Below, piece by piece: positions 1-58,156 of a stretch of DNA of 58,156 nt. The DNA comes from Saprospiraceae bacterium (GTDB lineage: Bacteria > Bacteroidota > Bacteroidia > Chitinophagales > Saprospiraceae). The stretch is taken from assembly GCA_016787345.1 (NCBI GenBank), contig JAEUUU010000133.1, forward strand, positions 1 to 58,156, read 5' to 3'. Position numbers and translations under genes: made by a program. The notes under the pieces were generated by a model. The model searched no databases. It was given only the letters and a program-made list of their open reading frames with translations, and had not been told where the DNA came from. The number at the start of each line of letters is the position of its first letter. Positions within the stretch are counted from its first letter, which is position 1.

Positions 1-141
1 GTCCGCTTCGAACCGGCGGTGTACGGCGTGGAGCCAATGACCTTCACCCGCATCAGCGACAACCAGTGGCATTGGGTGCGGCACACCGCCGAGGGCGACG
101 AAGCCACTTTGCTCGAACGCGCCGAGCCGATGCAGCCGTGA
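1..141 (+). CDS. C-terminal end of a hypothetical protein (partial)
   Basis: An open frame enters from the left edge and encodes 46 residues, ending EPMQP before TGA. It is rich in Trp, His and Glu (QWHWVRH, LLERAEP) and looks like the last strands of a small beta-rich domain. I do not recognise the family. The start lies outside the window. A short repeat containing TTGATAAGGGTTTAT begins at its stop codon. Confidence 0.5.
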   Translation, partial: VRFEPAVYGVEPMTFTRISDNQWHWVRHTAEGDEATLLERAEPMQP

Positions 142-172
142 TAAGGGTTGATAAAGTTGATAAGGGTTTATC
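140..172. repeat. Dispersed GTTGATAAGGGTTTAT-type repeat, copy 1
   Basis: The stretch repeats the words GATAAGGGTTGATAA and GTTGATAAGGGTTTAT. The same words occur in reverse complement at 5291-5325, about 5 kb away. Both copies lie in intergenic DNA beside a gene end. The function is unknown; it may be a transcript-end or small dispersed repeat. Confidence 0.5.
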
Positions 173-215
173 AGCGCCATGCTGAGGATTTGGCGGCGTG
201 CTTAAAAACTCACTT

Positions 216-1358
216 TTACACTTTACGCAACAGCTCGCCGGCAGCAGCCAGCACGTCGTCGGTTTTGGCAAAACAAAACCGGATGACCTTGTCGTCGCGC
301 CCGTCGGAATAAAACGACGACACCGGGATAGCGGCCACGCCGTGTTCCTGCGTCAGGCGTTTGCAAAAATCGAAATCGGGCTCGTCGCTGATGGCGGAGT
401 AATCGCACAGCTGGAAATAGGTGCCTTCACAGGGCAGCGGTTTGAAGCGCGTACCGCGCAATTGTTCGAGGAAAAAATCGCGTTTTTGCTGGTAAAAAGC
501 CGGCAAGCCCAGGTATTGATCGGCATCGGTCAGGAAGTCGGCAAATGCCGCCTGCATGGGGTGGTTGGCCGAAAATACATTAAACTGGTGCACTTTCCGG
601 AATTCGCGGGTCAATTCGGGCGGCGCGATGCAATAGCCGGTTTTCCAGCCTGTATTGTGGTAGGTTTTGCCAAAAGAATAAATCGCCAGTGAGCGCTGGC
701 GCAGCTCGGGATGCGTCAGCACCGTGGCGTGTTCGCGGCCGTCGAAGATCAGGTGTTCGTACACTTCATCGCTCATCACCAGCACGTCGGTGCCGCGCAG
801 CAGGGCAGCCAGTGCATCGAGGTCGGCGGCAGCCAGGGTGCGGCCGGTGGGATTGTTGGGCGTATTGATACAGATCAACCGGGTGCGGGGCGTAATCAGC
901 TGACCGACCGCCGCCCAATCGATGGCATAATCGGGCGCCTGGAGCGCGTGTACCACGGCCACGCCGCCCATGGTTTCGACCGAGGGGCGGTACGAATCGT
1001 AACAGGGTTCGATGAGAATCACCTCGTCGCCGGGACCAACAAATGCGCCGACCACGCAAAAAATCGCCTGCGTACCGCCGGCCGTGATGGTAATCTCGGT
1101 ATCCGGGTCGATGATGGCGCCGTAACTGCGGGCCATTTTTTCGGCGATTCGCTCGCGCAGCAGGGGCAGGCCCGGCATGGGCGAATACTGGTTGTCGCCG
1201 CGCTGCATGTGTTCGAAAACCAGCCGCTGCAGCGCATCTGCGGGATTGAAATTGGGGAAACCCTGGGAAAGATTGATGGCGCCGTGGCGTTGCGCCAGGG
1301 CCGACATGACGGTAAAAATCGTGGTGCCGACCTGCGGGAGTTTGGACGTGATGGTCAT
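216..1358 (-). CDS. PLP-dependent aminotransferase, methionine/kynurenine aminotransferase (YbdL) type
   Basis: A fold-type I aminotransferase of 380 residues, the usual length for the family. Visible landmarks are the N-terminal INLSQGFPNF motif (about 29-38), the substrate/PLP loop NTPNNPTG (165-172), SDEVYEHL (196-203) and the Schiff-base lysine in YSFGKTYHNTGWK (Lys231). The SQGFPNF and GKTYHNTGWK signatures are those of the methionine aminotransferase / kynurenine-oxoglutarate transaminase group, which transfers the amino group of Met, aromatic amino acids or kynurenine to a 2-oxo acid in the cytoplasm. The frame is open further upstream, but the ATG at 1358 gives the normal MTITSKLPQVGTT start. 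It is divergent from the exported protein at 1468. Exact substrate cannot be read from sequence. Confidence 0.9.
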   Translation of the reverse strand: MTITSKLPQVGTTIFTVMSALAQRHGAINLSQGFPNFNPADALQRLVFEHMQRGDNQYSPMPGLPLLRERIAEKMARSYGAIIDPDTEITITAGGTQAIFCVVGAFVGPGDEVILIEPCYDSYRPSVETMGGVAVVHALQAPDYAIDWAAVGQLITPRTRLICINTPNNPTGRTLAAADLDALAALLRGTDVLVMSDEVYEHLIFDGREHATVLTHPELRQRSLAIYSFGKTYHNTGWKTGYCIAPPELTREFRKVHQFNVFSANHPMQAAFADFLTDADQYLGLPAFYQQKRDFFLEQLRGTRFKPLPCEGTYFQLCDYSAISDEPDFDFCKRLTQEHGVAAIPVSSFYSDGRDDKVIRFCFAKTDDVLAAAGELLRKV

Positions 1359-1433
1359 GGTTAGAGATTGTATGGTGCGAAGGTAAGCCAGCTGCGGGCA
1401 AATATTTTCGGAGCGAAAAGGCGGGCAGCCGCA

Positions 1434-1441
1434 TATCTTTA
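1434..1441 (+). promoter_or_regulatory. Possible Bacteroidota -7 element (TATCTTTA)
   Basis: TATCTTTA differs from the TAnnTTTG consensus at the last base. It sits 27 bp before the ATG of the exported protein at 1468, in the short divergent region with the aminotransferase gene. Confidence 0.35.
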
Positions 1442-1467
1442 TCGTCGTCAACAACCCTTGATTTGTC

Positions 1468-2478
1468 ATGAAAAACGCTATTCTGCTCTGCTTCCTTTGC
1501 CTCTCTTTCCTCAACGCACAGGCCCAGCGACTCGAATTTGCCCGACAGGGCTGCTCGCTGGTTTTGCCCAAAAAATGGGGGCAGACGCCCGTTACAGAAG
1601 CAAATCTGCCGGCCACAGTCATCGAAGCCAAACCCGAGGGAGTAAACGGCACGTTTATGATGTTGATCATTCAGCCCACCAAAGAACCCGCTCCGAAAAA
1701 AGAACGCGCCAAAGTATGGGGCGCGGAAATGGCCGCCGCTTTGGGGCTGAAGGACAATACCTGCAAACTGGTGAAAATCAATTCGATCGACTGGTACCTG
1801 TTCGAAACCCGTTTCCCCGACGGCGGGCGGGTGATTCTGTACAGCACACTGCAGCATGCACAGACCTATGGCCTCACTTTCGTATCCCTCGATGGATATA
1901 AAGAACTCGAACGCGATGCCAAAAACACGGTGGAAAGCTTCCGCTTTTCAAAACCGGAATCCTTCGCCGAAATCCACCGGGCTTTTCAACAAATGGAAAC
2001 CGACGAACTCAGCGGCCTGAAAGTGCCCAAAGGATACCATTTTGCCCAGGAATTGCCGGACAACGAATTGCCGGGGTACGTGAAAACCAATTACGAAAGC
2101 CAGCTCGCCGAAAAATCGACGAATGCCATATTGGTCAACGACGATTATTTCCTCCAGCCTTTTGCCATCAACGTCGTGCTCGAACAGGCGGCCATGGATA
2201 CCCTCTCGACCGGACTGGTTTGCCGGGTGACGGCGCGTCGGTTCGAACAAAACAAAGTGCCGTACCAGGAGGTGTATATCGGTCCCTGGCCTAAAGCGCC
2301 GCAACAGGTGTATCTTTTTCAATTCAAATTATTGAAAGAAGATGGCGCCACCATGCACTTCATCTATTACGTCAATCGCGGCGCCCGCCTCGATATCCTG
2401 AAAATCCAGTTGCCCGACGGGCTTGAAAAAGAGTTTTTGCCGGATTTTGAAAAATGGGTGCTGGGGAATCTGGAGTAA
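1468..2478 (+). CDS. Exported hypothetical protein, 336 aa
   Basis: The protein begins with a clear Sec signal peptide (MKNAILLCFLCLSFLNAQAQ). The mature part is an alternating polar/hydrophobic chain with no motif I recognise. It appears to hold two similar-sized halves: residues about 20-150, and 170-336 starting MKLP-like with GLKVPKGYHF. The low cysteine content after the signal and the absence of membrane segments suggest a soluble periplasmic or secreted protein. It stands alone between a divergent aminotransferase and a convergent T9SS protein. No T9SS tail is visible. Function unknown. Confidence 0.75.
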   Translation: MKNAILLCFLCLSFLNAQAQRLEFARQGCSLVLPKKWGQTPVTEANLPATVIEAKPEGVNGTFMMLIIQPTKEPAPKKERAKVWGAEMAAALGLKDNTCKLVKINSIDWYLFETRFPDGGRVILYSTLQHAQTYGLTFVSLDGYKELERDAKNTVESFRFSKPESFAEIHRAFQQMETDELSGLKVPKGYHFAQELPDNELPGYVKTNYESQLAEKSTNAILVNDDYFLQPFAINVVLEQAAMDTLSTGLVCRVTARRFEQNKVPYQEVYIGPWPKAPQQVYLFQFKLLKEDGATMHFIYYVNRGARLDILKIQLPDGLEKEFLPDFEKWVLGNLE

Positions 2479-2536
2479 GAAAGTTGCGGTGTACTTATGG
2501 CACGCAAAAGCGCGGAGGGGGGACTGTGGTTTTCAC

Positions 2537-2713
2537 GCGGGATTTTTATTGCACGAAGAGGCGCAGAGTTTTGATTGTCTGTATTGATTGCTCTCATTAC
2601 GTGTTTTGCGACCGCTACCTGAAACCACAACTTTCTTTGCGCGCTCTGCTCCTTTGCGACCTTCGCGTGAAACACAAGCTCCTCTGCGCCTCTGCATGCA
2701 ATAAAAATCCTGC
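2537..2713. repeat. Long imperfect inverted repeat with CTCTGCGCCTCTGC arms
   Basis: The left arm (2537-2569) and right arm (2681-2713) are about 33 bp each and almost perfectly complementary. They share the core CTCTGCGCCTCTGC and flanking ATTTTTATTGCA. The spacer carries degenerate TTTGCGACCTTCGCGTG words. A related inverted repeat lies at 20769-20817. It fills most of the gap between two convergent genes, so it could fold as a transcript-end hairpin or be a non-autonomous mobile repeat. Confidence 0.6.
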
Positions 2714-2735
2714 GTAAAAACCCGCGTAACGCGTA

Positions 2736-5141
2736 TTATTCCACTACGACCTTTCCCGTCACGCGGCCCCGGCTGTTTTCAACGCGGTACCAGTACAGGC
2801 CGGCCGGCAGTTCGTTGCTGTCGATCGCTACCGATTCGCCGCGCAACTCGCCGAACTGGCGCAAAACCCGACCCGTGGCATCGCTCAGGCTGACCCGTGT
2901 GGGTTCGCCGCCCGGGTTGTCGAAGAAAATACTGAACTGTTCGTTGGCCGGGTTGGGGATTGCGATGGCGCGGAAGGAATTGGCGCCGGGCTCCCATGCC
3001 GAAGATACCCCGGTGGACACGCAGTTCGGGTCGGCCAACTGCGCATTGCTGCGGAAGTATTTCTCGTTGACGATGGCCGTGATACCCGACACGCACACCT
3101 CGTCGCCCGTCAGTTGGCTGTAATGCACCCGTACGAATGCGGTAGGCAGAATGTTCTTTTTCAAAGGCGATTCAGTGCTCGTCAGGGCCATCAGTTTGCC
3201 CGTGGCCGCGTTGAACTGCCAGGTGGCATCGAAGGCCGGGTCGAGGCTTTCCACCCCGGTAATTTGCAGGCCGGATACCTGGAATTCAAAGCCGTACATT
3301 TTGTAGTACGGATTGACGATCATGACGTCGAAAGTCTTTGCCGTTTCATCCAGCGATCCGGGCAGCAGGTACACGATGTCTTCCGGGTTCTCGGCGCCGG
3401 TGGGGAACTGGCAGGCAAAGCGGGTGCCCCAGTATTGCGGGTCTTCGTTGTGGAGGATACATTCCTGCAGCAGGGCGGCGTCGTACACGTCGAGGGTTTC
3501 GCTGGCGTCGAGGTCGTTGCAGGCGGTGGCGTTGTCGTTGTCGGTGATGGCGGCGTCGAGGTAGGCGGCGATGTCGTCGCCGGCGCGTTCGAGGTCTTCA
3601 TTCCAGTCGCCGCGCAGGGCAGGGCCGTTGCAGTCGCCCTTGCAGTCGGGCTGTGCGTCGCCGAAAAGTTCGCCCAGACAGTCGGTGAATTGCGGGCAAT
3701 CGTTCACGACGTCGATAAAAGGATTGCCGGCGTTGTCGTAGCTTACGGTAAAGCAGGCTTGCGCCCAGTTGTTGTCGTAGGTGATTTCGGGGCGGCCGGT
3801 TTTGTCGGGCGATTTGTCCCAGTTGACGCGCACCACGAGCGTGTACAAGCCCTCCGGGATACCGGTGATATCGACCCATTGGCAGGGCAGGCTGGCGTCG
3901 TAAATGTCGCCGCAAGCCGCCGAAATGCCCATGTTGCTGCAGGTGTATTTGCCATCGCCGCCATCGGAGCATTCGAGGTCGAGTACGCAAAAACCGTTTT
4001 TGGAACCCAGTGGCAGGCGCACGCCGCTGGCATCGAACACGACGTACTCGGCGTAGCCGCGATAGTGCCAGTGGTTGTGGCAGGGGTCCCAGACGAATTG
4101 ATCGGAAGCCGTATTCGGCGAAGCCGGGGTTTCACCGATGAAATAATCGGCCGTCCCGATATTTTTAATGTGGGTTGTAAAGCGCAGGGCTACCCGGTTG
4201 CCAAAGCCGCGAATGCAACCTTCTTCCACGGCGCAAGCGTCGGCGTTGGGTATGATGGTGGGTTCGAGCGAATTGCGCAGCACGTTTTCAAGCACCACGA
4301 GGTCGGGCAGGTCGTTGCATTCCGGATCGCCGGGGTAGATGCAGGGGCCGCTGACCGAGGCGAGCGGCTGGTAGTTGCAGGCCGTCGGGTCGGTACAGCC
4401 CACGATCGGGCCCTGGTAGCTCAATTCGAAATTGATGGGCTGGCCGGTGCAGGCATTGGAGGCATTGCCGATGCGCACAAAGTACTCTTTGCCGCCTTCG
4501 AGAAACAGCGTCGCCACGGCGCCATTGGGGTCGTTGTCGCATCCGTCTTCGGCATAAAACAGGGTGCCCAGGTTGTTGTTGGTGATGGTAATGCCATCGC
4601 AGAGGTCGTACACCCAGATCTTGGATGGGCAGGCATTGCCCAGCCCGCAGGTGCTGATTTCGTAGGTGCCGTTCTCTGCCGGCACGAAGCGGTACCAGGT
4701 ATCGGCGTTGCCGTTGCTGGCGGTTTGTCCGGGACTGAGTGTAAGCGGGTTGTTGCAGAAGGTGCCGGGTGGGCAATCGAAACTGTAATTGTCTTCGTGC
4801 CCGTAGTTTTCGCCCAGGCTTTCGTGGATGAGCTCGTTGTCGCGGTAAAGGCGGTAAACCCCGTCGGGCGCCATGCCGTCGCCGTACGAATCGAGCATGC
4901 GGAAGATTTTACATTCGTCGGCCGGTACGCAATAGACGAAGGTTTGCGCGCCGGGACCTGCCAGCGCGCCGGTGGCGTAGGTCGTACTGCCGTCGATGCT
5001 TTGTAGTTTCCAGCTGACTTCCTGCCAGTAATAATCCGGCGTGATTTCGAGGCGGATTTCCACCTGCCCGACAGGGCACTGGGCCGACAACTGAGCGGCA
5101 AAAAGCAGGAACAGAATCAGGATGTAAAGGTGTTTTTTCAT
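2736..5141 (-). CDS. Secreted lysyl-oxidase-like protein with T9SS sorting domain
   Basis: An 801-residue exported protein. It starts with a signal peptide (MKKHLYILILFLLFAAQLSA); the ATG at 5141 is preferred over an in-frame ATG 15 bp upstream because it places the Lys-Lys pair at the N-terminus. Residues about 20-240 look like beta-sandwich pre-domains with DSYGDGM and DTWYRF words. Residues about 270-480 resemble the lysyl oxidase family: the copper-site motif CHNHWHY (about residue 353), then EYVVFDASG, GFCVLDLEC and DITGIPEGLY. A short dockerin-like stretch (DWNEDLERAGDD...DLDASETLDVYD) follows, then a C-terminal T9SS type A domain (AIPNPANEQFSIFF ... GLYWYRVEN). Known family members oxidise peptidyl lysine; activity here is inferred only. 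Confidence 0.85.
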   Translation of the reverse strand: MKKHLYILILFLLFAAQLSAQCPVGQVEIRLEITPDYYWQEVSWKLQSIDGSTTYATGALAGPGAQTFVYCVPADECKIFRMLDSYGDGMAPDGVYRLYRDNELIHESLGENYGHEDNYSFDCPPGTFCNNPLTLSPGQTASNGNADTWYRFVPAENGTYEISTCGLGNACPSKIWVYDLCDGITITNNNLGTLFYAEDGCDNDPNGAVATLFLEGGKEYFVRIGNASNACTGQPINFELSYQGPIVGCTDPTACNYQPLASVSGPCIYPGDPECNDLPDLVVLENVLRNSLEPTIIPNADACAVEEGCIRGFGNRVALRFTTHIKNIGTADYFIGETPASPNTASDQFVWDPCHNHWHYRGYAEYVVFDASGVRLPLGSKNGFCVLDLECSDGGDGKYTCSNMGISAACGDIYDASLPCQWVDITGIPEGLYTLVVRVNWDKSPDKTGRPEITYDNNWAQACFTVSYDNAGNPFIDVVNDCPQFTDCLGELFGDAQPDCKGDCNGPALRGDWNEDLERAGDDIAAYLDAAITDNDNATACNDLDASETLDVYDAALLQECILHNEDPQYWGTRFACQFPTGAENPEDIVYLLPGSLDETAKTFDVMIVNPYYKMYGFEFQVSGLQITGVESLDPAFDATWQFNAATGKLMALTSTESPLKKNILPTAFVRVHYSQLTGDEVCVSGITAIVNEKYFRSNAQLADPNCVSTGVSSAWEPGANSFRAIAIPNPANEQFSIFFDNPGGEPTRVSLSDATGRVLRQFGELRGESVAIDSNELPAGLYWYRVENSRGRVTGKVVVE

Positions 5142-5188
5142 GGTTGAATCATTCATGATAAGTAAAAAAGGAATAGCTGTTTAGCCAA

Positions 5189-5196
5189 CAAAAGTA
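5189..5196 (-). promoter_or_regulatory. Bacteroidota -7 promoter element (TACTTTTG) of the lysyl-oxidase-like gene
   Basis: Read on the minus strand, TACTTTTG matches TAnnTTTG exactly. It sits about 48 bp upstream of the ATG at 5141. No well-spaced -33 TTG was found. Confidence 0.45.
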
Positions 5197-5290
5197 TTTC
5201 ATGAAACGAGACCTTGCTATTCATTCTTCATCTTGGCTCATAAATGCAAAAATCGACCTGCTCGCCGGACTTTCTTCAGGGCCGGCTACA

Positions 5291-5325
5291 TCAACCCTCA
5301 TAAACCCTTATCAACCTTATCAACC
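5291..5325. repeat. Dispersed GTTGATAAGGGTTTAT-type repeat, copy 2 (inverted)
   Basis: This is the reverse complement of the words at 140-172 (TCAACC, ATAAACCCTTATCAAC, TTATCAACC). It lies in the intergenic region between folE (minus strand, 3' end at 5433) and the upstream region of the lysyl-oxidase-like gene. Confidence 0.5.
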
Positions 5326-5432
5326 GAAAAAAAATGAGCCACCCCCGCCGAAACGGAGATGACTCAGTTGCCTGGGTCGGTATTTGTTTTGATGCGTCCT
5401 TCTGGAGACTGAATGACAACCAACCCCGGTTA

Positions 5433-6128
5433 TCATGCCGGCATGGGCATTCCGATGGCGTGCAGGAATTCTCGTTTGGTGTTGTCGTTGAGGAATTTTC
5501 CGGCATATTCGGCCGTGATGGTGCTGGCGCCGTGGTGCTCGATGCCGCGCGCCTGAACGCACATGTGTTTGGCGTCGATGTACACCGCTACGTCGTCGGT
5601 GCCGAGTACGCGCTGGAGTTCTTCGGCGATCTGCATCGTCAGGCGCTCCTGTACCTGCGGGCGGCGGGCGAAAAAGTCGACGATACGGTTGAGTTTCGAC
5701 AGGCCGACAACCCGGCCGTTGGGGATATAGGCGACGTGCGCCACCCCGAAGATCGGCTGGAAGTGGTGCTCGCAGGTGCTTTGCAGCGGGATGTTGCGTT
5801 CGATCACCAGTTTGCGGTACTGATATTTATTGTCGAAAGTGGTGACGACCGGTTTGTGGGCAGGGTTGAGGCCGCGAAATATTTCGTTGACGTACATTTT
5901 TGCTACCCGACGGGGCGTGCCGCGCAGGCTGTCGTCGCTCAGGTCGAGACCGAGCAAATCCATAATTTTGGCAAAATGGTGGCTGATCCGCTCCACCTTT
6001 TCATCGTCGTTGAGGGCAAATGCGTCGGGGTGAAGGGGCGTGTCCGAACCGGAAGACAGGTGCATGTCGCCAAAATGATCGATGTCGGAGTGGTGGTCGG
6101 AAGAAGAATGCAGCAGAAGTTCGGACAT
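5433..6128 (-). CDS. folE: GTP cyclohydrolase I
   Basis: This 231-residue protein converts GTP to 7,8-dihydroneopterin triphosphate, the entry step to tetrahydrofolate/pterin (and queuosine-type) synthesis in the cytoplasm. Family signatures are clear: [33 protein letters not shown] (zinc Cys and His), [23 protein letters not shown] and [19 protein letters not shown]. The ATG at 6128 gives a typical length; the open frame continues upstream without family similarity. The first 40 residues form a low-complexity extension rich in His, Ser and Asp ([17 protein letters not shown]) that is not part of the catalytic fold. It is a single gene, transcribed toward the repeat at 5291. Confidence 0.95.
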
Positions 6129-6244
6129 ATGTGTTGGTTGAAGGAAATTGAACGGTGTGTGTGTCAAAAGCAAACACGCCGTAAAAAACGCTAACCAGGC
6201 TATTTTGTTTAACGAACCCCTTGTAAAGATTAAACAAAACACCC

Positions 6245-6283
6245 TAAAAAAACGCCATTGCAAGCCGGAAGCTCGCAATGGCG
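6245..6283 (-). terminator. Intrinsic terminator of the YceI-family gene
   Basis: The stem CGCCATTGC/GCAATGGCG (with an extra AGC/GCT pairing) lies 28 bp past the stop of the YceI gene. On the minus strand it is followed by a run of seven T. Confidence 0.8.
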
Positions 6284-6310
6284 CAATGAATTGACGGTAT
6301 TGGTCAGAAA

Positions 6311-6847
6311 TCAGGCGACCACTTTGGCATACTGCACGTTGGCCTGGAACTTGACTTCGTCGCCGGCCACGGCGCCGCCCGCTTCGGTCAGGGCGCTCCA
6401 CAACAGGCCGAATTCGCGGCGGTTGATCTTGCCCGTTACTTCGAAGCCGGCTTTGATGTTGCCGTAGGGGTCTTTGACCACGCCGCCCATTTCCACTTGC
6501 AGGCTGACGGGTTTGGTGATGTCGCGAATCGTCAGGTCCCCATCGAGCTGAAATTCACCGTCGCCGGTTTTTTTCATACCGGTCGCTTTAAAATGAAGGG
6601 TCGGGAACAATTCGCTGTTGAAGAAGTCGTCGCCCCGGAGGTGATTATCGCGGTATTCCACACCAGTGTCGATCGACGCCGTATCGACCGTGAAATCGAT
6701 CTGTGCCGTGGAGAAATCGTCGTCCTGCGTTGCTACCGTAGAATTGAAAGTTTTGAATTTGCCGCTCACATTCGACACCATGAGGTGACGTACGCGAAAA
6801 GTAACTTCGGAGTGGGCGGGGTCCAGTTGCCAGCTTGTCTGTGCCAT
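6311..6847 (-). CDS. YceI-family (polyisoprenoid-binding-like) protein
   Basis: A 178-residue protein with the YceI lipocalin-like pattern along its length: [22 protein letters not shown] at the start, [47 protein letters not shown] and [14 protein letters not shown]. YceI proteins form an extended beta-barrel that binds isoprenoid or lipid ligands. Here no signal peptide is visible (starts [10 protein letters not shown]), so a cytoplasmic location is likely, as in other signal-less members. It stands alone with its own promoter and terminator. Confidence 0.9.
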
Positions 6848-6881
6848 GTTATTTGTTTTTGTCTGTTCGAATTTGATGATG

Positions 6882-6889
6882 CAAAGATA
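6882..6889 (-). promoter_or_regulatory. Bacteroidota -7 promoter element (TATCTTTG) of the YceI gene
   Basis: On the minus strand TATCTTTG is a perfect TAnnTTTG match, 34 bp upstream of the start codon at 6847. No good -33 TTG at the canonical distance. Confidence 0.55.
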
Positions 6890-6997
6890 CAGGCTTCAAA
6901 CAAGTTAGATGTATTAACACTTATTTTTTTGACATTAAAAATACTGAACCCGAAAAATCAAACTCCGAACGGGATTCAAACTTTCGGGGAAACGCGA

Positions 6998-9103
6998 TCA
7001 GGGTGCAGCCTTGAGCAATTTCAGGACGCCTTTCCGGGCGTCGGAACGCCAGAAAGCGAGGTACATCCCGGACGGCAGATCGCCGCCGGAGCGGTCTTTG
7101 CCGTCCCACTCGTACTGCACGCTGCCGGGCTGGACAACCGGATCGAGCCGGCGAACGAGCCGGCCGTCGAGGGCAAATATTTCCAGAGGCTGCGCTTCGG
7201 CGCTTCCGGCGCCGCTTTTGATCGTCACCGTGCAGCGGGTGGTAAAGGGATTAGGCGCTGCGCTGACCAGCGAATCGGCCGCCGCGAGGTCGTCGGTGCT
7301 GACGTACTGCGTTTCGTCTTCGCAATCGTCGCAGGCCCAGCTGGTATTTTCGAGGCAAAGGAGCGCGGTGTAGCGCGACAGCACCCACCCGGTCAGGCTT
7401 TGATAAAGAATATTGCTGATGGTGGCGTTGGTTTGCGGTTCGGCTTCGAGCGACTGGACGAATTTCCCGTACCACATTTCCTCCAGCAGCGTGTCGGCAG
7501 GCACAAAATCGTCGGGCTCGGTGGCAAGTACGATATTGTAGGGCTGATTACCAGCCAAACCGTTGATGTTGACAACAAAAGGCGGGTCGCCGATATACTT
7601 GCCCACTTGTCCGACCGGTCGATTGAGGTTGTTTTTGGGGTCGACAACGAAGCGGCCGTAGCAAAAGCCACCCTGCGTCTGCGGGTAGATTTCCGTCAGG
7701 CCCGACGTCTGATCAAGGTTAGCCATGCAGTTGATCAGCGCGGTTTTGAGTAATTGGGTGTTGTAGGTTTTATAATAGGCCCCGCCGCTCAGGGCGGCCA
7801 GATTGCTCAAAAAGTAGCCGCTGGCGTAGTAAGACTGGTTGTTGAGGTTGATCACGGGAGAGTTGGTTTCATTGTAATCGACCACGTGAATGCTAACGGA
7901 TTCGTCGAGCAGGTCGAGTAAGTCGTTGAGCAAGAGATTGGATGCCTGCAGATTGGCAAAGTCGTTGGTATTGGTCGCCACGACGATTTCGCCGCCGCCA
8001 TTTTGCTGGGTCCATACTATACCGCCGACGAGCAGGGCCTGCAGGTTGCTGTACCCGGCCATCGGGTTGTCGAGGTTGGCAAATACCAGGTTGATCGTAT
8101 CCGGGTGGGCAGGCATCCAGCGATCGGCGTAAGGCTGGATAACGAGATTGGAAAAGAACAGGTTAAAAGAATCGGTTGGGCTCAGCGAATTGAGCAGCGC
8201 GCTTTTAGTGTTGACCAACAGTTTGGCAATGGTTGGGGCGTTGGCGGTCGGTTCGTAATCGAGCAATACTGCCGCCTTGCGGTGATTGGGGTTGGGCAGG
8301 AAATACGCGGGCAACACCGCCAGTTGATAGTATTTATCATCCCCGTTGTCGAGCGTGCTGACATACAATCCGTCCAGCAGCGGCGAGGCGAATTGCAATT
8401 GCAGGCCTTCGTTGTACCAGTTGGGCGTCAGGCTGGTGCGGTAAAAAGTACCGGCCAGTGCGTCATCGATCTGTTCAAAGACAAGATCGGGCTGATCGGC
8501 CAGTACGGGCGCCTGAAAACGGTCGTCGGACCACACCAGCAGGTTAAAATCCTGCACGGCATTGGCCGAGGCTTTCAGGATGTGGAATGGCAGGTCGGCC
8601 AGCGAACGGTTGTCGTAAAGCGCCAGGGGCTGGAGCCAGGTAATCTTGACTTTTCGCGTACCGTTCAGGGTCATGGGGAACACACGCAACTGGTAACTGG
8701 TGGCGCTGTTTTTGACCAGAATGGAGGGGTCCTGCCGGCGGTTGACGATACTTTCGTAGATGGTGGTGGCCGTCCAGCGGTCGTACATACGGGCTTTTAC
8801 GATGTCTTCGCCGATCCAGAGCCAGGAGTCGTGGACGATTGCTTCGGCGGGCAGGGAGAAATTGAGCACCACTTCGAGGGAGTCGCCGTTGGTATAAAAG
8901 GTAGCGCCCCGGGCGGAGAACGTGAGGTACAGGCCGTATTCGAGGTACAGGCCTTTGGTGCGCACGGAAAGCGTTGCCTCTTCAATGGTACCCTTGCGCG
9001 TGGTGGCGGATTGACGCACGTCGGCCACGGTGAGCGTGGCGGTTTGAGCCATGCCCCATCCGCTTGCCAGCAGACAGATGCAGGAAAGTAGTAATCGTTT
9101 CAT
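6998..9103 (-). CDS. Secreted VIT-domain protein with degenerate vWA-like region and T9SS tail
   Basis: A 701-residue protein with a signal peptide (MKRLLLSCICLLASGWGMAQ). Residues about 40-175 look like a VIT domain: DSWLWIGEDIVKARMYDRW, then TIYESIVNRRQDPSIL and LRVFPMTLNGTRKVKITWLQPL. A Rossmann-like stretch starting at KAAVLLDYEPTAN follows, in the place of a vWA domain. It has DYEPT where a MIDAS would have DxSxS, so metal binding is probably lost. The end is a T9SS type A domain (SAAPNPFTTRCTVTI ... GMYLAFWRSD). VIT plus vWA is the layout of inter-alpha-trypsin inhibitor heavy chains and of some bacterial exported proteins. Role unknown; secretion is inferred from the tail. Confidence 0.8.
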   Translation of the reverse strand: MKRLLLSCICLLASGWGMAQTATLTVADVRQSATTRKGTIEEATLSVRTKGLYLEYGLYLTFSARGATFYTNGDSLEVVLNFSLPAEAIVHDSWLWIGEDIVKARMYDRWTATTIYESIVNRRQDPSILVKNSATSYQLRVFPMTLNGTRKVKITWLQPLALYDNRSLADLPFHILKASANAVQDFNLLVWSDDRFQAPVLADQPDLVFEQIDDALAGTFYRTSLTPNWYNEGLQLQFASPLLDGLYVSTLDNGDDKYYQLAVLPAYFLPNPNHRKAAVLLDYEPTANAPTIAKLLVNTKSALLNSLSPTDSFNLFFSNLVIQPYADRWMPAHPDTINLVFANLDNPMAGYSNLQALLVGGIVWTQQNGGGEIVVATNTNDFANLQASNLLLNDLLDLLDESVSIHVVDYNETNSPVINLNNQSYYASGYFLSNLAALSGGAYYKTYNTQLLKTALINCMANLDQTSGLTEIYPQTQGGFCYGRFVVDPKNNLNRPVGQVGKYIGDPPFVVNINGLAGNQPYNIVLATEPDDFVPADTLLEEMWYGKFVQSLEAEPQTNATISNILYQSLTGWVLSRYTALLCLENTSWACDDCEDETQYVSTDDLAAADSLVSAAPNPFTTRCTVTIKSGAGSAEAQPLEIFALDGRLVRRLDPVVQPGSVQYEWDGKDRSGGDLPSGMYLAFWRSDARKGVLKLLKAAP

Positions 9104-9235
9104 TTGACCAAAATTTTAAATGATGAAAAAATGAAACGCCGGCGTTTGAAGAGATAACGCGGGGAGGGATGCGCTGCGCTGACCGGGCAGGGGCGGTTGT
9201 TTTGTATGTTTTGGACAATTGAAGCGTTTGGGGGA

Positions 9236-9270
9236 AACAAAAACGGCGTCGGGGTGGGTACCCGACGCCG
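9236..9270 (-). terminator. Intrinsic terminator of the FnIII T9SS gene
   Basis: A perfect 10-bp stem CGGCGTCGGG/CCCGACGCCG with a 7-nt loop lies 28 bp after the stop of the minus-strand gene at 9298. It is followed on that strand by TTTTTGTTT. Confidence 0.85.
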
Positions 9271-9297
9271 CTGAGCGTGTATTGAGGTATGTGATGA

Positions 9298-10422
9298 TCA
9301 GAATTTCAACAGTTTGTGGGTGCTGCTGCTTTGGGCGGTTTTGAGTTGGAGATAGTAGATACCGGCCGGTAATTCTTCAAGAGGCATGCTCATGCGCCCG
9401 TCGGCGTAATCGGCCGGAGCGAGCGTGATTTGACGTACACGCTGGCCGCGTGCATCGTACAGGTCGATCCGAAGTTCGGAAACCGGCGCCTCGCCGTACA
9501 GATACAGCACGTCGTGGAAGGGATTGGGAGAGGGTACAAGCCCGGTTCCCGAAGTAGTTTCATCGGTCGACGTGCTGATGTCGTCGGATTGTTCCGGCGG
9601 GGCGCCACCGGTGCTTTTCCAGACGCTGTATACATAGTTGGTAAGCTGGTCGAATTGGAGCCATTCGTTGTCGGTAAATACCCCGGAAGCGACCAAGGTG
9701 TTGTTCATTTTGATATAAAAGTGGTCGGTTAATCCCCCGCCGTTGGGTTGCCCGCAATAGACTTGAAGTTGCGTGTTGATATCATTTCTGCCCAAAGATA
9801 CTCCCGCCGGGTTGCCGGGCATGGGCCGTATCGTAAACCTTGAAGTCGGGTTGGTGGAACGATCGAATCTGAATTTGGCCGTCCAGTTGCCCTGACCGGG
9901 CAAAGGTTGTACTTTGAAATAATACGTTTCCTGCTGCGGCCATTGCCAGGGATAAGCATAGGTATTATTGGGGCCTCCGGGGATATTGATGTAGTTCGGA
10001 GCGCCGCTTTGCGCTTCGCAAATGATTTCGATAATGATATTGGTGGTGAATTGTGCGGATACAAATAGCGTGCTTTTTTCAACGTTGGGGAAAATGGTGC
10101 ACAAACTGTACACATCGACGGTGTAGGTCGTTCCGGGAGCCAGGCTGGTGAGGTTCATACTGGTCGAGGTCGTAATGCCGGAAGCCGAGGGCGGGTTGCC
10201 GTTGGCGGAGAGAAACACCTGATACCCCGCCGCGCCGGAAACGGGGTCCCAGCTGAGGGTAGCCGTCGTGGCGCCGATGTTGGTGACCTGAAGATTGGTC
10301 GGGGCGGGCAAATTACACCCTCCGAGAAATTCGGCGGCGGGCGTCGAAGCCGCGTACCCCATACTTGCGGGCAAAAGGGAAATGATAAAAAGAAGCAGCC
10401 TGTAGAGTTTTTTTGCCGTCAT
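9298..10422 (-). CDS. Secreted fibronectin type III protein with T9SS tail
   Basis: A 374-residue protein with a signal peptide (MTAKKLYRLLLFIISLLPASMGYAA). Residues about 38-125 form one fibronectin type III domain (PTNLQVTNIGATTATLSWD ... GYQVFLSANG ... LAPGTTYTVDVYSLC). The middle part is beta-rich and unassigned (YPWQWPQQETYYFKVQPLPGQ). The last 80 residues are a T9SS type A domain (PSPNPFHDVLYLYG ... LPAGIYYLQLKTA ... HKLLKF). It is probably secreted or anchored on the cell surface; no enzymatic motif is seen. It is separated from the VIT gene by a strong terminator, so the two are transcribed independently. Confidence 0.8.
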   Translation of the reverse strand: MTAKKLYRLLLFIISLLPASMGYAASTPAAEFLGGCNLPAPTNLQVTNIGATTATLSWDPVSGAAGYQVFLSANGNPPSASGITTSTSMNLTSLAPGTTYTVDVYSLCTIFPNVEKSTLFVSAQFTTNIIIEIICEAQSGAPNYINIPGGPNNTYAYPWQWPQQETYYFKVQPLPGQGNWTAKFRFDRSTNPTSRFTIRPMPGNPAGVSLGRNDINTQLQVYCGQPNGGGLTDHFYIKMNNTLVASGVFTDNEWLQFDQLTNYVYSVWKSTGGAPPEQSDDISTSTDETTSGTGLVPSPNPFHDVLYLYGEAPVSELRIDLYDARGQRVRQITLAPADYADGRMSMPLEELPAGIYYLQLKTAQSSSTHKLLKF

Positions 10423-10531
10423 TTTTTTGAATTAAAGGTGAGCTATTCGAAACAAACACAAATGTTCTCCGCCTGTGCCGGAAAAAGTATAACATTATTC
10501 CGGGAAATTTCCGGCCGGGAACAACCATCTT

Positions 10532-11980
10532 ATGAGAAAAAGCCCACTGATCGAACTTTTACAGGTGTTTTCTTCCGACGAACTGGAGGAATTCAGGCGC
10601 TTTGTGCGCTCTCCGTATTTCAATCGCGGAGAGTTTGAAGCAGAAGCGCCGCTCTTGCTGGATGCCCTGGTCGTACACGCACCCGACTGGCACTGGGACG
10701 AAAATACGCGAAGAGCTACGTATGAAAACCTGTTTGGCGCCCTGCCTTTCGTGGAAGGGAAACTGGAAAAAATCATGTCGGTATTGCATCGCCTGGCGAG
10801 GCAGTTTGTCGCGGTGCACCCACATGCGCATCAGGTCGACAGTTTTTCACAAACCCTTGAACTGCTTCGGTTTTCGCGTCAACGCGGCCTGAACAACAGG
10901 TTTCAGAACACCATGCAGAAGTTGCAGGAAAGTATGGAAAAAGACGGGGCCGGCCACGATGTATCGTCTTATTCCCGCCGGCTCGATCTGGAATTTGAAC
11001 AATTTGAGTTTGATAATCTGCTGAATTACAAGCGCGGAGACATCAATATTCCCCGGGTGCTCGGCGCATTGAACCAATATTACCACGCCCTTCGGCTCGA
11101 TTTGCTCAATCGTTTTTTATTGCAGCAAAAAGTAACGCGGCTCGACATTCCCGACGACATGCAGGCCATGCTGAACGAACCCCTGCTGCCGGATGCTTTG
11201 ACACAGGCGTCGCCTGTACTCAAAATGGAATCTGCGTTTTTGGAGGTTTTAAAACACGACAAACCCGAAGCTTCGCAGTTTCAAGCCTTGGTAGACCTGA
11301 TCCGGGACGTGGAGCACGACATCAAGGCCGATTTTTTAAAAGATTATTATTCTTTACTGCGTTCATGCTGCATCCTGTTGGTCAATTCAGGGCACATGCA
11401 ATACCTGCCCGTCTTGTTTGAAATTCAAAAAGACCATCTCCAGCACGGCTATTTCTACTACGATCAAAAGATCCCGGCCGCCATGTTTCAAAACATCATC
11501 AATGTGGCATTAAGGGTAAGAGAGTTCGATTGGGCTTATGCCTGTATTCAGGAGCACGCCAATCGGATTATCGGAGACAATCTCCAACAGGATTACTTTC
11601 GGTTCAACTTGTCCAATTATTATTTTCATACCGGACAGTACGACCAGGCCCTCGAATTTTTACCCCACGCTCCTGCCGACCTTGAATCCCAGTTTGCTGC
11701 CCGCAGCCTCGAATTGAAAATCTACTACGAACTGGATTCCGAACTGCTGCCCTACAAGATCGACGCGTACAAAATGTACCTCAGTCGGGCATCGGGCAAG
11801 TTGTTGCCTGCCGTTTCCCGCGAACGCAACGGCAATTTCGTCAACTTGCTGAGCCAGTTGTGCAACACCCGGCGGGGCGATCGCGAGCGGGTCGAGCGGT
11901 TGGTCAGTCGTATCCAGGCAAAAACCTGGGTATCGCACCGGGAATGGCTCCTGGAGAAAGCGGAAAGCCTCGCCAAATAA
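10532..11980 (+). CDS. Conserved hypothetical protein, 482 aa, all-helical
   Basis: No signal peptide or membrane segment. The sequence is almost wholly predicted helical, with repeated aromatic/leucine patterns such as FRRFVRSPYFNRG, YYHALRLDLLNRFLLQQK, RFNLSNYYFHTGQYDQALEFL. The last resembles a TPR-like hairpin, so a helical-repeat scaffold in the cytoplasm is plausible. I do not recognise a named family. It ends with a strong hairpin terminator and is divergent from the FnIII T9SS gene. Confidence 0.75.
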   Translation: MRKSPLIELLQVFSSDELEEFRRFVRSPYFNRGEFEAEAPLLLDALVVHAPDWHWDENTRRATYENLFGALPFVEGKLEKIMSVLHRLARQFVAVHPHAHQVDSFSQTLELLRFSRQRGLNNRFQNTMQKLQESMEKDGAGHDVSSYSRRLDLEFEQFEFDNLLNYKRGDINIPRVLGALNQYYHALRLDLLNRFLLQQKVTRLDIPDDMQAMLNEPLLPDALTQASPVLKMESAFLEVLKHDKPEASQFQALVDLIRDVEHDIKADFLKDYYSLLRSCCILLVNSGHMQYLPVLFEIQKDHLQHGYFYYDQKIPAAMFQNIINVALRVREFDWAYACIQEHANRIIGDNLQQDYFRFNLSNYYFHTGQYDQALEFLPHAPADLESQFAARSLELKIYYELDSELLPYKIDAYKMYLSRASGKLLPAVSRERNGNFVNLLSQLCNTRRGDRERVERLVSRIQAKTWVSHREWLLEKAESLAK

Positions 11981-11982
11981 AA

Positions 11983-12015
11983 AAACGGCCCGCCGGACGC
12001 ATCCGGGGGCCGTTT
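11983..12015 (+). terminator. Hairpin terminator after the helical hypothetical protein
   Basis: AAACGGCCC-CCGGA pairs with TCCGGGGGCCGTTT around a 4-nt loop, with one bulged G. The stem starts three bases after the TAA at 11980. A-tract and T-tract flank both sides, so it may also serve the convergent lipoprotein gene that ends at 12066. Confidence 0.75.
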
Positions 12016-12065
12016 ACTGTTTTGAATAGGCAGGTAAAAACTTGAACAGGTTTTTCAGGAGTGTA

Positions 12066-12494
12066 TCAGATTTGAGCCAAACCGCAAAGGTCGCCCAGGA
12101 AATAGCGGCGGTTGGCGTTCGGGGCGAGGGTAAAGGCTACGTTGCCGGCGCCCGTAGTAATTTGTACTTTCAGAACATTGGGGCCGGGGTTGAAGATGCC
12201 GATCACCGAAGGCGAATTGATGGTGTAGGTATGCTGGCCGGCGCTCACGTTTTCAACGCCGAAAGAATTGGCATTCACCGGCGGCGGGAAAGCGCAGTAG
12301 TCGGGGTTGGTCTGCGTGCCGCAGAGCTGGGCATCGCCGCTGACCGTGAAGGTAACCTGGCAAACTCCGCGTTCGCTGGCGGCAGTTTCGGGCGTTGCCG
12401 GCACGGCGGAGATCGGGTCTTTCGTGCAGTTGGTCAGGCCAATAGCAAGGGCGAGGGCAGCAGCGGGAAGCAGGAACAGGATTTTGAACTTCAT
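12066..12494 (-). CDS. Small hypothetical lipoprotein
   Basis: Starting at the ATG at 12494 gives 142 residues with a lipoprotein signal (MKFKILFLLPAAALALAIGLTNC; lipobox GLTNC). The frame is open further upstream, but that part has no signal-like character. The mature part is short and beta-rich (VCQVTFTVSGDAQLCGT ... VSAGQHTYTINSPSVIG), possibly one immunoglobulin-like sandwich with a Cys pair. Probably anchored in the cell envelope. Function unknown. Confidence 0.7.
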   Translation of the reverse strand: MKFKILFLLPAAALALAIGLTNCTKDPISAVPATPETAASERGVCQVTFTVSGDAQLCGTQTNPDYCAFPPPVNANSFGVENVSAGQHTYTINSPSVIGIFNPGPNVLKVQITTGAGNVAFTLAPNANRRYFLGDLCGLAQI

Positions 12495-12641
12495 GTTGAA
12501 TAAATTTACAGTGTGAAGGTGAAGGTGAAAAATGTGTGCCTTTCGATCGGCGACAGCACAAAAGTGGGGGGGCTGCTTCCCGGCAGCCAATAACATTTTT
12601 CCAACATACTTCTCACCGTGAGCCCTCCGCGCCGGAAATGT

Positions 12642-13484
12642 TTATTCGGTCGGGGCAACAACCGGCCTCTTTCTTCCAAACGGGATGGAGTAGGCCAGGC
12701 CAGCATGGAACAGTCCGTCCTGCAAATCGTATATGTTTTCCCGGTAACTGCCGAACCCAAACTGGCAATAGCCCGAAAAGCGGCGGTAGGAACCATGCAG
12801 GGTGAGCTGATGGGTGCGCATGAAGTTGGTCAGGCCATTGCCTACCGACAGGTCGTAACAGTAGCGCAAGCCCAGCAGGTAATCGCTTTCCAGCGGCGCG
12901 TACCGCACGTTGAAATTGGCATTGTACCCGAAGGCGCCGCTTTTGAACTCATCGTCGAGCACGTCGGGGCCGAGGAATGGAAAGAGAAAGACCTTGTTGA
13001 TCACCTCGCCGGCTTCGTCGCGGCTGAGCTCGGTGAACTTGCCGCGTTCGGAGAACGATTGCAGTCCTACGCCCATCAGGAAATCCCAGTCGCGGCTGAG
13101 TTCGATGCGTGCGCCCAGTTCGTGCCGGGCGCCGAAGCCGTTGACCCGGTAGGGCGTCAGGCTTACGCCTTCGCCGCCGAGCGTATCTACCTGGTATCGG
13201 CCGAAGTAGCCAAACAATCCGCCGCTGTAATAAAATCCGCGGCGCAGGAACGTCACGTGGGCCGATATTTCACCTGTATTGTTGCGCTCGCCGTCGTAGT
13301 ACACGGCGCCCCGGTTGTAGCGCCCGTTGAGGGAAACGGTATTGACGCGCGTCCCCTTGTAGGCGGGTTTGACCATGTAGGCATTGTTGCTGCCGAGATA
13401 GGCGGGACCGTATTTGGGGCCGCAGGCGGCGAGCAGGAGCACAAACGGCAGGCCCGAAAAGAGCAAGAAACGGAGTGTTCTCAT
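12642..13484 (-). CDS. Outer-membrane beta-barrel lipoprotein-like protein
   Basis: A 280-residue protein with a signal peptide and a candidate lipobox (LLLAAC). The mature chain is a run of amphipathic strands rich in Gly, Tyr and Arg (GFYYSGGLFGYFGRYQVD, GARHELGARIELSRDWDFLMGVG, SDYLLGLRYCYDLSVGNGLTNFM, LTLHGSYRRFSGYCQFGFGSY). It ends in FHAGLAYSIPFG, a pattern typical of small outer-membrane barrels. Whether the Cys is lipidated is uncertain. Function unknown. Confidence 0.7.
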   Translation of the reverse strand: MRTLRFLLFSGLPFVLLLAACGPKYGPAYLGSNNAYMVKPAYKGTRVNTVSLNGRYNRGAVYYDGERNNTGEISAHVTFLRRGFYYSGGLFGYFGRYQVDTLGGEGVSLTPYRVNGFGARHELGARIELSRDWDFLMGVGLQSFSERGKFTELSRDEAGEVINKVFLFPFLGPDVLDDEFKSGAFGYNANFNVRYAPLESDYLLGLRYCYDLSVGNGLTNFMRTHQLTLHGSYRRFSGYCQFGFGSYRENIYDLQDGLFHAGLAYSIPFGRKRPVVAPTE

Positions 13485-13534
13485 AATCGATGTTGGTTAG
13501 GATAAGGAAATGGGTGGGTGGCAGTGAGGCTGGA

Positions 13535-13542
13535 CAAAATTA
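13535..13542 (-). promoter_or_regulatory. Possible -7 element (TAATTTTG) of the barrel lipoprotein gene
   Basis: On the minus strand TAATTTTG fits TAnnTTTG, about 51 bp upstream of the ATG at 13484. No clear -33 element. Confidence 0.4.
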
Positions 13543-13669
13543 ACAAACTGCGTGTCATTTCTTTGGCGACAGCCTTGAAAGCTTGCCTGGCGGGTCTTTC
13601 AGTCCCTAAAAATTCGCTAACAATTCAACAGACTTGATGTTACCCCATCAGGCTCCGGTCAAATTCCCC

Positions 13670-13677
13670 TAATTTTG
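13670..13677 (+). promoter_or_regulatory. Possible -7 element (TAATTTTG) of icmF
   Basis: TAATTTTG fits the Bacteroidota -7 consensus and lies 41 bp before the ATG of icmF. It leaves a leader of roughly 30 nt, too short for a cobalamin riboswitch. Confidence 0.45.
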
Positions 13678-13717
13678 CGCCGCCCAACTCGCCAATTGCC
13701 CTAACCAGCACCGTACC

Positions 13718-16700
13718 ATGCAGAATCCACCCGTGTACCAGCCCCAAAACAAGATCCGCCTCGTCACCGCCGCCTCTTTGTTCGACGGTCACGACGCCGC
13801 CATCAATATCATGCGCCGCATCATGCAGTCGTCCGGCGCCGAGATTATCCACCTGGGCCACAACCGCTCGGTGCAGGAGATCGTCAATTGCGCCATTCAG
13901 GAAGACGTGCAGGGCATCGCCATCACCTCTTATCAGGGCGGCCACATGGAGTTTTTCAAATACATGTACGACCTCCTGAAAGAACGCGGCGCCAGCCATA
14001 TCAAACTCTTCGGCGGCGGCGGCGGCACCATCCTGCCCAGTGAGATCGAAGAACTGCAGGCATACGGCATTACCCGCATTTACCACCCCGACGACGGCCG
14101 CCGCCTGGGCCTGCAGGGCATGATCAACGACGTGCTCCAGCAGTGCGACTTTCCCCTCGGCGCCTCGCTCAACGGCGAAATGAAACACTTCGCCGAGCGC
14201 GACCCCGGCGCCATCGCCCGGCTGATTACCGTGGCGGAAAACAACCCGGAATTGTACGAAAACAAGGTAAGGCCCGCCTTGACGGAGCGTCTCGGGGTGA
14301 GGCCCGTCCTCGGCATCACCGGCACCGGCGGCGCAGGTAAATCTTCGCTCGTCGACGAACTGGTGCGCCGTTTCCTGCTCGACCAGCCTGATAAAACCAT
14401 CGCCATCGTCTCCGTCGACCCCTCCAAGCGCAAAACCGGCGGCGCGCTGCTGGGCGACCGCATCCGCATGAACGCCATCAACAACCCCCGCGTGTTCATG
14501 CGCTCCCTGGCAACCCGCCAGAGCAACCTGGCTTTGTCCAAATACGTGCAGTCGGCCGTCGAAATCCTCAAAGCCGCGGGCTTCGACCTCATCCTGCTCG
14601 AAACCTCGGGCATCGGCCAGAGCGATACCGAAATCATTGATCACAGCAACCTCTCGCTGTACGTGATGACGCCCGAATACGGCGCCGCCACCCAGCTCGA
14701 AAAAATCGACATGCTCGATTTTGCCGACGTGATCGCCATCAACAAGTTCGACAAACGCGGCGCCCTCGACGCCCTGCGCGACGTGCGCAAACAGGTGCAG
14801 CGCAACCGCCAGGCCTGGAACCTGGCCGTCGACGACATGCCCGTGTTCGGCTGCATCGCCTCGCAGTTCAACGACCCGGGCGTCAACCAGCTCTACCGCC
14901 GCATCATCGACCTGCTGCGCGAAAAAGCCGGCGCCGACTTCCAGTCGGGCTTCACCCCCTCCGACGAACTTTCGGAAAAAATCTACATCATCCAGCCCCA
15001 GCGCACCCGCTACCTCTCCGAAATCGCCGAAAGCAACCGCAAATACGACGCCGACGTACTGGTGCAAACCGCCATCGCGCGCAAACTCTGGAGCATCAAA
15101 AACACCCTCGAAACCGTCGACGGCGAGGTGGCCGAAGTGCTGAAAAAACGCTACGCCGAACTGGAAGCCCAGCTCGACTGGCGCTGCAAACGTATTCTGG
15201 AAGGCCATGCGGAGAAAAAAGCCCGCTACGCGGCCGACGAATACGTGTACAAGGTGCGCGACAAGGAAATCCGCGTCAAAACCTTCTCCGAAACCCTCTC
15301 GCACACCCGCGTGCCCCGCGTGGCTTTCCCGCGTTACGAAGACTGGGGCGACATCCTGCGCTGGCGCCTGCAGGAAAACGTGCCGGGCGAATTCCCCTAC
15401 ACGTCAGGCGTGTTTCCGTTCAAACGCGAAGGCGAAGACCCCACCCGAATGTTTGCCGGCGAAGGCGGCCCCGAGCGCACCAACAAACGGTTCCACTACG
15501 TCTCCCACGGCCTGCCCGCCGCGCGCCTCAGCACGGCCTTCGACTCGGTGACGCTCTACGGCGAAGACCCCGATTACCGCCCCGACATTTACGGCAAAAT
15601 CGGCAATTCCGGCGTGTCGGTCTGCTGCCTCGACGACGCCAAGAAACTCTACTCCGGCTTCGATCTCTGCGACCCGAAAACCTCGGTGTCGATGACGATC
15701 AACGGCCCGGCCGCCACGGTCGCGGCTTTTTTCATGAACGCCGCCATCGATCAGCAATGCGAGCGCTACATCCGTGAAAACGGCCTGGAACACCTCGTTG
15801 AGGCCAAACTGAAAGAGAAATACGACGACCGCGGCCTGCCCCGCCCCCGCTACAACGCCGACCAACTGCCGGAAGGCAACGACGGTCTGGGCATCCTCCT
15901 GCTCGGCCTCACGGGCGACGAAGTGCTGCCGGCCGATGTGTACCAAACCCTCAAAAACAAAGCCCTCCAGTCGGTACGCGGCACCGTACAGGCCGATATT
16001 CTGAAAGAAGACCAGGCGCAAAATACCTGCATTTTTTCCACGGAATTCAGCCTCCGCGTGATGGGCGACGTGCAGGACTATTTTATCAAAAACAGGGTCC
16101 GCAACTTCTACTCCGTTTCCATCTCCGGCTACCACATCGCCGAGGCGGGCGCCAACCCGATCACCCAGCTGGCCTTTACGCTGGCCAACGGTTTCACCTT
16201 CGTGGAATACTACGCTTCACGCGGCATGCGGGTCGATGATTTTGCGCCCAACCTTTCCTTCTTCTTCTCCAACGGCGTCGATGCCGAATACGCCGTCATC
16301 GGCCGCGTCGCGCGCCGCATCTGGGCCAAGGCCATGCGCTGGAAATACGGCGCCAACCCGCGCAGCCAGATGCTCAAGTACCACATCCAGACCTCCGGCC
16401 GCTCCCTGCACGCCCAGGAGATCGCGTTCAACGACATCCGCACCACGCTGCAGGCCCTGTACGCCATTTACGACAACTGCAACTCGCTGCATACCAACGC
16501 CTACGACGAGGCCATCACCACGCCCACCGAGGAATCGGTGCGCCGCGCCATGGCCATCCAGCTCATCATCAACCACGAGCTCGGACTGGCTAAAAACGAA
16601 AACCCCATGCAGGGCTCCTTTATCATCGAGGAACTGACCGACCTGGTGGAAGAGGCCGTTCTCTCCGAATTCGACCGGATCACCGAGCGCGGCGGCGTGC

Positions 16701-17077
16701 TGGGCGCCATGGAAACCATGTACCAGCGCGGCAAAATCCAGGAGGAAAGCCTGTACTACGAAACCCTCAAACACACCGGCGAACTGCCGCTGATCGGGGT
16801 CAACACCTTCCTTTCGAAAGAAGGCTCGCCCACCATCCTGCCCAAAGAGGTGATCCGCGCCACCGAGGAAGAAAAAGAAGCGCAGATCAGCACCCTGCAA
16901 AACCTGCACTCCGCCAACACCGACCGCGCGAAAGAGGCCCTGCGCCGCCTGCAACAGGTCGCCCTGGCCAACGGCAACCTCTTCGCCGAACTGATGGAAG
17001 CCGTAAAAGTGTGCTCGCTGGGACAGATCACGCGGGCTTTGTACGAGGTGGGCGGGCAGTACAGGAGGAATATGTGA
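13718..17077 (+). CDS. icmF: Fused acyl-CoA mutase / G-protein chaperone (isobutyryl-CoA mutase IcmF type)
   Basis: A 1119-residue protein with three parts in IcmF order. An N-terminal B12-binding domain ([12 protein letters not shown], Asp23-x-His25; then [10 protein letters not shown]) comes first. A MeaB-like GTPase follows, with P-loop GTGGAGKSS (about 200), ETSGIGQSD (about 295) and NKFD (about 341). The C-terminal mutase TIM barrel includes [42 protein letters not shown] and [10 protein letters not shown]. In the active-site loop the methylmalonyl-CoA mutase Tyr is replaced by Phe (SGVFPF), as in isobutyryl-CoA mutases. The known reaction is isobutyryl-CoA to n-butyryl-CoA interconversion with adenosylcobalamin, and some members also act on isovaleryl/pivalyl-CoA. 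The GTPase part guards cofactor loading. It stands alone. Confidence 0.93.
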
Positions 17078-17150
17078 TTAAAATGCCGAATATCGAATTT
17101 TGAATGTCGAAGTGGCGGGTGGGCGTATAGGAGGAGCAGGTAAAAAATCT

Positions 17151-17158
17151 TACTTTTG
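17151..17158 (+). promoter_or_regulatory. -7 promoter element (TACTTTTG) of the DUF433 gene
   Basis: Exact TAnnTTTG match, 20 bp before the ATG at 17178; a leader of about 12 nt is expected. Confidence 0.5.
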
Positions 17159-17177
17159 AATCCTAAAAACAACGACT

Positions 17178-17405
17178 ATGGAAAATGGAGAGGGGTTGAT
17201 TAGTATTAACCCCAACATCCGGTTTGGCAAGCCATGCGTTGCCGGCACGCGAATCGCGGTTCAGGATATCCTGGAATGGCTGGCTTCGGGCATGCCTTAT
17301 GAAGACATAATAAAGGATTTTCCGGAGCTGAACAAAGAAAAGATACAGGCGGCTTTGGCATTTGCGGCACGTCGGGAGAAAATGATCAAGATCGTGGTGG
17401 CATAG
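17178..17405 (+). CDS. DUF433 protein (VapB-like orphan antitoxin candidate)
   Basis: A 75-residue protein that matches the DUF433 pattern from end to end: ISINPNIRFGKPCVAGTRIAVQDILEWLASG, then EDIIKDFPELNKEKIQAALAFA. DUF433 is a small winged-helix-like DNA-binding fold, often encoded just upstream of a PIN-like (DUF5615) toxin. Here the next gene (17456) encodes a signal peptide-bearing protein and not a PIN-like one, so the partner is absent. The gene and its neighbour are AT-richer than the surroundings, which suggests transfer. Function as an antitoxin is inference. Confidence 0.85.
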   Translation: MENGEGLISINPNIRFGKPCVAGTRIAVQDILEWLASGMPYEDIIKDFPELNKEKIQAALAFAARREKMIKIVVA

Positions 17406-17455
17406 GCGGTAATATTCTCGGCCAGGCTGGAAAACCTTGTTATATCCGAGTTCTT

Positions 17456-17962
17456 ATGAAATACGTGAATAGAGTGTTTGTTGTCCTTCTTTGTTTTTTG
17501 CCTTTTTGTTTGTTGGCGCAAACGAATCGGCAGACATTTACCAATAATTCGCTAATCACATCTGTATGGAAAGACTCCTTGCAGGGAAGGAACATACTGA
17601 TTGTCACAGATGACAATTTGAATGATACTATCGCAAGAATAGAGAATCAAGGATACCATACTAAAAGTGTTTTCAGGAATGATACGCTCTGTTCGATTTT
17701 ATTTACAGGCAACACATGTGAGTATAATTTTTCCTTTTATATTTACAAGAAAGGAACCCAATACTGGCAATATATTGATGGAAGTTTCTGGGATAATTGC
17801 CCAACCAACTGGAAGAAATGTGAATCCTTCGAAATTTCCCAATTAGGGCTACTTGATCTGGAGGTTATTACCACTACCAGATGGGTGAGTGGGGCAGTGG
17901 ATGTTGTAAAAGAGCAATATCATTATGATGGTAACAAGAGGCAAAATTGGCTCAAGAATTAA
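17456..17962 (+). CDS. Exported hypothetical protein, 168 aa, AT-rich
   Basis: The N-terminus is a signal peptide (MKYVNRVFVVLLCFLPFCLLAQ). The mature protein has paired cysteines (SILFTGNTCEYNFSF, DNCPTNWKKCESFEIS) and aromatic strands, with no recognised family. The C-terminal HYDGNKRQNWLKN is strongly basic. Codon use is clearly AT-rich relative to icmF and the peptidase on either side. It follows the DUF433 gene by 50 bp, so it may be in the same transcript. Confidence 0.65.
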   Translation: MKYVNRVFVVLLCFLPFCLLAQTNRQTFTNNSLITSVWKDSLQGRNILIVTDDNLNDTIARIENQGYHTKSVFRNDTLCSILFTGNTCEYNFSFYIYKKGTQYWQYIDGSFWDNCPTNWKKCESFEISQLGLLDLEVITTTRWVSGAVDVVKEQYHYDGNKRQNWLKN

Positions 17963-17978
17963 AGTTCCGGCCCGCCCC

Positions 17979-18353
17979 CTATTTCTCCTCCTCCCCCTCC
18001 TCCTTCCCATGCAACACCTCCCGAAACTGGCTCGGTAAAAACTTCACCTTTTTGCCCAGCCACCGCTCCAGCGTCATGGCCACCAGGGCGTAGCCTTCGG
18101 TGACGCCCGGCACGGGCACCACCACCACCACGAAAAAGGGCAAAAAACGCGGGATGTCTTTCAGTTGCTCCACGGCTTCGCGCAGCTCCTCCTCGGTCGG
18201 GTGGCGGTGTTTGGGGAGCAGTCGGAGCTTGCCGGTGCCGTGGCGGGCAAAGGTGTGTACCATCTTCGTCGTTTCCACCCCTTCCATCACGAGGGCCCAC
18301 AACATGCGGCGCGGCAGGCGAATGACTTCGCGAAATTTGAATTTTCGTTTCAC
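17979..18353 (-). CDS. LETM1-like small protein
   Basis: There is no ATG near the N-terminus. A GTG at 18353 gives 124 residues starting KRKFKFREV; a TTG at 18371 and an ATG at 18305 are alternatives. A single hydrophobic span (FLPFFVVVVVPVPGVTEGYALVAM) is followed by ERWLGKKVKFLPSQFRE. This layout, a LPF-hydrophobic-VP helix followed by FLPSxF, recalls the conserved core of the mitochondrial LETM1 family. The match is weak and partial, so I call it LETM1-like only. A membrane location is likely. Divergent from the S9 peptidase. Confidence 0.55.
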   Translation of the reverse strand: MKRKFKFREVIRLPRRMLWALVMEGVETTKMVHTFARHGTGKLRLLPKHRHPTEEELREAVEQLKDIPRFLPFFVVVVVPVPGVTEGYALVAMTLERWLGKKVKFLPSQFREVLHGKEEGEEEK

Positions 18354-18475
18354 ACTGCAAAGATGAGCCAATTCGCAACACCGGACCAGGGTGATTTTCG
18401 ACCAGGCCGGGCATTTGTCGGCCTAACAGCGGCAGCGCCCGCGCCATTCCGTCGCGATGCCCGGCGGAATGTTCC

Positions 18476-18483
18476 TACTTTTG
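18476..18483 (+). promoter_or_regulatory. -7 promoter element (TACTTTTG) of the S9 peptidase gene
   Basis: Exact TAnnTTTG match, 27 bp before the chosen ATG at 18510. It supports that start over the longer open frame running back to 18165. Confidence 0.55.
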
Positions 18484-18509
18484 CCAGCCTAAGTCCAACC
18501 ATTTTTGCG

Positions 18510-20675
18510 ATGAAAAAAATTGCCCTTCTCCTTTTCTTCCTCCCCATACTGCTCCACGCCCAGCAGCCGCTCACCATGGCCGACGCCATCCTGAAAGGCC
18601 GCTCGGCCTTCGCCCCGGCCAACCTGCGCCAACTGCAATGGATTCCGGGCGGCTCCCAATTCACTCATGTCGCCGGCGGAAAACTCGTGCGCCTCGACGC
18701 CGCCAAACCGGCCGTGTCCGATACGCTCGACTGGCTGCCGCGCCTCAACGAGGGCCTCGCCGCACAGGGCAAAACCGCCCTGACCGCCCTGCCGGCCCTC
18801 AACTGGTTCGACGCCAACAACTTGTGGTTCCAGAACGGCGCCGATATCTTTACATGGATGCCTAAAGACGGCGCCACGGCCTTTAAAACCCGCATCCCGG
18901 CCGACGCCGAAAACACCGACATCCATCCGAAAACCCTCGACGCCGCCTACACCAGCGGCAAGGAACTTCGCATCGCGCGGGGCGAAAATACCGTGCTCGT
19001 GGCCCAAAGCGAGGGCGAGGGCATTGTGTACGGTAAAAGCGTACACCGCGACGAATTCGGCATCCACAAGGGCACTTTTTGGAGCCCTTCGGGCAAAAAA
19101 CTGGCTTTTTACCGCATGGATGAAAGCATGGTGACCCAATACCCGATCTACGTGCTCGATTCGATGCCGGCCCAGCAACGCGAGGTGCGCTACCCCTTTG
19201 CCGGCGCCAAAAGTCACCACGTAACAGTCGGCGTGTACGACCTGGCCGGCGGCAAAACCATTTACCTGCAAACCGGCGAACCCGCCGAACAATACCTGAC
19301 CAACGTATCGTGGTCGCCCGACGACAAATTCATCCTCGTCGCCGTTGTCAACCGCGGCCAGAACCACCTGTGGCTCAACCAGTACGACGCTGCCACGGGC
19401 GCATTTGTCAAAACCCTGTTTGAAGAAACCAGCGACCGCTGGGTGGAACCCGAACACCCCACCGAATTCGTACCGGGCTCCAATACCGATTTCGTGTGGC
19501 AAAGCGAGCGCGACGGCTTCAACCACCTTTACCTCTACAACCTTTCGGGCAAAATGCTGCGCCAGATCAGCTTCGGCAACGCGCCCGTGACCAATTTCAT
19601 CGGCTTTACGGAAAACGGCAAGCGCTGCTTTTTCCAAATGGCCGACGACAACGGCCTCAACCGCTATTGCTACACGGCCGAAGTGTACCCCGACAATGGT
19701 ATTTTCCGCCTGCAAACCGACGCGGGTATCCACAACGCGCTGCCCAGCAGCAACGGCGAATGGGTGCTCGATCTCTATTCAAGCCCCAGTGTTGCCCGCG
19801 AGATTTCGGTCATCCCGGTGAAAAAGCCGGAAAAACGCCGCGTCATTTTCACCGCCCCCAACCCTTTGAAAGACGTTCAACTCGGCGAAACGCGCCTGGT
19901 CGCCCTCAATTCGCCCGGTGGTGTGCCGCTCAATGCGCGCCTGATCCTGCCCACCAATTTTGATCCCAACAAAAAATACCCGGCGCTGGTGTACGTCTAC
20001 AACGGCCCGCACGTGCAAATGGTGACCAACTCCTGGCTCAACGGCGGCGAACTCTGGATGCACCGCATGGCCCAGCAGGGCGTGGCGGTGTTTGTGCTCG
20101 ACGGCCGCGGTTCCGACAACCGGGGCTACGCTTTCGAATCGGCTATTTTCCGCCAGTGCGGCGACGCCGAGGTGGCCGACCAACTCACCGGCGCCCGCTA
20201 CCTCAAAAGTCTGCCCTACATCGATTCGACGCGCCTGGGCGTGTACGGATGGAGCTACGGCGGCTTCATGGCGACCTCGCTCATGACCCGCCCCGAGGCC
20301 AAAGGCGTGTTCCGCTGCGGCATTGCCGGCGGTCCGGTGATCGACTGGCGCATGTACGAAATCATGTACACCGAACGCTACATGGATACGCCCCAGGAAA
20401 ACCCCGAGGGCTACAACAAAGCCAGTTTGTTCAACTACATCGACAACCTCGACGGCCGCCTGCTCATGATCCACGGCTCCTCCGACGATGTGGTGCTCTG
20501 GCAACACTCGCTGCGCTACATCCGCGAATGCGTGCGCAAAGGCAAACCCATCGACTATTTCGTGTACCCCGAGCACCTGCACAACGTGATGGGCAAAGAC
20601 CGGGTACACCTGTTCGAGAAGGTGGAGCAGTTTTTTATGGATAATTTGAAAGCAGACGAAGGGGTGAGGCCGTAA
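18510..20675 (+). CDS. S9 family prolyl/dipeptidyl peptidase (DPP IV type), exported
   Basis: The ATG at 18510 yields 721 residues with a signal peptide (MKKIALLLFFLPILLHAQQ). Residues about 40-430 form the DPP IV beta-propeller (RMDESMVTQYPIYVLD, VSWSPDDKFILVAVVNR, VWQSERDGFNHLYLYNL). The C-terminal alpha/beta-hydrolase contains the nucleophile GWSYGG (Ser582), the acid in HGSSDDVV (Asp659/660) and a His in EHLHNVMG (His691). In DPP IV enzymes these cleave X-Pro dipeptides from peptide N-termini in the periplasm. It is monocistronic with a TACTTTTG promoter element. Confidence 0.92.
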   Translation: MKKIALLLFFLPILLHAQQPLTMADAILKGRSAFAPANLRQLQWIPGGSQFTHVAGGKLVRLDAAKPAVSDTLDWLPRLNEGLAAQGKTALTALPALNWFDANNLWFQNGADIFTWMPKDGATAFKTRIPADAENTDIHPKTLDAAYTSGKELRIARGENTVLVAQSEGEGIVYGKSVHRDEFGIHKGTFWSPSGKKLAFYRMDESMVTQYPIYVLDSMPAQQREVRYPFAGAKSHHVTVGVYDLAGGKTIYLQTGEPAEQYLTNVSWSPDDKFILVAVVNRGQNHLWLNQYDAATGAFVKTLFEETSDRWVEPEHPTEFVPGSNTDFVWQSERDGFNHLYLYNLSGKMLRQISFGNAPVTNFIGFTENGKRCFFQMADDNGLNRYCYTAEVYPDNGIFRLQTDAGIHNALPSSNGEWVLDLYSSPSVAREISVIPVKKPEKRRVIFTAPNPLKDVQLGETRLVALNSPGGVPLNARLILPTNFDPNKKYPALVYVYNGPHVQMVTNSWLNGGELWMHRMAQQGVAVFVLDGRGSDNRGYAFESAIFRQCGDAEVADQLTGARYLKSLPYIDSTRLGVYGWSYGGFMATSLMTRPEAKGVFRCGIAGGPVIDWRMYEIMYTERYMDTPQENPEGYNKASLFNYIDNLDGRLLMIHGSSDDVVLWQHSLRYIRECVRKGKPIDYFVYPEHLHNVMGKDRVHLFEKVEQFFMDNLKADEGVRP

Positions 20676-20768
20676 TCTCCCCTGCTGCCTTTGCAAAGAG
20701 CCGAATAAAGTCGCACGCAAAGCCGCGAAGGACACAAAGAGGCCAGGTTTGCGTGGCCCCCTCTGCAT

Positions 20769-20817
20769 CTCTGCGCCTCTGCGTGCAACTTTTTAAATTT
20801 CATGCAGAGGCGCAGAG
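20769..20817. repeat. Inverted repeat with perfect CTCTGCGCCTCTGC arms
   Basis: Arms of 14 bp (20769-20782 and 20804-20817) are perfectly complementary around a 21-nt AT-rich loop. Degenerate CGCAAAG-type words precede it from about 20711. It is the same repeat family as 2537-2713 and likewise sits in the gap between two convergent genes. It could be a structured transcript end or a dispersed repeat. Confidence 0.6.
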
Positions 20818-20880
20818 AAATCCGGCTTTTGTAAAAAAATGCGCCACTTCTCCGAAATCCGCGCGCCGGCACGGATGCTC

Positions 20881-22968
20881 TTACCCCCGCACGACCATCA
20901 GTTTCCCACTTTGCATCCGGCCGTCCTTGAGAATGCGGATTGTGTAAAACCCTTCGGGTAAATCGCTGACCAGCACGGTATTGCGGCCCTCTTGCGGCTT
21001 TTCGAGGCGGTGTACTGCCTTGCCTTCGGCATCGTAAAGGGTGACCGATTGCACCGTGCAGGGCAGTTCGAGGGTGAATTGATCGGATGCCGGATTGGGG
21101 TAGTAGAAGGCCTGCCAGTCGGGCTGTTGCTGCTGCTGGTTTTGCGGATCGTCGAAACGGATGGCCGATTTTCCATCGCAGTTTTCGACGGTGCTGTACT
21201 CGGTAATCAGCCGCACGAGCAGGTCGTTGAGCAATTCCACCTTGTATTCATCGGTGGTGGGATCGAGGTGTTTGCCGCCGATTCCGGAGTGGTCGGTGAG
21301 GAATACGTAGCTGCCGTTGGTGGCCAGTCCGAAAAATTTCATCAAAAACTCGGTGTCCTTCTGGATGCCGCTGGCGCTCACCGGCACGATCCGGATGCCC
21401 TTGCGGGCGGCTTCGCGGATACTTTTTTGCAAACTTTCGATCACGGCGGGGTCCTGGTGCGGACTGGCGTCGAGCACCAGAAAACAGATGCGGGCCACGG
21501 CGTCGGCGCTCCATGCCTGTCGGTAAACGGCTTCTTCCAGGGCCGAGTGTACGGCTTCGGGGTAGTCGCCGCCGCCGCCGGCATATTGTTGACCGATGTA
21601 GTCGACCGTCTGGCGGATATCGGGGCTGAGGCCGCTGCTTTTGACCAGATAGTCGTCGCCCTGGTCGCGATAAAACACCGTACCCATGCGGATAGACAGA
21701 TCGGGGTTGTTGCCTTGCACGCGGCCGATCACGTCGAGCACCTCGGTTTTGAGGTATTCGATTTCGTCGCCCATGGAGCCCGTGGCATCCACGGCCCACA
21801 CGATGTCGACGTTTTTGGGGGCGCGGCATTCCCGCTTGATTTTCAATTTGTTGAGCCCTTCGGAAAAGGGTTTCGTCGTGGGGAAATTGTATTTTTTACC
21901 GTCGACAAAGGCGATCAATTGGCCTGCCGGGATTTCCGAATCCGACTGGGCGGCTCCCGATGAGCGCTCTTTGCTCTGTGAAAACATCCCCGCCCACAGT
22001 TCTGCGCGGCCCAGGTTGTCGGTGCGGGCTTCCCAAACGACGGCGCCGGCGGGATCGAGCAGTTTGACCTCGGCATCGACAACCGGGAGTTCCTGTTCGT
22101 TTTGCAGGAGCACGGCATAGCGGTGTTGGGGATAAAATTTGTATTGGTCCTGATAGGCCGCGATCTCTCCGTCGGCCAGCAGGTCGGTCCAGTGTTTCGA
22201 CCAGTTGTGCAGGTCGTTCCATTCGCCGGCGGTGAGCAAACCGGCGCGGGGCGAAGGTTCGGTCAGGGCGATGGCCGAGGGATGATCTTCTTCTTCCTCG
22301 GTTTTGGGCAGGGCAGTGAGGTCGTCGCGGGAAAGGATGCGCGGCTCGCCGCTTTCCTTGCGGGCGGGCGCTTCCGCCGGGGTGGTAGCGGCCGGCATGG
22401 CGACACCCAACGCGTCTTTTACGGGACCTTCGCCGCCGGCAGGTACGGGTTTGGCGGGCGCTGTTTCGGCTCTTCTGCCTTCGATGCGGACATCCGAGGC
22501 AGATTTTTTCTTGGTTTTCTCTGTTCTCACCTCACCCGAAGGTTTGGGCATACGGTGAATACTTTCCGAGGTCAGCGTCATGCCACTCGAGGTTTTGTCC
22601 TGCTCGATGAGGGGCACTTTATAACTGATGACAACCACTTCGCTAAGTGTGCCGCTCGTTTTGAGCGTGGCGTCGAGGGTGGTGATTTTGCCCTCTGTCA
22701 CGACAACGTCGGTGATGCGCTTGGCCTCATAACCCGTGTAACTGATTTCAACTGTGTAGACACCGGGGTCGATTTCGAGGCGGTACTGGCCATTGTAATC
22801 GGTCACGGCGCCTTTAACCAGGCTGGCATCTTTCGTGACTTTGACGGCAGCGCCGATCAGGGCTTCGCCGCGTTCGTCGGTGATTTTTCCGCTCAGCGCC
22901 GTGTTGGCAGTATAAGGCTGGAGCGTGACGAAAATCGGGCTGAGCAGCAGGAAGAAGAGGTATTTCAT
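20881..22968 (-). CDS. vWA-domain T9SS protein with TonB-receptor-like N-terminus
   Basis: A 695-residue exported protein. After a signal peptide it has a carboxypeptidase-regulatory-like beta-sandwich (GKITDERGEALIGAAVKVT ... GYEAKRITDVVVTEG, about 25-105). A short stretch like the start of a TonB-dependent receptor plug follows (LSEVVVISYKVPLIEQDKTS). A Lys/Glu/Pro-rich linker leads to a vWA domain from about residue 390 (VDIVWAVDATGSMGDE; MIDAS-type DATGS; GGGGDYPEAV). The end is a T9SS type A tail (YYPNPASDQFTLEL ... LPEGFYTIRIL). The barrel of a TonB receptor is absent. Probably surface-exposed; ligand unknown. Confidence 0.85.
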   Translation of the reverse strand: MKYLFFLLLSPIFVTLQPYTANTALSGKITDERGEALIGAAVKVTKDASLVKGAVTDYNGQYRLEIDPGVYTVEISYTGYEAKRITDVVVTEGKITTLDATLKTSGTLSEVVVISYKVPLIEQDKTSSGMTLTSESIHRMPKPSGEVRTEKTKKKSASDVRIEGRRAETAPAKPVPAGGEGPVKDALGVAMPAATTPAEAPARKESGEPRILSRDDLTALPKTEEEEDHPSAIALTEPSPRAGLLTAGEWNDLHNWSKHWTDLLADGEIAAYQDQYKFYPQHRYAVLLQNEQELPVVDAEVKLLDPAGAVVWEARTDNLGRAELWAGMFSQSKERSSGAAQSDSEIPAGQLIAFVDGKKYNFPTTKPFSEGLNKLKIKRECRAPKNVDIVWAVDATGSMGDEIEYLKTEVLDVIGRVQGNNPDLSIRMGTVFYRDQGDDYLVKSSGLSPDIRQTVDYIGQQYAGGGGDYPEAVHSALEEAVYRQAWSADAVARICFLVLDASPHQDPAVIESLQKSIREAARKGIRIVPVSASGIQKDTEFLMKFFGLATNGSYVFLTDHSGIGGKHLDPTTDEYKVELLNDLLVRLITEYSTVENCDGKSAIRFDDPQNQQQQQPDWQAFYYPNPASDQFTLELPCTVQSVTLYDAEGKAVHRLEKPQEGRNTVLVSDLPEGFYTIRILKDGRMQSGKLMVVRG

Positions 22969-23079
22969 ACAGGTTTGGTTTGAAAAGTAAACATTGCGGG
23001 GAAAGGATGCACATGCCCCGCACGATTACATACAACGTTCGTTTTTTCTTTTCTTGCAGCCCTAAAAAAATACCGCCCT

Positions 23080-24474
23080 ATGTCCTCCACACTCAACCGC
23101 CGCAAATTTCTGCAAAGCGCCGCCCTCACCGGCGCCGCCCTGGCTGCTCCGAAAATCCTGGATGCCGCCACCGAACCGGCCCTTGCCCGCCGGACGCCCG
23201 AGGCTTTCAAATCAAAACTCAACATCGGCTTTATCGGCGTGGGCCTGCGCGGTCAGAGCCACGTAGAACTGGCCCTGATGCGCGACGACTGCGAAGTGGT
23301 CGCCATCGCCGACCCCGATCCGCGCATGGTGGCCGACTGCCTCAAAATGATCGCCGACAAAGGCAAAAAGAAACCTGCCGTGTACGACCAGGGCAACTTC
23401 GACTACCTGCGCCTTGTCGCCGATAAAAACGTGGATGCCGTGGTGATCGCCACCCCCTGGGAATGGCACACCCAGCAGGCCGTAGCCGCCATGAAAGCCG
23501 GCAAATACGTGGGTACCGAGGTATGCGGCGGCTTTTCGCTCGACGAGTGCTGGCAACTGGTCAATACCCACGAGGAAACCGGCACGCATCTTATGTTTAT
23601 GGAAAATGTGTGTTATCGCCGCGACGTGATGGCCGTGTTGCAAATGGTGCGCGAAGGCCTGTTCGGCGAACTCATGCACCTCGAGGGTGGCTATCAGCAC
23701 GACCTGCGCGGGGTGAAATTCAACGACGGCGCCTCGCCCTACGACTCCGGCGTGGAATTTGGCGAAAAAGGCTTTTCCGAAGCCAAATGGCGCACCAAAC
23801 ACTCCGTCCACCGCAACGGCGACCTCTACCCGACCCACGGCATCGGACCGGTGGCCATGATGGCCAACATCAACCGCGGCAACCGATTCCTGTACCTCAC
23901 CGCCACGGCCAGCAAGGCACGCGGACTGCACAACTACATCGTGGAGCACCCCAAAGGCGGCCCCGATCATCCCAATGCCAAGGTGCAGTTCAACCTCGGC
24001 GACATCGTGACCACCATTATTAAAACCTCCAACGGCGAAACCATGCTGCTCTCGCACGACACCGGCCTGCCCCGCCCCTACTCGCTGGGCTTCCGCGTAC
24101 AAGGCACCAGGGGCATCTGGATGGATGTGAACAAAAGCCTGCTGATCGACGGCCAAACCAAGGCCCACAGCTGGGAACCCGCGCAGGCATGGCTCGACAA
24201 GTACGACCACCCGCTCTGGAAAAAATTCGGCGCCGACGCCAAAACGGCCGGGCACGGCGGCATGGACTTTTTTGTGTTTCACCACTTCGTCGAATGCGCC
24301 AAACGAAACCAGGCGCCCCAGATGGACGTGTACGACGCCGCCACCTGGCTGGCCATCACTCCGCTGTCGGAAGCCTCGATCGCCACGGGTAGCAGCCCGC
24401 AGGCATTCCCCGATTTTACCCGGGGGCGCTGGACGGAGCGCAAGCCCGATTTTGCCTTCGGCGACGAATTCTAA
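23080..24474 (+). CDS. GH109-type NAD-dependent glycosidase (Gfo/Idh/MocA fold), Tat-exported
   Basis: A 464-residue protein that begins with a twin-arginine signal (NRRKFLQSAALTGAALAA). A Rossmann domain follows (LNIGFIGVGLRGQSHVE), and the C-terminal half is that of the Gfo/Idh/MocA fold. The GH109 pattern is visible: WEWHTQQAVAAMKAGKYVGTE, FMENVCYRRD, LYPTHGIGPVA and, near the end, GHGGMDFF, MDVYDAATWLAITPLSE, PDFTRG. Known GH109 enzymes (alpha-N-acetylgalactosaminidases) use NAD+ in a redox-elimination mechanism. The substrate here cannot be assigned. A likely periplasmic enzyme, followed 81 bp downstream by a peptidase-MA-like gene. Confidence 0.88.
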   Translation: MSSTLNRRKFLQSAALTGAALAAPKILDAATEPALARRTPEAFKSKLNIGFIGVGLRGQSHVELALMRDDCEVVAIADPDPRMVADCLKMIADKGKKKPAVYDQGNFDYLRLVADKNVDAVVIATPWEWHTQQAVAAMKAGKYVGTEVCGGFSLDECWQLVNTHEETGTHLMFMENVCYRRDVMAVLQMVREGLFGELMHLEGGYQHDLRGVKFNDGASPYDSGVEFGEKGFSEAKWRTKHSVHRNGDLYPTHGIGPVAMMANINRGNRFLYLTATASKARGLHNYIVEHPKGGPDHPNAKVQFNLGDIVTTIIKTSNGETMLLSHDTGLPRPYSLGFRVQGTRGIWMDVNKSLLIDGQTKAHSWEPAQAWLDKYDHPLWKKFGADAKTAGHGGMDFFVFHHFVECAKRNQAPQMDVYDAATWLAITPLSEASIATGSSPQAFPDFTRGRWTERKPDFAFGDEF

Positions 24475-24485
24475 ACGATTTTGAA

Positions 24486-24518
24486 GGGAGGCGCCCCGGT
24501 TTGTAACCTGTGCCTCCC
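24486..24518 (+). terminator. Hairpin after the GH109 gene
   Basis: GGGAGGC (24486-24492) pairs with GCCTCCC (24512-24518), with an inner GGTT/AACC pairing. No long T-run follows directly, so it may cooperate with the second hairpin at 24528-24552. Confidence 0.5.
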
Positions 24519-24527
24519 CGGCTTTGT

Positions 24528-24552
24528 CTCATCTTTTTTTCAAAAAGATGAG
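24528..24552 (+). promoter_or_regulatory. AT-rich hairpin ending 3 nt before the peptidase start codon
   Basis: CTCATCTTTTT pairs with AAAAAGATGAG around a 3-nt loop. The stem ends three bases before the ATG at 24556, so it could hinder ribosome access, or act with its T-run as the terminator of GH109. Which role applies cannot be told from sequence. Confidence 0.5.
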
Positions 24553-24555
24553 CGT

Positions 24556-25332
24556 ATGAAAACAACTTCCTTTTTCGCCAGCCTGTTCTTCCTGTTCCTT
24601 TTCCTGCCCGGCGGTCCGTGGAAAAAAAGCCCGGCCGCCGGGTATGATGTTTTTTACCAAAAGCCCGACCGGACCATGGCCAAAACCCTGCGCCCGGTAT
24701 TCGCCGCGGCAAAAGACAGCGTAGCCGCCTTTTTCGGGCAGAATTTTCCCCGGCCTTTTGCGATTTACATCCACCCCGACCGCGCTTCCATGGACGCGCA
24801 GTGGCAGCACGACTGGCAAATGCCCGACTTCAAATCCGAGTGCTGGATGGTGGCCAGCGGCGTCGGCGCCCGCCTCGACCTGCTGTCGCCCCGGCAATGG
24901 GCCACGCAGGCCTGCGAGCACGACTGGGCCCGGCAAGAGGCCTCGCGCCGCCTGATCACCCACGAACTGGTCCACGTGTATCACGGCCAGCGCAACCCCA
25001 GCCCCGATTTCAGCGATGTACAAGGGCTCGACTGGCTGGTGGAAGGACTGGCGGCCTATGCTTCCGGGCAATGCGACGAAGCCCGCCTGGCGCCCGTGCG
25101 CGCTGCCGTTCGCGACGGCAAGGCGCCCGCCACGCTCGATAAATTCTGGTCGGGTCCCCTGCGGTACGGCCTCTCCGGCTCGGTAGTGGCCTGGATCGAT
25201 CATCGCTACGGCCGCCAAACCCTGATCGACCTGCTGCCGCTCACCCGCAAACAAGCTGCCCTCGACCGGCTCGGCGTGAGCGAGGCGCAATTGTTGAAAG
25301 ACTGGCAGGAGTACGTCGTTGCGCGGAAGTGA
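24556..25332 (+). CDS. Peptidase MA-like gluzincin metalloprotease, exported
   Basis: The ATG at 24556 gives 258 residues with a signal peptide (MKTTSFFASLFFLFLFLPGG). The catalytic zinc motif is ITHELVHVYHG (His136-Glu137-x-x-His140), and the third ligand is probably Glu163 in WLVEGLAAYASG, a gluzincin spacing. This is the layout of small peptidase-MA-like domains. It lies downstream of the GH109 gene; the pair may act on glycosylated proteins outside the cell, which is an inference from context only. Frame reading upstream of 24556 has no signal-like start. Confidence 0.8.
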   Translation: MKTTSFFASLFFLFLFLPGGPWKKSPAAGYDVFYQKPDRTMAKTLRPVFAAAKDSVAAFFGQNFPRPFAIYIHPDRASMDAQWQHDWQMPDFKSECWMVASGVGARLDLLSPRQWATQACEHDWARQEASRRLITHELVHVYHGQRNPSPDFSDVQGLDWLVEGLAAYASGQCDEARLAPVRAAVRDGKAPATLDKFWSGPLRYGLSGSVVAWIDHRYGRQTLIDLLPLTRKQAALDRLGVSEAQLLKDWQEYVVARK

Positions 25333-25376
25333 CACGCTTGCCAGGCAGCCTCTTGATTGGTCATATGAAATTAATT

Positions 25377-25404
25377 GGCCCTGCCGGCAACACCCGGCAG
25401 GGCC
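25377..25404. terminator. Bidirectional terminator between peptidase and pckG
   Basis: An 11-bp perfect stem GGCCCTGCCGG/CCGGCAGGGCC with a 6-nt loop sits between two convergent genes. It is followed by an AT-rich TCATTTATCATTTATCATTC tract that also occurs near 44000-44080. Confidence 0.8.
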
Positions 25405-25443
25405 ATCATTATTTCTCATTTATCATTTATCATTCATCATTCC

Positions 25444-27294
25444 TCACGCTCTTTCCGGGGCGAGGCTCCATTTTTCCGGCGAGCGCCAGAGGGCGGAGAG
25501 CAGCAGTTCGCGCATGAAGAAGAATTCTTTCGGCAGGCGGTCGTAGGCTTTTTCGAAGAGTTCTTCGTGGCCCAGGAGTTCCTGTTTCCAGAGTTCGCGG
25601 TCGATGTGCATGAGTTCGTTGAATTCATCGCGGGTGAAATCGTCCATGCCGGTCCAGTCCATGTCGCGGAAGCGCGGGCGCCAGCCGATGGGGCATTCCA
25701 CGGCGCTGGCGCGGCCCTTGCTGCGTTGCACGATCCATTTCAACACGCGCATGTTGTCGCCGAAGCCCGGCCATGCGAAATCGCCGTTGGCGTTTTTGCG
25801 GAACCAGTTGACGCCGAAAATGCGCGGGGCATTGGGCAGGTCGCGGCCGAATTGCAGCCAGTGGTTGAAGTAGTCGCCCATGTGGTAGCCCAGGAAGGGC
25901 AGCATGGCGAAGGGGTCGCGGCGCACTTTGCCCAGTTCGCCGAAAGCGGCGGCGGTCATTTCACTGCCCATGGTAGCGGCCAGGTACACACCGAAGTTCC
26001 AGTTGAACGATTGGTACACCAGCGGCACGGCGCTGCTGCGGCGTCCGCCGAACACGAATGCCGTGATGGGCACGCCGTGCGGGTTGTTCCAGTCGGAGTC
26101 GATCACCGGGTTCTGGTAAGCCGGGGCGGTGAAGCGGGCGTTGGGGTGCGCCACGGGTTTGCCGCTCTCTTTGTCCCAGGGCAGGCCGTTCCAGCCGATT
26201 ACGCCGGCGGGTACTTCCTTGCTCATACCTTCCCACCACACATCGCCGTCGGGGGTGACGCCCACGTTGGTAAAGATGGTATTGGCCCGGATGCTGGCCA
26301 TAGCGTTCGGGTTGGTTTTTTCGTTGGTGCCGGGGGCTACGCCGAAGTAACCCGCTTCGGGGTTGATGGCGTAGAGGCGCCCGTCGTCGCCCTTGTGAAT
26401 CCAGGCGATATCGTCGCCCACGGTGGTCACTTTCCAGCCGTCCATTTCCTTGGGTGGGATCAGCATGGCGAAGTTCGTTTTGCCGCAGGCGCTGGGGAAG
26501 GCGGCGGCGATGTAGTTCTTCTCCTGCTGGGGCGATTCGACGCCCAGGATCAGCATGTGTTCGGCAAGCCAGCCTTCGTCGCGGCCCATGACGCTGGCGA
26601 TACGCAGGGCGAAGCATTTTTTACCCAGCAGAGCATTGCCGCCGTAACCGCTGCCGTAGGAGATAATGAGGCGGTCTTCGGGGAAGTGGCTGATGTATTT
26701 GACCGTCGGGTTGCAGGGCCACTTGACGTCTTCCTGACCGGGTTGCAGCGGGGCGCCGAGGGTATGTACGCATTTGACCGTGTCTTCGTCGAGGTAAGAC
26801 ATGACCTCGCTACCCATACGGGTCATGATTTTCATATTGATCACCACGTATTCGGAGTCGGTGATCTGGATGCCGTAGCGGGAGAGTTTGGAACCCACCG
26901 GACCCATGCAGAAGGGAATCACGTACATGGTGCGGCCGCTCATGCAGCCTTTGGTAAGGCCCTCGAGCAGGTTTTTCATCTCTTTCGGGTCCATCCAGTT
27001 GTTGGTGGGGCCGGCATCCTCCTTGCGGCGGCTGCAGATGAAGGTGCGGTCTTCGACGCGGGCTACGTCGCTCGGGTCGCTGAAACAGGCGAAGCTGTTG
27101 GGCCGTTTTTCGGGGTTGAGTTTGATAAACGTGCCCTTATCAACCAGCAGTTGACAGAGGTGGTCGTACTCCTCCTGAGAGCCGTTGCACCAGTGCACGT
27201 TTTGGGGCTGAAAATGCTGGGCCATGAGATCGACCCAATTGGTCAGTTCGGTATTGGCTGTCATTTGAAAAGCTGTTTTGGCTGGCTCAAACAT
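25444..27294 (-). CDS. pckG: Phosphoenolpyruvate carboxykinase (GTP)
   Basis: A 616-residue enzyme that converts oxaloacetate and GTP to phosphoenolpyruvate, CO2 and GDP in the cytoplasm (gluconeogenesis, or PEP carboxylation). The GTP-type signature [15 protein letters not shown] (P-loop with the reactive Cys, about residue 270) is clear. So are [51 protein letters not shown] and [20 protein letters not shown]. Length and motif order are as in the PckG family and differ from the ATP-type PckA. Single gene, with a strong convergent terminator at its 3' end. Confidence 0.95.
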
Positions 27295-27653
27295 CGCAGT
27301 TGTTTTTTAGAATGAAAAATCAAAGACGGGGTTTTCGAATACGAAGGTCGGCAGCCAAGGTAGTGTAAAGGGGTGAGAAAAGTCATCCGGGACGGGGATT
27401 TTGGGCAGGGCGCGCAATTACTTCCCCGACTGTCTCTGCCCTATTAAAATTTAAAGCCCACGTGAAATCCGGGCTCAAACAGACAATAATTCGGCCATCA
27501 GCGGTCTATTTGTGCAAATGATTCGGGCGCGAAAGTCTGCTTTTCCGCCCCGGAGAGCGAGAGGCAGCGATCCATAACGGAGAAGAGCGCGGCGCGGCGC
27601 TTCATTTGTCGACTGGTTTTTCAGAAAATGTCGTGGAGGGTTGTGCCGCTGGA
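27295..27653. other. Intergenic region upstream of pckG
   Basis: No convincing coding frame. It holds the 5' region of pckG (minus strand) and the 3' flank of the hypothetical gene ending at 27654. A short AGCCC/GGGCT pairing near 27451-27471 could form a weak hairpin. No TAnnTTTG element was recognised with confidence. Confidence 0.5.
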
Positions 27654-28538
27654 TCAAAAACGCCCTCGTTTTTGCTGCCGGAATGGAAGCCGCCGGCTTG
27701 TTTTACGGACAAGTTTCAGGTTTCCGACCGCTCCGGGCGCCACATATTTGACCTGCCGGTCGAATTGCCGGTCGAAAACAAGCGCCAGCGGGGAAGTCAG
27801 TATTTTCAGTTCAGTCAATGTCTTGTCTTTTGCCGCATAAAGACGTCCATTGTTGTCGATGACGTAATAGCGTCCGTTTTCCCTGATCAATACGAACGGC
27901 GTGTCTATTTGTGTGAAAAAGGTATCCACGGCTTCCCAGGTGCCGGCTCTCTGAAACACGGGTATCTTGTCCGCAGCCTCCTGTTCGTACAGGGCGATCG
28001 GTTTCGAATAGAGGTACAACAGTTGTTGGTCGGTTTCCAGTATAGCGATGGTCATTACGCCCTCCCGGTCGATGGTAAAGTCGAAATACACGACCGGCTT
28101 GTCCGGGTTCCGACACCTTTCCGAGACGGCAAAAAGGTGTTTGTCCAGTACCTGGGCATAGTTGAAATACGTCATCGACTGCGATATGCTGCGTAGATCG
28201 AGGGCTCCCGTCAGAGGGATGGTGTAGCGGATCAGGCTTGCCCTGACAAACAGATCGTCGGCCCGCCGCAGTTCGACGGCATACAGGAAGGAATCGACCA
28301 TGTGCCATACGAGGGGATGGTAGTCGTATTTTCCGGTATTGAACACTTCCAGCCGGATGCTGGCCGTATCCCCGGTATCTTTCCCGGCGACGTGGAGCGT
28401 TATCCACCGGCCGTGTATCCGTTCGGCGCGGAACAGGCGGTTTTGGTCCACAAATATTTTTTCAACCTGGGCCTGGCTGCGCGGGCAGAACAAGATGCTC
28501 AGCGCCAGCATCAAAAGTGTCGTTCGGGTTGTCGTCAC
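27654..28538 (-). CDS. Exported hypothetical protein, 294 aa
   Basis: The open frame begins with a GTG at 28538, which gives a signal peptide with a basic residue (TTTRTTLLMLALSILFCPRSQAQ). The first ATG, at 28511, would leave a signal lacking the positive charge. The mature part is beta-rich and without known motifs (LFRAERIHGRWITLHVAGKD, YDYHPLVWHMVDSFLYAVEL, RYYVIDNNGRLYAAKDK). Last of three minus-strand genes (29672 to 27654) that may form a transcript; the gap to the previous gene is 28 bp. Function unknown. Confidence 0.65.
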   Translation of the reverse strand: MTTTRTTLLMLALSILFCPRSQAQVEKIFVDQNRLFRAERIHGRWITLHVAGKDTGDTASIRLEVFNTGKYDYHPLVWHMVDSFLYAVELRRADDLFVRASLIRYTIPLTGALDLRSISQSMTYFNYAQVLDKHLFAVSERCRNPDKPVVYFDFTIDREGVMTIAILETDQQLLYLYSKPIALYEQEAADKIPVFQRAGTWEAVDTFFTQIDTPFVLIRENGRYYVIDNNGRLYAAKDKTLTELKILTSPLALVFDRQFDRQVKYVAPGAVGNLKLVRKTSRRLPFRQQKRGRF

Positions 28539-28566
28539 GAGCTGGAAACAGGATTGTCCGGGTGTT

Positions 28567-29175
28567 TCATTTCAGTATTTCGTTTTTGACGATCCACAGT
28601 TCGACACCGGCGGAATCCGTTTCGTTTCGATACCTGAACAAGGCGTCTTTGTCGCTGTAATTCGATTTTTTGATCACCGCGAACGCATAATATTCCTGCG
28701 TTTCTCCTTTCCCGCTGTCGGGCGCCGGGAAGAAAATGGTGTCGTTCCGGATCTCGTACCTGCCGTTCGTTTCTTTTATCCCGAAGCAGGCGATTTTTTC
28801 CCGGAAGGTATGGTCGGCTTTTAATTTGAAGGTCGTCAGACAATTGGCGTCGCTTTCTCTTTGCGCGATCAACAAGTCTTCGCCGTCCCATTGTTCGAAG
28901 TCGATCAGTCCGCCCGGTTTCCACCCGATCAATGCCAATAAAAGCAGCAGGACGACGTTTGTCCGGTTGTTGTTTTTATCCGAAAAGCCGTCGCGAAATC
29001 CCCTGAGCAGCCGGACGCCGCAAAGAACTGTCAGGACGAAATACGCCAACACCATGGCGATAAAGACCGGAACCGCCAGGGCGCCCGTTTCCGCTTCCCA
29101 AAAGTGACGGAGGTTCACGAGAAGGAAAAGGGCAAGGGTGGAGAGGAGGAGGGTGTTTTGGGCAATGGCATTCAT
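28567..29175 (-). CDS. Membrane-anchored hypothetical protein, 202 aa
   Basis: Residues 1-90 hold three hydrophobic spans (LLLSTLALFLLVNL, VPVFIAMVLAYFVLTVLCGV, NVVLLLLLALIGWKPG). A soluble C-terminal part follows (DANCLTTFKLKADHTFREKIACFG, NGRYEIRNDTIFF). That part resembles the small beta-sheet domains of proteins that sense or bind envelope stress, but I cannot assign a family. Its start overlaps the stop of the preceding gene by 4 bp, which suggests translational coupling. Confidence 0.65.
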   Translation of the reverse strand: MNAIAQNTLLLSTLALFLLVNLRHFWEAETGALAVPVFIAMVLAYFVLTVLCGVRLLRGFRDGFSDKNNNRTNVVLLLLLALIGWKPGGLIDFEQWDGEDLLIAQRESDANCLTTFKLKADHTFREKIACFGIKETNGRYEIRNDTIFFPAPDSGKGETQEYYAFAVIKKSNYSDKDALFRYRNETDSAGVELWIVKNEILK

Positions 29176-29672
29176 TTCTTTTTATAGACCTGAATCACTT
29201 CCGTTCCTTCATATTCGGGCCGGTTGGCAATAATCTGGATAGTAATGGCGTCGATCACCCTCAGTTTTCCGGAATAATAACCTTCAGGCGTACACAACCT
29301 GATGTTGACGGATTTCCCGTCCCGGTCATATTCGATTATCGTAAAATAATCGGGGTCGCTAGATGTCGCCACGCCCTTCTGAAACGATTCGGGGTCGGTC
29401 TGCCAATAATATTTCCCGATGGTGTAGAAGACGCCTTTTTCATCCGAACAGTAGCTGGGTACCGGGTTTTGGGTGTCAATTCCAAAAGGGTAATCATCTT
29501 CGCTGCTTGTTTCTTTGCAATTTCCGTCCACGCAAATTTGATAGAGCTTCCAGTCATCGCTATTCAAAAATAGCAAAAGATCCCGCTCTCCTGACGGGAA
29601 AACGACTTGCCCTTTACTAAAATAGCAACCCGTTATTGTCATAACGAGCGTCATCAGTACTGCTTTGCCCAT
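29172..29672 (-). CDS. Hypothetical lipoprotein, 166 aa
   Basis: The signal peptide ends in a lipobox (MGKAVLMTLVMTITGC). The mature chain is a compact beta-rich domain with a Cys pair (YQICVDGNCKETS) and an iron/solvent-exposed YYWQTDPESFQK stretch. No family recognised. First gene of the 29672-27654 run; overlaps the next gene by 4 bp. Confidence 0.6.
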   Translation of the reverse strand: MGKAVLMTLVMTITGCYFSKGQVVFPSGERDLLLFLNSDDWKLYQICVDGNCKETSSEDDYPFGIDTQNPVPSYCSDEKGVFYTIGKYYWQTDPESFQKGVATSSDPDYFTIIEYDRDGKSVNIRLCTPEGYYSGKLRVIDAITIQIIANRPEYEGTEVIQVYKKK

Positions 29673-29809
29673 TCTCTTTTTGTTTTTTTAATGGCCACAT
29701 ATGATTGCTTACCTGAAACAAACAATTAGCCCCAACCCGCTTGCGGGATAAGTGCCAATTGGGTGCGCATTTCGCAAGCCGCCCCTCATCAGTTTCTGCT
29801 CATATACCC

Positions 29810-29950
29810 TTAAAAAACCACCGCCCAATACCCCTCAAACCGAGGCGTATTGGGCGGCAGATCAACTGGCGGGTGCGGATTTCATTTTGCAGATGCCTGT
29901 TTTCAAACCAAATATATCACATAAAAAACGAATCCCGCAAGGTGCCGGGT
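29810..29950. repeat. Terminator-linked duplicated element, copy 1
   Basis: The hairpin CCGCCCAATACCCCT/AGGCGTATTGGGCGG (29821-29857, one mismatch) is followed on the minus strand by a T-run, so it can end the transcript of the alpha/beta hydrolase gene (stop at 30000). About 95 bp on its right side resemble the flank of a second copy at 32606-32752 (shared CAGATCAA, CCAAAT, AAAAAAC, GCAAG, GGTATA in order). The rest of the 29673-29999 gap shows no gene. Confidence 0.65.
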
Positions 29951-29999
29951 ATACAAATAATGAAGTCCGGATAGCATGGCTTTGCCGGAAGTCCCGAGC

Positions 30000-31001
30000 T
30001 TAGTGTTCCCCGACAAACCGGAGCAGCTCGCGGGCAAACAGTTCCGGCTCCGTGTAAAACGCCGTGTGCCACGATTGTTCGAACCGAACGATTTCCGTGG
30101 GTGTGCTGAGCAGTTCGCGGGTTTCGTAGGCATGTGCGATGGGCATGATGCCGTCTTTGGCGCCCCAGAACAGGGCCACCGGGATGTGTACGTCTTTCAG
30201 CAGTGCGCGCCGGTTGAAGGTGAAGATTTCGCGGCTGTAATAGTCGTCGTAAAGGGCGACGTTGGTGATCTGGCTGAATTTGGAATGCGGGGTGGCAAAC
30301 CACAGTTTGAAGGCGTACGCCTTGTCGTCGCTGGGCCAAACCGGGTTGGCGCCCAGCCGGAACATGCGGGTGTACCATTCGCCCCATTGCACGACCGAGG
30401 CCATGTTGTCGGGACGGAGCTGGATGTTCTGCATGTATTGCAAGGCTTCGGTGTCGTTCTGAGTCTGGGCCTGTTCTATCACCCATTGCTGTACAGTATG
30501 CAGCCAGTCGAAGGTGGAATATGTGCCGTTGAGCGCGACGAAGCCGCCGACCAGGTCCTGATTGCCGGGGGTGGTCAGAAATTGCCAGGCCATTTCCACG
30601 CCGAAGCTGTGGCCAAGCAGGTAAATTTTTGCATCGGGGTACTGTTTTTTCAACAAAAGCACCACCATGCGCAGATCTTCGGCAAACTGCGGATATGTGA
30701 GGGTGGCCGGATCGGCATTGCCCGAAGCGGAGCCGGCGATGCGCTGGTCCCAGTAGGCCACGGCGACTTCTTCTTCCACGGCGGCGAAATATTCGCGCAG
30801 ACACATGGCGCACTCTCCTGGTCCGCCGTGCAGAAACAGTACAATCTTGCGGTCTTCCATATTGCCGCGCACCCAGATGGGCATATCGGCGCCTTTGTGG
30901 CGCAGGCGCAGGTCGTCGGATACGTAAGGGGTAGTTTTGGTGCAGGCCGGCAGAAAGGCAAGGGCCGCTACCACCAGCAACAGTAAAGCAGGGAATTTCA
31001 T
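30000..31001 (-). CDS. Alpha/beta hydrolase lipoprotein (prolyl aminopeptidase-like)
   Basis: A 333-residue protein with a lipoprotein signal (lipobox FLPAC, Cys20), so it is probably attached to the envelope. The alpha/beta-hydrolase core is complete: oxyanion motif HGGPG (58-62), DQR-like YWDQRIAG, nucleophile GHSFG (Ser132), acid in FWGAKDGIMP and catalytic His in QSWHTAFYTEP. HGGPG with WDQR is typical of proline iminopeptidase-like (S33) enzymes. The substrate is not evident. It follows a hypothetical gene by 12 bp on the minus strand, probably as an operon, and ends at a hairpin-terminated repeat element. Confidence 0.85.
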   Translation of the reverse strand: MKFPALLLLVVAALAFLPACTKTTPYVSDDLRLRHKGADMPIWVRGNMEDRKIVLFLHGGPGECAMCLREYFAAVEEEVAVAYWDQRIAGSASGNADPATLTYPQFAEDLRMVVLLLKKQYPDAKIYLLGHSFGVEMAWQFLTTPGNQDLVGGFVALNGTYSTFDWLHTVQQWVIEQAQTQNDTEALQYMQNIQLRPDNMASVVQWGEWYTRMFRLGANPVWPSDDKAYAFKLWFATPHSKFSQITNVALYDDYYSREIFTFNRRALLKDVHIPVALFWGAKDGIMPIAHAYETRELLSTPTEIVRFEQSWHTAFYTEPELFARELLRFVGEH

Positions 31002-31013
31002 GGCAAAAAGGTG

Positions 31014-31610
31014 TTATCTGGTTTGTTTGATGATACCCAGTTCTATGGCGGGGCGATGCAAATAGGAACGGTTGTAGGGGTATTGCCGCAGGTAATGCAG
31101 ATTGAGGCACCACGAATAAGGCGCGTCGGGCGCTTTGCCCAGGCGATGGCCATACCCCACGGAGACGCCCGGTAAAAAGCCCCATTGACCGGCCAGTGGC
31201 ACGCGCTCGAACCTGCCATCGCCGTCGGAGCGCCAGGTAGCGCCTTCGTAAAAAGAGCGGAACAGCCCCGGCGACAATGCGGCCTGCACGATGCCGCCCC
31301 TTTTGCCGATATGCCGCCAACCCAGTTCGGGTGCGAGTATCAGTCCGACGTGGTTGTGCGGATGACGATAAAGCGTCAGTGTGAGGCCGAAATACAAGTC
31401 GTTGGCGGAGATTCGGCCCCCGGATTTGCTTTTTTCGGCGTGGCGGAGCGTGTACTCCATTCCGCCGCGCAGGCCGTAGTGCGTCAGGGTTTCGCCGAAA
31501 TAGGCAAGTCGCAGGTTTTGCGCATACGCGTCGTGGGCAAACCCCAGGTACACCGCGAGCCAAATAATCAGTGCAGCGATTCTGCCGGGGCGATGGTGCT
31601 TTCGTTTCAT
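31014..31610 (-). CDS. Exported hypothetical barrel-like protein, 198 aa
   Basis: The ATG at 31610 starts a basic N-region followed by a signal peptide (MKRKHHRPGRIAALIIWLAVYLGFAHDAYAQ). The mature part has repeated aromatic/glycine strands (RLAYFGETLTHYGLRGGMEYTLRHA, NDLYFGLTLTLYRHPHNHVGLILAPELGWRHIG, GVSVGYGHRLG) typical of an outer-membrane barrel, and ends in IIKQTR. Function unknown. The next gene, an alpha/beta hydrolase lipoprotein, starts 12 bp downstream, so the two are likely cotranscribed. Confidence 0.65.
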   Translation of the reverse strand: MKRKHHRPGRIAALIIWLAVYLGFAHDAYAQNLRLAYFGETLTHYGLRGGMEYTLRHAEKSKSGGRISANDLYFGLTLTLYRHPHNHVGLILAPELGWRHIGKRGGIVQAALSPGLFRSFYEGATWRSDGDGRFERVPLAGQWGFLPGVSVGYGHRLGKAPDAPYSWCLNLHYLRQYPYNRSYLHRPAIELGIIKQTR

Positions 31611-31763
31611 AACTTTTGCCGGTATGTTTTTTTGACCGGACAAAAGTGCTTCGAGCCCAAGCCCGCAGCCAAAATAAAATGGATGAGTGCCGATTTCGGG
31701 GCGATGAGTCGGATAATTCGGCGAACGGGATGCCTTATAATCTATACTCTAAATGCAGCATAG

Positions 31764-32486
31764 TTATTTGCCGGGTTTGTACGACAAACCAACCGAAAAG
31801 CCGTTGCTGTCGTGTCCGGGGTTTCGCTCAAAGCTCGGGTTATCTCCATTGGAAAAATGAATATGCCACAAACCGGCACTAATATTTAGTCTGGAATTGA
31901 TTTTGAATTCTGTTCCTATGCCATATTTAGGGCAACCGTTTAGTTTTGTTCCTTCTCGCATGTCACCAAAAAAATCCGAAGGTTTGGGATAGTTATCAAA
32001 AAAGTAAATCAGTCCGGCGCCACTCGAAAAGTACAGATTAAAATGCTCCTTGTTTATGGGATAAAATCTGAAAAAAGGTCTAATCCCACACCCGTAAACA
32101 TTGTTAACTTCATCATTTATATAAACCTGTGTGAATTCCACCCCTGCCGACATATACTTCCTCAGCATATAATTCATGCCGATATTACTGTGATACAACC
32201 CGGAAAAACTCCCGTAGTAACCTTTGGTATATCCAATATCTGTATACAAACTTGCACGCCTGGCAAGCAATGACTCTTTTTTGGTGAAGATTAGAATTGC
32301 CCCCGCGGCAATGGCCGGAATAATAATCCCATTACTTGTATGTAGAGCAATCGGGCTGACTCCCAGTGGATTTTGATACCATTTGGTAAATGGCGGTAAT
32401 GAGCCAAATGAATTGTCAACTTGCCCTGAAAGGCTTTGAGACAGCCAAATAGATAGGATAAATGTCAGTAAAACGTGTCGTTTCAT
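31764..32486 (-). CDS. Exported hypothetical protein, 240 aa, AT-rich
   Basis: Signal peptide MKRHVLLTFILSIWLSQSLSG. The mature chain has aromatic amphipathic strands (YYGSFSGLYHSNIGMNYMLRKYMSAGVEFTQVYIN, FNLYFSSGAGLIYFFDN, RLNISAGLWHIHFSNGDNP, GFSVGLSYKPGK) like an acyloxyacyl-hydrolase/PagL-type or outer-membrane barrel. The ending IHFSNGDNP-SFERNPGHDSNGFSVGLSY fits lipid A deacylase-like barrels (His-Ser pair), but this is a tentative reading. AT-rich codon use sets it apart from its neighbours. Confidence 0.65.
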   Translation of the reverse strand: MKRHVLLTFILSIWLSQSLSGQVDNSFGSLPPFTKWYQNPLGVSPIALHTSNGIIIPAIAAGAILIFTKKESLLARRASLYTDIGYTKGYYGSFSGLYHSNIGMNYMLRKYMSAGVEFTQVYINDEVNNVYGCGIRPFFRFYPINKEHFNLYFSSGAGLIYFFDNYPKPSDFFGDMREGTKLNGCPKYGIGTEFKINSRLNISAGLWHIHFSNGDNPSFERNPGHDSNGFSVGLSYKPGK

Positions 32487-32605
32487 TTTTGTTTATAGCT
32501 TGTTTTTGTTTTTAATCTATTGGCGGCCCGTAGCAATCGATATTTTCGGGCCTGTATTAAATCAGCAATCCACACTTCTATCAGCATTTCACCGGGTACA
32601 TGCTT

Positions 32606-32752
32606 TTAAAAATAAAACCGCCCAATACACCTCCATCCGAGGTGTATTGGGCGGCAGATCAAATGACGGGAAGGGGCTTCACGTTGAGAAGGTTATTTCC
32701 GGGCCAAATGTATGGCGCAAAAAACAAGTCTGGCAAGCGCGGAGGTATAGAA
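32606..32752. repeat. Terminator-linked duplicated element, copy 2
   Basis: A perfect 15-bp stem CCGCCCAATACACCT/AGGTGTATTGGGCGG (32618-32654) with a 7-nt loop is followed on the minus strand by TTTTATTTTT, so it can terminate the pdxH transcript. The flank to about 32752 matches the copy at 29810-29950 loosely over about 95 bp. Confidence 0.65.
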
Positions 32753-32764
32753 AGTGCGAAGCCC

Positions 32765-33421
32765 TCAGGGCGCCAGCCGCTCTATCGTCCAGTGCCCGTC
32801 GGAGCGGGTAAAGCGGATGCGGTCGTGGAGGCGGTTTTCGCGGCCCTGCCAGAATTCCATACGTTCCGGGCGAACGCGGTAGCCGCCCCAGAATGGCGGC
32901 AGGGGGAGCGCCGGCACGTCGGCGTATTCTTTTTGCAGGGTAGCCACGGCGTTTTCGAGCACTTCACGGCCCGAGATCGGGCGGCTTTGCGGACTGGCCC
33001 AGGCGCCGATCTGGCTGCCGAAGGGACGGCTCTGGAAATATTCCAGCGATTCGGCTTCGCTCACTTTTTCCACACTGCCTTCGATGCGGATTTGCCGTTC
33101 CAGTTCGAGCCAGGCAAACAAAAGCGCCGCGCGGGGCCGGGCCGCCAGGTCTTCGCCTTTGCGGCTTTCATAATTGGTGTAAAACACAAACCCCTGTTGG
33201 TCAAAGCTTTTGAGCAATACAATGCGGGCGCTGGGCTGCCCCAGGGCATCGACGGTCGCCAGGGTCATGGCATTGGGTTCGAGCAACTGGCTGTTGAGTG
33301 CCTCCCGAAACCAGTAGTCGAACTGGGCAATCGGGTCGTGCCGGACGTCTTTTTCCGAGAGGGTTTCGAGGGCATAACTCCGCCGCAGGGCGGAAAGATC
33401 GGTGAGCAGCGGTTCGGTCAT
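32765..33421 (-). CDS. pdxH: Pyridoxamine 5'-phosphate oxidase
   Basis: A 218-residue FMN enzyme of standard length that oxidises pyridoxine/pyridoxamine 5'-phosphate to pyridoxal 5'-phosphate (vitamin B6 cofactor). Family motifs include [62 protein letters not shown] and the C-terminal [17 protein letters not shown] ... [10 protein letters not shown]. The ATG at 33421 gives the usual [19 protein letters not shown] start; the frame is open further upstream without similarity. A TAATTTTG promoter element lies 25 bp before it, and the DoxX-like gene is 50 bp upstream on the same strand. Confidence 0.95.
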
Positions 33422-33445
33422 GATCAGTTCAGTTTCAATACGCCG

Positions 33446-33453
33446 CAAAATTA
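33446..33453 (-). promoter_or_regulatory. -7 promoter element (TAATTTTG) of pdxH
   Basis: On the minus strand TAATTTTG fits TAnnTTTG, 25 bp before the pdxH ATG, inside the 50-bp gap to the DoxX-like gene. pdxH can thus have its own promoter. Confidence 0.45.
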
Positions 33454-33471
33454 GGGGATGGAGCAGGCGGC

Positions 33472-34143
33472 TCAGGCTTTTGCCGGTATTTTTATAACCA
33501 TTCCATATACGAGAAAACCCAGTGCCGTGAGGAAGCCGCCCGCAACGTACCAGCCTGCATGGGCAAAATCGAGCCGGATCAGGGCCGAACAAAGCGCCAG
33601 CCCGAGACCCAGTATTGCCCAGACGGGTTTGCGCATAAAGCCGTCGTCGAAGTCCGATGGTGGCAATTGCAGGCGGCATTCCTGCTGAAACAGAGGGGCG
33701 AACTTGCGGTAGTCCCACAACAAGAGCCAGGTATTGGCCAAAAACATCAGAAAAGTCACCGTGGGCGTGCCTTTGAACCCGATCGACCAGGTCACCAGCC
33801 AGATATTGATCATGATGGGATAAAACATCACGGCGCCCAGGGTGGCAAAACGCTGCGTTATGAGCAACAAGGCCGCGACGACCTGCCCCCAGCCCAGAAA
33901 ATTCCAGTAAAAGCCGGTCTGGTACATGGCTTCGAAATAAAAACCCACGGGCGTTTCGACCGGCATGCTCGTGAACCGCTGGCCCAGTACCTTCGGCAGG
34001 CCGGCAAAAATGAAGGCGCTGCCGATCAGGTAACGTAAAAAAATAGCAAACACCTGAATTATCCGGCGCCTTTTGAGGTTTTCAATCAGCCAAACCAACG
34101 GATCGGGGAGGAAAAGAGTCATGCTTGTCGTGCGATTTGTCAT
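33472..34143 (-). CDS. DoxX-like membrane protein
   Basis: The ATG at 34143 ([14 protein letters not shown]) or the one at 34122 gives about 220 residues. Four to five hydrophobic spans are visible ([101 protein letters not shown]). The [14 protein letters not shown] helix resembles the first helix of DoxX-family proteins. The family has redox and quinone links in other species; its role here is not known. It precedes pdxH on the same strand. Confidence 0.7.
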
Positions 34144-34425
34144 CAAAAGTCGGGTTTAGCCAAAAAACGACTACTTTTTCGGATCAACGCGCGCCGCGAA
34201 ACGATGAGCGCCTGTCGTTTTGTCGCTCGTCGTGCCGCTTTTCTGACAAAACACGTGTCTTATGGGAGCTGGCAAGCAATTTGACTGCCCTTTTGATTCG
34301 CCCCGGAGTAATTTTTTTGCTGCCAGGATGACAATCCTGCACATTTACCCTGGTCTATTCTGTAAAAAATTTGAATGTTTGCGACCATCCACCCCTCGCT
34401 TAATCCATATACCCTTTTGTGACGT

Positions 34426-36894
34426 ATGAGCATGTTTGAAAATTGGATCATGACACCGGAATCGGAAGACGAACCCGATTTCGTACCGCTTTTTTCCCTG
34501 GAAGAAGAAGACGAAGCCAAGGCAGGCGAAGTATTTCCCGACAAATTGCCTATCCTGCCTTTGAAAAATACCGTGCTGTTTCCCGGCATCGTAACGCCGA
34601 TTACCATTGGCCGCGACAAAAGCATCCGCGCGGTGCAAAAAGCCTACGAATCGAACCGACTTGTAGGGGTTTTGTCACAAAAAGACGTCAAAATCGAAAA
34701 CCCCAGCGCGCGCGACCTGTACCGGATCGGCACCATTGCCCGCATTTTGAAATTGCTCAAAATGCCCGACGGCTCCACCACCGCCATCCTCCAGGGCCGC
34801 AAACGCTTCCACCTCGACGATATGGAAACGGAAGATCCTTACATGATCGGCCACGTCCACGACATCGAATACGAACAACCCAAAAACAAACTCGAATTCC
34901 GGGCGCTCATCAGCAGCATCCGCGATTCGGCGCGGCACATCATCGAATTGTCGCCCCAAATCCCCTCGGAAGCCGTCGTGATGCTCAAAAACATCACCAA
35001 CGACAACTTCCTGCTCAATTTTATTTCCTCCAACCTGGGCATCAAAGTCCATGAAAAACAGGCCATCCTCGAAATCTCCAACATGATGGAGAAAGCGAGC
35101 CAAATCCTGCGGCACATGGACTCCGAACTGCAACTCCTCGAACTCAAAGACCAGATCGAGGCCAAGGTGCGCACCGATATTGAGAAACAACAGCGCGACT
35201 ATTTCCTCAGCCAGCAACTCAAAACCATCCAGGAAGAACTGGGGCAAAACCCGCAGGAAGAGGAGATCAACGCACTGGTGGAGCGCGCCCGCAAGAAAAA
35301 ATGGCCCAAACCGGTGCAGGATACTTTCGTGCGCGAAATCAATAAAATCCGCCGCGTCAACCCGCAAATCGCCGAGTACGCCATCGGGCTCAACTACCTC
35401 GAAACCCTGCTCGACCTACCCTGGCTGGATTTTACCAAGGATAATTTCGACCTCAAACGGGTCAAACAAGTGCTCGACGCCGACCACTACGGCCTCTCCA
35501 AGGTGAAGGAACGCATTCTCGAACACCTGGCCGTACTGAAACTGAAAGGCGACATGAAAGCCCCGATCCTCTGCCTCATCGGCCCGCCCGGCGTGGGCAA
35601 AACCTCGCTGGGCCAGAGCATCGCCAAGGCACTCAAACGCAAATACGTGCGTATGAGCCTCGGCGGCCTGCACGACGAAGCCGAAATCCGCGGGCACCGC
35701 AAAACCTATATCGGCGCCATGCCGGGCCGCATCATCCAGTCGCTCAAAAAAGGTAAATCGGGCAACCCGGTCTTTATCCTCGACGAGATCGACAAGGTCG
35801 GCAAAGACTTCCGCGGCGACCCCTCCTCGGCCCTGCTCGAAGTGCTCGACCCCGAACAAAACACGAGCTTCTACGACAACTACCTCGAACTCGAGTACGA
35901 CCTGTCGAAAGTGTTGTTTATCGCCACGGCCAATTCGCTCTCGACCATCCAGCCGGCCCTGCTCGACCGCATGGAGATCATCCCGATCGCCGGCTATTCA
36001 CTCGAAGAAAAACTGGAGATCGCCAAGCGCCACCTGATCCCGGAACAGCGCAAAGAACACGGATTGAAACCCAATCAGGTAAAAATCAGCGACAAAGCGC
36101 TTACCCACATTATCCGCGACTACACCGCCGAAAGCGGCGTGCGCAGCCTCAGCCGCGAAATCGGCTCGGTGATGCGCCATATCGCCAAACGCGTGGCCAT
36201 GAACGAGGTGACCCAAATGTCGGTCAAACCCGACGACCTGCGCGCCATCCTCGGCCCGACCAAATACAGCTCCGACTCCTACACCGAACAACAGGAACCC
36301 GGCGTGGCTGTCGGCTTGGCCTGGACCTCCGTGGGCGGCGAAATCCTGTTCATCGAAGCCAGTCTCAACAAGGGCGGCGGACGCCTGCAAATGACCGGCA
36401 ACCTCGGCGAGGTGATGAAAGAAAGTGCCAGCACGGCCCTCAGCTATATCAAAGCCCACTCCGAAGCCCTGGGCATCGACGCCGAAACACTCGACAAGAC
36501 CGATATTCACATCCACGTACCCGAAGGCGCCATCCCCAAAGACGGCCCCTCGGCGGGTATCACCATGCTCACGGCGCTCACTTCGGCCTTTACCAAACGC
36601 CCCGTCAAGCCCTACCTGGCCATGACCGGCGAGATCACCCTGCGCGGCAAGGTGTTGCCTGTGGGTGGTATCAAGGAGAAAATCCTGGCAGCCAAACGCG
36701 CCGGCATCAAAGAAGTGATGCTTTGCCGCGAAAACCAGAAACACGTGGAAGATATCGAGCCCGAATACATCCAGGGACTCACGTTCCGCTACGTCGACCG
36801 CATGGAACAGGTGCTCGATGTAGCGCTGGGCATCGCGGAACCGGGCAAAGCGAAAAACAACGGGGCGGCGAAGAAGCGGGTGAAGAAGGCCTGA
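34426..36894 (+). CDS. lon: ATP-dependent protease La
   Basis: An 822-residue Lon protease of full length. N-terminal substrate-binding domain ([26 protein letters not shown]) is followed by a coiled middle region, the AAA+ module (Walker [11 protein letters not shown], about 386; Walker [11 protein letters not shown]) and the C-terminal serine-lysine protease domain: [10 protein letters not shown] (Ser709) and [14 protein letters not shown] (Lys750). It degrades misfolded and regulatory proteins in the cytoplasm. Upstream 280 bp show no CIRCE-type (TTAGCACTC) element. It is followed 55 bp later by a GT-C-like gene. Confidence 0.96.
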
Positions 36895-36949
36895 GGAATG
36901 AAGACGGAAGGCGTACCTTTCGCGAGGTAATACCAACCCGTTTCGCCTT

Positions 36950-38428
36950 ATGTCTGCCCTTTTACAACGCCTGAGCCTCGGCATTTGCCTGGTATTGGCC
37001 GCCTCGGCCCTTTATTTCCACTTTGGCAACGATCTGTGGAACGATGAAATTTACACGCTTCAGTCTTTTGTGTTCAAAGGGCTCGGTACAGTATTGACCG
37101 ACTATCACGTTCCCAACAACCACATCCTGACCAATATATTTCACTGGGGCTGGGTGCAACTCACCGGCGTAAATGATTTGGGCGCGCTGCTCGATTCTCC
37201 CTGGCGAATCCGGTTGCTGCCCCTGTGTTTTTCCGCGCTTACCGTGTGGTGGGTGTACCGGGCGGGGCTGGCCTGCGGCGACCGCCCGACGGGTTTGCTG
37301 GCGGTTTTGATGTTGTTGTCGGGCTTGACTTTTCAAGCCTACGCGTTTCAGGTGCGGGGTTATGCACTCAATATGACGGTCGTAGCCGGATTGTCGGCCT
37401 GGGCCATGCGATGGGCCAATGGCGATAACCGACGACACAGGGACCTGCTTCCCCTGGCGCTGCTCACCGCGGCTTTGTTGTACGTGCTCCCTTCCAATGT
37501 TTATTTCGGGCTGGCTGCCGCGCTGGGTGTAATTCTCGCTCAGGGGGGCAATGCCCGTACGGAAACCTGGAAACCGGCAGTACCGGTTCTGGCAGCGCTC
37601 GCGGCAGGAGCAGTCATCGCATTTGCGGCTTACGGGCCTGTACTGGACCAGTTGCAGGGAAGCGCCTATTTTGAATCGAAGGGGGCGGGAAAAACCACTT
37701 CCGGGGCACTGTTCGGCCGGGTTATGGCCGATTTTTTCAGTTATCGCTGGTTGTTGTTGCCGTTGGCGAGCCTGGGTGTTTATCAGTTATTTCATACCGG
37801 CGGGCCTGCCAGAAAGCAGGCTGTTTGGCTGTTATCCGTTTTGTTGCTTCCTTTTTTGTTCTCTGCCCTGCGCGGCGACGCGGCGCCCGACAGGGTGTTT
37901 CTCACGGCCTTGCCGGTATTTGCACTGCTGCTCGCCGTTTCGACAAAGGCTGTTTTTTCCCGGCTGGCCGCTTCCCGAGCCTCGCTTGCGTATGCCGCTC
38001 TTTTGCTGTACTGCGTCGGGGCGTACGGCTGGGGCCTGTGGCAAACGCGGGCGTTTTTGCAAAAAGGGCTCGACACGATGGATCACTATTATGCGGGGCT
38101 GAACCGCAATTATTACCAGCATTATTATCAGCCCAATGCAGAGTACGATTTGTTCCGGCAGCAATTCGGAACCGACAAAACGCTCATTCTGGAAAGTTCG
38201 GAAGCGCACGACATGCCGGTGTATTTGCAGCATAAAAATCAGGCTTTTGCGCCGTTGGACTCCATCGAGACGTATTTGCGCAACCGCAAAACCTTCTACG
38301 TATCCAGTTATTACGCCCGTCCTTTTATGCAGGAGATGTCGAAAATGGGCCCCGGCTGGCGCTGCCGCTACCTGCAAAACAAAGCTCGCATACCACGTGT
38401 CGTGATATGCGAGCCGGTTGGAAAATGA
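36950..38428 (+). CDS. GT-C-like membrane glycosyltransferase (GT39-type)
   Basis: A 492-residue protein with about ten hydrophobic spans. The first loop carries the acidic LWNDEIYTL (near residue 29), the position of the catalytic Asp/Glu in polyprenol-phosphate-sugar-using GT-C enzymes, and then VPNNHILTNIFHW. The C-terminal 90 residues are a soluble periplasmic part. Such enzymes attach sugars from lipid carriers to proteins or glycans outside the membrane. Family placement is by layout and the WNDE motif only. It ends 19 bp from the convergent choice-of-anchor L gene. Confidence 0.7.
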   Translation: MSALLQRLSLGICLVLAASALYFHFGNDLWNDEIYTLQSFVFKGLGTVLTDYHVPNNHILTNIFHWGWVQLTGVNDLGALLDSPWRIRLLPLCFSALTVWWVYRAGLACGDRPTGLLAVLMLLSGLTFQAYAFQVRGYALNMTVVAGLSAWAMRWANGDNRRHRDLLPLALLTAALLYVLPSNVYFGLAAALGVILAQGGNARTETWKPAVPVLAALAAGAVIAFAAYGPVLDQLQGSAYFESKGAGKTTSGALFGRVMADFFSYRWLLLPLASLGVYQLFHTGGPARKQAVWLLSVLLLPFLFSALRGDAAPDRVFLTALPVFALLLAVSTKAVFSRLAASRASLAYAALLLYCVGAYGWGLWQTRAFLQKGLDTMDHYYAGLNRNYYQHYYQPNAEYDLFRQQFGTDKTLILESSEAHDMPVYLQHKNQAFAPLDSIETYLRNRKTFYVSSYYARPFMQEMSKMGPGWRCRYLQNKARIPRVVICEPVGK

Positions 38429-38447
38429 TTCAATAATTTCTTTCAGA

Positions 38448-41400
38448 TCAGCGCTGCACCGCAAACCGCGTCGTCACACGCTCCCCTTCCGCGGCTTGTA
38501 CTTCGAGGAAATAGAGACCTGATTCAAGCCCTTCGGGCAGCAGCACTGTTTGCGGAGCGTATTCGGCATAGGCCTGGTTTTGCAACACCAGCTGGCCGCG
38601 CGCATCGTACACCCGGAGTTGAACCTGTTGCTCGGCCCAGAGTGAAAGGTCGACCGTGATATTGCCGTTGGTCGGGTTCGGGAACACCTGAAGGTCGAAG
38701 GCGCCGTCGTTGGCAGCATTGGGCGTGACGCCGATCGGGCAGAAGAAGGTGTTGAGGTGCGACTCGTAGTAGAGGCGCGGGAACAGGCGGACGGCCACGT
38801 GGATGTAGTTGGGCGTAGCCGTGGGCGGCAGGGTATATTTAAAAATATCCGACTGGCCGCTGTTGATGCCCGGCAGCAATGAGTTGAAGCGAATCGAGTA
38901 GAAGGTCGTGAGGTTCGGGTTGCGCACCTGGTATTCGCGGCCGCTCGGCGCGGTGTAAATGGAATTGTCGACCGGTTCCGTCGCCACCACGCCGTTGGGC
39001 AACTGGATCAGCGCATACGACAGGGTGTTGGAGCAGAAATTGGTAAAACGAATCCGGTAGGTTTTGTTCAGGGCGGCGTCCTGCGTGATGGTGAGCAGTT
39101 CCCATTTCATACAATCGATCTGCTTGACGTCGCAGGGCGGGTTTTCCTGCACCGACACTTTGAAACAGCAGGTGGCAGTATTGCCGCATTTGTCTTCGGC
39201 TGCAAAACACACGTCGGTCACTCCGACCGGGAACAAACTACCCGAAGGCAAACCGTAGGTCATGGCCACGTCGAGGCCGGGGCAGATGCAATCGGTGGCG
39301 GCAAACGGATCGTTGTAGCTGATTACCTCACCCGTGTTGCCGGCCGGGATGGTCACGCTGATGGAAGCGGGGCAAAGCAATACCACGTTGGAGGGCGCCG
39401 GCGTCAGCGATTCCAGCACGTAGGTGGCAATGATGTCGCAGCCGCCGTTCGGGTCGGGTATGGTGTCTGTCACCGTGCCTTCGGTCGTGTAGATCTGGCC
39501 GTTGATGGTTACCGAGTCGCCCGGGCAGAAGCTCAGGGTGGTCAGACTGGTTTGATAGGGCAGGAGATTCAGCACATAAGTCGCCAGGGTGTCGCAGTCG
39601 CCGTTTTGGCCCGGCAGGGTCAACAACACGGTGTCGGGCGCCGCATAGGCCGTGCCGCCCAGCGTGAGGGTAGCGCCGGGGCACAAGTCGTAACTGGCAT
39701 TGGTGGTCGGTTGCGGCAGTTTGATCAGGTTGTAAGTCACCAGCGTATCGCAGGCGCCGCCGGTACCATTGACCGTTATGACAAAAGTGGTGGTTTCCGT
39801 GTAAGTCGTGCCCGCGATCGTAACCGATTCACCGGGGCAGAAGCTGATGGTTTCGGTGCGGGTGATTTCGGGCAACAATTGCAGGACGTAGGTGGCCAGC
39901 GTGTCGCAAGCACCGTTTTGGCCCGGCAATACGGCTTCGACCGTTGTGGGCTGGGTGTAGGTGGAATCGCCGATCGTGACCGAACTGCCCGAGCAGAATT
40001 GAATGGTGTCGGTCAGGGTCGCATTGGGCAATTGTTCCAAAACATAGGTGGCCAGCGTATCGCAAGCGCCGTTTTGGCCCGGCAATACGGCTTCGATCGT
40101 TGTGGGCTGGAAGTAGGTGGAATCGCCGATCGTGACCGAACTGCCCGGACAGAATTGGATGGTATCCGTCAGCGTCGCATTGGGCAGCAATTGCAGGAAA
40201 TAATTGATCGTCGTGTCGCAGGCGCCGCCCGTTCCGGGCAGGTTGAGCGTCACGGTATCCGGCGCTGAATAATTGCTGCCGCCGAGCGCGACAGTGGCGC
40301 CGGGGCACAGAAATAGGGTGGTATCGATCAGGATGGCGGCGCCGATGGCGACCTGGGCGTCGTCCGATTGCGACTGGAGGCAGACGTCGGTTACCGTCAC
40401 CCCGATGAGGCCGTTGCCGACAATGGTGATCGATTCCGTGGTTTCGCCGATACTCCAGGCATAAGTGTACGGCGACAAACCGCCGCTGACGATCGGGCTG
40501 ATCGTGACGGGGACGTTGGAGTTGCAACTGATCGTATCATTGAGCACGACCGACAAGGGGTTGTAGTCGTTGATCAAAAATTCCACGATCCCCTGCGTAC
40601 AGGAGCAGAGATTGTCGATCAGCAGAATGATTTTTTCCTGGCCTTCCGCCAGGCCGTCGGCCAGTACGGTGACCGGCACCAGAATATCGTTCTGACCGGC
40701 CGGGATCGTCACCGAGGTAGGGATTGGCTGGTAGTCGACACCCGAAGTGGCGGTGCTGGCCGGAGAAATGGAATAGTTGATCGTCAGCGGCTGGGCATTC
40801 CCGCCGGTGCCGCGGCTGAATTTGATAAAGTTGGGGCCGCAATTTTCGTAAGCCGCGGGCTGGCCAAAGGCGTACAAAGGCGAAGCAGATACCGTGCCGC
40901 CGGCGTTGAACGAATTGGCTTTGAGAAAAACGGCAGAATCGAAAATGCCGTCGCCGATGTCGGCAATAGCCAGTTTGATGTGGTAAGTAGCGCAGGGTGT
41001 CAGCTGGGTTTGCGCGGTAAGTTTGACCGTCCAGCCGTCGAGCTGGCAATCCAGGATATTGAAGGGTTGCAGGCCGGAGCACTGTGCCGAATAGATGTCG
41101 TTGTTGACAAACAGGCCGGCGTTGTTGACGTAATTGACGGTATTGATCGAAATGGGGGTATTGCCGCCCACCACGGCGAGGTTTTCATTGCCATTGAAGC
41201 CGGGGCCGCTGATGAAAAAGCCGAACACGTCGTTGAATTGCGTACCGACGTATTCGCAGTATTCTTCGGAGCCAAACACGAATTCAAACTGCACAAAGTT
41301 CGCCGAAGGCGTAAAATCGAATTCGATGATAGATTTGTCGTACTGGTTGCCATTGGTCAGCCAGGCCAGGTCGGGGTCGTCGGGCGAGTTGTTGCCGAAG

Positions 41401-42059
41401 CCTTCGTTGGCGTTTGGTTCGCTGTTGGGGCCTTCCACGACGTTGGTGCGACCGGTGGCCATAATCATGCCCTCCTGGATATTGATGCTGCTTGCGCCGT
41501 TGGTAAAAGTGCCGCGCGACAGGGCGTTGCCGAACGTACTGACATTGCTTACGCCAAAGCAATTGCCCCCGATGAGCACGTTGGTAATCAGGTCCTGCCC
41601 GGTAGCGCCCTGGGTGGTCTGGATCGGCGGCGGCGCCAGTTGGTTGAGAAAATCCTGCTGCGTTTTGGCAGCTTCGGCGCAGGTTTCGCATTTGACCGAC
41701 AGATAGAACGGGATGGCACTGACCTTGTGCGGCGTCGACGCTTTCAGTTGGAAGACCGCTTCGCTTGTCGTGGCGCTGAACTGGAAAGCGTTGGTTTTGC
41801 CCGACAGTTTCTGGGCGCGTAACCCGGCAGCGGGGCTGACGGTGAATTCCGCCTGCTGTCCTTCGGCGGCGCCGACGAACACTACCGTGTACACGTTGCC
41901 CGGTTCGAGTTGGGTGATTTGAATGTCGTTGCGACCGGGCTGGGCTTCCAACAAAATACGCTGGCGAAACCCTTCAACAGGCGCAACCAGGGCAGCGGTT
42001 TGGGCGTCGGTAGCCAGTGCCGCCAACAGGAACAAAAAAGAGAACAGGAATTTGAACAT
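38448..42059 (-). CDS. Giant secreted choice-of-anchor L protein with 52-aa repeats and T9SS tail
   Basis: The ATG at 42059 (MFKFLFSFLFLLAALATDAQ) gives 1203 residues with a signal peptide. Domains in order: an N-terminal beta-sandwich; a choice-of-anchor L domain (TNVLIGGNCFGVSNVSTFG ... FEFVFGSEEYCEYVGTQFND, about 150-400); a Calx-beta-like domain (TATSGVDYQPIPTSVTIPAG); six tandem Cys-containing repeats of about 52 residues (TDTIQFCPGSSVTIGDSTY ... GACDTLATYVL); a HYR-like domain (VGVTDVCFAAEDKCGNTATC); a DUF11-like stretch; and a T9SS type A tail (VFPNPTNGNITVDLS ... GLYFLEVQAAEG). The repeats suggest a stalk-like adhesin. Probably exposed on the cell surface. Confidence 0.85.
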   Translation of the reverse strand: MFKFLFSFLFLLAALATDAQTAALVAPVEGFRQRILLEAQPGRNDIQITQLEPGNVYTVVFVGAAEGQQAEFTVSPAAGLRAQKLSGKTNAFQFSATTSEAVFQLKASTPHKVSAIPFYLSVKCETCAEAAKTQQDFLNQLAPPPIQTTQGATGQDLITNVLIGGNCFGVSNVSTFGNALSRGTFTNGASSINIQEGMIMATGRTNVVEGPNSEPNANEGFGNNSPDDPDLAWLTNGNQYDKSIIEFDFTPSANFVQFEFVFGSEEYCEYVGTQFNDVFGFFISGPGFNGNENLAVVGGNTPISINTVNYVNNAGLFVNNDIYSAQCSGLQPFNILDCQLDGWTVKLTAQTQLTPCATYHIKLAIADIGDGIFDSAVFLKANSFNAGGTVSASPLYAFGQPAAYENCGPNFIKFSRGTGGNAQPLTINYSISPASTATSGVDYQPIPTSVTIPAGQNDILVPVTVLADGLAEGQEKIILLIDNLCSCTQGIVEFLINDYNPLSVVLNDTISCNSNVPVTISPIVSGGLSPYTYAWSIGETTESITIVGNGLIGVTVTDVCLQSQSDDAQVAIGAAILIDTTLFLCPGATVALGGSNYSAPDTVTLNLPGTGGACDTTINYFLQLLPNATLTDTIQFCPGSSVTIGDSTYFQPTTIEAVLPGQNGACDTLATYVLEQLPNATLTDTIQFCSGSSVTIGDSTYTQPTTVEAVLPGQNGACDTLATYVLQLLPEITRTETISFCPGESVTIAGTTYTETTTFVITVNGTGGACDTLVTYNLIKLPQPTTNASYDLCPGATLTLGGTAYAAPDTVLLTLPGQNGDCDTLATYVLNLLPYQTSLTTLSFCPGDSVTINGQIYTTEGTVTDTIPDPNGGCDIIATYVLESLTPAPSNVVLLCPASISVTIPAGNTGEVISYNDPFAATDCICPGLDVAMTYGLPSGSLFPVGVTDVCFAAEDKCGNTATCCFKVSVQENPPCDVKQIDCMKWELLTITQDAALNKTYRIRFTNFCSNTLSYALIQLPNGVVATEPVDNSIYTAPSGREYQVRNPNLTTFYSIRFNSLLPGINSGQSDIFKYTLPPTATPNYIHVAVRLFPRLYYESHLNTFFCPIGVTPNAANDGAFDLQVFPNPTNGNITVDLSLWAEQQVQLRVYDARGQLVLQNQAYAEYAPQTVLLPEGLESGLYFLEVQAAEGERVTTRFAVQR
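39891..40202. repeat. Near-identical tandem repeat (156-bp period) in the choice-of-anchor L gene
   Basis: Two copies starting at 39891 and 40047 share words such as GGCCAGCGT, CCGTTTTGGCCCGGCAATAC and GTGACCGAACTGCCC in order. The unit equals 52 codons, so copy-number change would keep the frame. Confidence 0.75.
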
Positions 42060-42206
42060 AGGTGTCAGGTTAACATGTGATAAAGAACTTGATTTCATCA
42101 TTACAACGATGTTTGGGAATGTTTGAACTGCAAAAGATTAAGTCCCCCAAAATTGCTAACCCGCGCTGAAAATCGGGTATAAAATCTTGTAACGATGTCA
42201 CATTAA

Positions 42207-42238
42207 TTGACTTTCGACGTCCAAAGAGGATACTTTTG
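42207..42238 (+). promoter_or_regulatory. Promoter (TTG-N21-TACTTTTG) of the 111-aa hypothetical gene
   Basis: TTG at 42207-42209 and TACTTTTG at 42231-42238 match the Bacteroidota -33/-7 pattern. The ATG at 42243 follows only 4 bp after the -7 element, so transcription should start at or next to the start codon (leaderless). Confidence 0.6.
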
Positions 42239-42242
42239 CCTC

Positions 42243-42578
42243 ATGAGCGACTCCGTACTGGATCAAACTTCGGCCCTTTTGCGCGGCTCCTTCGAACTCG
42301 AATCCGCCACCCCGCCCGCCACCGAGGCGGAGCTGCTGGCTGTGCTCACCCACCGCATCGCCGAAATGCTCGAGCGACAGCCCGATTACCTGATGAGCCT
42401 CCTGTACCGGCTCGACGTGCTGGAGGAAAAAATCCGGCCCGTGCTCCGCCCCGACGCCGTCGAACCCGCTCCGCTCGGACTGGCCCGCCTCGTGCTCGAA
42501 CGCCAGAAACAACGCGTCCTGACCAAGCTGACCATCAAGCCCGACACCCTGGAAGGCATGGACGACTGGAGTTGGTAA
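42243..42578 (+). CDS. Small conserved hypothetical protein, 111 aa
   Basis: Starting at the ATG at 42243 gives 111 residues. The chain is helical and leucine-rich (AELLAVLTHRIAEMLERQPDYLMSLLYRLDVLEEKIRPVL, LARLVLERQKQRVLTKLTIKPDTLEGMDDWSW) with no signal peptide. The HRIAEMLERQPDYLMSLLYRLDVLEEKI helix suggests a coiled coil or helical dimer. The short 4-bp space after the -7 element makes it a good leaderless candidate. Function unknown. Confidence 0.75.
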   Translation: MSDSVLDQTSALLRGSFELESATPPATEAELLAVLTHRIAEMLERQPDYLMSLLYRLDVLEEKIRPVLRPDAVEPAPLGLARLVLERQKQRVLTKLTIKPDTLEGMDDWSW

Positions 42579-42710
42579 AATCCTCGAAATTTATCCTGGT
42601 TCCAAATTTCATTTTAAACCAAAGCGCTTGTTTGCCCGTTATTGAAAATTAAATTTTGCGATTGGTCGTTTTTCGACCATTGAGCCGGCTTTCCGGCGGA
42701 AACATTTATT

Positions 42711-42718
42711 TACCTTTG
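42711..42718 (+). promoter_or_regulatory. -7 promoter element (TACCTTTG) of glutaryl-CoA dehydrogenase
   Basis: Exact TAnnTTTG, 39 bp before the ATG at 42758. The nearest upstream TTG (42680) is 28 bp away, longer than usual. Confidence 0.55.
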
Positions 42719-42757
42719 CGCAAATTTTTTTCCTAACTAAAATCAACGGGACATACC

Positions 42758-43978
42758 ATGCAATCCAACGGTTCTGCCACCACTCATACCCCCCGCACCG
42801 CCCGTGAAGACCGCTATCAGCACCACGATTACTACGGTGTCGACGAGCTGCTCTCGCCCGAACATCTGATCGCCCGCGATGCCGTGCGCGAATGGGTCAA
42901 GGCCGAAGTCAGCCCCATCATCGAAGACTACGCCAACCGCGCCGAATGCCCCACGCAATTGTTCAAGGGCCTCGCTGAAATCGGCGCTTTCGGCCCCTCG
43001 CTGCCCGCCGAGTACGGCTGCGGCGGCATGGACGAGATCGCCTACGGCGTCATCATGCAGGAACTCGAACGCGGCGACTCCGGCGTGCGTTCCATGGCTT
43101 CCGTGCAAGGTTCGCTGGTCATGTACCCGATCTACAAATTCGGCTCCGAAGAACAACGCCGCCACTACCTGCCCAAACTGGCCAGCGGCGAAATGATCGG
43201 CTGCTTCGGCCTCACCGAACCCGACCACGGTTCCAACCCCAGCGGCATGGTTACCAACGTAAAAGACGACGGCGACGCCTACATCCTCAACGGCGCTAAA
43301 ATGTGGATCACCAACTCTCCCGTGGCCGATATCGCCGTGGTGTGGGCCCGCCGCGAAGACGGTAAAGTGATCGGCATGATCGTCGAAAAAGGCATGAAAG
43401 GTTTCTCCGCGCCCGAAATTCACGGCAAATGGAGCCTCCGCGCCTCGATCACCGGCGAACTCGTATTCGAAGACGTCCGCGTGCCCAAAAAGAACGTACT
43501 GCCCGAAGTCGTTGGCATGAAAGGCCCGCTCTCCTGCCTCTCCAAAGCCCGCTACGGCATCGCCTGGGGCGTGATCGGCGCCGCACTCGATTGCTACGAC
43601 TCCGCCCTCCGCTACTCCAAAGAACGCGTACAATTCGGCCGGCCCATCGGCGGCTTCCAGCTGACCCAGAAAAAACTGGCCGAAATGATCACCGAAATCA
43701 CCAAAGCCCAGCTGCTTACCTGGCGCCTCGGCACCCTCGCCAACGCCGGCAAAGCCACACCCGCACAAATTTCGATGGCCAAACGCAACAACGTCAACAT
43801 GGCCCTCGAAGTAGCCCGCGAAGCGCGCCAGATTCACGGCGGCATGGGTATCACCAACGAGTACCCGGTCATGCGCCACATGATGAACCTCGAAACGGTG
43901 CTGACCTACGAAGGCACCCACGACATCCACCTGCTCATCACCGGTATGGACGTCACGGGGCTCGACGCGTTTAAGTAG
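42758..43978 (+). CDS. gcdH: Glutaryl-CoA dehydrogenase
   Basis: A 406-residue acyl-CoA dehydrogenase of the glutaryl-CoA type. Recognisable stretches are MASVQGSLVMYPIYKFGSE, the FAD/substrate loop GCFGLTEPDHGSNPSGM, KMWITNSPVADIAVVWAR, GKWSLRASITGELVF, ARYGIAWGVIGA, FGRPIGGFQLTQKKLAEM and the catalytic glutamate in TYEGTHDIHLLITGMDVTGLDAF (about residue 383). The family oxidises and decarboxylates glutaryl-CoA to crotonyl-CoA, using FAD, in lysine/tryptophan breakdown. Length and motif order agree well. It is monocistronic and followed by a large inverted repeat that may end its transcript. Confidence 0.93.
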   Translation: MQSNGSATTHTPRTAREDRYQHHDYYGVDELLSPEHLIARDAVREWVKAEVSPIIEDYANRAECPTQLFKGLAEIGAFGPSLPAEYGCGGMDEIAYGVIMQELERGDSGVRSMASVQGSLVMYPIYKFGSEEQRRHYLPKLASGEMIGCFGLTEPDHGSNPSGMVTNVKDDGDAYILNGAKMWITNSPVADIAVVWARREDGKVIGMIVEKGMKGFSAPEIHGKWSLRASITGELVFEDVRVPKKNVLPEVVGMKGPLSCLSKARYGIAWGVIGAALDCYDSALRYSKERVQFGRPIGGFQLTQKKLAEMITEITKAQLLTWRLGTLANAGKATPAQISMAKRNNVNMALEVAREARQIHGGMGITNEYPVMRHMMNLETVLTYEGTHDIHLLITGMDVTGLDAFK

Positions 43979-43986
43979 TGATAAGT

Positions 43987-44082
43987 AGTGAGGGATGATG
44001 AATGATAAATGATAAATGAGGAATGCTTTTTCAATCGCGTAAATCATTCCTCATTTATCATTCATCATTCATCATTCAACAC
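43987..44082. repeat. Long inverted repeat of ATGATAAATG words after gcdH
   Basis: Left arm (about 43987-44025; GATGATGAATGATAAATG, GATAAATGAGGAATG) pairs with right arm (44044-44082; CATTCCTCATTTATCATTC) around an 18-nt loop. The arm words also occur at 25405-25441, next to the pckG terminator. The structure could end transcription of gcdH or be a dispersed palindromic repeat. Confidence 0.65.
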
Positions 44083-44263
44083 TCCTGTGCTGTGTTTCAT
44101 CGAAAAGGGGGCATGAAAAACAGTTGAACAGGCGTTAAAAGGGGAAATTTGACGTAACCGAAAGGGTTAAGCCCGTCTTAAAGGCGGTATTGAAGGAAAT
44201 TTCGGCATGGTTTTTCCTTTAAATAATCCTTACGATTCGACTTTTCAAAACATCGAACAGCAT

Positions 44264-45436
44264 ATGTTTTTTGAGAACAACTTAATCAAATCCGCACTGG
44301 CAGGCCTGCTGATGCTCCCGCTGGGCATCGCGGCGCAGGAAAGTGTCGTGATCAAACTCGTCAACCCCTCGTTTGAGGATCTCCCCAAATGTTGCGAAGC
44401 CCCCGCGGGCTGGTACAATTGCGGTAACGCCAACGAAACGCCGCCCGATATTCAACCCGGCACCTTCTCCGTCACCAAAGCCCCCAGCCACGGCGAAACC
44501 TACGTGGGCCTCGTCGTTCGCGACAACGATACCTGGGAAGGCATCGCCCAGCGCCTCAGCCGCCCGCTCGAAGCCAACAAATGCTACGAATGGAACCTCG
44601 ATGTGTGCCGCGCCGAATTGTACCTGAGTTTCAGCCGCACCACCGGCGAACAGGTCAACTACGTGACGCCCGCCAAACTCCGCATCTGGGGCGGCATGGG
44701 CTACTGCGACAAACGCGAACTGCTCTACGAAACGGCCCTGATCACCAACAACCGCTGGATTACCACTACGATGCGCCTCCAGCCCAAAACGGAAGGACTG
44801 TCGTTCATTTTCGTAGAGGCGTATTTCAAAACGCCTACGCCCTTCCCCTACAACGGCAACATCCTGATCGACAACGCCTCGCCCATCCGCGAAGTGCCCT
44901 GCGCCCAGAAACCGCCCGTGGCGGCACTGCCGACCAATCCGCCCAAAACGGTGCCGCGCCAACCTACGCCGGGTCCGGTGAAAACCACCCCGACCACCCC
45001 GAAACCGCGCACCGACACCACCACCAAGTCGCCCGCCGCCCCGGTCGTAGTTACCAACAAGATGGACCGCAAGAACCTCAAAAAAGGCTCCATCATCCGG
45101 CTCAACAACATCTACTTCGACGCCGATAAATACGACATCACCGACCGCAGCCTGCCGGCCCTGGAGGAGATCTACAACTTCCTCTCCAACAACCCCGACG
45201 TGTCGGTCGAAATCGGCGGCCATACCAATAGCCGCCCAACCGAAGATTTTGCCAATACCCTCTCCACCAGCCGCGCCAAAGCCGTGGCCGACTGGCTCGT
45301 TGGAAAAGGCATCGCGGCCAACCGCGTGCAGTTCAAGGGGTATGGCAAAAAATACCCCATCGAGTCGAACTACACCGAGGAGGGGCGTATGAAAAACCAG
45401 CGCGTTGAGATCAAAATATTGAGTATCAACGGGTAG
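44264..45436 (+). CDS. OmpA-domain outer-membrane lipoprotein-like protein
   Basis: The frame is open to 44207, but the ATG at 44264 gives a better signal peptide (MFFENNLIKSALAGLLMLPLGIAAQ) in a 390-residue protein. Residues about 30-220 form a beta-sandwich domain of unknown role (FEDLPKCCEAPAGWYNC, RPLEANKCYEWNLDVCRAELYLSF). A Pro/Thr-rich linker follows (QPTPGPVKTTPTTPKPRTDTTTK). The last 120 residues are an OmpA-like peptidoglycan-binding domain (NNIYFDADKYDIT ... SVEIGGHTNSRP ... LSTSRAKAVADWLVGKGI ... VQFKGYGKKYPIESN ... NQRVEIKIL). It probably tethers the envelope to peptidoglycan. Confidence 0.85.
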   Translation: MFFENNLIKSALAGLLMLPLGIAAQESVVIKLVNPSFEDLPKCCEAPAGWYNCGNANETPPDIQPGTFSVTKAPSHGETYVGLVVRDNDTWEGIAQRLSRPLEANKCYEWNLDVCRAELYLSFSRTTGEQVNYVTPAKLRIWGGMGYCDKRELLYETALITNNRWITTTMRLQPKTEGLSFIFVEAYFKTPTPFPYNGNILIDNASPIREVPCAQKPPVAALPTNPPKTVPRQPTPGPVKTTPTTPKPRTDTTTKSPAAPVVVTNKMDRKNLKKGSIIRLNNIYFDADKYDITDRSLPALEEIYNFLSNNPDVSVEIGGHTNSRPTEDFANTLSTSRAKAVADWLVGKGIAANRVQFKGYGKKYPIESNYTEEGRMKNQRVEIKILSING

Positions 45437-45455
45437 GGCGTCCGGACGCTTTACA

Positions 45456-45503
45456 AAAAGAGGTCGTCGCACTCGGTATGTGCGACGACCTCTTTTGTTT
45501 TTA
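45456..45503 (+). terminator. Strong terminator after the OmpA-domain gene
   Basis: A stem of about 17 bp (AAAAGAGGTCGTCGCAC pairs with GTGCGACGACCTCTTTT) with a 7-nt loop is followed by GTTTTTATT. It also faces the convergent barrel gene that ends at 45523. Confidence 0.9.
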
Positions 45504-45522
45504 TTCAAAAAGCCTACTCAAC

Positions 45523-46179
45523 TCACAAACGATGCACGTACGCCACGCCCAACATAACAGAACGCACACTCGCATCCACATTGTCGTGGGTCGTAAAATC
45601 TTCCAGACCCTGCTGCATGCGACCCTCTACCCGCAAGCGGCTGGCGGCGTCCAGGGTAAACTCGTAGCCCAGCCCCCAGTCGAACGAAGCCAAATTGCGC
45701 CGGTAAAAACCCTCTTTTAGATCGACGACCGAAGTCGAACACTTTCTTTCGCCATTTTCAGTCACACAGCCCTTTACCCGCGCCCTGCCGAGGTACCCTG
45801 CCGTGGCGCCGCCCATGAGGTACAACGATCGCAGTTTTTTTACCGGAAAAACTTCGACCAGCAAACTGGCCTCCCAATACTGATACCGTTCGCGGTACAC
45901 GCCGGTGCTCGTCATATCGGTAAATTCGAGGTCGTCGATTTTGTTCGACTTCATCTGGGTGGCGAGTTCGGCCCGGAGGCCTATCCAGGGGGCAAATTTG
46001 ATGCCGCCCAGGGCGCCGAATCGCCAACCCAGAGCCGGCTGGTAATCGATATCCGTGTCGAGCGAGCGGATATGCCATTCCCAAAAGGAGAGGTTGGCGG
46101 CGCCCGAAAGGCCGAAATATCCTTGTGAAAAAACGGGGGTGAATCCGAAGAGGAACAAAAGCGGGAACAGGTGTTTCAT
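45523..46179 (-). CDS. Outer-membrane beta-barrel protein (porin-like), 218 aa
   Basis: The ATG at 46179 starts a signal peptide (MKHLFPLLFLFGFTPVFSQG). The mature protein reads as an eight-stranded outer-membrane barrel: GYFGLSGAANLSFWEWHI, ALGWRFGALGGIKFAPWIGLRAELATQMK, YQYWEASLLVEVFPV, LYLMGGATAGYLGRARVKG, RNLASFDWGLGYEFTLDAASRLRVEGRMQQGLEDF and a final VRSVMLGVAYVHRL. Cys-containing loop CVTENGERKCSTS may be a disulphide. Similar to the OmpW/PorT-like family in layout, not assignable. Confidence 0.75.
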   Translation of the reverse strand: MKHLFPLLFLFGFTPVFSQGYFGLSGAANLSFWEWHIRSLDTDIDYQPALGWRFGALGGIKFAPWIGLRAELATQMKSNKIDDLEFTDMTSTGVYRERYQYWEASLLVEVFPVKKLRSLYLMGGATAGYLGRARVKGCVTENGERKCSTSVVDLKEGFYRRNLASFDWGLGYEFTLDAASRLRVEGRMQQGLEDFTTHDNVDASVRSVMLGVAYVHRL

Positions 46180-46292
46180 TGTGACCAATATTTTGAATGA
46201 ATGGAATTTGTAACAGCGGCCAAAATACGCAGGAGATCGGCTGTCGGGCTCAAATTGTACTGGAGATGGGACCCGACAGCCGTATAGTTTGC

Positions 46293-47831
46293 TCAATTTA
46301 ATTTAACGGCCTTTGCCGAACGCCATGCATCATCGCCTTGTCGCCACTGAAGCCAATAAACCCCGGCCGGCCAGGAAGCCGAAGGGAGGTCCAAAGTTTC
46401 TTGCCCGTTTAGGTCAAAAACACCCATTTGCCTGCCCAGGCCGTCGAAAATACGCAATTCGGCGGCCGTATCGGGCAAATCGATGTGCAAATTGGCGCTG
46501 AAAGGATTGGGGAATATTTTCCAGTCCGCAGGTTCCTCCGGCGCGCCGGCGTCCAGGGCTTCCGCGACAAAATCATACACCACCGTGCTGTCGGGGTAGT
46601 ACACGAAAAACTTGTCATTCAGGCCCTCCTGATGGTCGAGTCGAGCCTGTCGGGCGCCCGGGAAATTGTACAGCAACGTACCGTCGGCGCGAAACACAGC
46701 GACGCTCGTCGTTCCCGGCGACGAAAGGTAACTGAACCAGAATTCCAGTTGGCCGCTTGCCGAAAAGCGCTGGCGCGTTACGCCTTCGTACCAGAAATTG
46801 GTGTATCCGGAGGGCGCCTCGAAGGCCTGAATCAACTGAAAATCTGCATTATAACACAACAGCGTGCTGTCGGTATACACCGCCTGGCTGAGCCAAACCT
46901 CTTCGTTCTGCCCAATCAGCCAGCGGCTTGCCTGCCCGGGCACCGCGCCCAGTATGTTGAGGGTTTGGGGGGCGCGCAGTTGGGTTTCGAGGGTGTTGGG
47001 GGCGGTGTAATGCACCACGGTGAGGTAGTCGGGCCGGCCCGGCAGGGTATTGATCACGGCATAAAAACAGGGCATTTCGAAAAGGCTTTGCCCGTCTTCG
47101 CGAAGGATGCGGCAACGGCGCTGGTTCAGGCCCTCGGACTCCCAACTAAGGCCGAAGAATTCGTACAGGCTGTCGGCGTTGAAATAAGTTTGGGAGACAT
47201 GATCGAGATACTGGAATTGCGGCAGGGGCAGGTTGACGGTGTGGAGCAGGTTGTGGCTGGCGTCGAAAAAATGAAAACCGCTGAAGCCGCCGTAGGCTTT
47301 GTGCGCTACGTATCGCTCGCCGCCGTATTCAAACCAGCGTCTTCTTACGACCTGCTGGTACCCGTAATCGTGCTCCATTGCCATGCCGGGCAGCCCCCAG
47401 ATGGTCGAGCCGGTCAGCAGTTTAAGCGGCTGGCCGGGCAATTCCAGCCATTTGCCGGCGCCCGGCAGGTTGATCGGGGCACTGTTTTCGTCTTCGAGCC
47501 GCGCGCCGAAAACATCTTCCCCGTCGGCAGCCCAGCCGTAGATCACGTCGAGGTCGGGGTCCGAATCGAGCCGGTTTTCCGACAACAAATGATACCCGCA
47601 ACTGATGTACGAGTTGCCGGCATCGGTCAGGTATTTGTTTTTATAAAAACTGTGGTCGCCGTGAAACAGGGTCACCCGGCAGGAATCGTCGAGTACGTAC
47701 GTTTCGCCGGCCGCATCGAGTATGATTCGGCTGAGCGACGGTGAGGGATAGCGGTGCTCCCGTTGCAACTGGGCGTAGGCGTTGGGAATGGAACAAAGAA
47801 CAATCGCGAGAAGAAAGAAGGATCTGGACAT
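46293..47831 (-). CDS. Secreted hypothetical protein with T9SS tail, 512 aa
   Basis: Signal peptide MSRSFFLLAIVLCSIPNAYAQ. The body reads as a repeated propeller-like or YVTN-type fold (AAGETYVLDDSCRVTLFHGDH, LDVIYGWAADGEDVFGARLED, GVTRQRFSASGQLEFWFSYLS, AVFRADGTLLYNFPGA), with no enzymatic motif. The C-terminal 75 residues are a T9SS type A domain (KIFPNPFSANLHIDLPD ... AELRIFDGLGRQMGVFDLN ... WPAGVYWLQWRQGDD). Probably secreted or surface-bound. It lies 113 bp upstream of the barrel gene on the same strand. Confidence 0.75.
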   Translation of the reverse strand: MSRSFFLLAIVLCSIPNAYAQLQREHRYPSPSLSRIILDAAGETYVLDDSCRVTLFHGDHSFYKNKYLTDAGNSYISCGYHLLSENRLDSDPDLDVIYGWAADGEDVFGARLEDENSAPINLPGAGKWLELPGQPLKLLTGSTIWGLPGMAMEHDYGYQQVVRRRWFEYGGERYVAHKAYGGFSGFHFFDASHNLLHTVNLPLPQFQYLDHVSQTYFNADSLYEFFGLSWESEGLNQRRCRILREDGQSLFEMPCFYAVINTLPGRPDYLTVVHYTAPNTLETQLRAPQTLNILGAVPGQASRWLIGQNEEVWLSQAVYTDSTLLCYNADFQLIQAFEAPSGYTNFWYEGVTRQRFSASGQLEFWFSYLSSPGTTSVAVFRADGTLLYNFPGARQARLDHQEGLNDKFFVYYPDSTVVYDFVAEALDAGAPEEPADWKIFPNPFSANLHIDLPDTAAELRIFDGLGRQMGVFDLNGQETLDLPSASWPAGVYWLQWRQGDDAWRSAKAVKLN

Positions 47832-48134
47832 TGTGAATGAGGTATGAGAAGGTGAACGAATCGTTTTTTCATTGATTCATCAAAATAGCAAAGCGTTGTA
47901 TAGCCCGGTCGGGACGCCTGGCATTTGCCATTCGATGACAAAATAAAGCGCTTTGCTCCGCCAATTCGTCACGACGGTTGCGTATTTGTTGTAAAAATGA
48001 CCTTTTTAATCAATATTTACTGTCAATTTTACAGCCACAGCCCTCCGATTTGGGGTTGGTCAAAAATTTGCCGGCCAGTCGGTATTCACAAGATCCCGAT
48101 ATTCCTCCCCTAAAAAAGAACTGATTTACGACGC
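47832..48134. other. Divergent promoter region between the T9SS gene and clpB
   Basis: No coding frame stands out in 303 bp. It contains a 10-bp palindrome AAAGCGCTTT (near 47945-47954) and an inverted pair AGCAAAGCG (47887-47895) / CGCTTTGCT (47949-47957). These could be an operator or hairpin. No CIRCE element (TTAGCACTC) for heat-shock control of clpB was seen, and no confident TAnnTTTG. Confidence 0.45.
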
Positions 48135-50774
<2,640 letters not shown>

Positions 50775-50777
<3 letters not shown>

Positions 50778-51282
50778 CGCCGACCTCCAGGTCGGCGAGT
50801 CTGAGAGCAGCAGTGCCCCGCGATTACCAGCCAAAACTCCGATCCGTGGGATGATTGCCGGCTTATCCGAAGAGATATTGCATGGAGCAATATAGCTTAA
50901 TCGCGGAACATTACTGCTCGTAGACTCGCCGCAGTAGCGCCGACCTCCAGGTCGGCGAGTCTGAGCGCAGCAGTGCCCCGCGATTATCAGCCAAAGCCGC
51001 GATCCGTGGGATGACTGCCGGCTTATCCGAAGAGATATTGCATGGAGCAATATAGTTTAATCGCGGTGCATTACTGCTCGCAGACTCGCCGCTGTAGCGC
51101 CGACCTCCAGGTCGGCGAGTCACGTAGCAGCAGTGCCCCGCGATTATCAGCCAAAGCTCCAATCCGTGGGATAATTGCTGGCTTATCCGAAGAGATATTG
51201 CATGGAGCAATATAGCTTAATCGCGGTGCATTACTGCTCTCAACAGCGCCGACCTGGAGGTCGGCGCTACAGATCGGCGCTA
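50775..51282. repeat. Array of three 160-bp composite palindromic repeats, left of RAYT
   Basis: TAGCGCCGACCTCC begins at 50775, 50935 and 51095, an exact 160-bp period. Each unit has a short palindrome (CGCCGACCT-cc-AGGTCGGCG), then a long near-palindrome. In that, GGCGAGTCTGAG...CAGTGCCCCGCGATTA pairs with TAATCGCGG...CATTACTGCTCG...AGACTCGCC, enclosing an ATATTGC/GCAATAT hairpin. The array ends with an inverted copy of the border (GGTCGGCGCTA). The first three bases are the clpB stop codon; the last three are the stop codon of the transposase. Confidence 0.9.
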
Positions 51283-51894
51283 CTGCGCAAAAACCGTATA
51301 CGGCCAATCCTCCCACCGCTCCACCAATTTTGCCTTGACCGGATTGTTCAAAATATACCGAACAATCCGGTCAAATTCTTCCGCGTTTCTCACCCAGTGG
51401 TCATACGTTTCTTTCTGCCAGAAATGCCCGGTTCTCCGCAGTAAGCGGTTACATTGTTTTCCGGTAAATGCCTTGTGCACTTGTAATATTTTGGACAAGG
51501 AGGAGCCGCCTTCCCTGTGTTGTAATAAAACATGTACATGATTGGGCATAATGCATAGTGCATGAATTTGCACGCCATAAGTTTCCAGATGCGACCAGGA
51601 ATTGATCACTTCATGAGCAATTTCGGGCTGTTTCAACCAGTAAGGACCGTTTGGGTTTTGGTCGAGGTGTTCGTCGTAATGGACAAAAAAACGACGTTGC
51701 AAAGCGTAAGTTGCCTGATCGAGTGTTTGTCCGGAAAGCCGGCTCCTGAGCTGCAAGGTTTCGGAAGCAAAGTTCCTTTGCAACTCAAAAAGTTTGGATT
51801 GAGGTATTGACCCGTATAATCGATACGTAAGAAAAAAAGCAGCGCCGGGCGGGTGCCAGTGCGGCAAATTGCGTTCGTAATAGATTTTTTGCAT
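51280..51894 (-). CDS. REP-associated tyrosine transposase (RAYT), HUH/Y1 family
   Basis: The ATG at 51894 gives 204 residues with the complete Y1 (IS200-like) fold: PHWHPPGAAFFLTYRLYG at the start, the HUH motif in CIMPNHVHVLLQH (His119-x-His121) and the catalytic tyrosine in RIVRYILNNPVKAKLV (Tyr180), preceded by FWQKETYDHWVR. The PHWHPPGA and NNPVKA signatures are those of RAYTs. These are single-copy domesticated relatives of transposases that process REP palindromes by single-strand cleavage. The frame is open to 52056, but that extension translates repeat DNA. Repeat arrays lie on both sides and its TAG stop is the repeat border. Confidence 0.92.
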   Translation of the reverse strand: MQKIYYERNLPHWHPPGAAFFLTYRLYGSIPQSKLFELQRNFASETLQLRSRLSGQTLDQATYALQRRFFVHYDEHLDQNPNGPYWLKQPEIAHEVINSWSHLETYGVQIHALCIMPNHVHVLLQHREGGSSLSKILQVHKAFTGKQCNRLLRRTGHFWQKETYDHWVRNAEEFDRIVRYILNNPVKAKLVERWEDWPYTVFAQ

Positions 51895-51996
51895 AGCGGC
51901 CTGGATTGTGTTTTTGTTCAAAATTGGCGGGCTATGTCGAAAAATGAATGGAATGGAGCCGGCAGAAGGAAAATAAATATCAATACTGTAGCCCTG

Positions 51997-52346
51997 TAGC
52001 GCCGACCTCCAGGTCGGCGAGTCTGAGAGCAGCAGCGCCCCGCGATTACCAGCCAAAACTCCGATCCGTGGGATGATTGCCGGCTTATCCGAAGAGATAT
52101 TGCATGGAGCAATATAGCTTTATCGCGGGGCATTACTGCTCTCAACAGCGCCGACCTGGAGGTCGGCGCTACAGGTCGGCGAGTCTACGAGCAGAAGCGC
52201 CCCGCGATTACCAGCCAAAACTCCGATCCGTGGGATGATTGCCGGCTTATCCGAAGAGATATTGCATGGAGCAATATAGCTTAATCGCGGGGCATTACTG
52301 CTCTCAACAGCGCCGACCTGGAGGTCGGCGCTACAGGCGGCGCTAC
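51997..52346. repeat. Array of two composite palindromic repeats, right of RAYT
   Basis: Copies at 51997-52172 and 52173-52336 have the same build as the units at 50775-51282, including the ATATTGC/GCAATAT hairpin and the CCCCGCGATTA arm. Here the closing palindrome is CAGCGCCGACCT-gg-AGGTCGGCGCTA. In the second copy both the CCCCGCGATTA and TAATCGCGGGG arms pair perfectly. A partial GGCGGCGCTAC closes the array at 52346. Confidence 0.88.
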
Positions 52347-52377
52347 AAGGCGCTGCGGCAAAAAATAAACGCAGCTA

Positions 52378-52407
52378 TTGTTTGCCGGCAGAAAATCCCT
52401 ACCTTTG
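52378..52407 (+). promoter_or_regulatory. Promoter of the rpsF-rpsR-rplI operon (TTG-N19-TACCTTTG)
   Basis: TTG (52378-52380) and TACCTTTG (52400-52407) are separated by exactly 19 bp, a textbook Bacteroidota sigma-A promoter. It lies 32 bp right of the repeat array and about 50 bp before the rpsF ATG. Confidence 0.75.
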
Positions 52408-52456
52408 CGGCCTCTTTTTTTAAAAAAGTTCTTTAAAATTTTACAAAGTATTGTAA

Positions 52457-52885
52457 ATGAGACATTATGAAGTCACCTTCATCGTAGATCCAGTGCTGTC
52501 GGGCGATGAAGTAAAATCGACAGCGGATCACGTCCAGAAAGAGTTGAAAAACTTCGGCGCCACTATCGTGGCTGTGGACGAGATGGGCCTCCGTCAATTG
52601 GCCTACTCCATCAACAAACGCTCCTCGGGCGTTTATTACAACATCGAGTTCGGGTGCGACGGCGCCAACTGGCTGGCCAAATTCGAACTCAACATGAAGC
52701 GCGACGAACGCGTTCTCCGCTTCCTTACCGTCAAACTCGACAAGTACGGCGTCAAGTACAACGACGACAAGCGCAACGGCCGCATCGGTTCCAAAAAGAA
52801 GGTTACCGAAGCGCCTGCCGCAGCGCCCGCCGCCGAAGAAACGGTTGTACCCGCTCCCGAAGTCATCGACCTCGACGCAAACTAA
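52457..52885 (+). CDS. rpsF: 30S ribosomal protein S6
   Basis: A 142-residue protein with the S6 ferredoxin-like fold: MRHYEVTFIVDPVLSGDEV, KNFGATIVAVDEMGLRQLAYSINKRSSGVYYNIEF and RDERVLRFLTVKLDKYGVKY. After residue about 100 an Ala/Pro/Glu-rich tail follows (APAAAPAAEETVVPAP). S6 binds S18 and the central domain of 16S rRNA. First gene of an operon with rpsR and rplI; gaps are 73 and 29 bp. No ssb or priB gene lies between rpsF and rpsR, where many bacteria have one. Confidence 0.95.
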   Translation: MRHYEVTFIVDPVLSGDEVKSTADHVQKELKNFGATIVAVDEMGLRQLAYSINKRSSGVYYNIEFGCDGANWLAKFELNMKRDERVLRFLTVKLDKYGVKYNDDKRNGRIGSKKKVTEAPAAAPAAEETVVPAPEVIDLDAN

Positions 52886-52958
52886 GGCCGCCGGCACAGC
52901 CCTGGCTTTGCCGCAGACCCGCACCCTCATTCTTTAACATTCAATTCTTCAACATATC

Positions 52959-53228
52959 ATGGCAGCTTCAAGAGAAGACGTCAAATTTCTCAGCAATCCG
53001 AAGATCGGCCTGCGTCGCAAAAAATACTGCCGCTTCCGCAAATTCGGCATCAAATACATCGACTATAAAGACGCTGATTTCCTCCTCCAGTTCATCAACG
53101 AGCAAGGTAAACTGCTGCCCCGCCGTATCACCGGCAACAGCCTGAAATACCAGCGCCGCGTGTCGACAGCCGTTAAGCGCGCCCGTCACCTGGCTATCCT
53201 GCCCTTCGTGGCCGACTTGATGAAATAA
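52959..53228 (+). CDS. rpsR: 30S ribosomal protein S18
   Basis: An 89-residue protein with the S18 core [27 protein letters not shown] and the basic [33 protein letters not shown]. It pairs with S6 in the 30S platform. The CxxC-type zinc motif is reduced to a single cysteine, common for S18. Second gene of the rpsF operon. Confidence 0.96.
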
Positions 53229-53257
53229 TTCTTTCACCACTTTCAACTTTTACCGAG

Positions 53258-53710
53258 ATGGAAATCATTCTCCTCGATCATATTGAAAAGGTAGGCGCCA
53301 AACACGACGTCGTCAAAGTTAAAGACGGATACGGCCGCAACTACCTCATCCCCCAGGGGCTGGCGCTCGTTGCCAACAAAGCCAACATGGCCAAACTGGA
53401 AGGTATGAAAAAACAGGCTGCCAAAAAAGAGGCTGCCATGCTCAGCACTTACCAGGCTTACGCCGCCAAACTGGCCGGCACTTCGCTCAAAATCGCCGCC
53501 AAAGCCGGCGAAAGCGGCCGTCTCTTCGGCTCGGTCAGCGCCCAAAACCTGATCGCCGCAATCAAAGAACAACACGATATCGATGTGGAAAAACGCATCG
53601 TCGAAATGCCCGAAGAAGTAAAGGAACTGGGCTCCTACACCGCCCACATCAAGTTCCATTCCGAGGTGATCGCCCCGGTCAACTTCGAAGTAGTCGCCGA
53701 AGAAGCCTGA
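53258..53710 (+). CDS. rplI: 50S ribosomal protein L9
   Basis: A 150-residue L9 with the N-terminal motif MEIILLDHIEKVGAKHDVVKVKDGYGRNYLIPQGLA, the long central helix (AKLEGMKKQAAKKEAAMLST) and the C-terminal domain (GRLFGSVSAQNLIAAIKEQH ... LGSYTAHIKFHSEVIAPVNFEVV). It binds the L1 stalk base of 23S rRNA. Last gene of the operon; a T-rich hairpin terminator follows 28 bp after the stop. Confidence 0.96.
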   Translation: MEIILLDHIEKVGAKHDVVKVKDGYGRNYLIPQGLALVANKANMAKLEGMKKQAAKKEAAMLSTYQAYAAKLAGTSLKIAAKAGESGRLFGSVSAQNLIAAIKEQHDIDVEKRIVEMPEEVKELGSYTAHIKFHSEVIAPVNFEVVAEEA

Positions 53711-53737
53711 TACCAGGCCGACAAATAAACGCAAACG

Positions 53738-53774
53738 AAAAGCAAAACCCGCCCACCGGCAGGTTTTGCTTTTT
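53738..53774 (+). terminator. Terminator of the ribosomal operon, fused to the next promoter
   Basis: A 16-bp stem with one mismatch (AAAAGCAAAACCCGCC pairs with GGCAGGTTTTGCTTTT) has a 4-nt loop and is followed by TTATTTTT. The T-run merges into the TATTTTTG element of the histidine kinase gene. Confidence 0.85.
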
Positions 53775-53782
53775 TATTTTTG
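53775..53782 (+). promoter_or_regulatory. -7 promoter element (TATTTTTG) of the histidine kinase gene
   Basis: An exact TAnnTTTG match located directly in the T-tract of the upstream terminator; the ATG follows 4 bp later at 53787, so the mRNA may be leaderless. Confidence 0.5.
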
Positions 53783-53786
53783 TGGC

Positions 53787-55076
53787 ATGACAAATACCAT
53801 CATTCGCCGGGTCATCCTGCTGGGGGCTTTTTCTATCCTCAGCCTGATCACCGTGCAGACTTATTGGGTTATGCGCACCTGGGACTTGCAGGAACGGGAG
53901 TTTCACCGCAAGGTCAACCAGGCGCTGCTGGATGCCGCCAACGACCTGGCTGTCAAAGGTCAGTTCGAATTGAAATCCACCAACCTGATCGATCAGGTCA
54001 ATTCCAACTACTACGTCGTCAATATCGAAAACCCTTTCCGCGACGACGACCTGCAGTTCTACCTCCAGCAGGCTTTTGAAAAACAAGGCATGCGCGAAGA
54101 TTTTCAATACGGGATTTTCGACTGCTCCAGCAACCAGATGGTAAGCGGACAAGTGGTCAAATACAGCACCCCTTCGGCCGTAGGCCGTATCGAACCCGCC
54201 GCCGAACCCCTTTCAGCACACCACAACAGCGAAGAATTTATCTATTACTTCGGCGTGCGTTTCCCCGGAAAAAACGCCCACCTGCTCAGCAATATGTGGA
54301 TCGTTGTGGTCTTTACCGCCCTGATGCTGATTACCATCGCGTTCTTTATCTACGCCATGTTCGTCATCCTGCGGCAAAAACAACTCTCCGAACTCCAGCG
54401 GGATTTTATCAACAACATGACCCACGAGTTCAAAACCCCGATCTCAACCATCAATATCTCTACCGACGTATTCCTGAAAAATGAAAAAATTCGGGAAGAC
54501 GCGCGCCTCAGTCGCTACGCCGGTATCCTCAAAGAGCAGGTCATGCGCCTCAACAATCAGGTGGAAAAAGTGCTGCAACTGGCCAAAGTCGAGCGCGATA
54601 ACATCGAACTGCACTATGAAGAACTCGAACTGACCGAATTCGTACGCGATATGCTGCCCTCTCTCGAACTGAAAGTTCACGAACGCGAAGACGGCCAACT
54701 ACACCTCGATTTGCCCGAAACGCCCGTACGCATCAGCGCCGACAAACTGCACCTGACCAACATTCTCCACAACCTGGTCGACAACGCCGTGAAATACACC
54801 CGCGGCACACCCGATATCCGCATCGGCATCCGGAAAACGGGCAATGAAGCCGTCCTCAGCGTACAGGACAGCGGCATCGGTATACCCAAAGAACACCAGC
54901 GCCGGGTGTTCGACAAGTTTCACCGCGTACCCACGGGCAATGTGCACAACGTCAAAGGTTTCGGACTGGGCCTTTTTTACGTCAAAAAAATGAGCAAGGA
55001 GCACGGCTGGAAAATCCAGATCGACAGCGAACCGGGAAAAGGCACCCGCATCGAAATACACATGCCCGCCGCCTGA
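53787..55076 (+). CDS. Sensor histidine kinase (orphan)
   Basis: A 429-residue membrane kinase; the ATG at 53787 is chosen over an in-frame one at 53766 that lies inside the terminator. Two membrane helices (about 8-25; about 170-195, MWIVVVFTALMLITIAFFIYAMFVIL) bracket a periplasmic sensor part. The HisKA dimerisation domain carries the H-box INNMTHEFKTPIST (His213). The ATP-binding domain has HNLVDNAVKYTRG (N), DSGIGIPKEHQRRVFDKFHRV (G1/F) and VKGFGLGLFYVKKM (G2). The protein should autophosphorylate and pass phosphate to a response regulator, but no regulator gene is adjacent; aroB follows after 7 bp, so the two are probably cotranscribed. Confidence 0.92.
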   Translation: MTNTIIRRVILLGAFSILSLITVQTYWVMRTWDLQEREFHRKVNQALLDAANDLAVKGQFELKSTNLIDQVNSNYYVVNIENPFRDDDLQFYLQQAFEKQGMREDFQYGIFDCSSNQMVSGQVVKYSTPSAVGRIEPAAEPLSAHHNSEEFIYYFGVRFPGKNAHLLSNMWIVVVFTALMLITIAFFIYAMFVILRQKQLSELQRDFINNMTHEFKTPISTINISTDVFLKNEKIREDARLSRYAGILKEQVMRLNNQVEKVLQLAKVERDNIELHYEELELTEFVRDMLPSLELKVHEREDGQLHLDLPETPVRISADKLHLTNILHNLVDNAVKYTRGTPDIRIGIRKTGNEAVLSVQDSGIGIPKEHQRRVFDKFHRVPTGNVHNVKGFGLGLFYVKKMSKEHGWKIQIDSEPGKGTRIEIHMPAA

Positions 55077-55083
55077 GCCCGCC

Positions 55084-56106
55084 ATGCAGACCGTCTTCTC
55101 GCTCCCCGACTACTCCGTTTGCTGCGGTAGCCTGCGCGACCATTTCCCTGGCTGGCTCCGCGAACGCCGTTATTCAAAAATCCTGATCCTTGCCGATTCG
55201 AATACCCGCCGCTTCTGCCTTCCTGTTTTGCTGTCGCAAACCGGTCTGCCGGCCGATACGCCGGTCGTCGAAATCCCCGCGGGTGAAGCTTTTAAAACAC
55301 TGGCGACCTGCGAAGGGGTCTGGCAACAACTGCTCGAACACCGGCTCGACCGCCAGGCCCTTATCATCAATCTGGGCGGCGGGGTAGTGGGCGACCTGGG
55401 CGGATTTTGCGCCGCTACGTTCAAACGTGGCGTGGATTTTATTCAGGTTCCGACTACCCTGCTTTCCATGACCGATGCAGCGATCGGCGGCAAACTGGGC
55501 ATTGATTTTCAAGGCATTAAAAATGCCGTCGGGGTGTTTCACTATCCTGCCGCCGTTTTCGTCGACCCGGCTTTCCTGAACACGCTGCCCGAGCGCGAAC
55601 TGCGCAGCGGCTTTGCCGAAGTCATCAAACACGCCCTGATCGGCGACCCGGAACTTTGGCAAAAAATCGGCCGCCTAAACGCGCTTTCACCCGCCGCCTG
55701 CGCCGAACTGCTGCCCGCCTCCATCGCCGTCAAAGTGCGCATCGTAAGCGAAGACCCGCTCGAAAAAGGCCTGCGCGCCCTGCTCAACTTCGGCCACACC
55801 ATCGGTCATGCCCTGGAAAGCTACTGGCTCGACAGCCCCGACCCGCTTACGCATGGGGAAGCTGTGGCAATGGGGATGATCCTCGAAACCCGCCACGCCT
55901 GGGGCGACCAGCCCCTTACCCGCGAAATCGAAACGGTAATTCGCCGTTTTTTCCCGGCTCGGCCCATACCCGATGGGGCGCAGGCAGACCTTTGGCAACT
56001 GATGCAGCACGACAAAAAAAATGCAGCCGGGGTCGTCCGAATGGCCCTTCCTGTGCCCGGTCAGCCATTTCAGTTGGATATCTGTGAAGTGAGGCACTGG
56101 CCATAA
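55084..56106 (+). CDS. aroB: 3-dehydroquinate synthase
   Basis: A 340-residue enzyme of the shikimate pathway, converting DAHP to 3-dehydroquinate with NAD+ and a divalent metal. The nucleotide-binding motif GGGVVGDLGGFCAATFKRGVDFIQVPTTLL is clear, then AIGGKLGIDFQGIKNAVGVFH (canonical GGKTG has Leu for Thr), ELRSGFAEVIKHALI (metal Glu) and LLNFGHTIGHALE plus HGEAVAMGM (metal His). It begins 7 bp after the histidine kinase. Length is at the short end of the family, and all catalytic landmarks are present. Confidence 0.94.
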   Translation: MQTVFSLPDYSVCCGSLRDHFPGWLRERRYSKILILADSNTRRFCLPVLLSQTGLPADTPVVEIPAGEAFKTLATCEGVWQQLLEHRLDRQALIINLGGGVVGDLGGFCAATFKRGVDFIQVPTTLLSMTDAAIGGKLGIDFQGIKNAVGVFHYPAAVFVDPAFLNTLPERELRSGFAEVIKHALIGDPELWQKIGRLNALSPAACAELLPASIAVKVRIVSEDPLEKGLRALLNFGHTIGHALESYWLDSPDPLTHGEAVAMGMILETRHAWGDQPLTREIETVIRRFFPARPIPDGAQADLWQLMQHDKKNAAGVVRMALPVPGQPFQLDICEVRHWP

Positions 56107-56118
56107 GCGCCTGCGCGC

Positions 56119-57018
56119 CTATTTCCGGATGGTAAACACCCTCGACAAATTGAACCCGAAGCGTACGCCCGACTGCATTTTGCCATTACCGTCTTTGGAG
56201 AACCACTTTTCGTCGGTCTGCGTAATCAGGCCTTTGTATGCCATGTCGGCCGCATTGGTAAAGTGAAGCTGGAACACATGGCCGCCGGTTTCGATGTCGA
56301 AACCGATGGCCAGCGGGTGGGTGTACGACTGGCTCAACTGACCCTCCGGAACGTAGTAGTATTCGGCATTCAGGGTGACCCGCCGGGTGAGTTTGATCCG
56401 CCCGCCGATACCAAGTGCATACACGTCGTTGCGGTCGGCGCGGGAGGGCACGAGATTGAGGTGTACCAGCGTGGGCGACAGTTGCAGCGTCAGTCGATCA
56501 TTGAATTTTCGGGCAATGAGCACCTGATGGGTAAAAAACAGGCGGGAGGTAAACAGATTGGTCCGGTTGGGATCGGTGAATTCGATGGTTTTGACCTGAA
56601 TATCCGTATAATAAGAAAGCGAAACGGGCATCCGTTTTTTCCCGGTCGATTGCCGGAGCAGGCGGTACTTCAGGTACCCGTCGAAGAGTTTTTCCCGGCT
56701 GTTGCGCCCGATGCCGACTGCCAGGCGGTCGGTAATGCCATAGTCCAATCCTATGCGTACCGAGGCGCCATCGAGGCCGAACAGGTCGTACAGGCCGCGC
56801 CTGGCCGGTGAAAAACGGTGCGCGATCCTGAAATCGAGCACACCTTTGGGCGTATTCTCGATCGAATGTCCGTTGACGATACGCGAGGTTTTGAAACTGG
56901 CCTGCACCAGATCGGTCGTCGGTTCGCCACCCAGTTGCGCCAACAAATCGGCCCCGTCGTCCTGTGCGCTGAGGCAGAACGGGAGGCAGCACAACAAAAA
57001 CGCTGCTAAGAGTTTCAT
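56119..57018 (-). CDS. DUF5777 family beta-barrel protein
   Basis: A 299-residue protein: signal peptide (MKLLAAFLLCCLPFCLSAQ), then the pattern typical of DUF5777 barrels, including VNGHSIENTPKGVLDFRIAHRFSP, LYDLFGLDGASVRIGLDYGITDRLAVGIGR and YYVPEGQLSQSYTHPLAIGFDIETGGHVFQLHFTNA. The family is found in Bacteroidota next to c-type cytochrome, YceI and OB-fold genes, which fits its place here: it follows an OB-fold gene by 18 bp on the minus strand. An outer-membrane location is likely. Function unknown. Confidence 0.82.
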   Translation of the reverse strand: MKLLAAFLLCCLPFCLSAQDDGADLLAQLGGEPTTDLVQASFKTSRIVNGHSIENTPKGVLDFRIAHRFSPARRGLYDLFGLDGASVRIGLDYGITDRLAVGIGRNSREKLFDGYLKYRLLRQSTGKKRMPVSLSYYTDIQVKTIEFTDPNRTNLFTSRLFFTHQVLIARKFNDRLTLQLSPTLVHLNLVPSRADRNDVYALGIGGRIKLTRRVTLNAEYYYVPEGQLSQSYTHPLAIGFDIETGGHVFQLHFTNAADMAYKGLITQTDEKWFSKDGNGKMQSGVRFGFNLSRVFTIRK

Positions 57019-57036
57019 GAGGTCAGGCGTCGGTCG

Positions 57037-57450
57037 TTATTTGATTTCAACGCAGCGGGAAATCTGCACATCGAAGCTGAATCCGGAACAAAGTCCTTTG
57101 AGCGTGATTTTTTCTCCTGCTTCGAACGTCGTGCGCGGGTGCTTGGCAAATTTGTCGAGTTCGCACGATACCCCGAAATCGCTGCCCGTATCGAACTGCA
57201 CTTTCGTGGTGCCCTCGGCGTCGGTTTCCGCCGATTTGACCGTACCGCTCACGGCGATCATTTTGTCGAGATACTTGGCGGTGGCGGCCGTTTCGTCGGT
57301 ATTGAATTCATTGAACAATTGTGTGGCATCGAGTGCAACATCGGTTTTCGAAGCAGCAATATCCTGGTGGGGTTTGTTCCACAGATAGTACCCGATTCCG
57401 CCGCCGACGAGTGCGAGTGCCAGAAGGCCCAAAATGACTTTTTTCAACAT
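57037..57450 (-). CDS. OB-fold (tRNA_anti-like) envelope protein
   Basis: A 137-residue protein with an N-terminal membrane anchor (MLKKVILGLLALALVGGGIGYYLW). The rest has the shape of a tRNA_anti-like OB-fold: ALDATQLFNEFNTDETAATAKYLDKMIAVSGTVKSAET, then VQFDTGSDFGVSCELDKFA and TFEAGEKITLKGLCSGFSFDVQISRCVEIK. Such proteins are common in Bacteroidota envelope operons; the ligand is not known. Third gene of the 58156-56119 minus-strand run. Confidence 0.75.
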   Translation of the reverse strand: MLKKVILGLLALALVGGGIGYYLWNKPHQDIAASKTDVALDATQLFNEFNTDETAATAKYLDKMIAVSGTVKSAETDAEGTTKVQFDTGSDFGVSCELDKFAKHPRTTFEAGEKITLKGLCSGFSFDVQISRCVEIK

Positions 57451-57490
57451 GACAGATTTTGGTTATTAAGTTGATAATGAATGTTTTTGG

Positions 57491-57865
57491 TCAATTTTCC
57501 GGAGCGCCGGCTTTGATCCAGGTGTCGATTCGCTGCAAGGTGCAATCGTCCAGCTTCGGGCCGTTTTGCGGCATCCAGCTGGTGCTTCGGTTGAGTGCTG
57601 CCCAGAGGCGTCCGTCGAGTGCCGCGGTTTTGACGTTGATGTACTGGTTAAAATCAAGATTGCCGGTTGGTTGTGCGCCGCTGTGGCAGCCGGGGGTACA
57701 CTGATTTTGTAATAAAGGCTGGATAAAATTGCCATATCGCACGCTGCTGGTATCGCAGTCTCCGTACAAATCCTCTTCATTGTCGTAATAACACGAGGAC
57801 GGCAGCCCGAGCATTCCCAGTACAGCGGAGAAGAATATCGCCCGCAACAACAAAGTTTTTGTCAT
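57491..57865 (-). CDS. Cytochrome-c-like lipoprotein with CX3CH haem-site variant
   Basis: The ATG at 57865 gives 124 residues with a lipoprotein signal (MTKTLLLRAIFFSAVLGMLGLPSSC); a TTG at 57883 is an alternative start. A small c-type-cytochrome-like domain follows, with NFIQPLLQNQCTPGCHSG (CTPGCH, a three-residue spacer) and the downstream SWMPQNGPKLDDCTLQRIDTWIKAGAPEN with the candidate axial Met. The paralogue 24 bp upstream (57890 on) has canonical CQGCH at the same place. Haem attachment in this copy needs testing. Confidence 0.75.
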   Translation of the reverse strand: MTKTLLLRAIFFSAVLGMLGLPSSCYYDNEEDLYGDCDTSSVRYGNFIQPLLQNQCTPGCHSGAQPTGNLDFNQYINVKTAALDGRLWAALNRSTSWMPQNGPKLDDCTLQRIDTWIKAGAPEN

Positions 57866-57889
57866 CTCCTGTTTTTTACGCAAAGATGC

Positions 57890-58156
57890 TCAATTCTGCG
57901 GTGCGCCGGCATCCACCCAGGCCTTGATCTTGTCGAGGCTGCAGGGGTCGAGTTTGGCGCCTCCGTTGGGCATCCAGTTGGTGGTTCGGGTGACGGCGGC
58001 ATAGAGTTTTCCGTTCAGTCCCAGGGTTTTTACCTGATTGTAGTTGGCCAGAACGATACCGCCCTGCGCCGAGGCTGTGCTGTGGCAGCCCTGGCATTTG
58101 GCCTGAACGAGCGGCTGGATAAAACCGACGTACGACACGCCGGCGGTTTCACAACC
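57890..58156 (-). CDS. Cytochrome-c-like protein (5' end missing)
   Basis: The frame stays open to the right edge (beginning GCETAGVSYVG), so the protein starts outside the window; 88 residues are visible. The haem site is FIQPLVQAKCQGCHSTAS (CXXCH), and the end is NWMPNGGAKLDPCSLDKIKAWVDAGAPQN with a candidate axial Met. It is a paralogue of the next gene. First gene of a run with the CX3CH lipoprotein, OB-fold and DUF5777 genes, which points to an envelope redox function. Confidence 0.8.
   Translation of the reverse strand, partial: GCETAGVSYVGFIQPLVQAKCQGCHSTASAQGGIVLANYNQVKTLGLNGKLYAAVTRTTNWMPNGGAKLDPCSLDKIKAWVDAGAPQN

Follow-up and report, generated by a model that had tools for sequence, protein, structure and literature searches.

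A single RAYT gene lies among repeat arrays in the genome of a bacterium of the family Saprospiraceae. The REPINs found throughout that genome are very probably served by this one RAYT, which makes the two together a REPtron. The partnership is of a known kind, and it is described here in a new example. The gene is the only RAYT match in its draft genome (94% complete) and has REPs on both flanks.

The RAYT locus

The DNA analysed, referred to as the window, is a stretch of 58,156 nucleotides. It forms contig C151 of a draft genome that totals 5.28 Mb in 191 contigs. A first-pass annotation of the window had described a RAYT with an HUH motif (His119 and His121) and a catalytic Tyr180, flanked by three repeat units to its left and two to its right. 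This arrangement is confirmed, with the five units spaced 160, 160, 902, and 162 bp apart (Table 1). The genes on either side are presumably a clpB-like and an rpsF-like gene. The clpB-like gene stops at the TAG of the first REP.

Table 1. Features of the RAYT locus, in window positions.
Feature	Position	Strand	Remark
clpB-like flanking gene (presumed)	48135..50777	+	stop codon inside REP 1
REP 1	50774..50797	+	GTAG + hairpin, CC loop
Spacer, unit 1	50798..50933		partial REP at right end
REP 2	50934..50957	+	
Spacer, unit 2	50958..51093		partial REP at right end
REP 3	51094..51117	+	
Spacer, unit 3	51118..51246		
REP 4	51247..51270	-	inverted, last of left array
RAYT / TnpA_REP gene	51280..51894	-	204 aa; HUH His119/His121, Tyr180
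REP 5	51996..52019	+	first of right array
Spacer, unit 4	52020..52148		with both REPs, z -11.3 as single-stranded DNA
REP 6	52149..52172	-	inverted
Spacer, unit 5	52173..52310		partial REP at left end
REP 7	52311..52334	-	inverted, last of right array
rpsF-like flanking gene (presumed)	52457..52885	+	

The protein has the features expected of a RAYT: the HUH motif (HVH at residues 119-121), the W of the WQ pair, and the catalytic tyrosine. It matches the Pfam domain Y1_Tnp and scores 100.4 bits against the NCBIfam model NF047646 (REP_Tyr_transpos), for which the cut-off is 80. A sequence search of the PDB returns one match at E values up to 1, namely 4ER8 (E 9.9e-8), the E. coli RAYT with a REP hairpin. 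The same entry comes first in a fold search (E 5.8e-9, TM by target 0.64) with an AlphaFold2 model of mean pLDDT 88.2, built from an alignment of 28 sequences. It is followed by IS200/IS605-type transposases. The score and the best match by both sequence and fold thus identify the protein as a REP-associated Y1 HUH transposase.

In PMC6006769, residues W94, Q95, E100, H101, and R104 of the E. coli enzyme are discussed for GTAG recognition. They align with W159, Q160, D165, H166, and R169 of the RAYT (numbering counted from the alignment). Residues N118, H119, H121, W159, D165, R169, and Y180 are invariant across the 28 sequences.

PHROGs yielded one matched family, of unknown function, and no tRNA was found in the window. 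A 974-aa open frame on the minus strand (48126-51050) runs antisense to the clpB-like gene and extends into the repeats. It is probably a by-product of base composition.

Anatomy and number of the REPs

Each REP is 24 nt long and consists of GTAG followed by a 9-bp hairpin with a polar CC loop. Its sequence is GTAG-CGCCGACCT-CC-AGGTCGGCG or the complement of this. The first-pass annotation had suggested that orphan copies might occur elsewhere in the genome, and they do: the palindrome CGCCGACCTNNAGGTCGGCG, with its two centre bases left free, occurs 114 times, compared with no occurrence of a reversed control pattern, and 112 copies of the 20-mer carry GTAG. Among 116 palindromes with a CC or GG centre in the fetched loci of this genome (the centres covered by that scan), read with CC on top, GTAG stands directly 5' in 112 and CTGTAG in 105. 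Many copies of a short palindrome tagged directly 5' in this way are what defines a GTAG REP. Other centres are rare among the REPs listed, with one CA in this genome and several CA or CT in the sister species G562. An additional GTAGCG lies within 24 bases before the tag in 57 of the 116 palindromes, and incomplete pieces of REP are often found outside the REPs.

The REPs are paired in inverted orientation with GTAG outermost, around spacers mostly 104-129 bp long. Such pairs are REPINs, also called BIMEs. Most arrays follow the order CC-type to GG-type, that is, head-to-head pairs around a spacer; the exceptions are L021, L022, L028, L031 (second array), L039, and an array cut at the start of L018. 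Among the arrays listed, at most three units stand in tandem.

This anatomy explains the size of the units, which the first-pass annotation had described as about 160 bp and much longer than classical REPs. The period is real, but it consists of a REP of 24 nt and a spacer, with an inverted REP closing the unit, and not of one long REP. The proposal that the RAYT has an unusually large substrate is not supported, since the constant, polar part of the unit is the short GTAG hairpin.

Spacer classes and folding

From the arrays, 67 spacers were extracted, with intervals above 200 bp left out and four further intervals unparseable. Of these, 63 belong to a main class with conserved 27-bp arms in nearly all and a variable core. 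The other four begin with CACGATC and form a second class bounded by the identical REP. This class is seen at L023:2412-2835 and L027:2258-2345. Because one and the same REP bounds different spacer classes, the long spacer looks like cargo.

The two whole units that were folded as single-stranded DNA can each form one hairpin. Their z scores are -11.3 for the unit at 51996-52172 of the window and -15.6 for the unit at L013. The core alone, folded with RNA parameters, has a mean z of -1.23, with 17 of 63 cores below -2.

Covariation, for which the first-pass annotation had proposed to align the copies, is absent. In a test of 37 units, one per array (three of them with arms of unequal length), the two arms of an element have a similarity of 0.679, compared with 0.709 when arms of different elements are re-paired; 4993 of 5000 permutations equal or exceed the observed value. 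The first 12 core bases behave likewise (0.453 observed, 0.490 permuted). Compensatory changes that keep the spacer paired, a descriptive feature of REPINs, were not found in this 37-unit test. The result contradicts a first impression by eye that the cores are compensated palindromes. Together with the weak core z scores, it also leads to rejection of a covarying RNA or DNA stem as a general feature of the spacer. The elements are thus heterodimers, and pairing rests on a common consensus, not on compensation.

Distribution in other genomes

Among the genomes sampled, this REP family is specific to its own lineage. By exact matching, the GTAG pattern occurs in one of 395 genomes of the phylum, which is the genome under study, and in none of the 394 others. 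In the genus it occurs in two of 41 genomes, this one (112) and G562 (63). In the family, exact matches to the 20-mer occur in two of 150 genomes, this one and G027 with a single copy. The outcome that no other copies exist in the genome or its relatives, which would have spoken against the first-pass reading, thus did not occur.

RAYT-matching proteins are more widespread. At E values up to 1e-3 they are found in 65 of 150 family genomes and in 27 of 41 genus genomes, this one included, many of these matches being weak. The best match in a congener has 59% identity, as does the closest named RAYT relative, which comes from a Saprospiraceae MAG.

Hairpins of the same type accompany many related RAYT genes. 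The flanks of 80 related RAYT genes, the best 80 of 547 in named genomes, were scanned for perfect GTAG hairpins with a stem of at least 7 bp. Within 500 bp of the genes there are 157, or 2.1 per kb, and the regions beyond 1 kb contain 19, or 0.072 per kb; the density near the gene is about 29 times higher. Part of this enrichment is due to context, since intergenic DNA makes up most of the near regions but not of the far ones. GTGG hairpins reach 0.52 per kb near and 0.023 far, and seven other tetramers 0.01-0.15 near and 0.004-0.027 far. At 52 of the 80 loci at least one GTAG hairpin lies within 500 bp; at 28 none does. A lack of any link with the transposase clade, the other outcome that would have counted against the first-pass reading, was not observed either. 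Hairpin stem sequences vary between lineages of these relatives. In other groups, the pairing of REPs with RAYTs by lineage has been reported (PMC2817692).

Repeated flank segments, many of them palindromic, were also seen at 27 of 29 RAYT loci of the family (L040-L068) in a scan without a control. Some are long and composite, for example at L042, L044, L062, and L067, and they differ in sequence from the REP family described here.

Local kinship of spacers

Neighbouring arrays tend to have related spacers. Kinship was measured on the 63 main-class cores in 37 arrays, with shuffled array places as the null. The 14 pairs of arrays on the same contig and less than 20 kb apart have a mean core similarity of 0.80, compared with 0.52 after shuffling (0 of 10000 permutations). 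Nine pairs 2-25 kb apart have a similarity of 0.79 (0 of 10000 permutations), and six pairs at 25-60 kb, all from a single contig, have 0.45, with no effect. Close kin are found in either orientation. For some arrays of this unordered draft assembly the closest kin is on another contig (C53/C105 at 0.93, C146/C38 at 0.92), and arrays on C117, C160, and C164 have no close kin.

Segmental duplication was rejected as the source of this kinship. A comparison within contigs of the 620-bp flanks that begin 40 bp outside each array showed no similarity between arrays more than 2 kb apart. The matches that did appear are overlaps of adjacent flanks in close pairs and a few short extra repeats (at C11, C38, two close arrays on C71, and in the window).

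Remodelling at orthologous sites

The sister species G562 (82% complete) can be compared with this genome site by site, the flanks being mostly 91-98% identical. No RAYT match was found in its assembly. The two flanks of the RAYT locus lie on G562 contigs C179 and C206, both of which begin with REP arrays. Because these contigs end inside arrays, the RAYT gene may fall in the gap, and an assembly gap may account for its absence. The clpB-like and rpsF-like regions are on separate contigs in G040 and G141 as well.

Most arrays occupy the same sites in both species. Of 31 sister loci examined, 28 anchor at sites occupied by arrays in this genome (all except L214, L250, and L254), giving 33 array pairs that include a few arrays anchored twice. 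Since the anchoring loci of this genome all hold arrays, the test is biased towards common sites. A search for REPIN-empty sites, at L010 in 41 genomes and at L031 and L018 in G562, gave no clean one.

The contents of the sites have changed. Unit number differs between the species, for example one against three at L037/L210. Five of the 33 pairs have no comparable units; of the 28 compared, 24 have a similarity of at least 0.7, 20 in the same orientation and four inverted. At the nine sites anchored by both flanks, six spacers have the same orientation and three have an inverted core in the sister. These three, picked out by eye before scoring, are L026/L207 (0.73 inverted, 0.37 same orientation), L033/L217 (0.83 and 0.58), and L032/L226 (0.89 and 0.50). 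The fourth inverted pair, L251/L012, is anchored by one flank, which also matches L018, and is excluded from the nine. At L206/L039 the inverted similarity is 0.67, below the threshold.

An inverted core may have arisen in place or by replacement with a related copy. Replacement is possible at two of the three sites, since another copy in this genome (C38) is nearly as close to L226 (0.87) and an inverted neighbour array lies 4 kb from L033. For L026 the fetched loci of the two genomes contain no further copy, which favours a flip in place. Both genomes are drafts, and an apparent inversion may be an assembly error.

Several side observations were made at these loci. At L205 (G562 contig C19) one sister array joins the flanks of two arrays of this genome, on C80 and C10, through either rearrangement at REPs or assembly error. 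A different interspersed repeat lies at L031:6190-6440, with many partial matches in the sister genome, and short GATTCGATT-type repeats lie at L018:2725-2764 and 3156-3197, also with many matches there. A segment of about 1.07 kb, L010:1-1071, recurs in full or in part, at 82-98%, on several contigs of this genome and is possibly an insertion sequence.

Local kinship and flips together fit local, orientation-blind copying or recombination, with draft assemblies and replacement by related copies as caveats. One model for the changes is that the RAYT founded the family and that today's remodelling results from recombination by the host and from slippage of replication at inverted and tandem repeats. 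This model is quite possible, a little short of an even chance, and it is compatible with the REPtron reading of what the family is. It accounts for unit numbers that vary at fixed sites, and none of the 33 flank-anchored pairs is demonstrably new. At L033/L217 the left arm is identical at 27 of 27 positions and the core is inverted, so the exchange took place at or inside the arms, as host recombination would have it. However, slippage alone does not give kin up to about 20 kb apart without similar flanks beyond 2 kb, and gene conversion between dispersed copies would need short homology.

Arrays at gene ends

The arrays lie at the ends of genes, and the end of the next ORF is often only a few bases away. 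Crude ORF calls put 18 of 43 arrays between tandem ORFs, 15 between convergent and five between divergent ORFs, with five undetermined; these calls are rough, and antisense ORFs are counted as genes within the window. For the 27 arrays without overlapping ORFs of at least 100 aa, the counts are 11 convergent, nine tandem, three divergent, and four undetermined. Of 186 occurrences of GTAGCGCC, 23 have their TAG in frame with an open stretch of 150 codons or more; the two shifted frames give 5 and 7. The 23 include the clpB-like gene and the RAYT itself. Use of the TAG of the GTAG tag as a stop codon is already published (PMC3733652).

Such placement raises the idea that the repeats persist chiefly as elements of RNA or of chromosome structure, such as terminators, mRNA stabilisers, or protein-binding sites, with the RAYT incidental. 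The excess of convergent and tandem over divergent arrays and of in-frame TAGs speaks for it, and roles of this kind are published for other REPs (PMC3733652). Yet the stretch 50600-52500 contains no Rfam family at gathering score (five sub-threshold matches, E 0.15-0.4), and its one promoter-like and three terminator-like sites compare with 2.2 and 2.6 expected from shuffles. The absence of covariation within elements also argues against structural elements, and the idea does not explain why GTAG hairpins adjoin the RAYT gene in 52 of 80 relatives. The idea is distinctly improbable.

That the units belong as MITEs to some other, unseen transposon and surround the RAYT by chance is hardly credible: their inverted ends and their length of about 170 bp are MITE-like, but GTAG hairpins adjoin the related RAYTs at those same 52 loci, and the REPs are constant while the spacers vary.

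Comparison with known systems

The REPINs of P. fluorescens SBW25 (PMC3116915) resemble the present ones as inverted REP doublets with a hairpin-forming spacer, in tandem arrays, and with a REPIN cluster beside each RAYT. In SBW25, however, the conserved 16-mers of a doublet are 71 or 110 bp apart, the spacers here being mostly 104-129 bp, and compensatory spacer changes are called common, whereas none were found here within elements.

Head-to-head GTAG dimers (PMC3733652) are alike in having GTAG outside, structured spacers, several spacer types per family, and frequent heterodimers, and in lying downstream of genes with TAG as stop codon. Most of their spacers are 20-100 bp, in contrast to mostly 104-129 bp here. 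That source lists GTAG repeats for Proteobacteria, Cyanobacteria, Chloroflexi, and the PVC group; for Bacteroidetes it lists only CGTC repeats.

Among the TnpA_REP subclasses of PMC6006769, the NHVH, WQ, and YILNNP motifs of the RAYT fit both 2.4 and 2.7, and GT[AG]G REPs beside the gene are a further likeness. Subclass 2.4 is called abundant in Bacteroidetes and has a median HUH-to-Tyr distance of 88. A distance of 61 and Asp at the E100 position in the RAYT fit 2.7 better than 2.4, and the RAYT may belong to either.

Group 3 REPtrons, such as S. maltophilia Sm (PMC8266576), share a short perfect palindrome, GTAG, and a loop base that matters. Their enzymes were assayed and CT is the cleavage dinucleotide, a role that the CT before GTAG would have here. 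The Group 3 HUH motif is DH[LF]H (PMC6006769), compared with NHVH here.

A link between REP number and the presence of the cognate RAYT is likewise described for RAYTs with nearby REPs (PMC2817692). The same source states that REPs may be made preferentially near the gene, and reports more REPs near the rayt gene. That pattern concerns nearness to the rayt gene, whereas the kinship described here is among orphan copies far from the RAYT. The literature covered, which leaves out most subscription journals, yielded no report of spacer kinship by distance or of REPIN spacer inversion.

Mechanism and significance

If the family is a REPtron, its REPINs would be moved by the RAYT of the same genome, and we infer both cleavage by this enzyme and locality as a product of the movement step. 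Published enzymes bind single-stranded GTAG hairpins and cut at CT (PMC8266576). By analogy, the RAYT would bind the REP folded as single-stranded DNA and cleave at a CT close by, which in these REPs would be the one directly before GTAG. The presence of this CT and the residues in common with the E. coli enzyme agree with such cleavage. Two inverted REPs would then constitute the mobile unit, the REPIN or head-to-head dimer, which as a single strand could pair into one long hairpin. The RAYT would copy or move REPINs in trans, preferably to nearby sites and in either orientation, and the tandem units at a site would afterwards grow or shrink in number.

A further proposal makes the RAYT the agent of the remodelling itself. 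REPINs would move or recombine locally regardless of orientation, the body being reinserted or flipped between fixed REPs. This proposal is doubtful. Under it, the RAYT would act on both REPs, and flipping of a spacer between REPs that stay in place would resemble a two-state switch at gene ends.

The manner of REP spread is said to await elucidation (PMC8266576). With one RAYT, one REP sequence, sister genomes, diverse spacers, and apparent flips, movement becomes measurable in this system. Of all the observations, local kinship and inversion of the spacers most deserve further study. Should the flips be due to the RAYT, a domesticated HUH enzyme would act as a local DNA inverter; if they are not, host recombination remodels REPINs in place.
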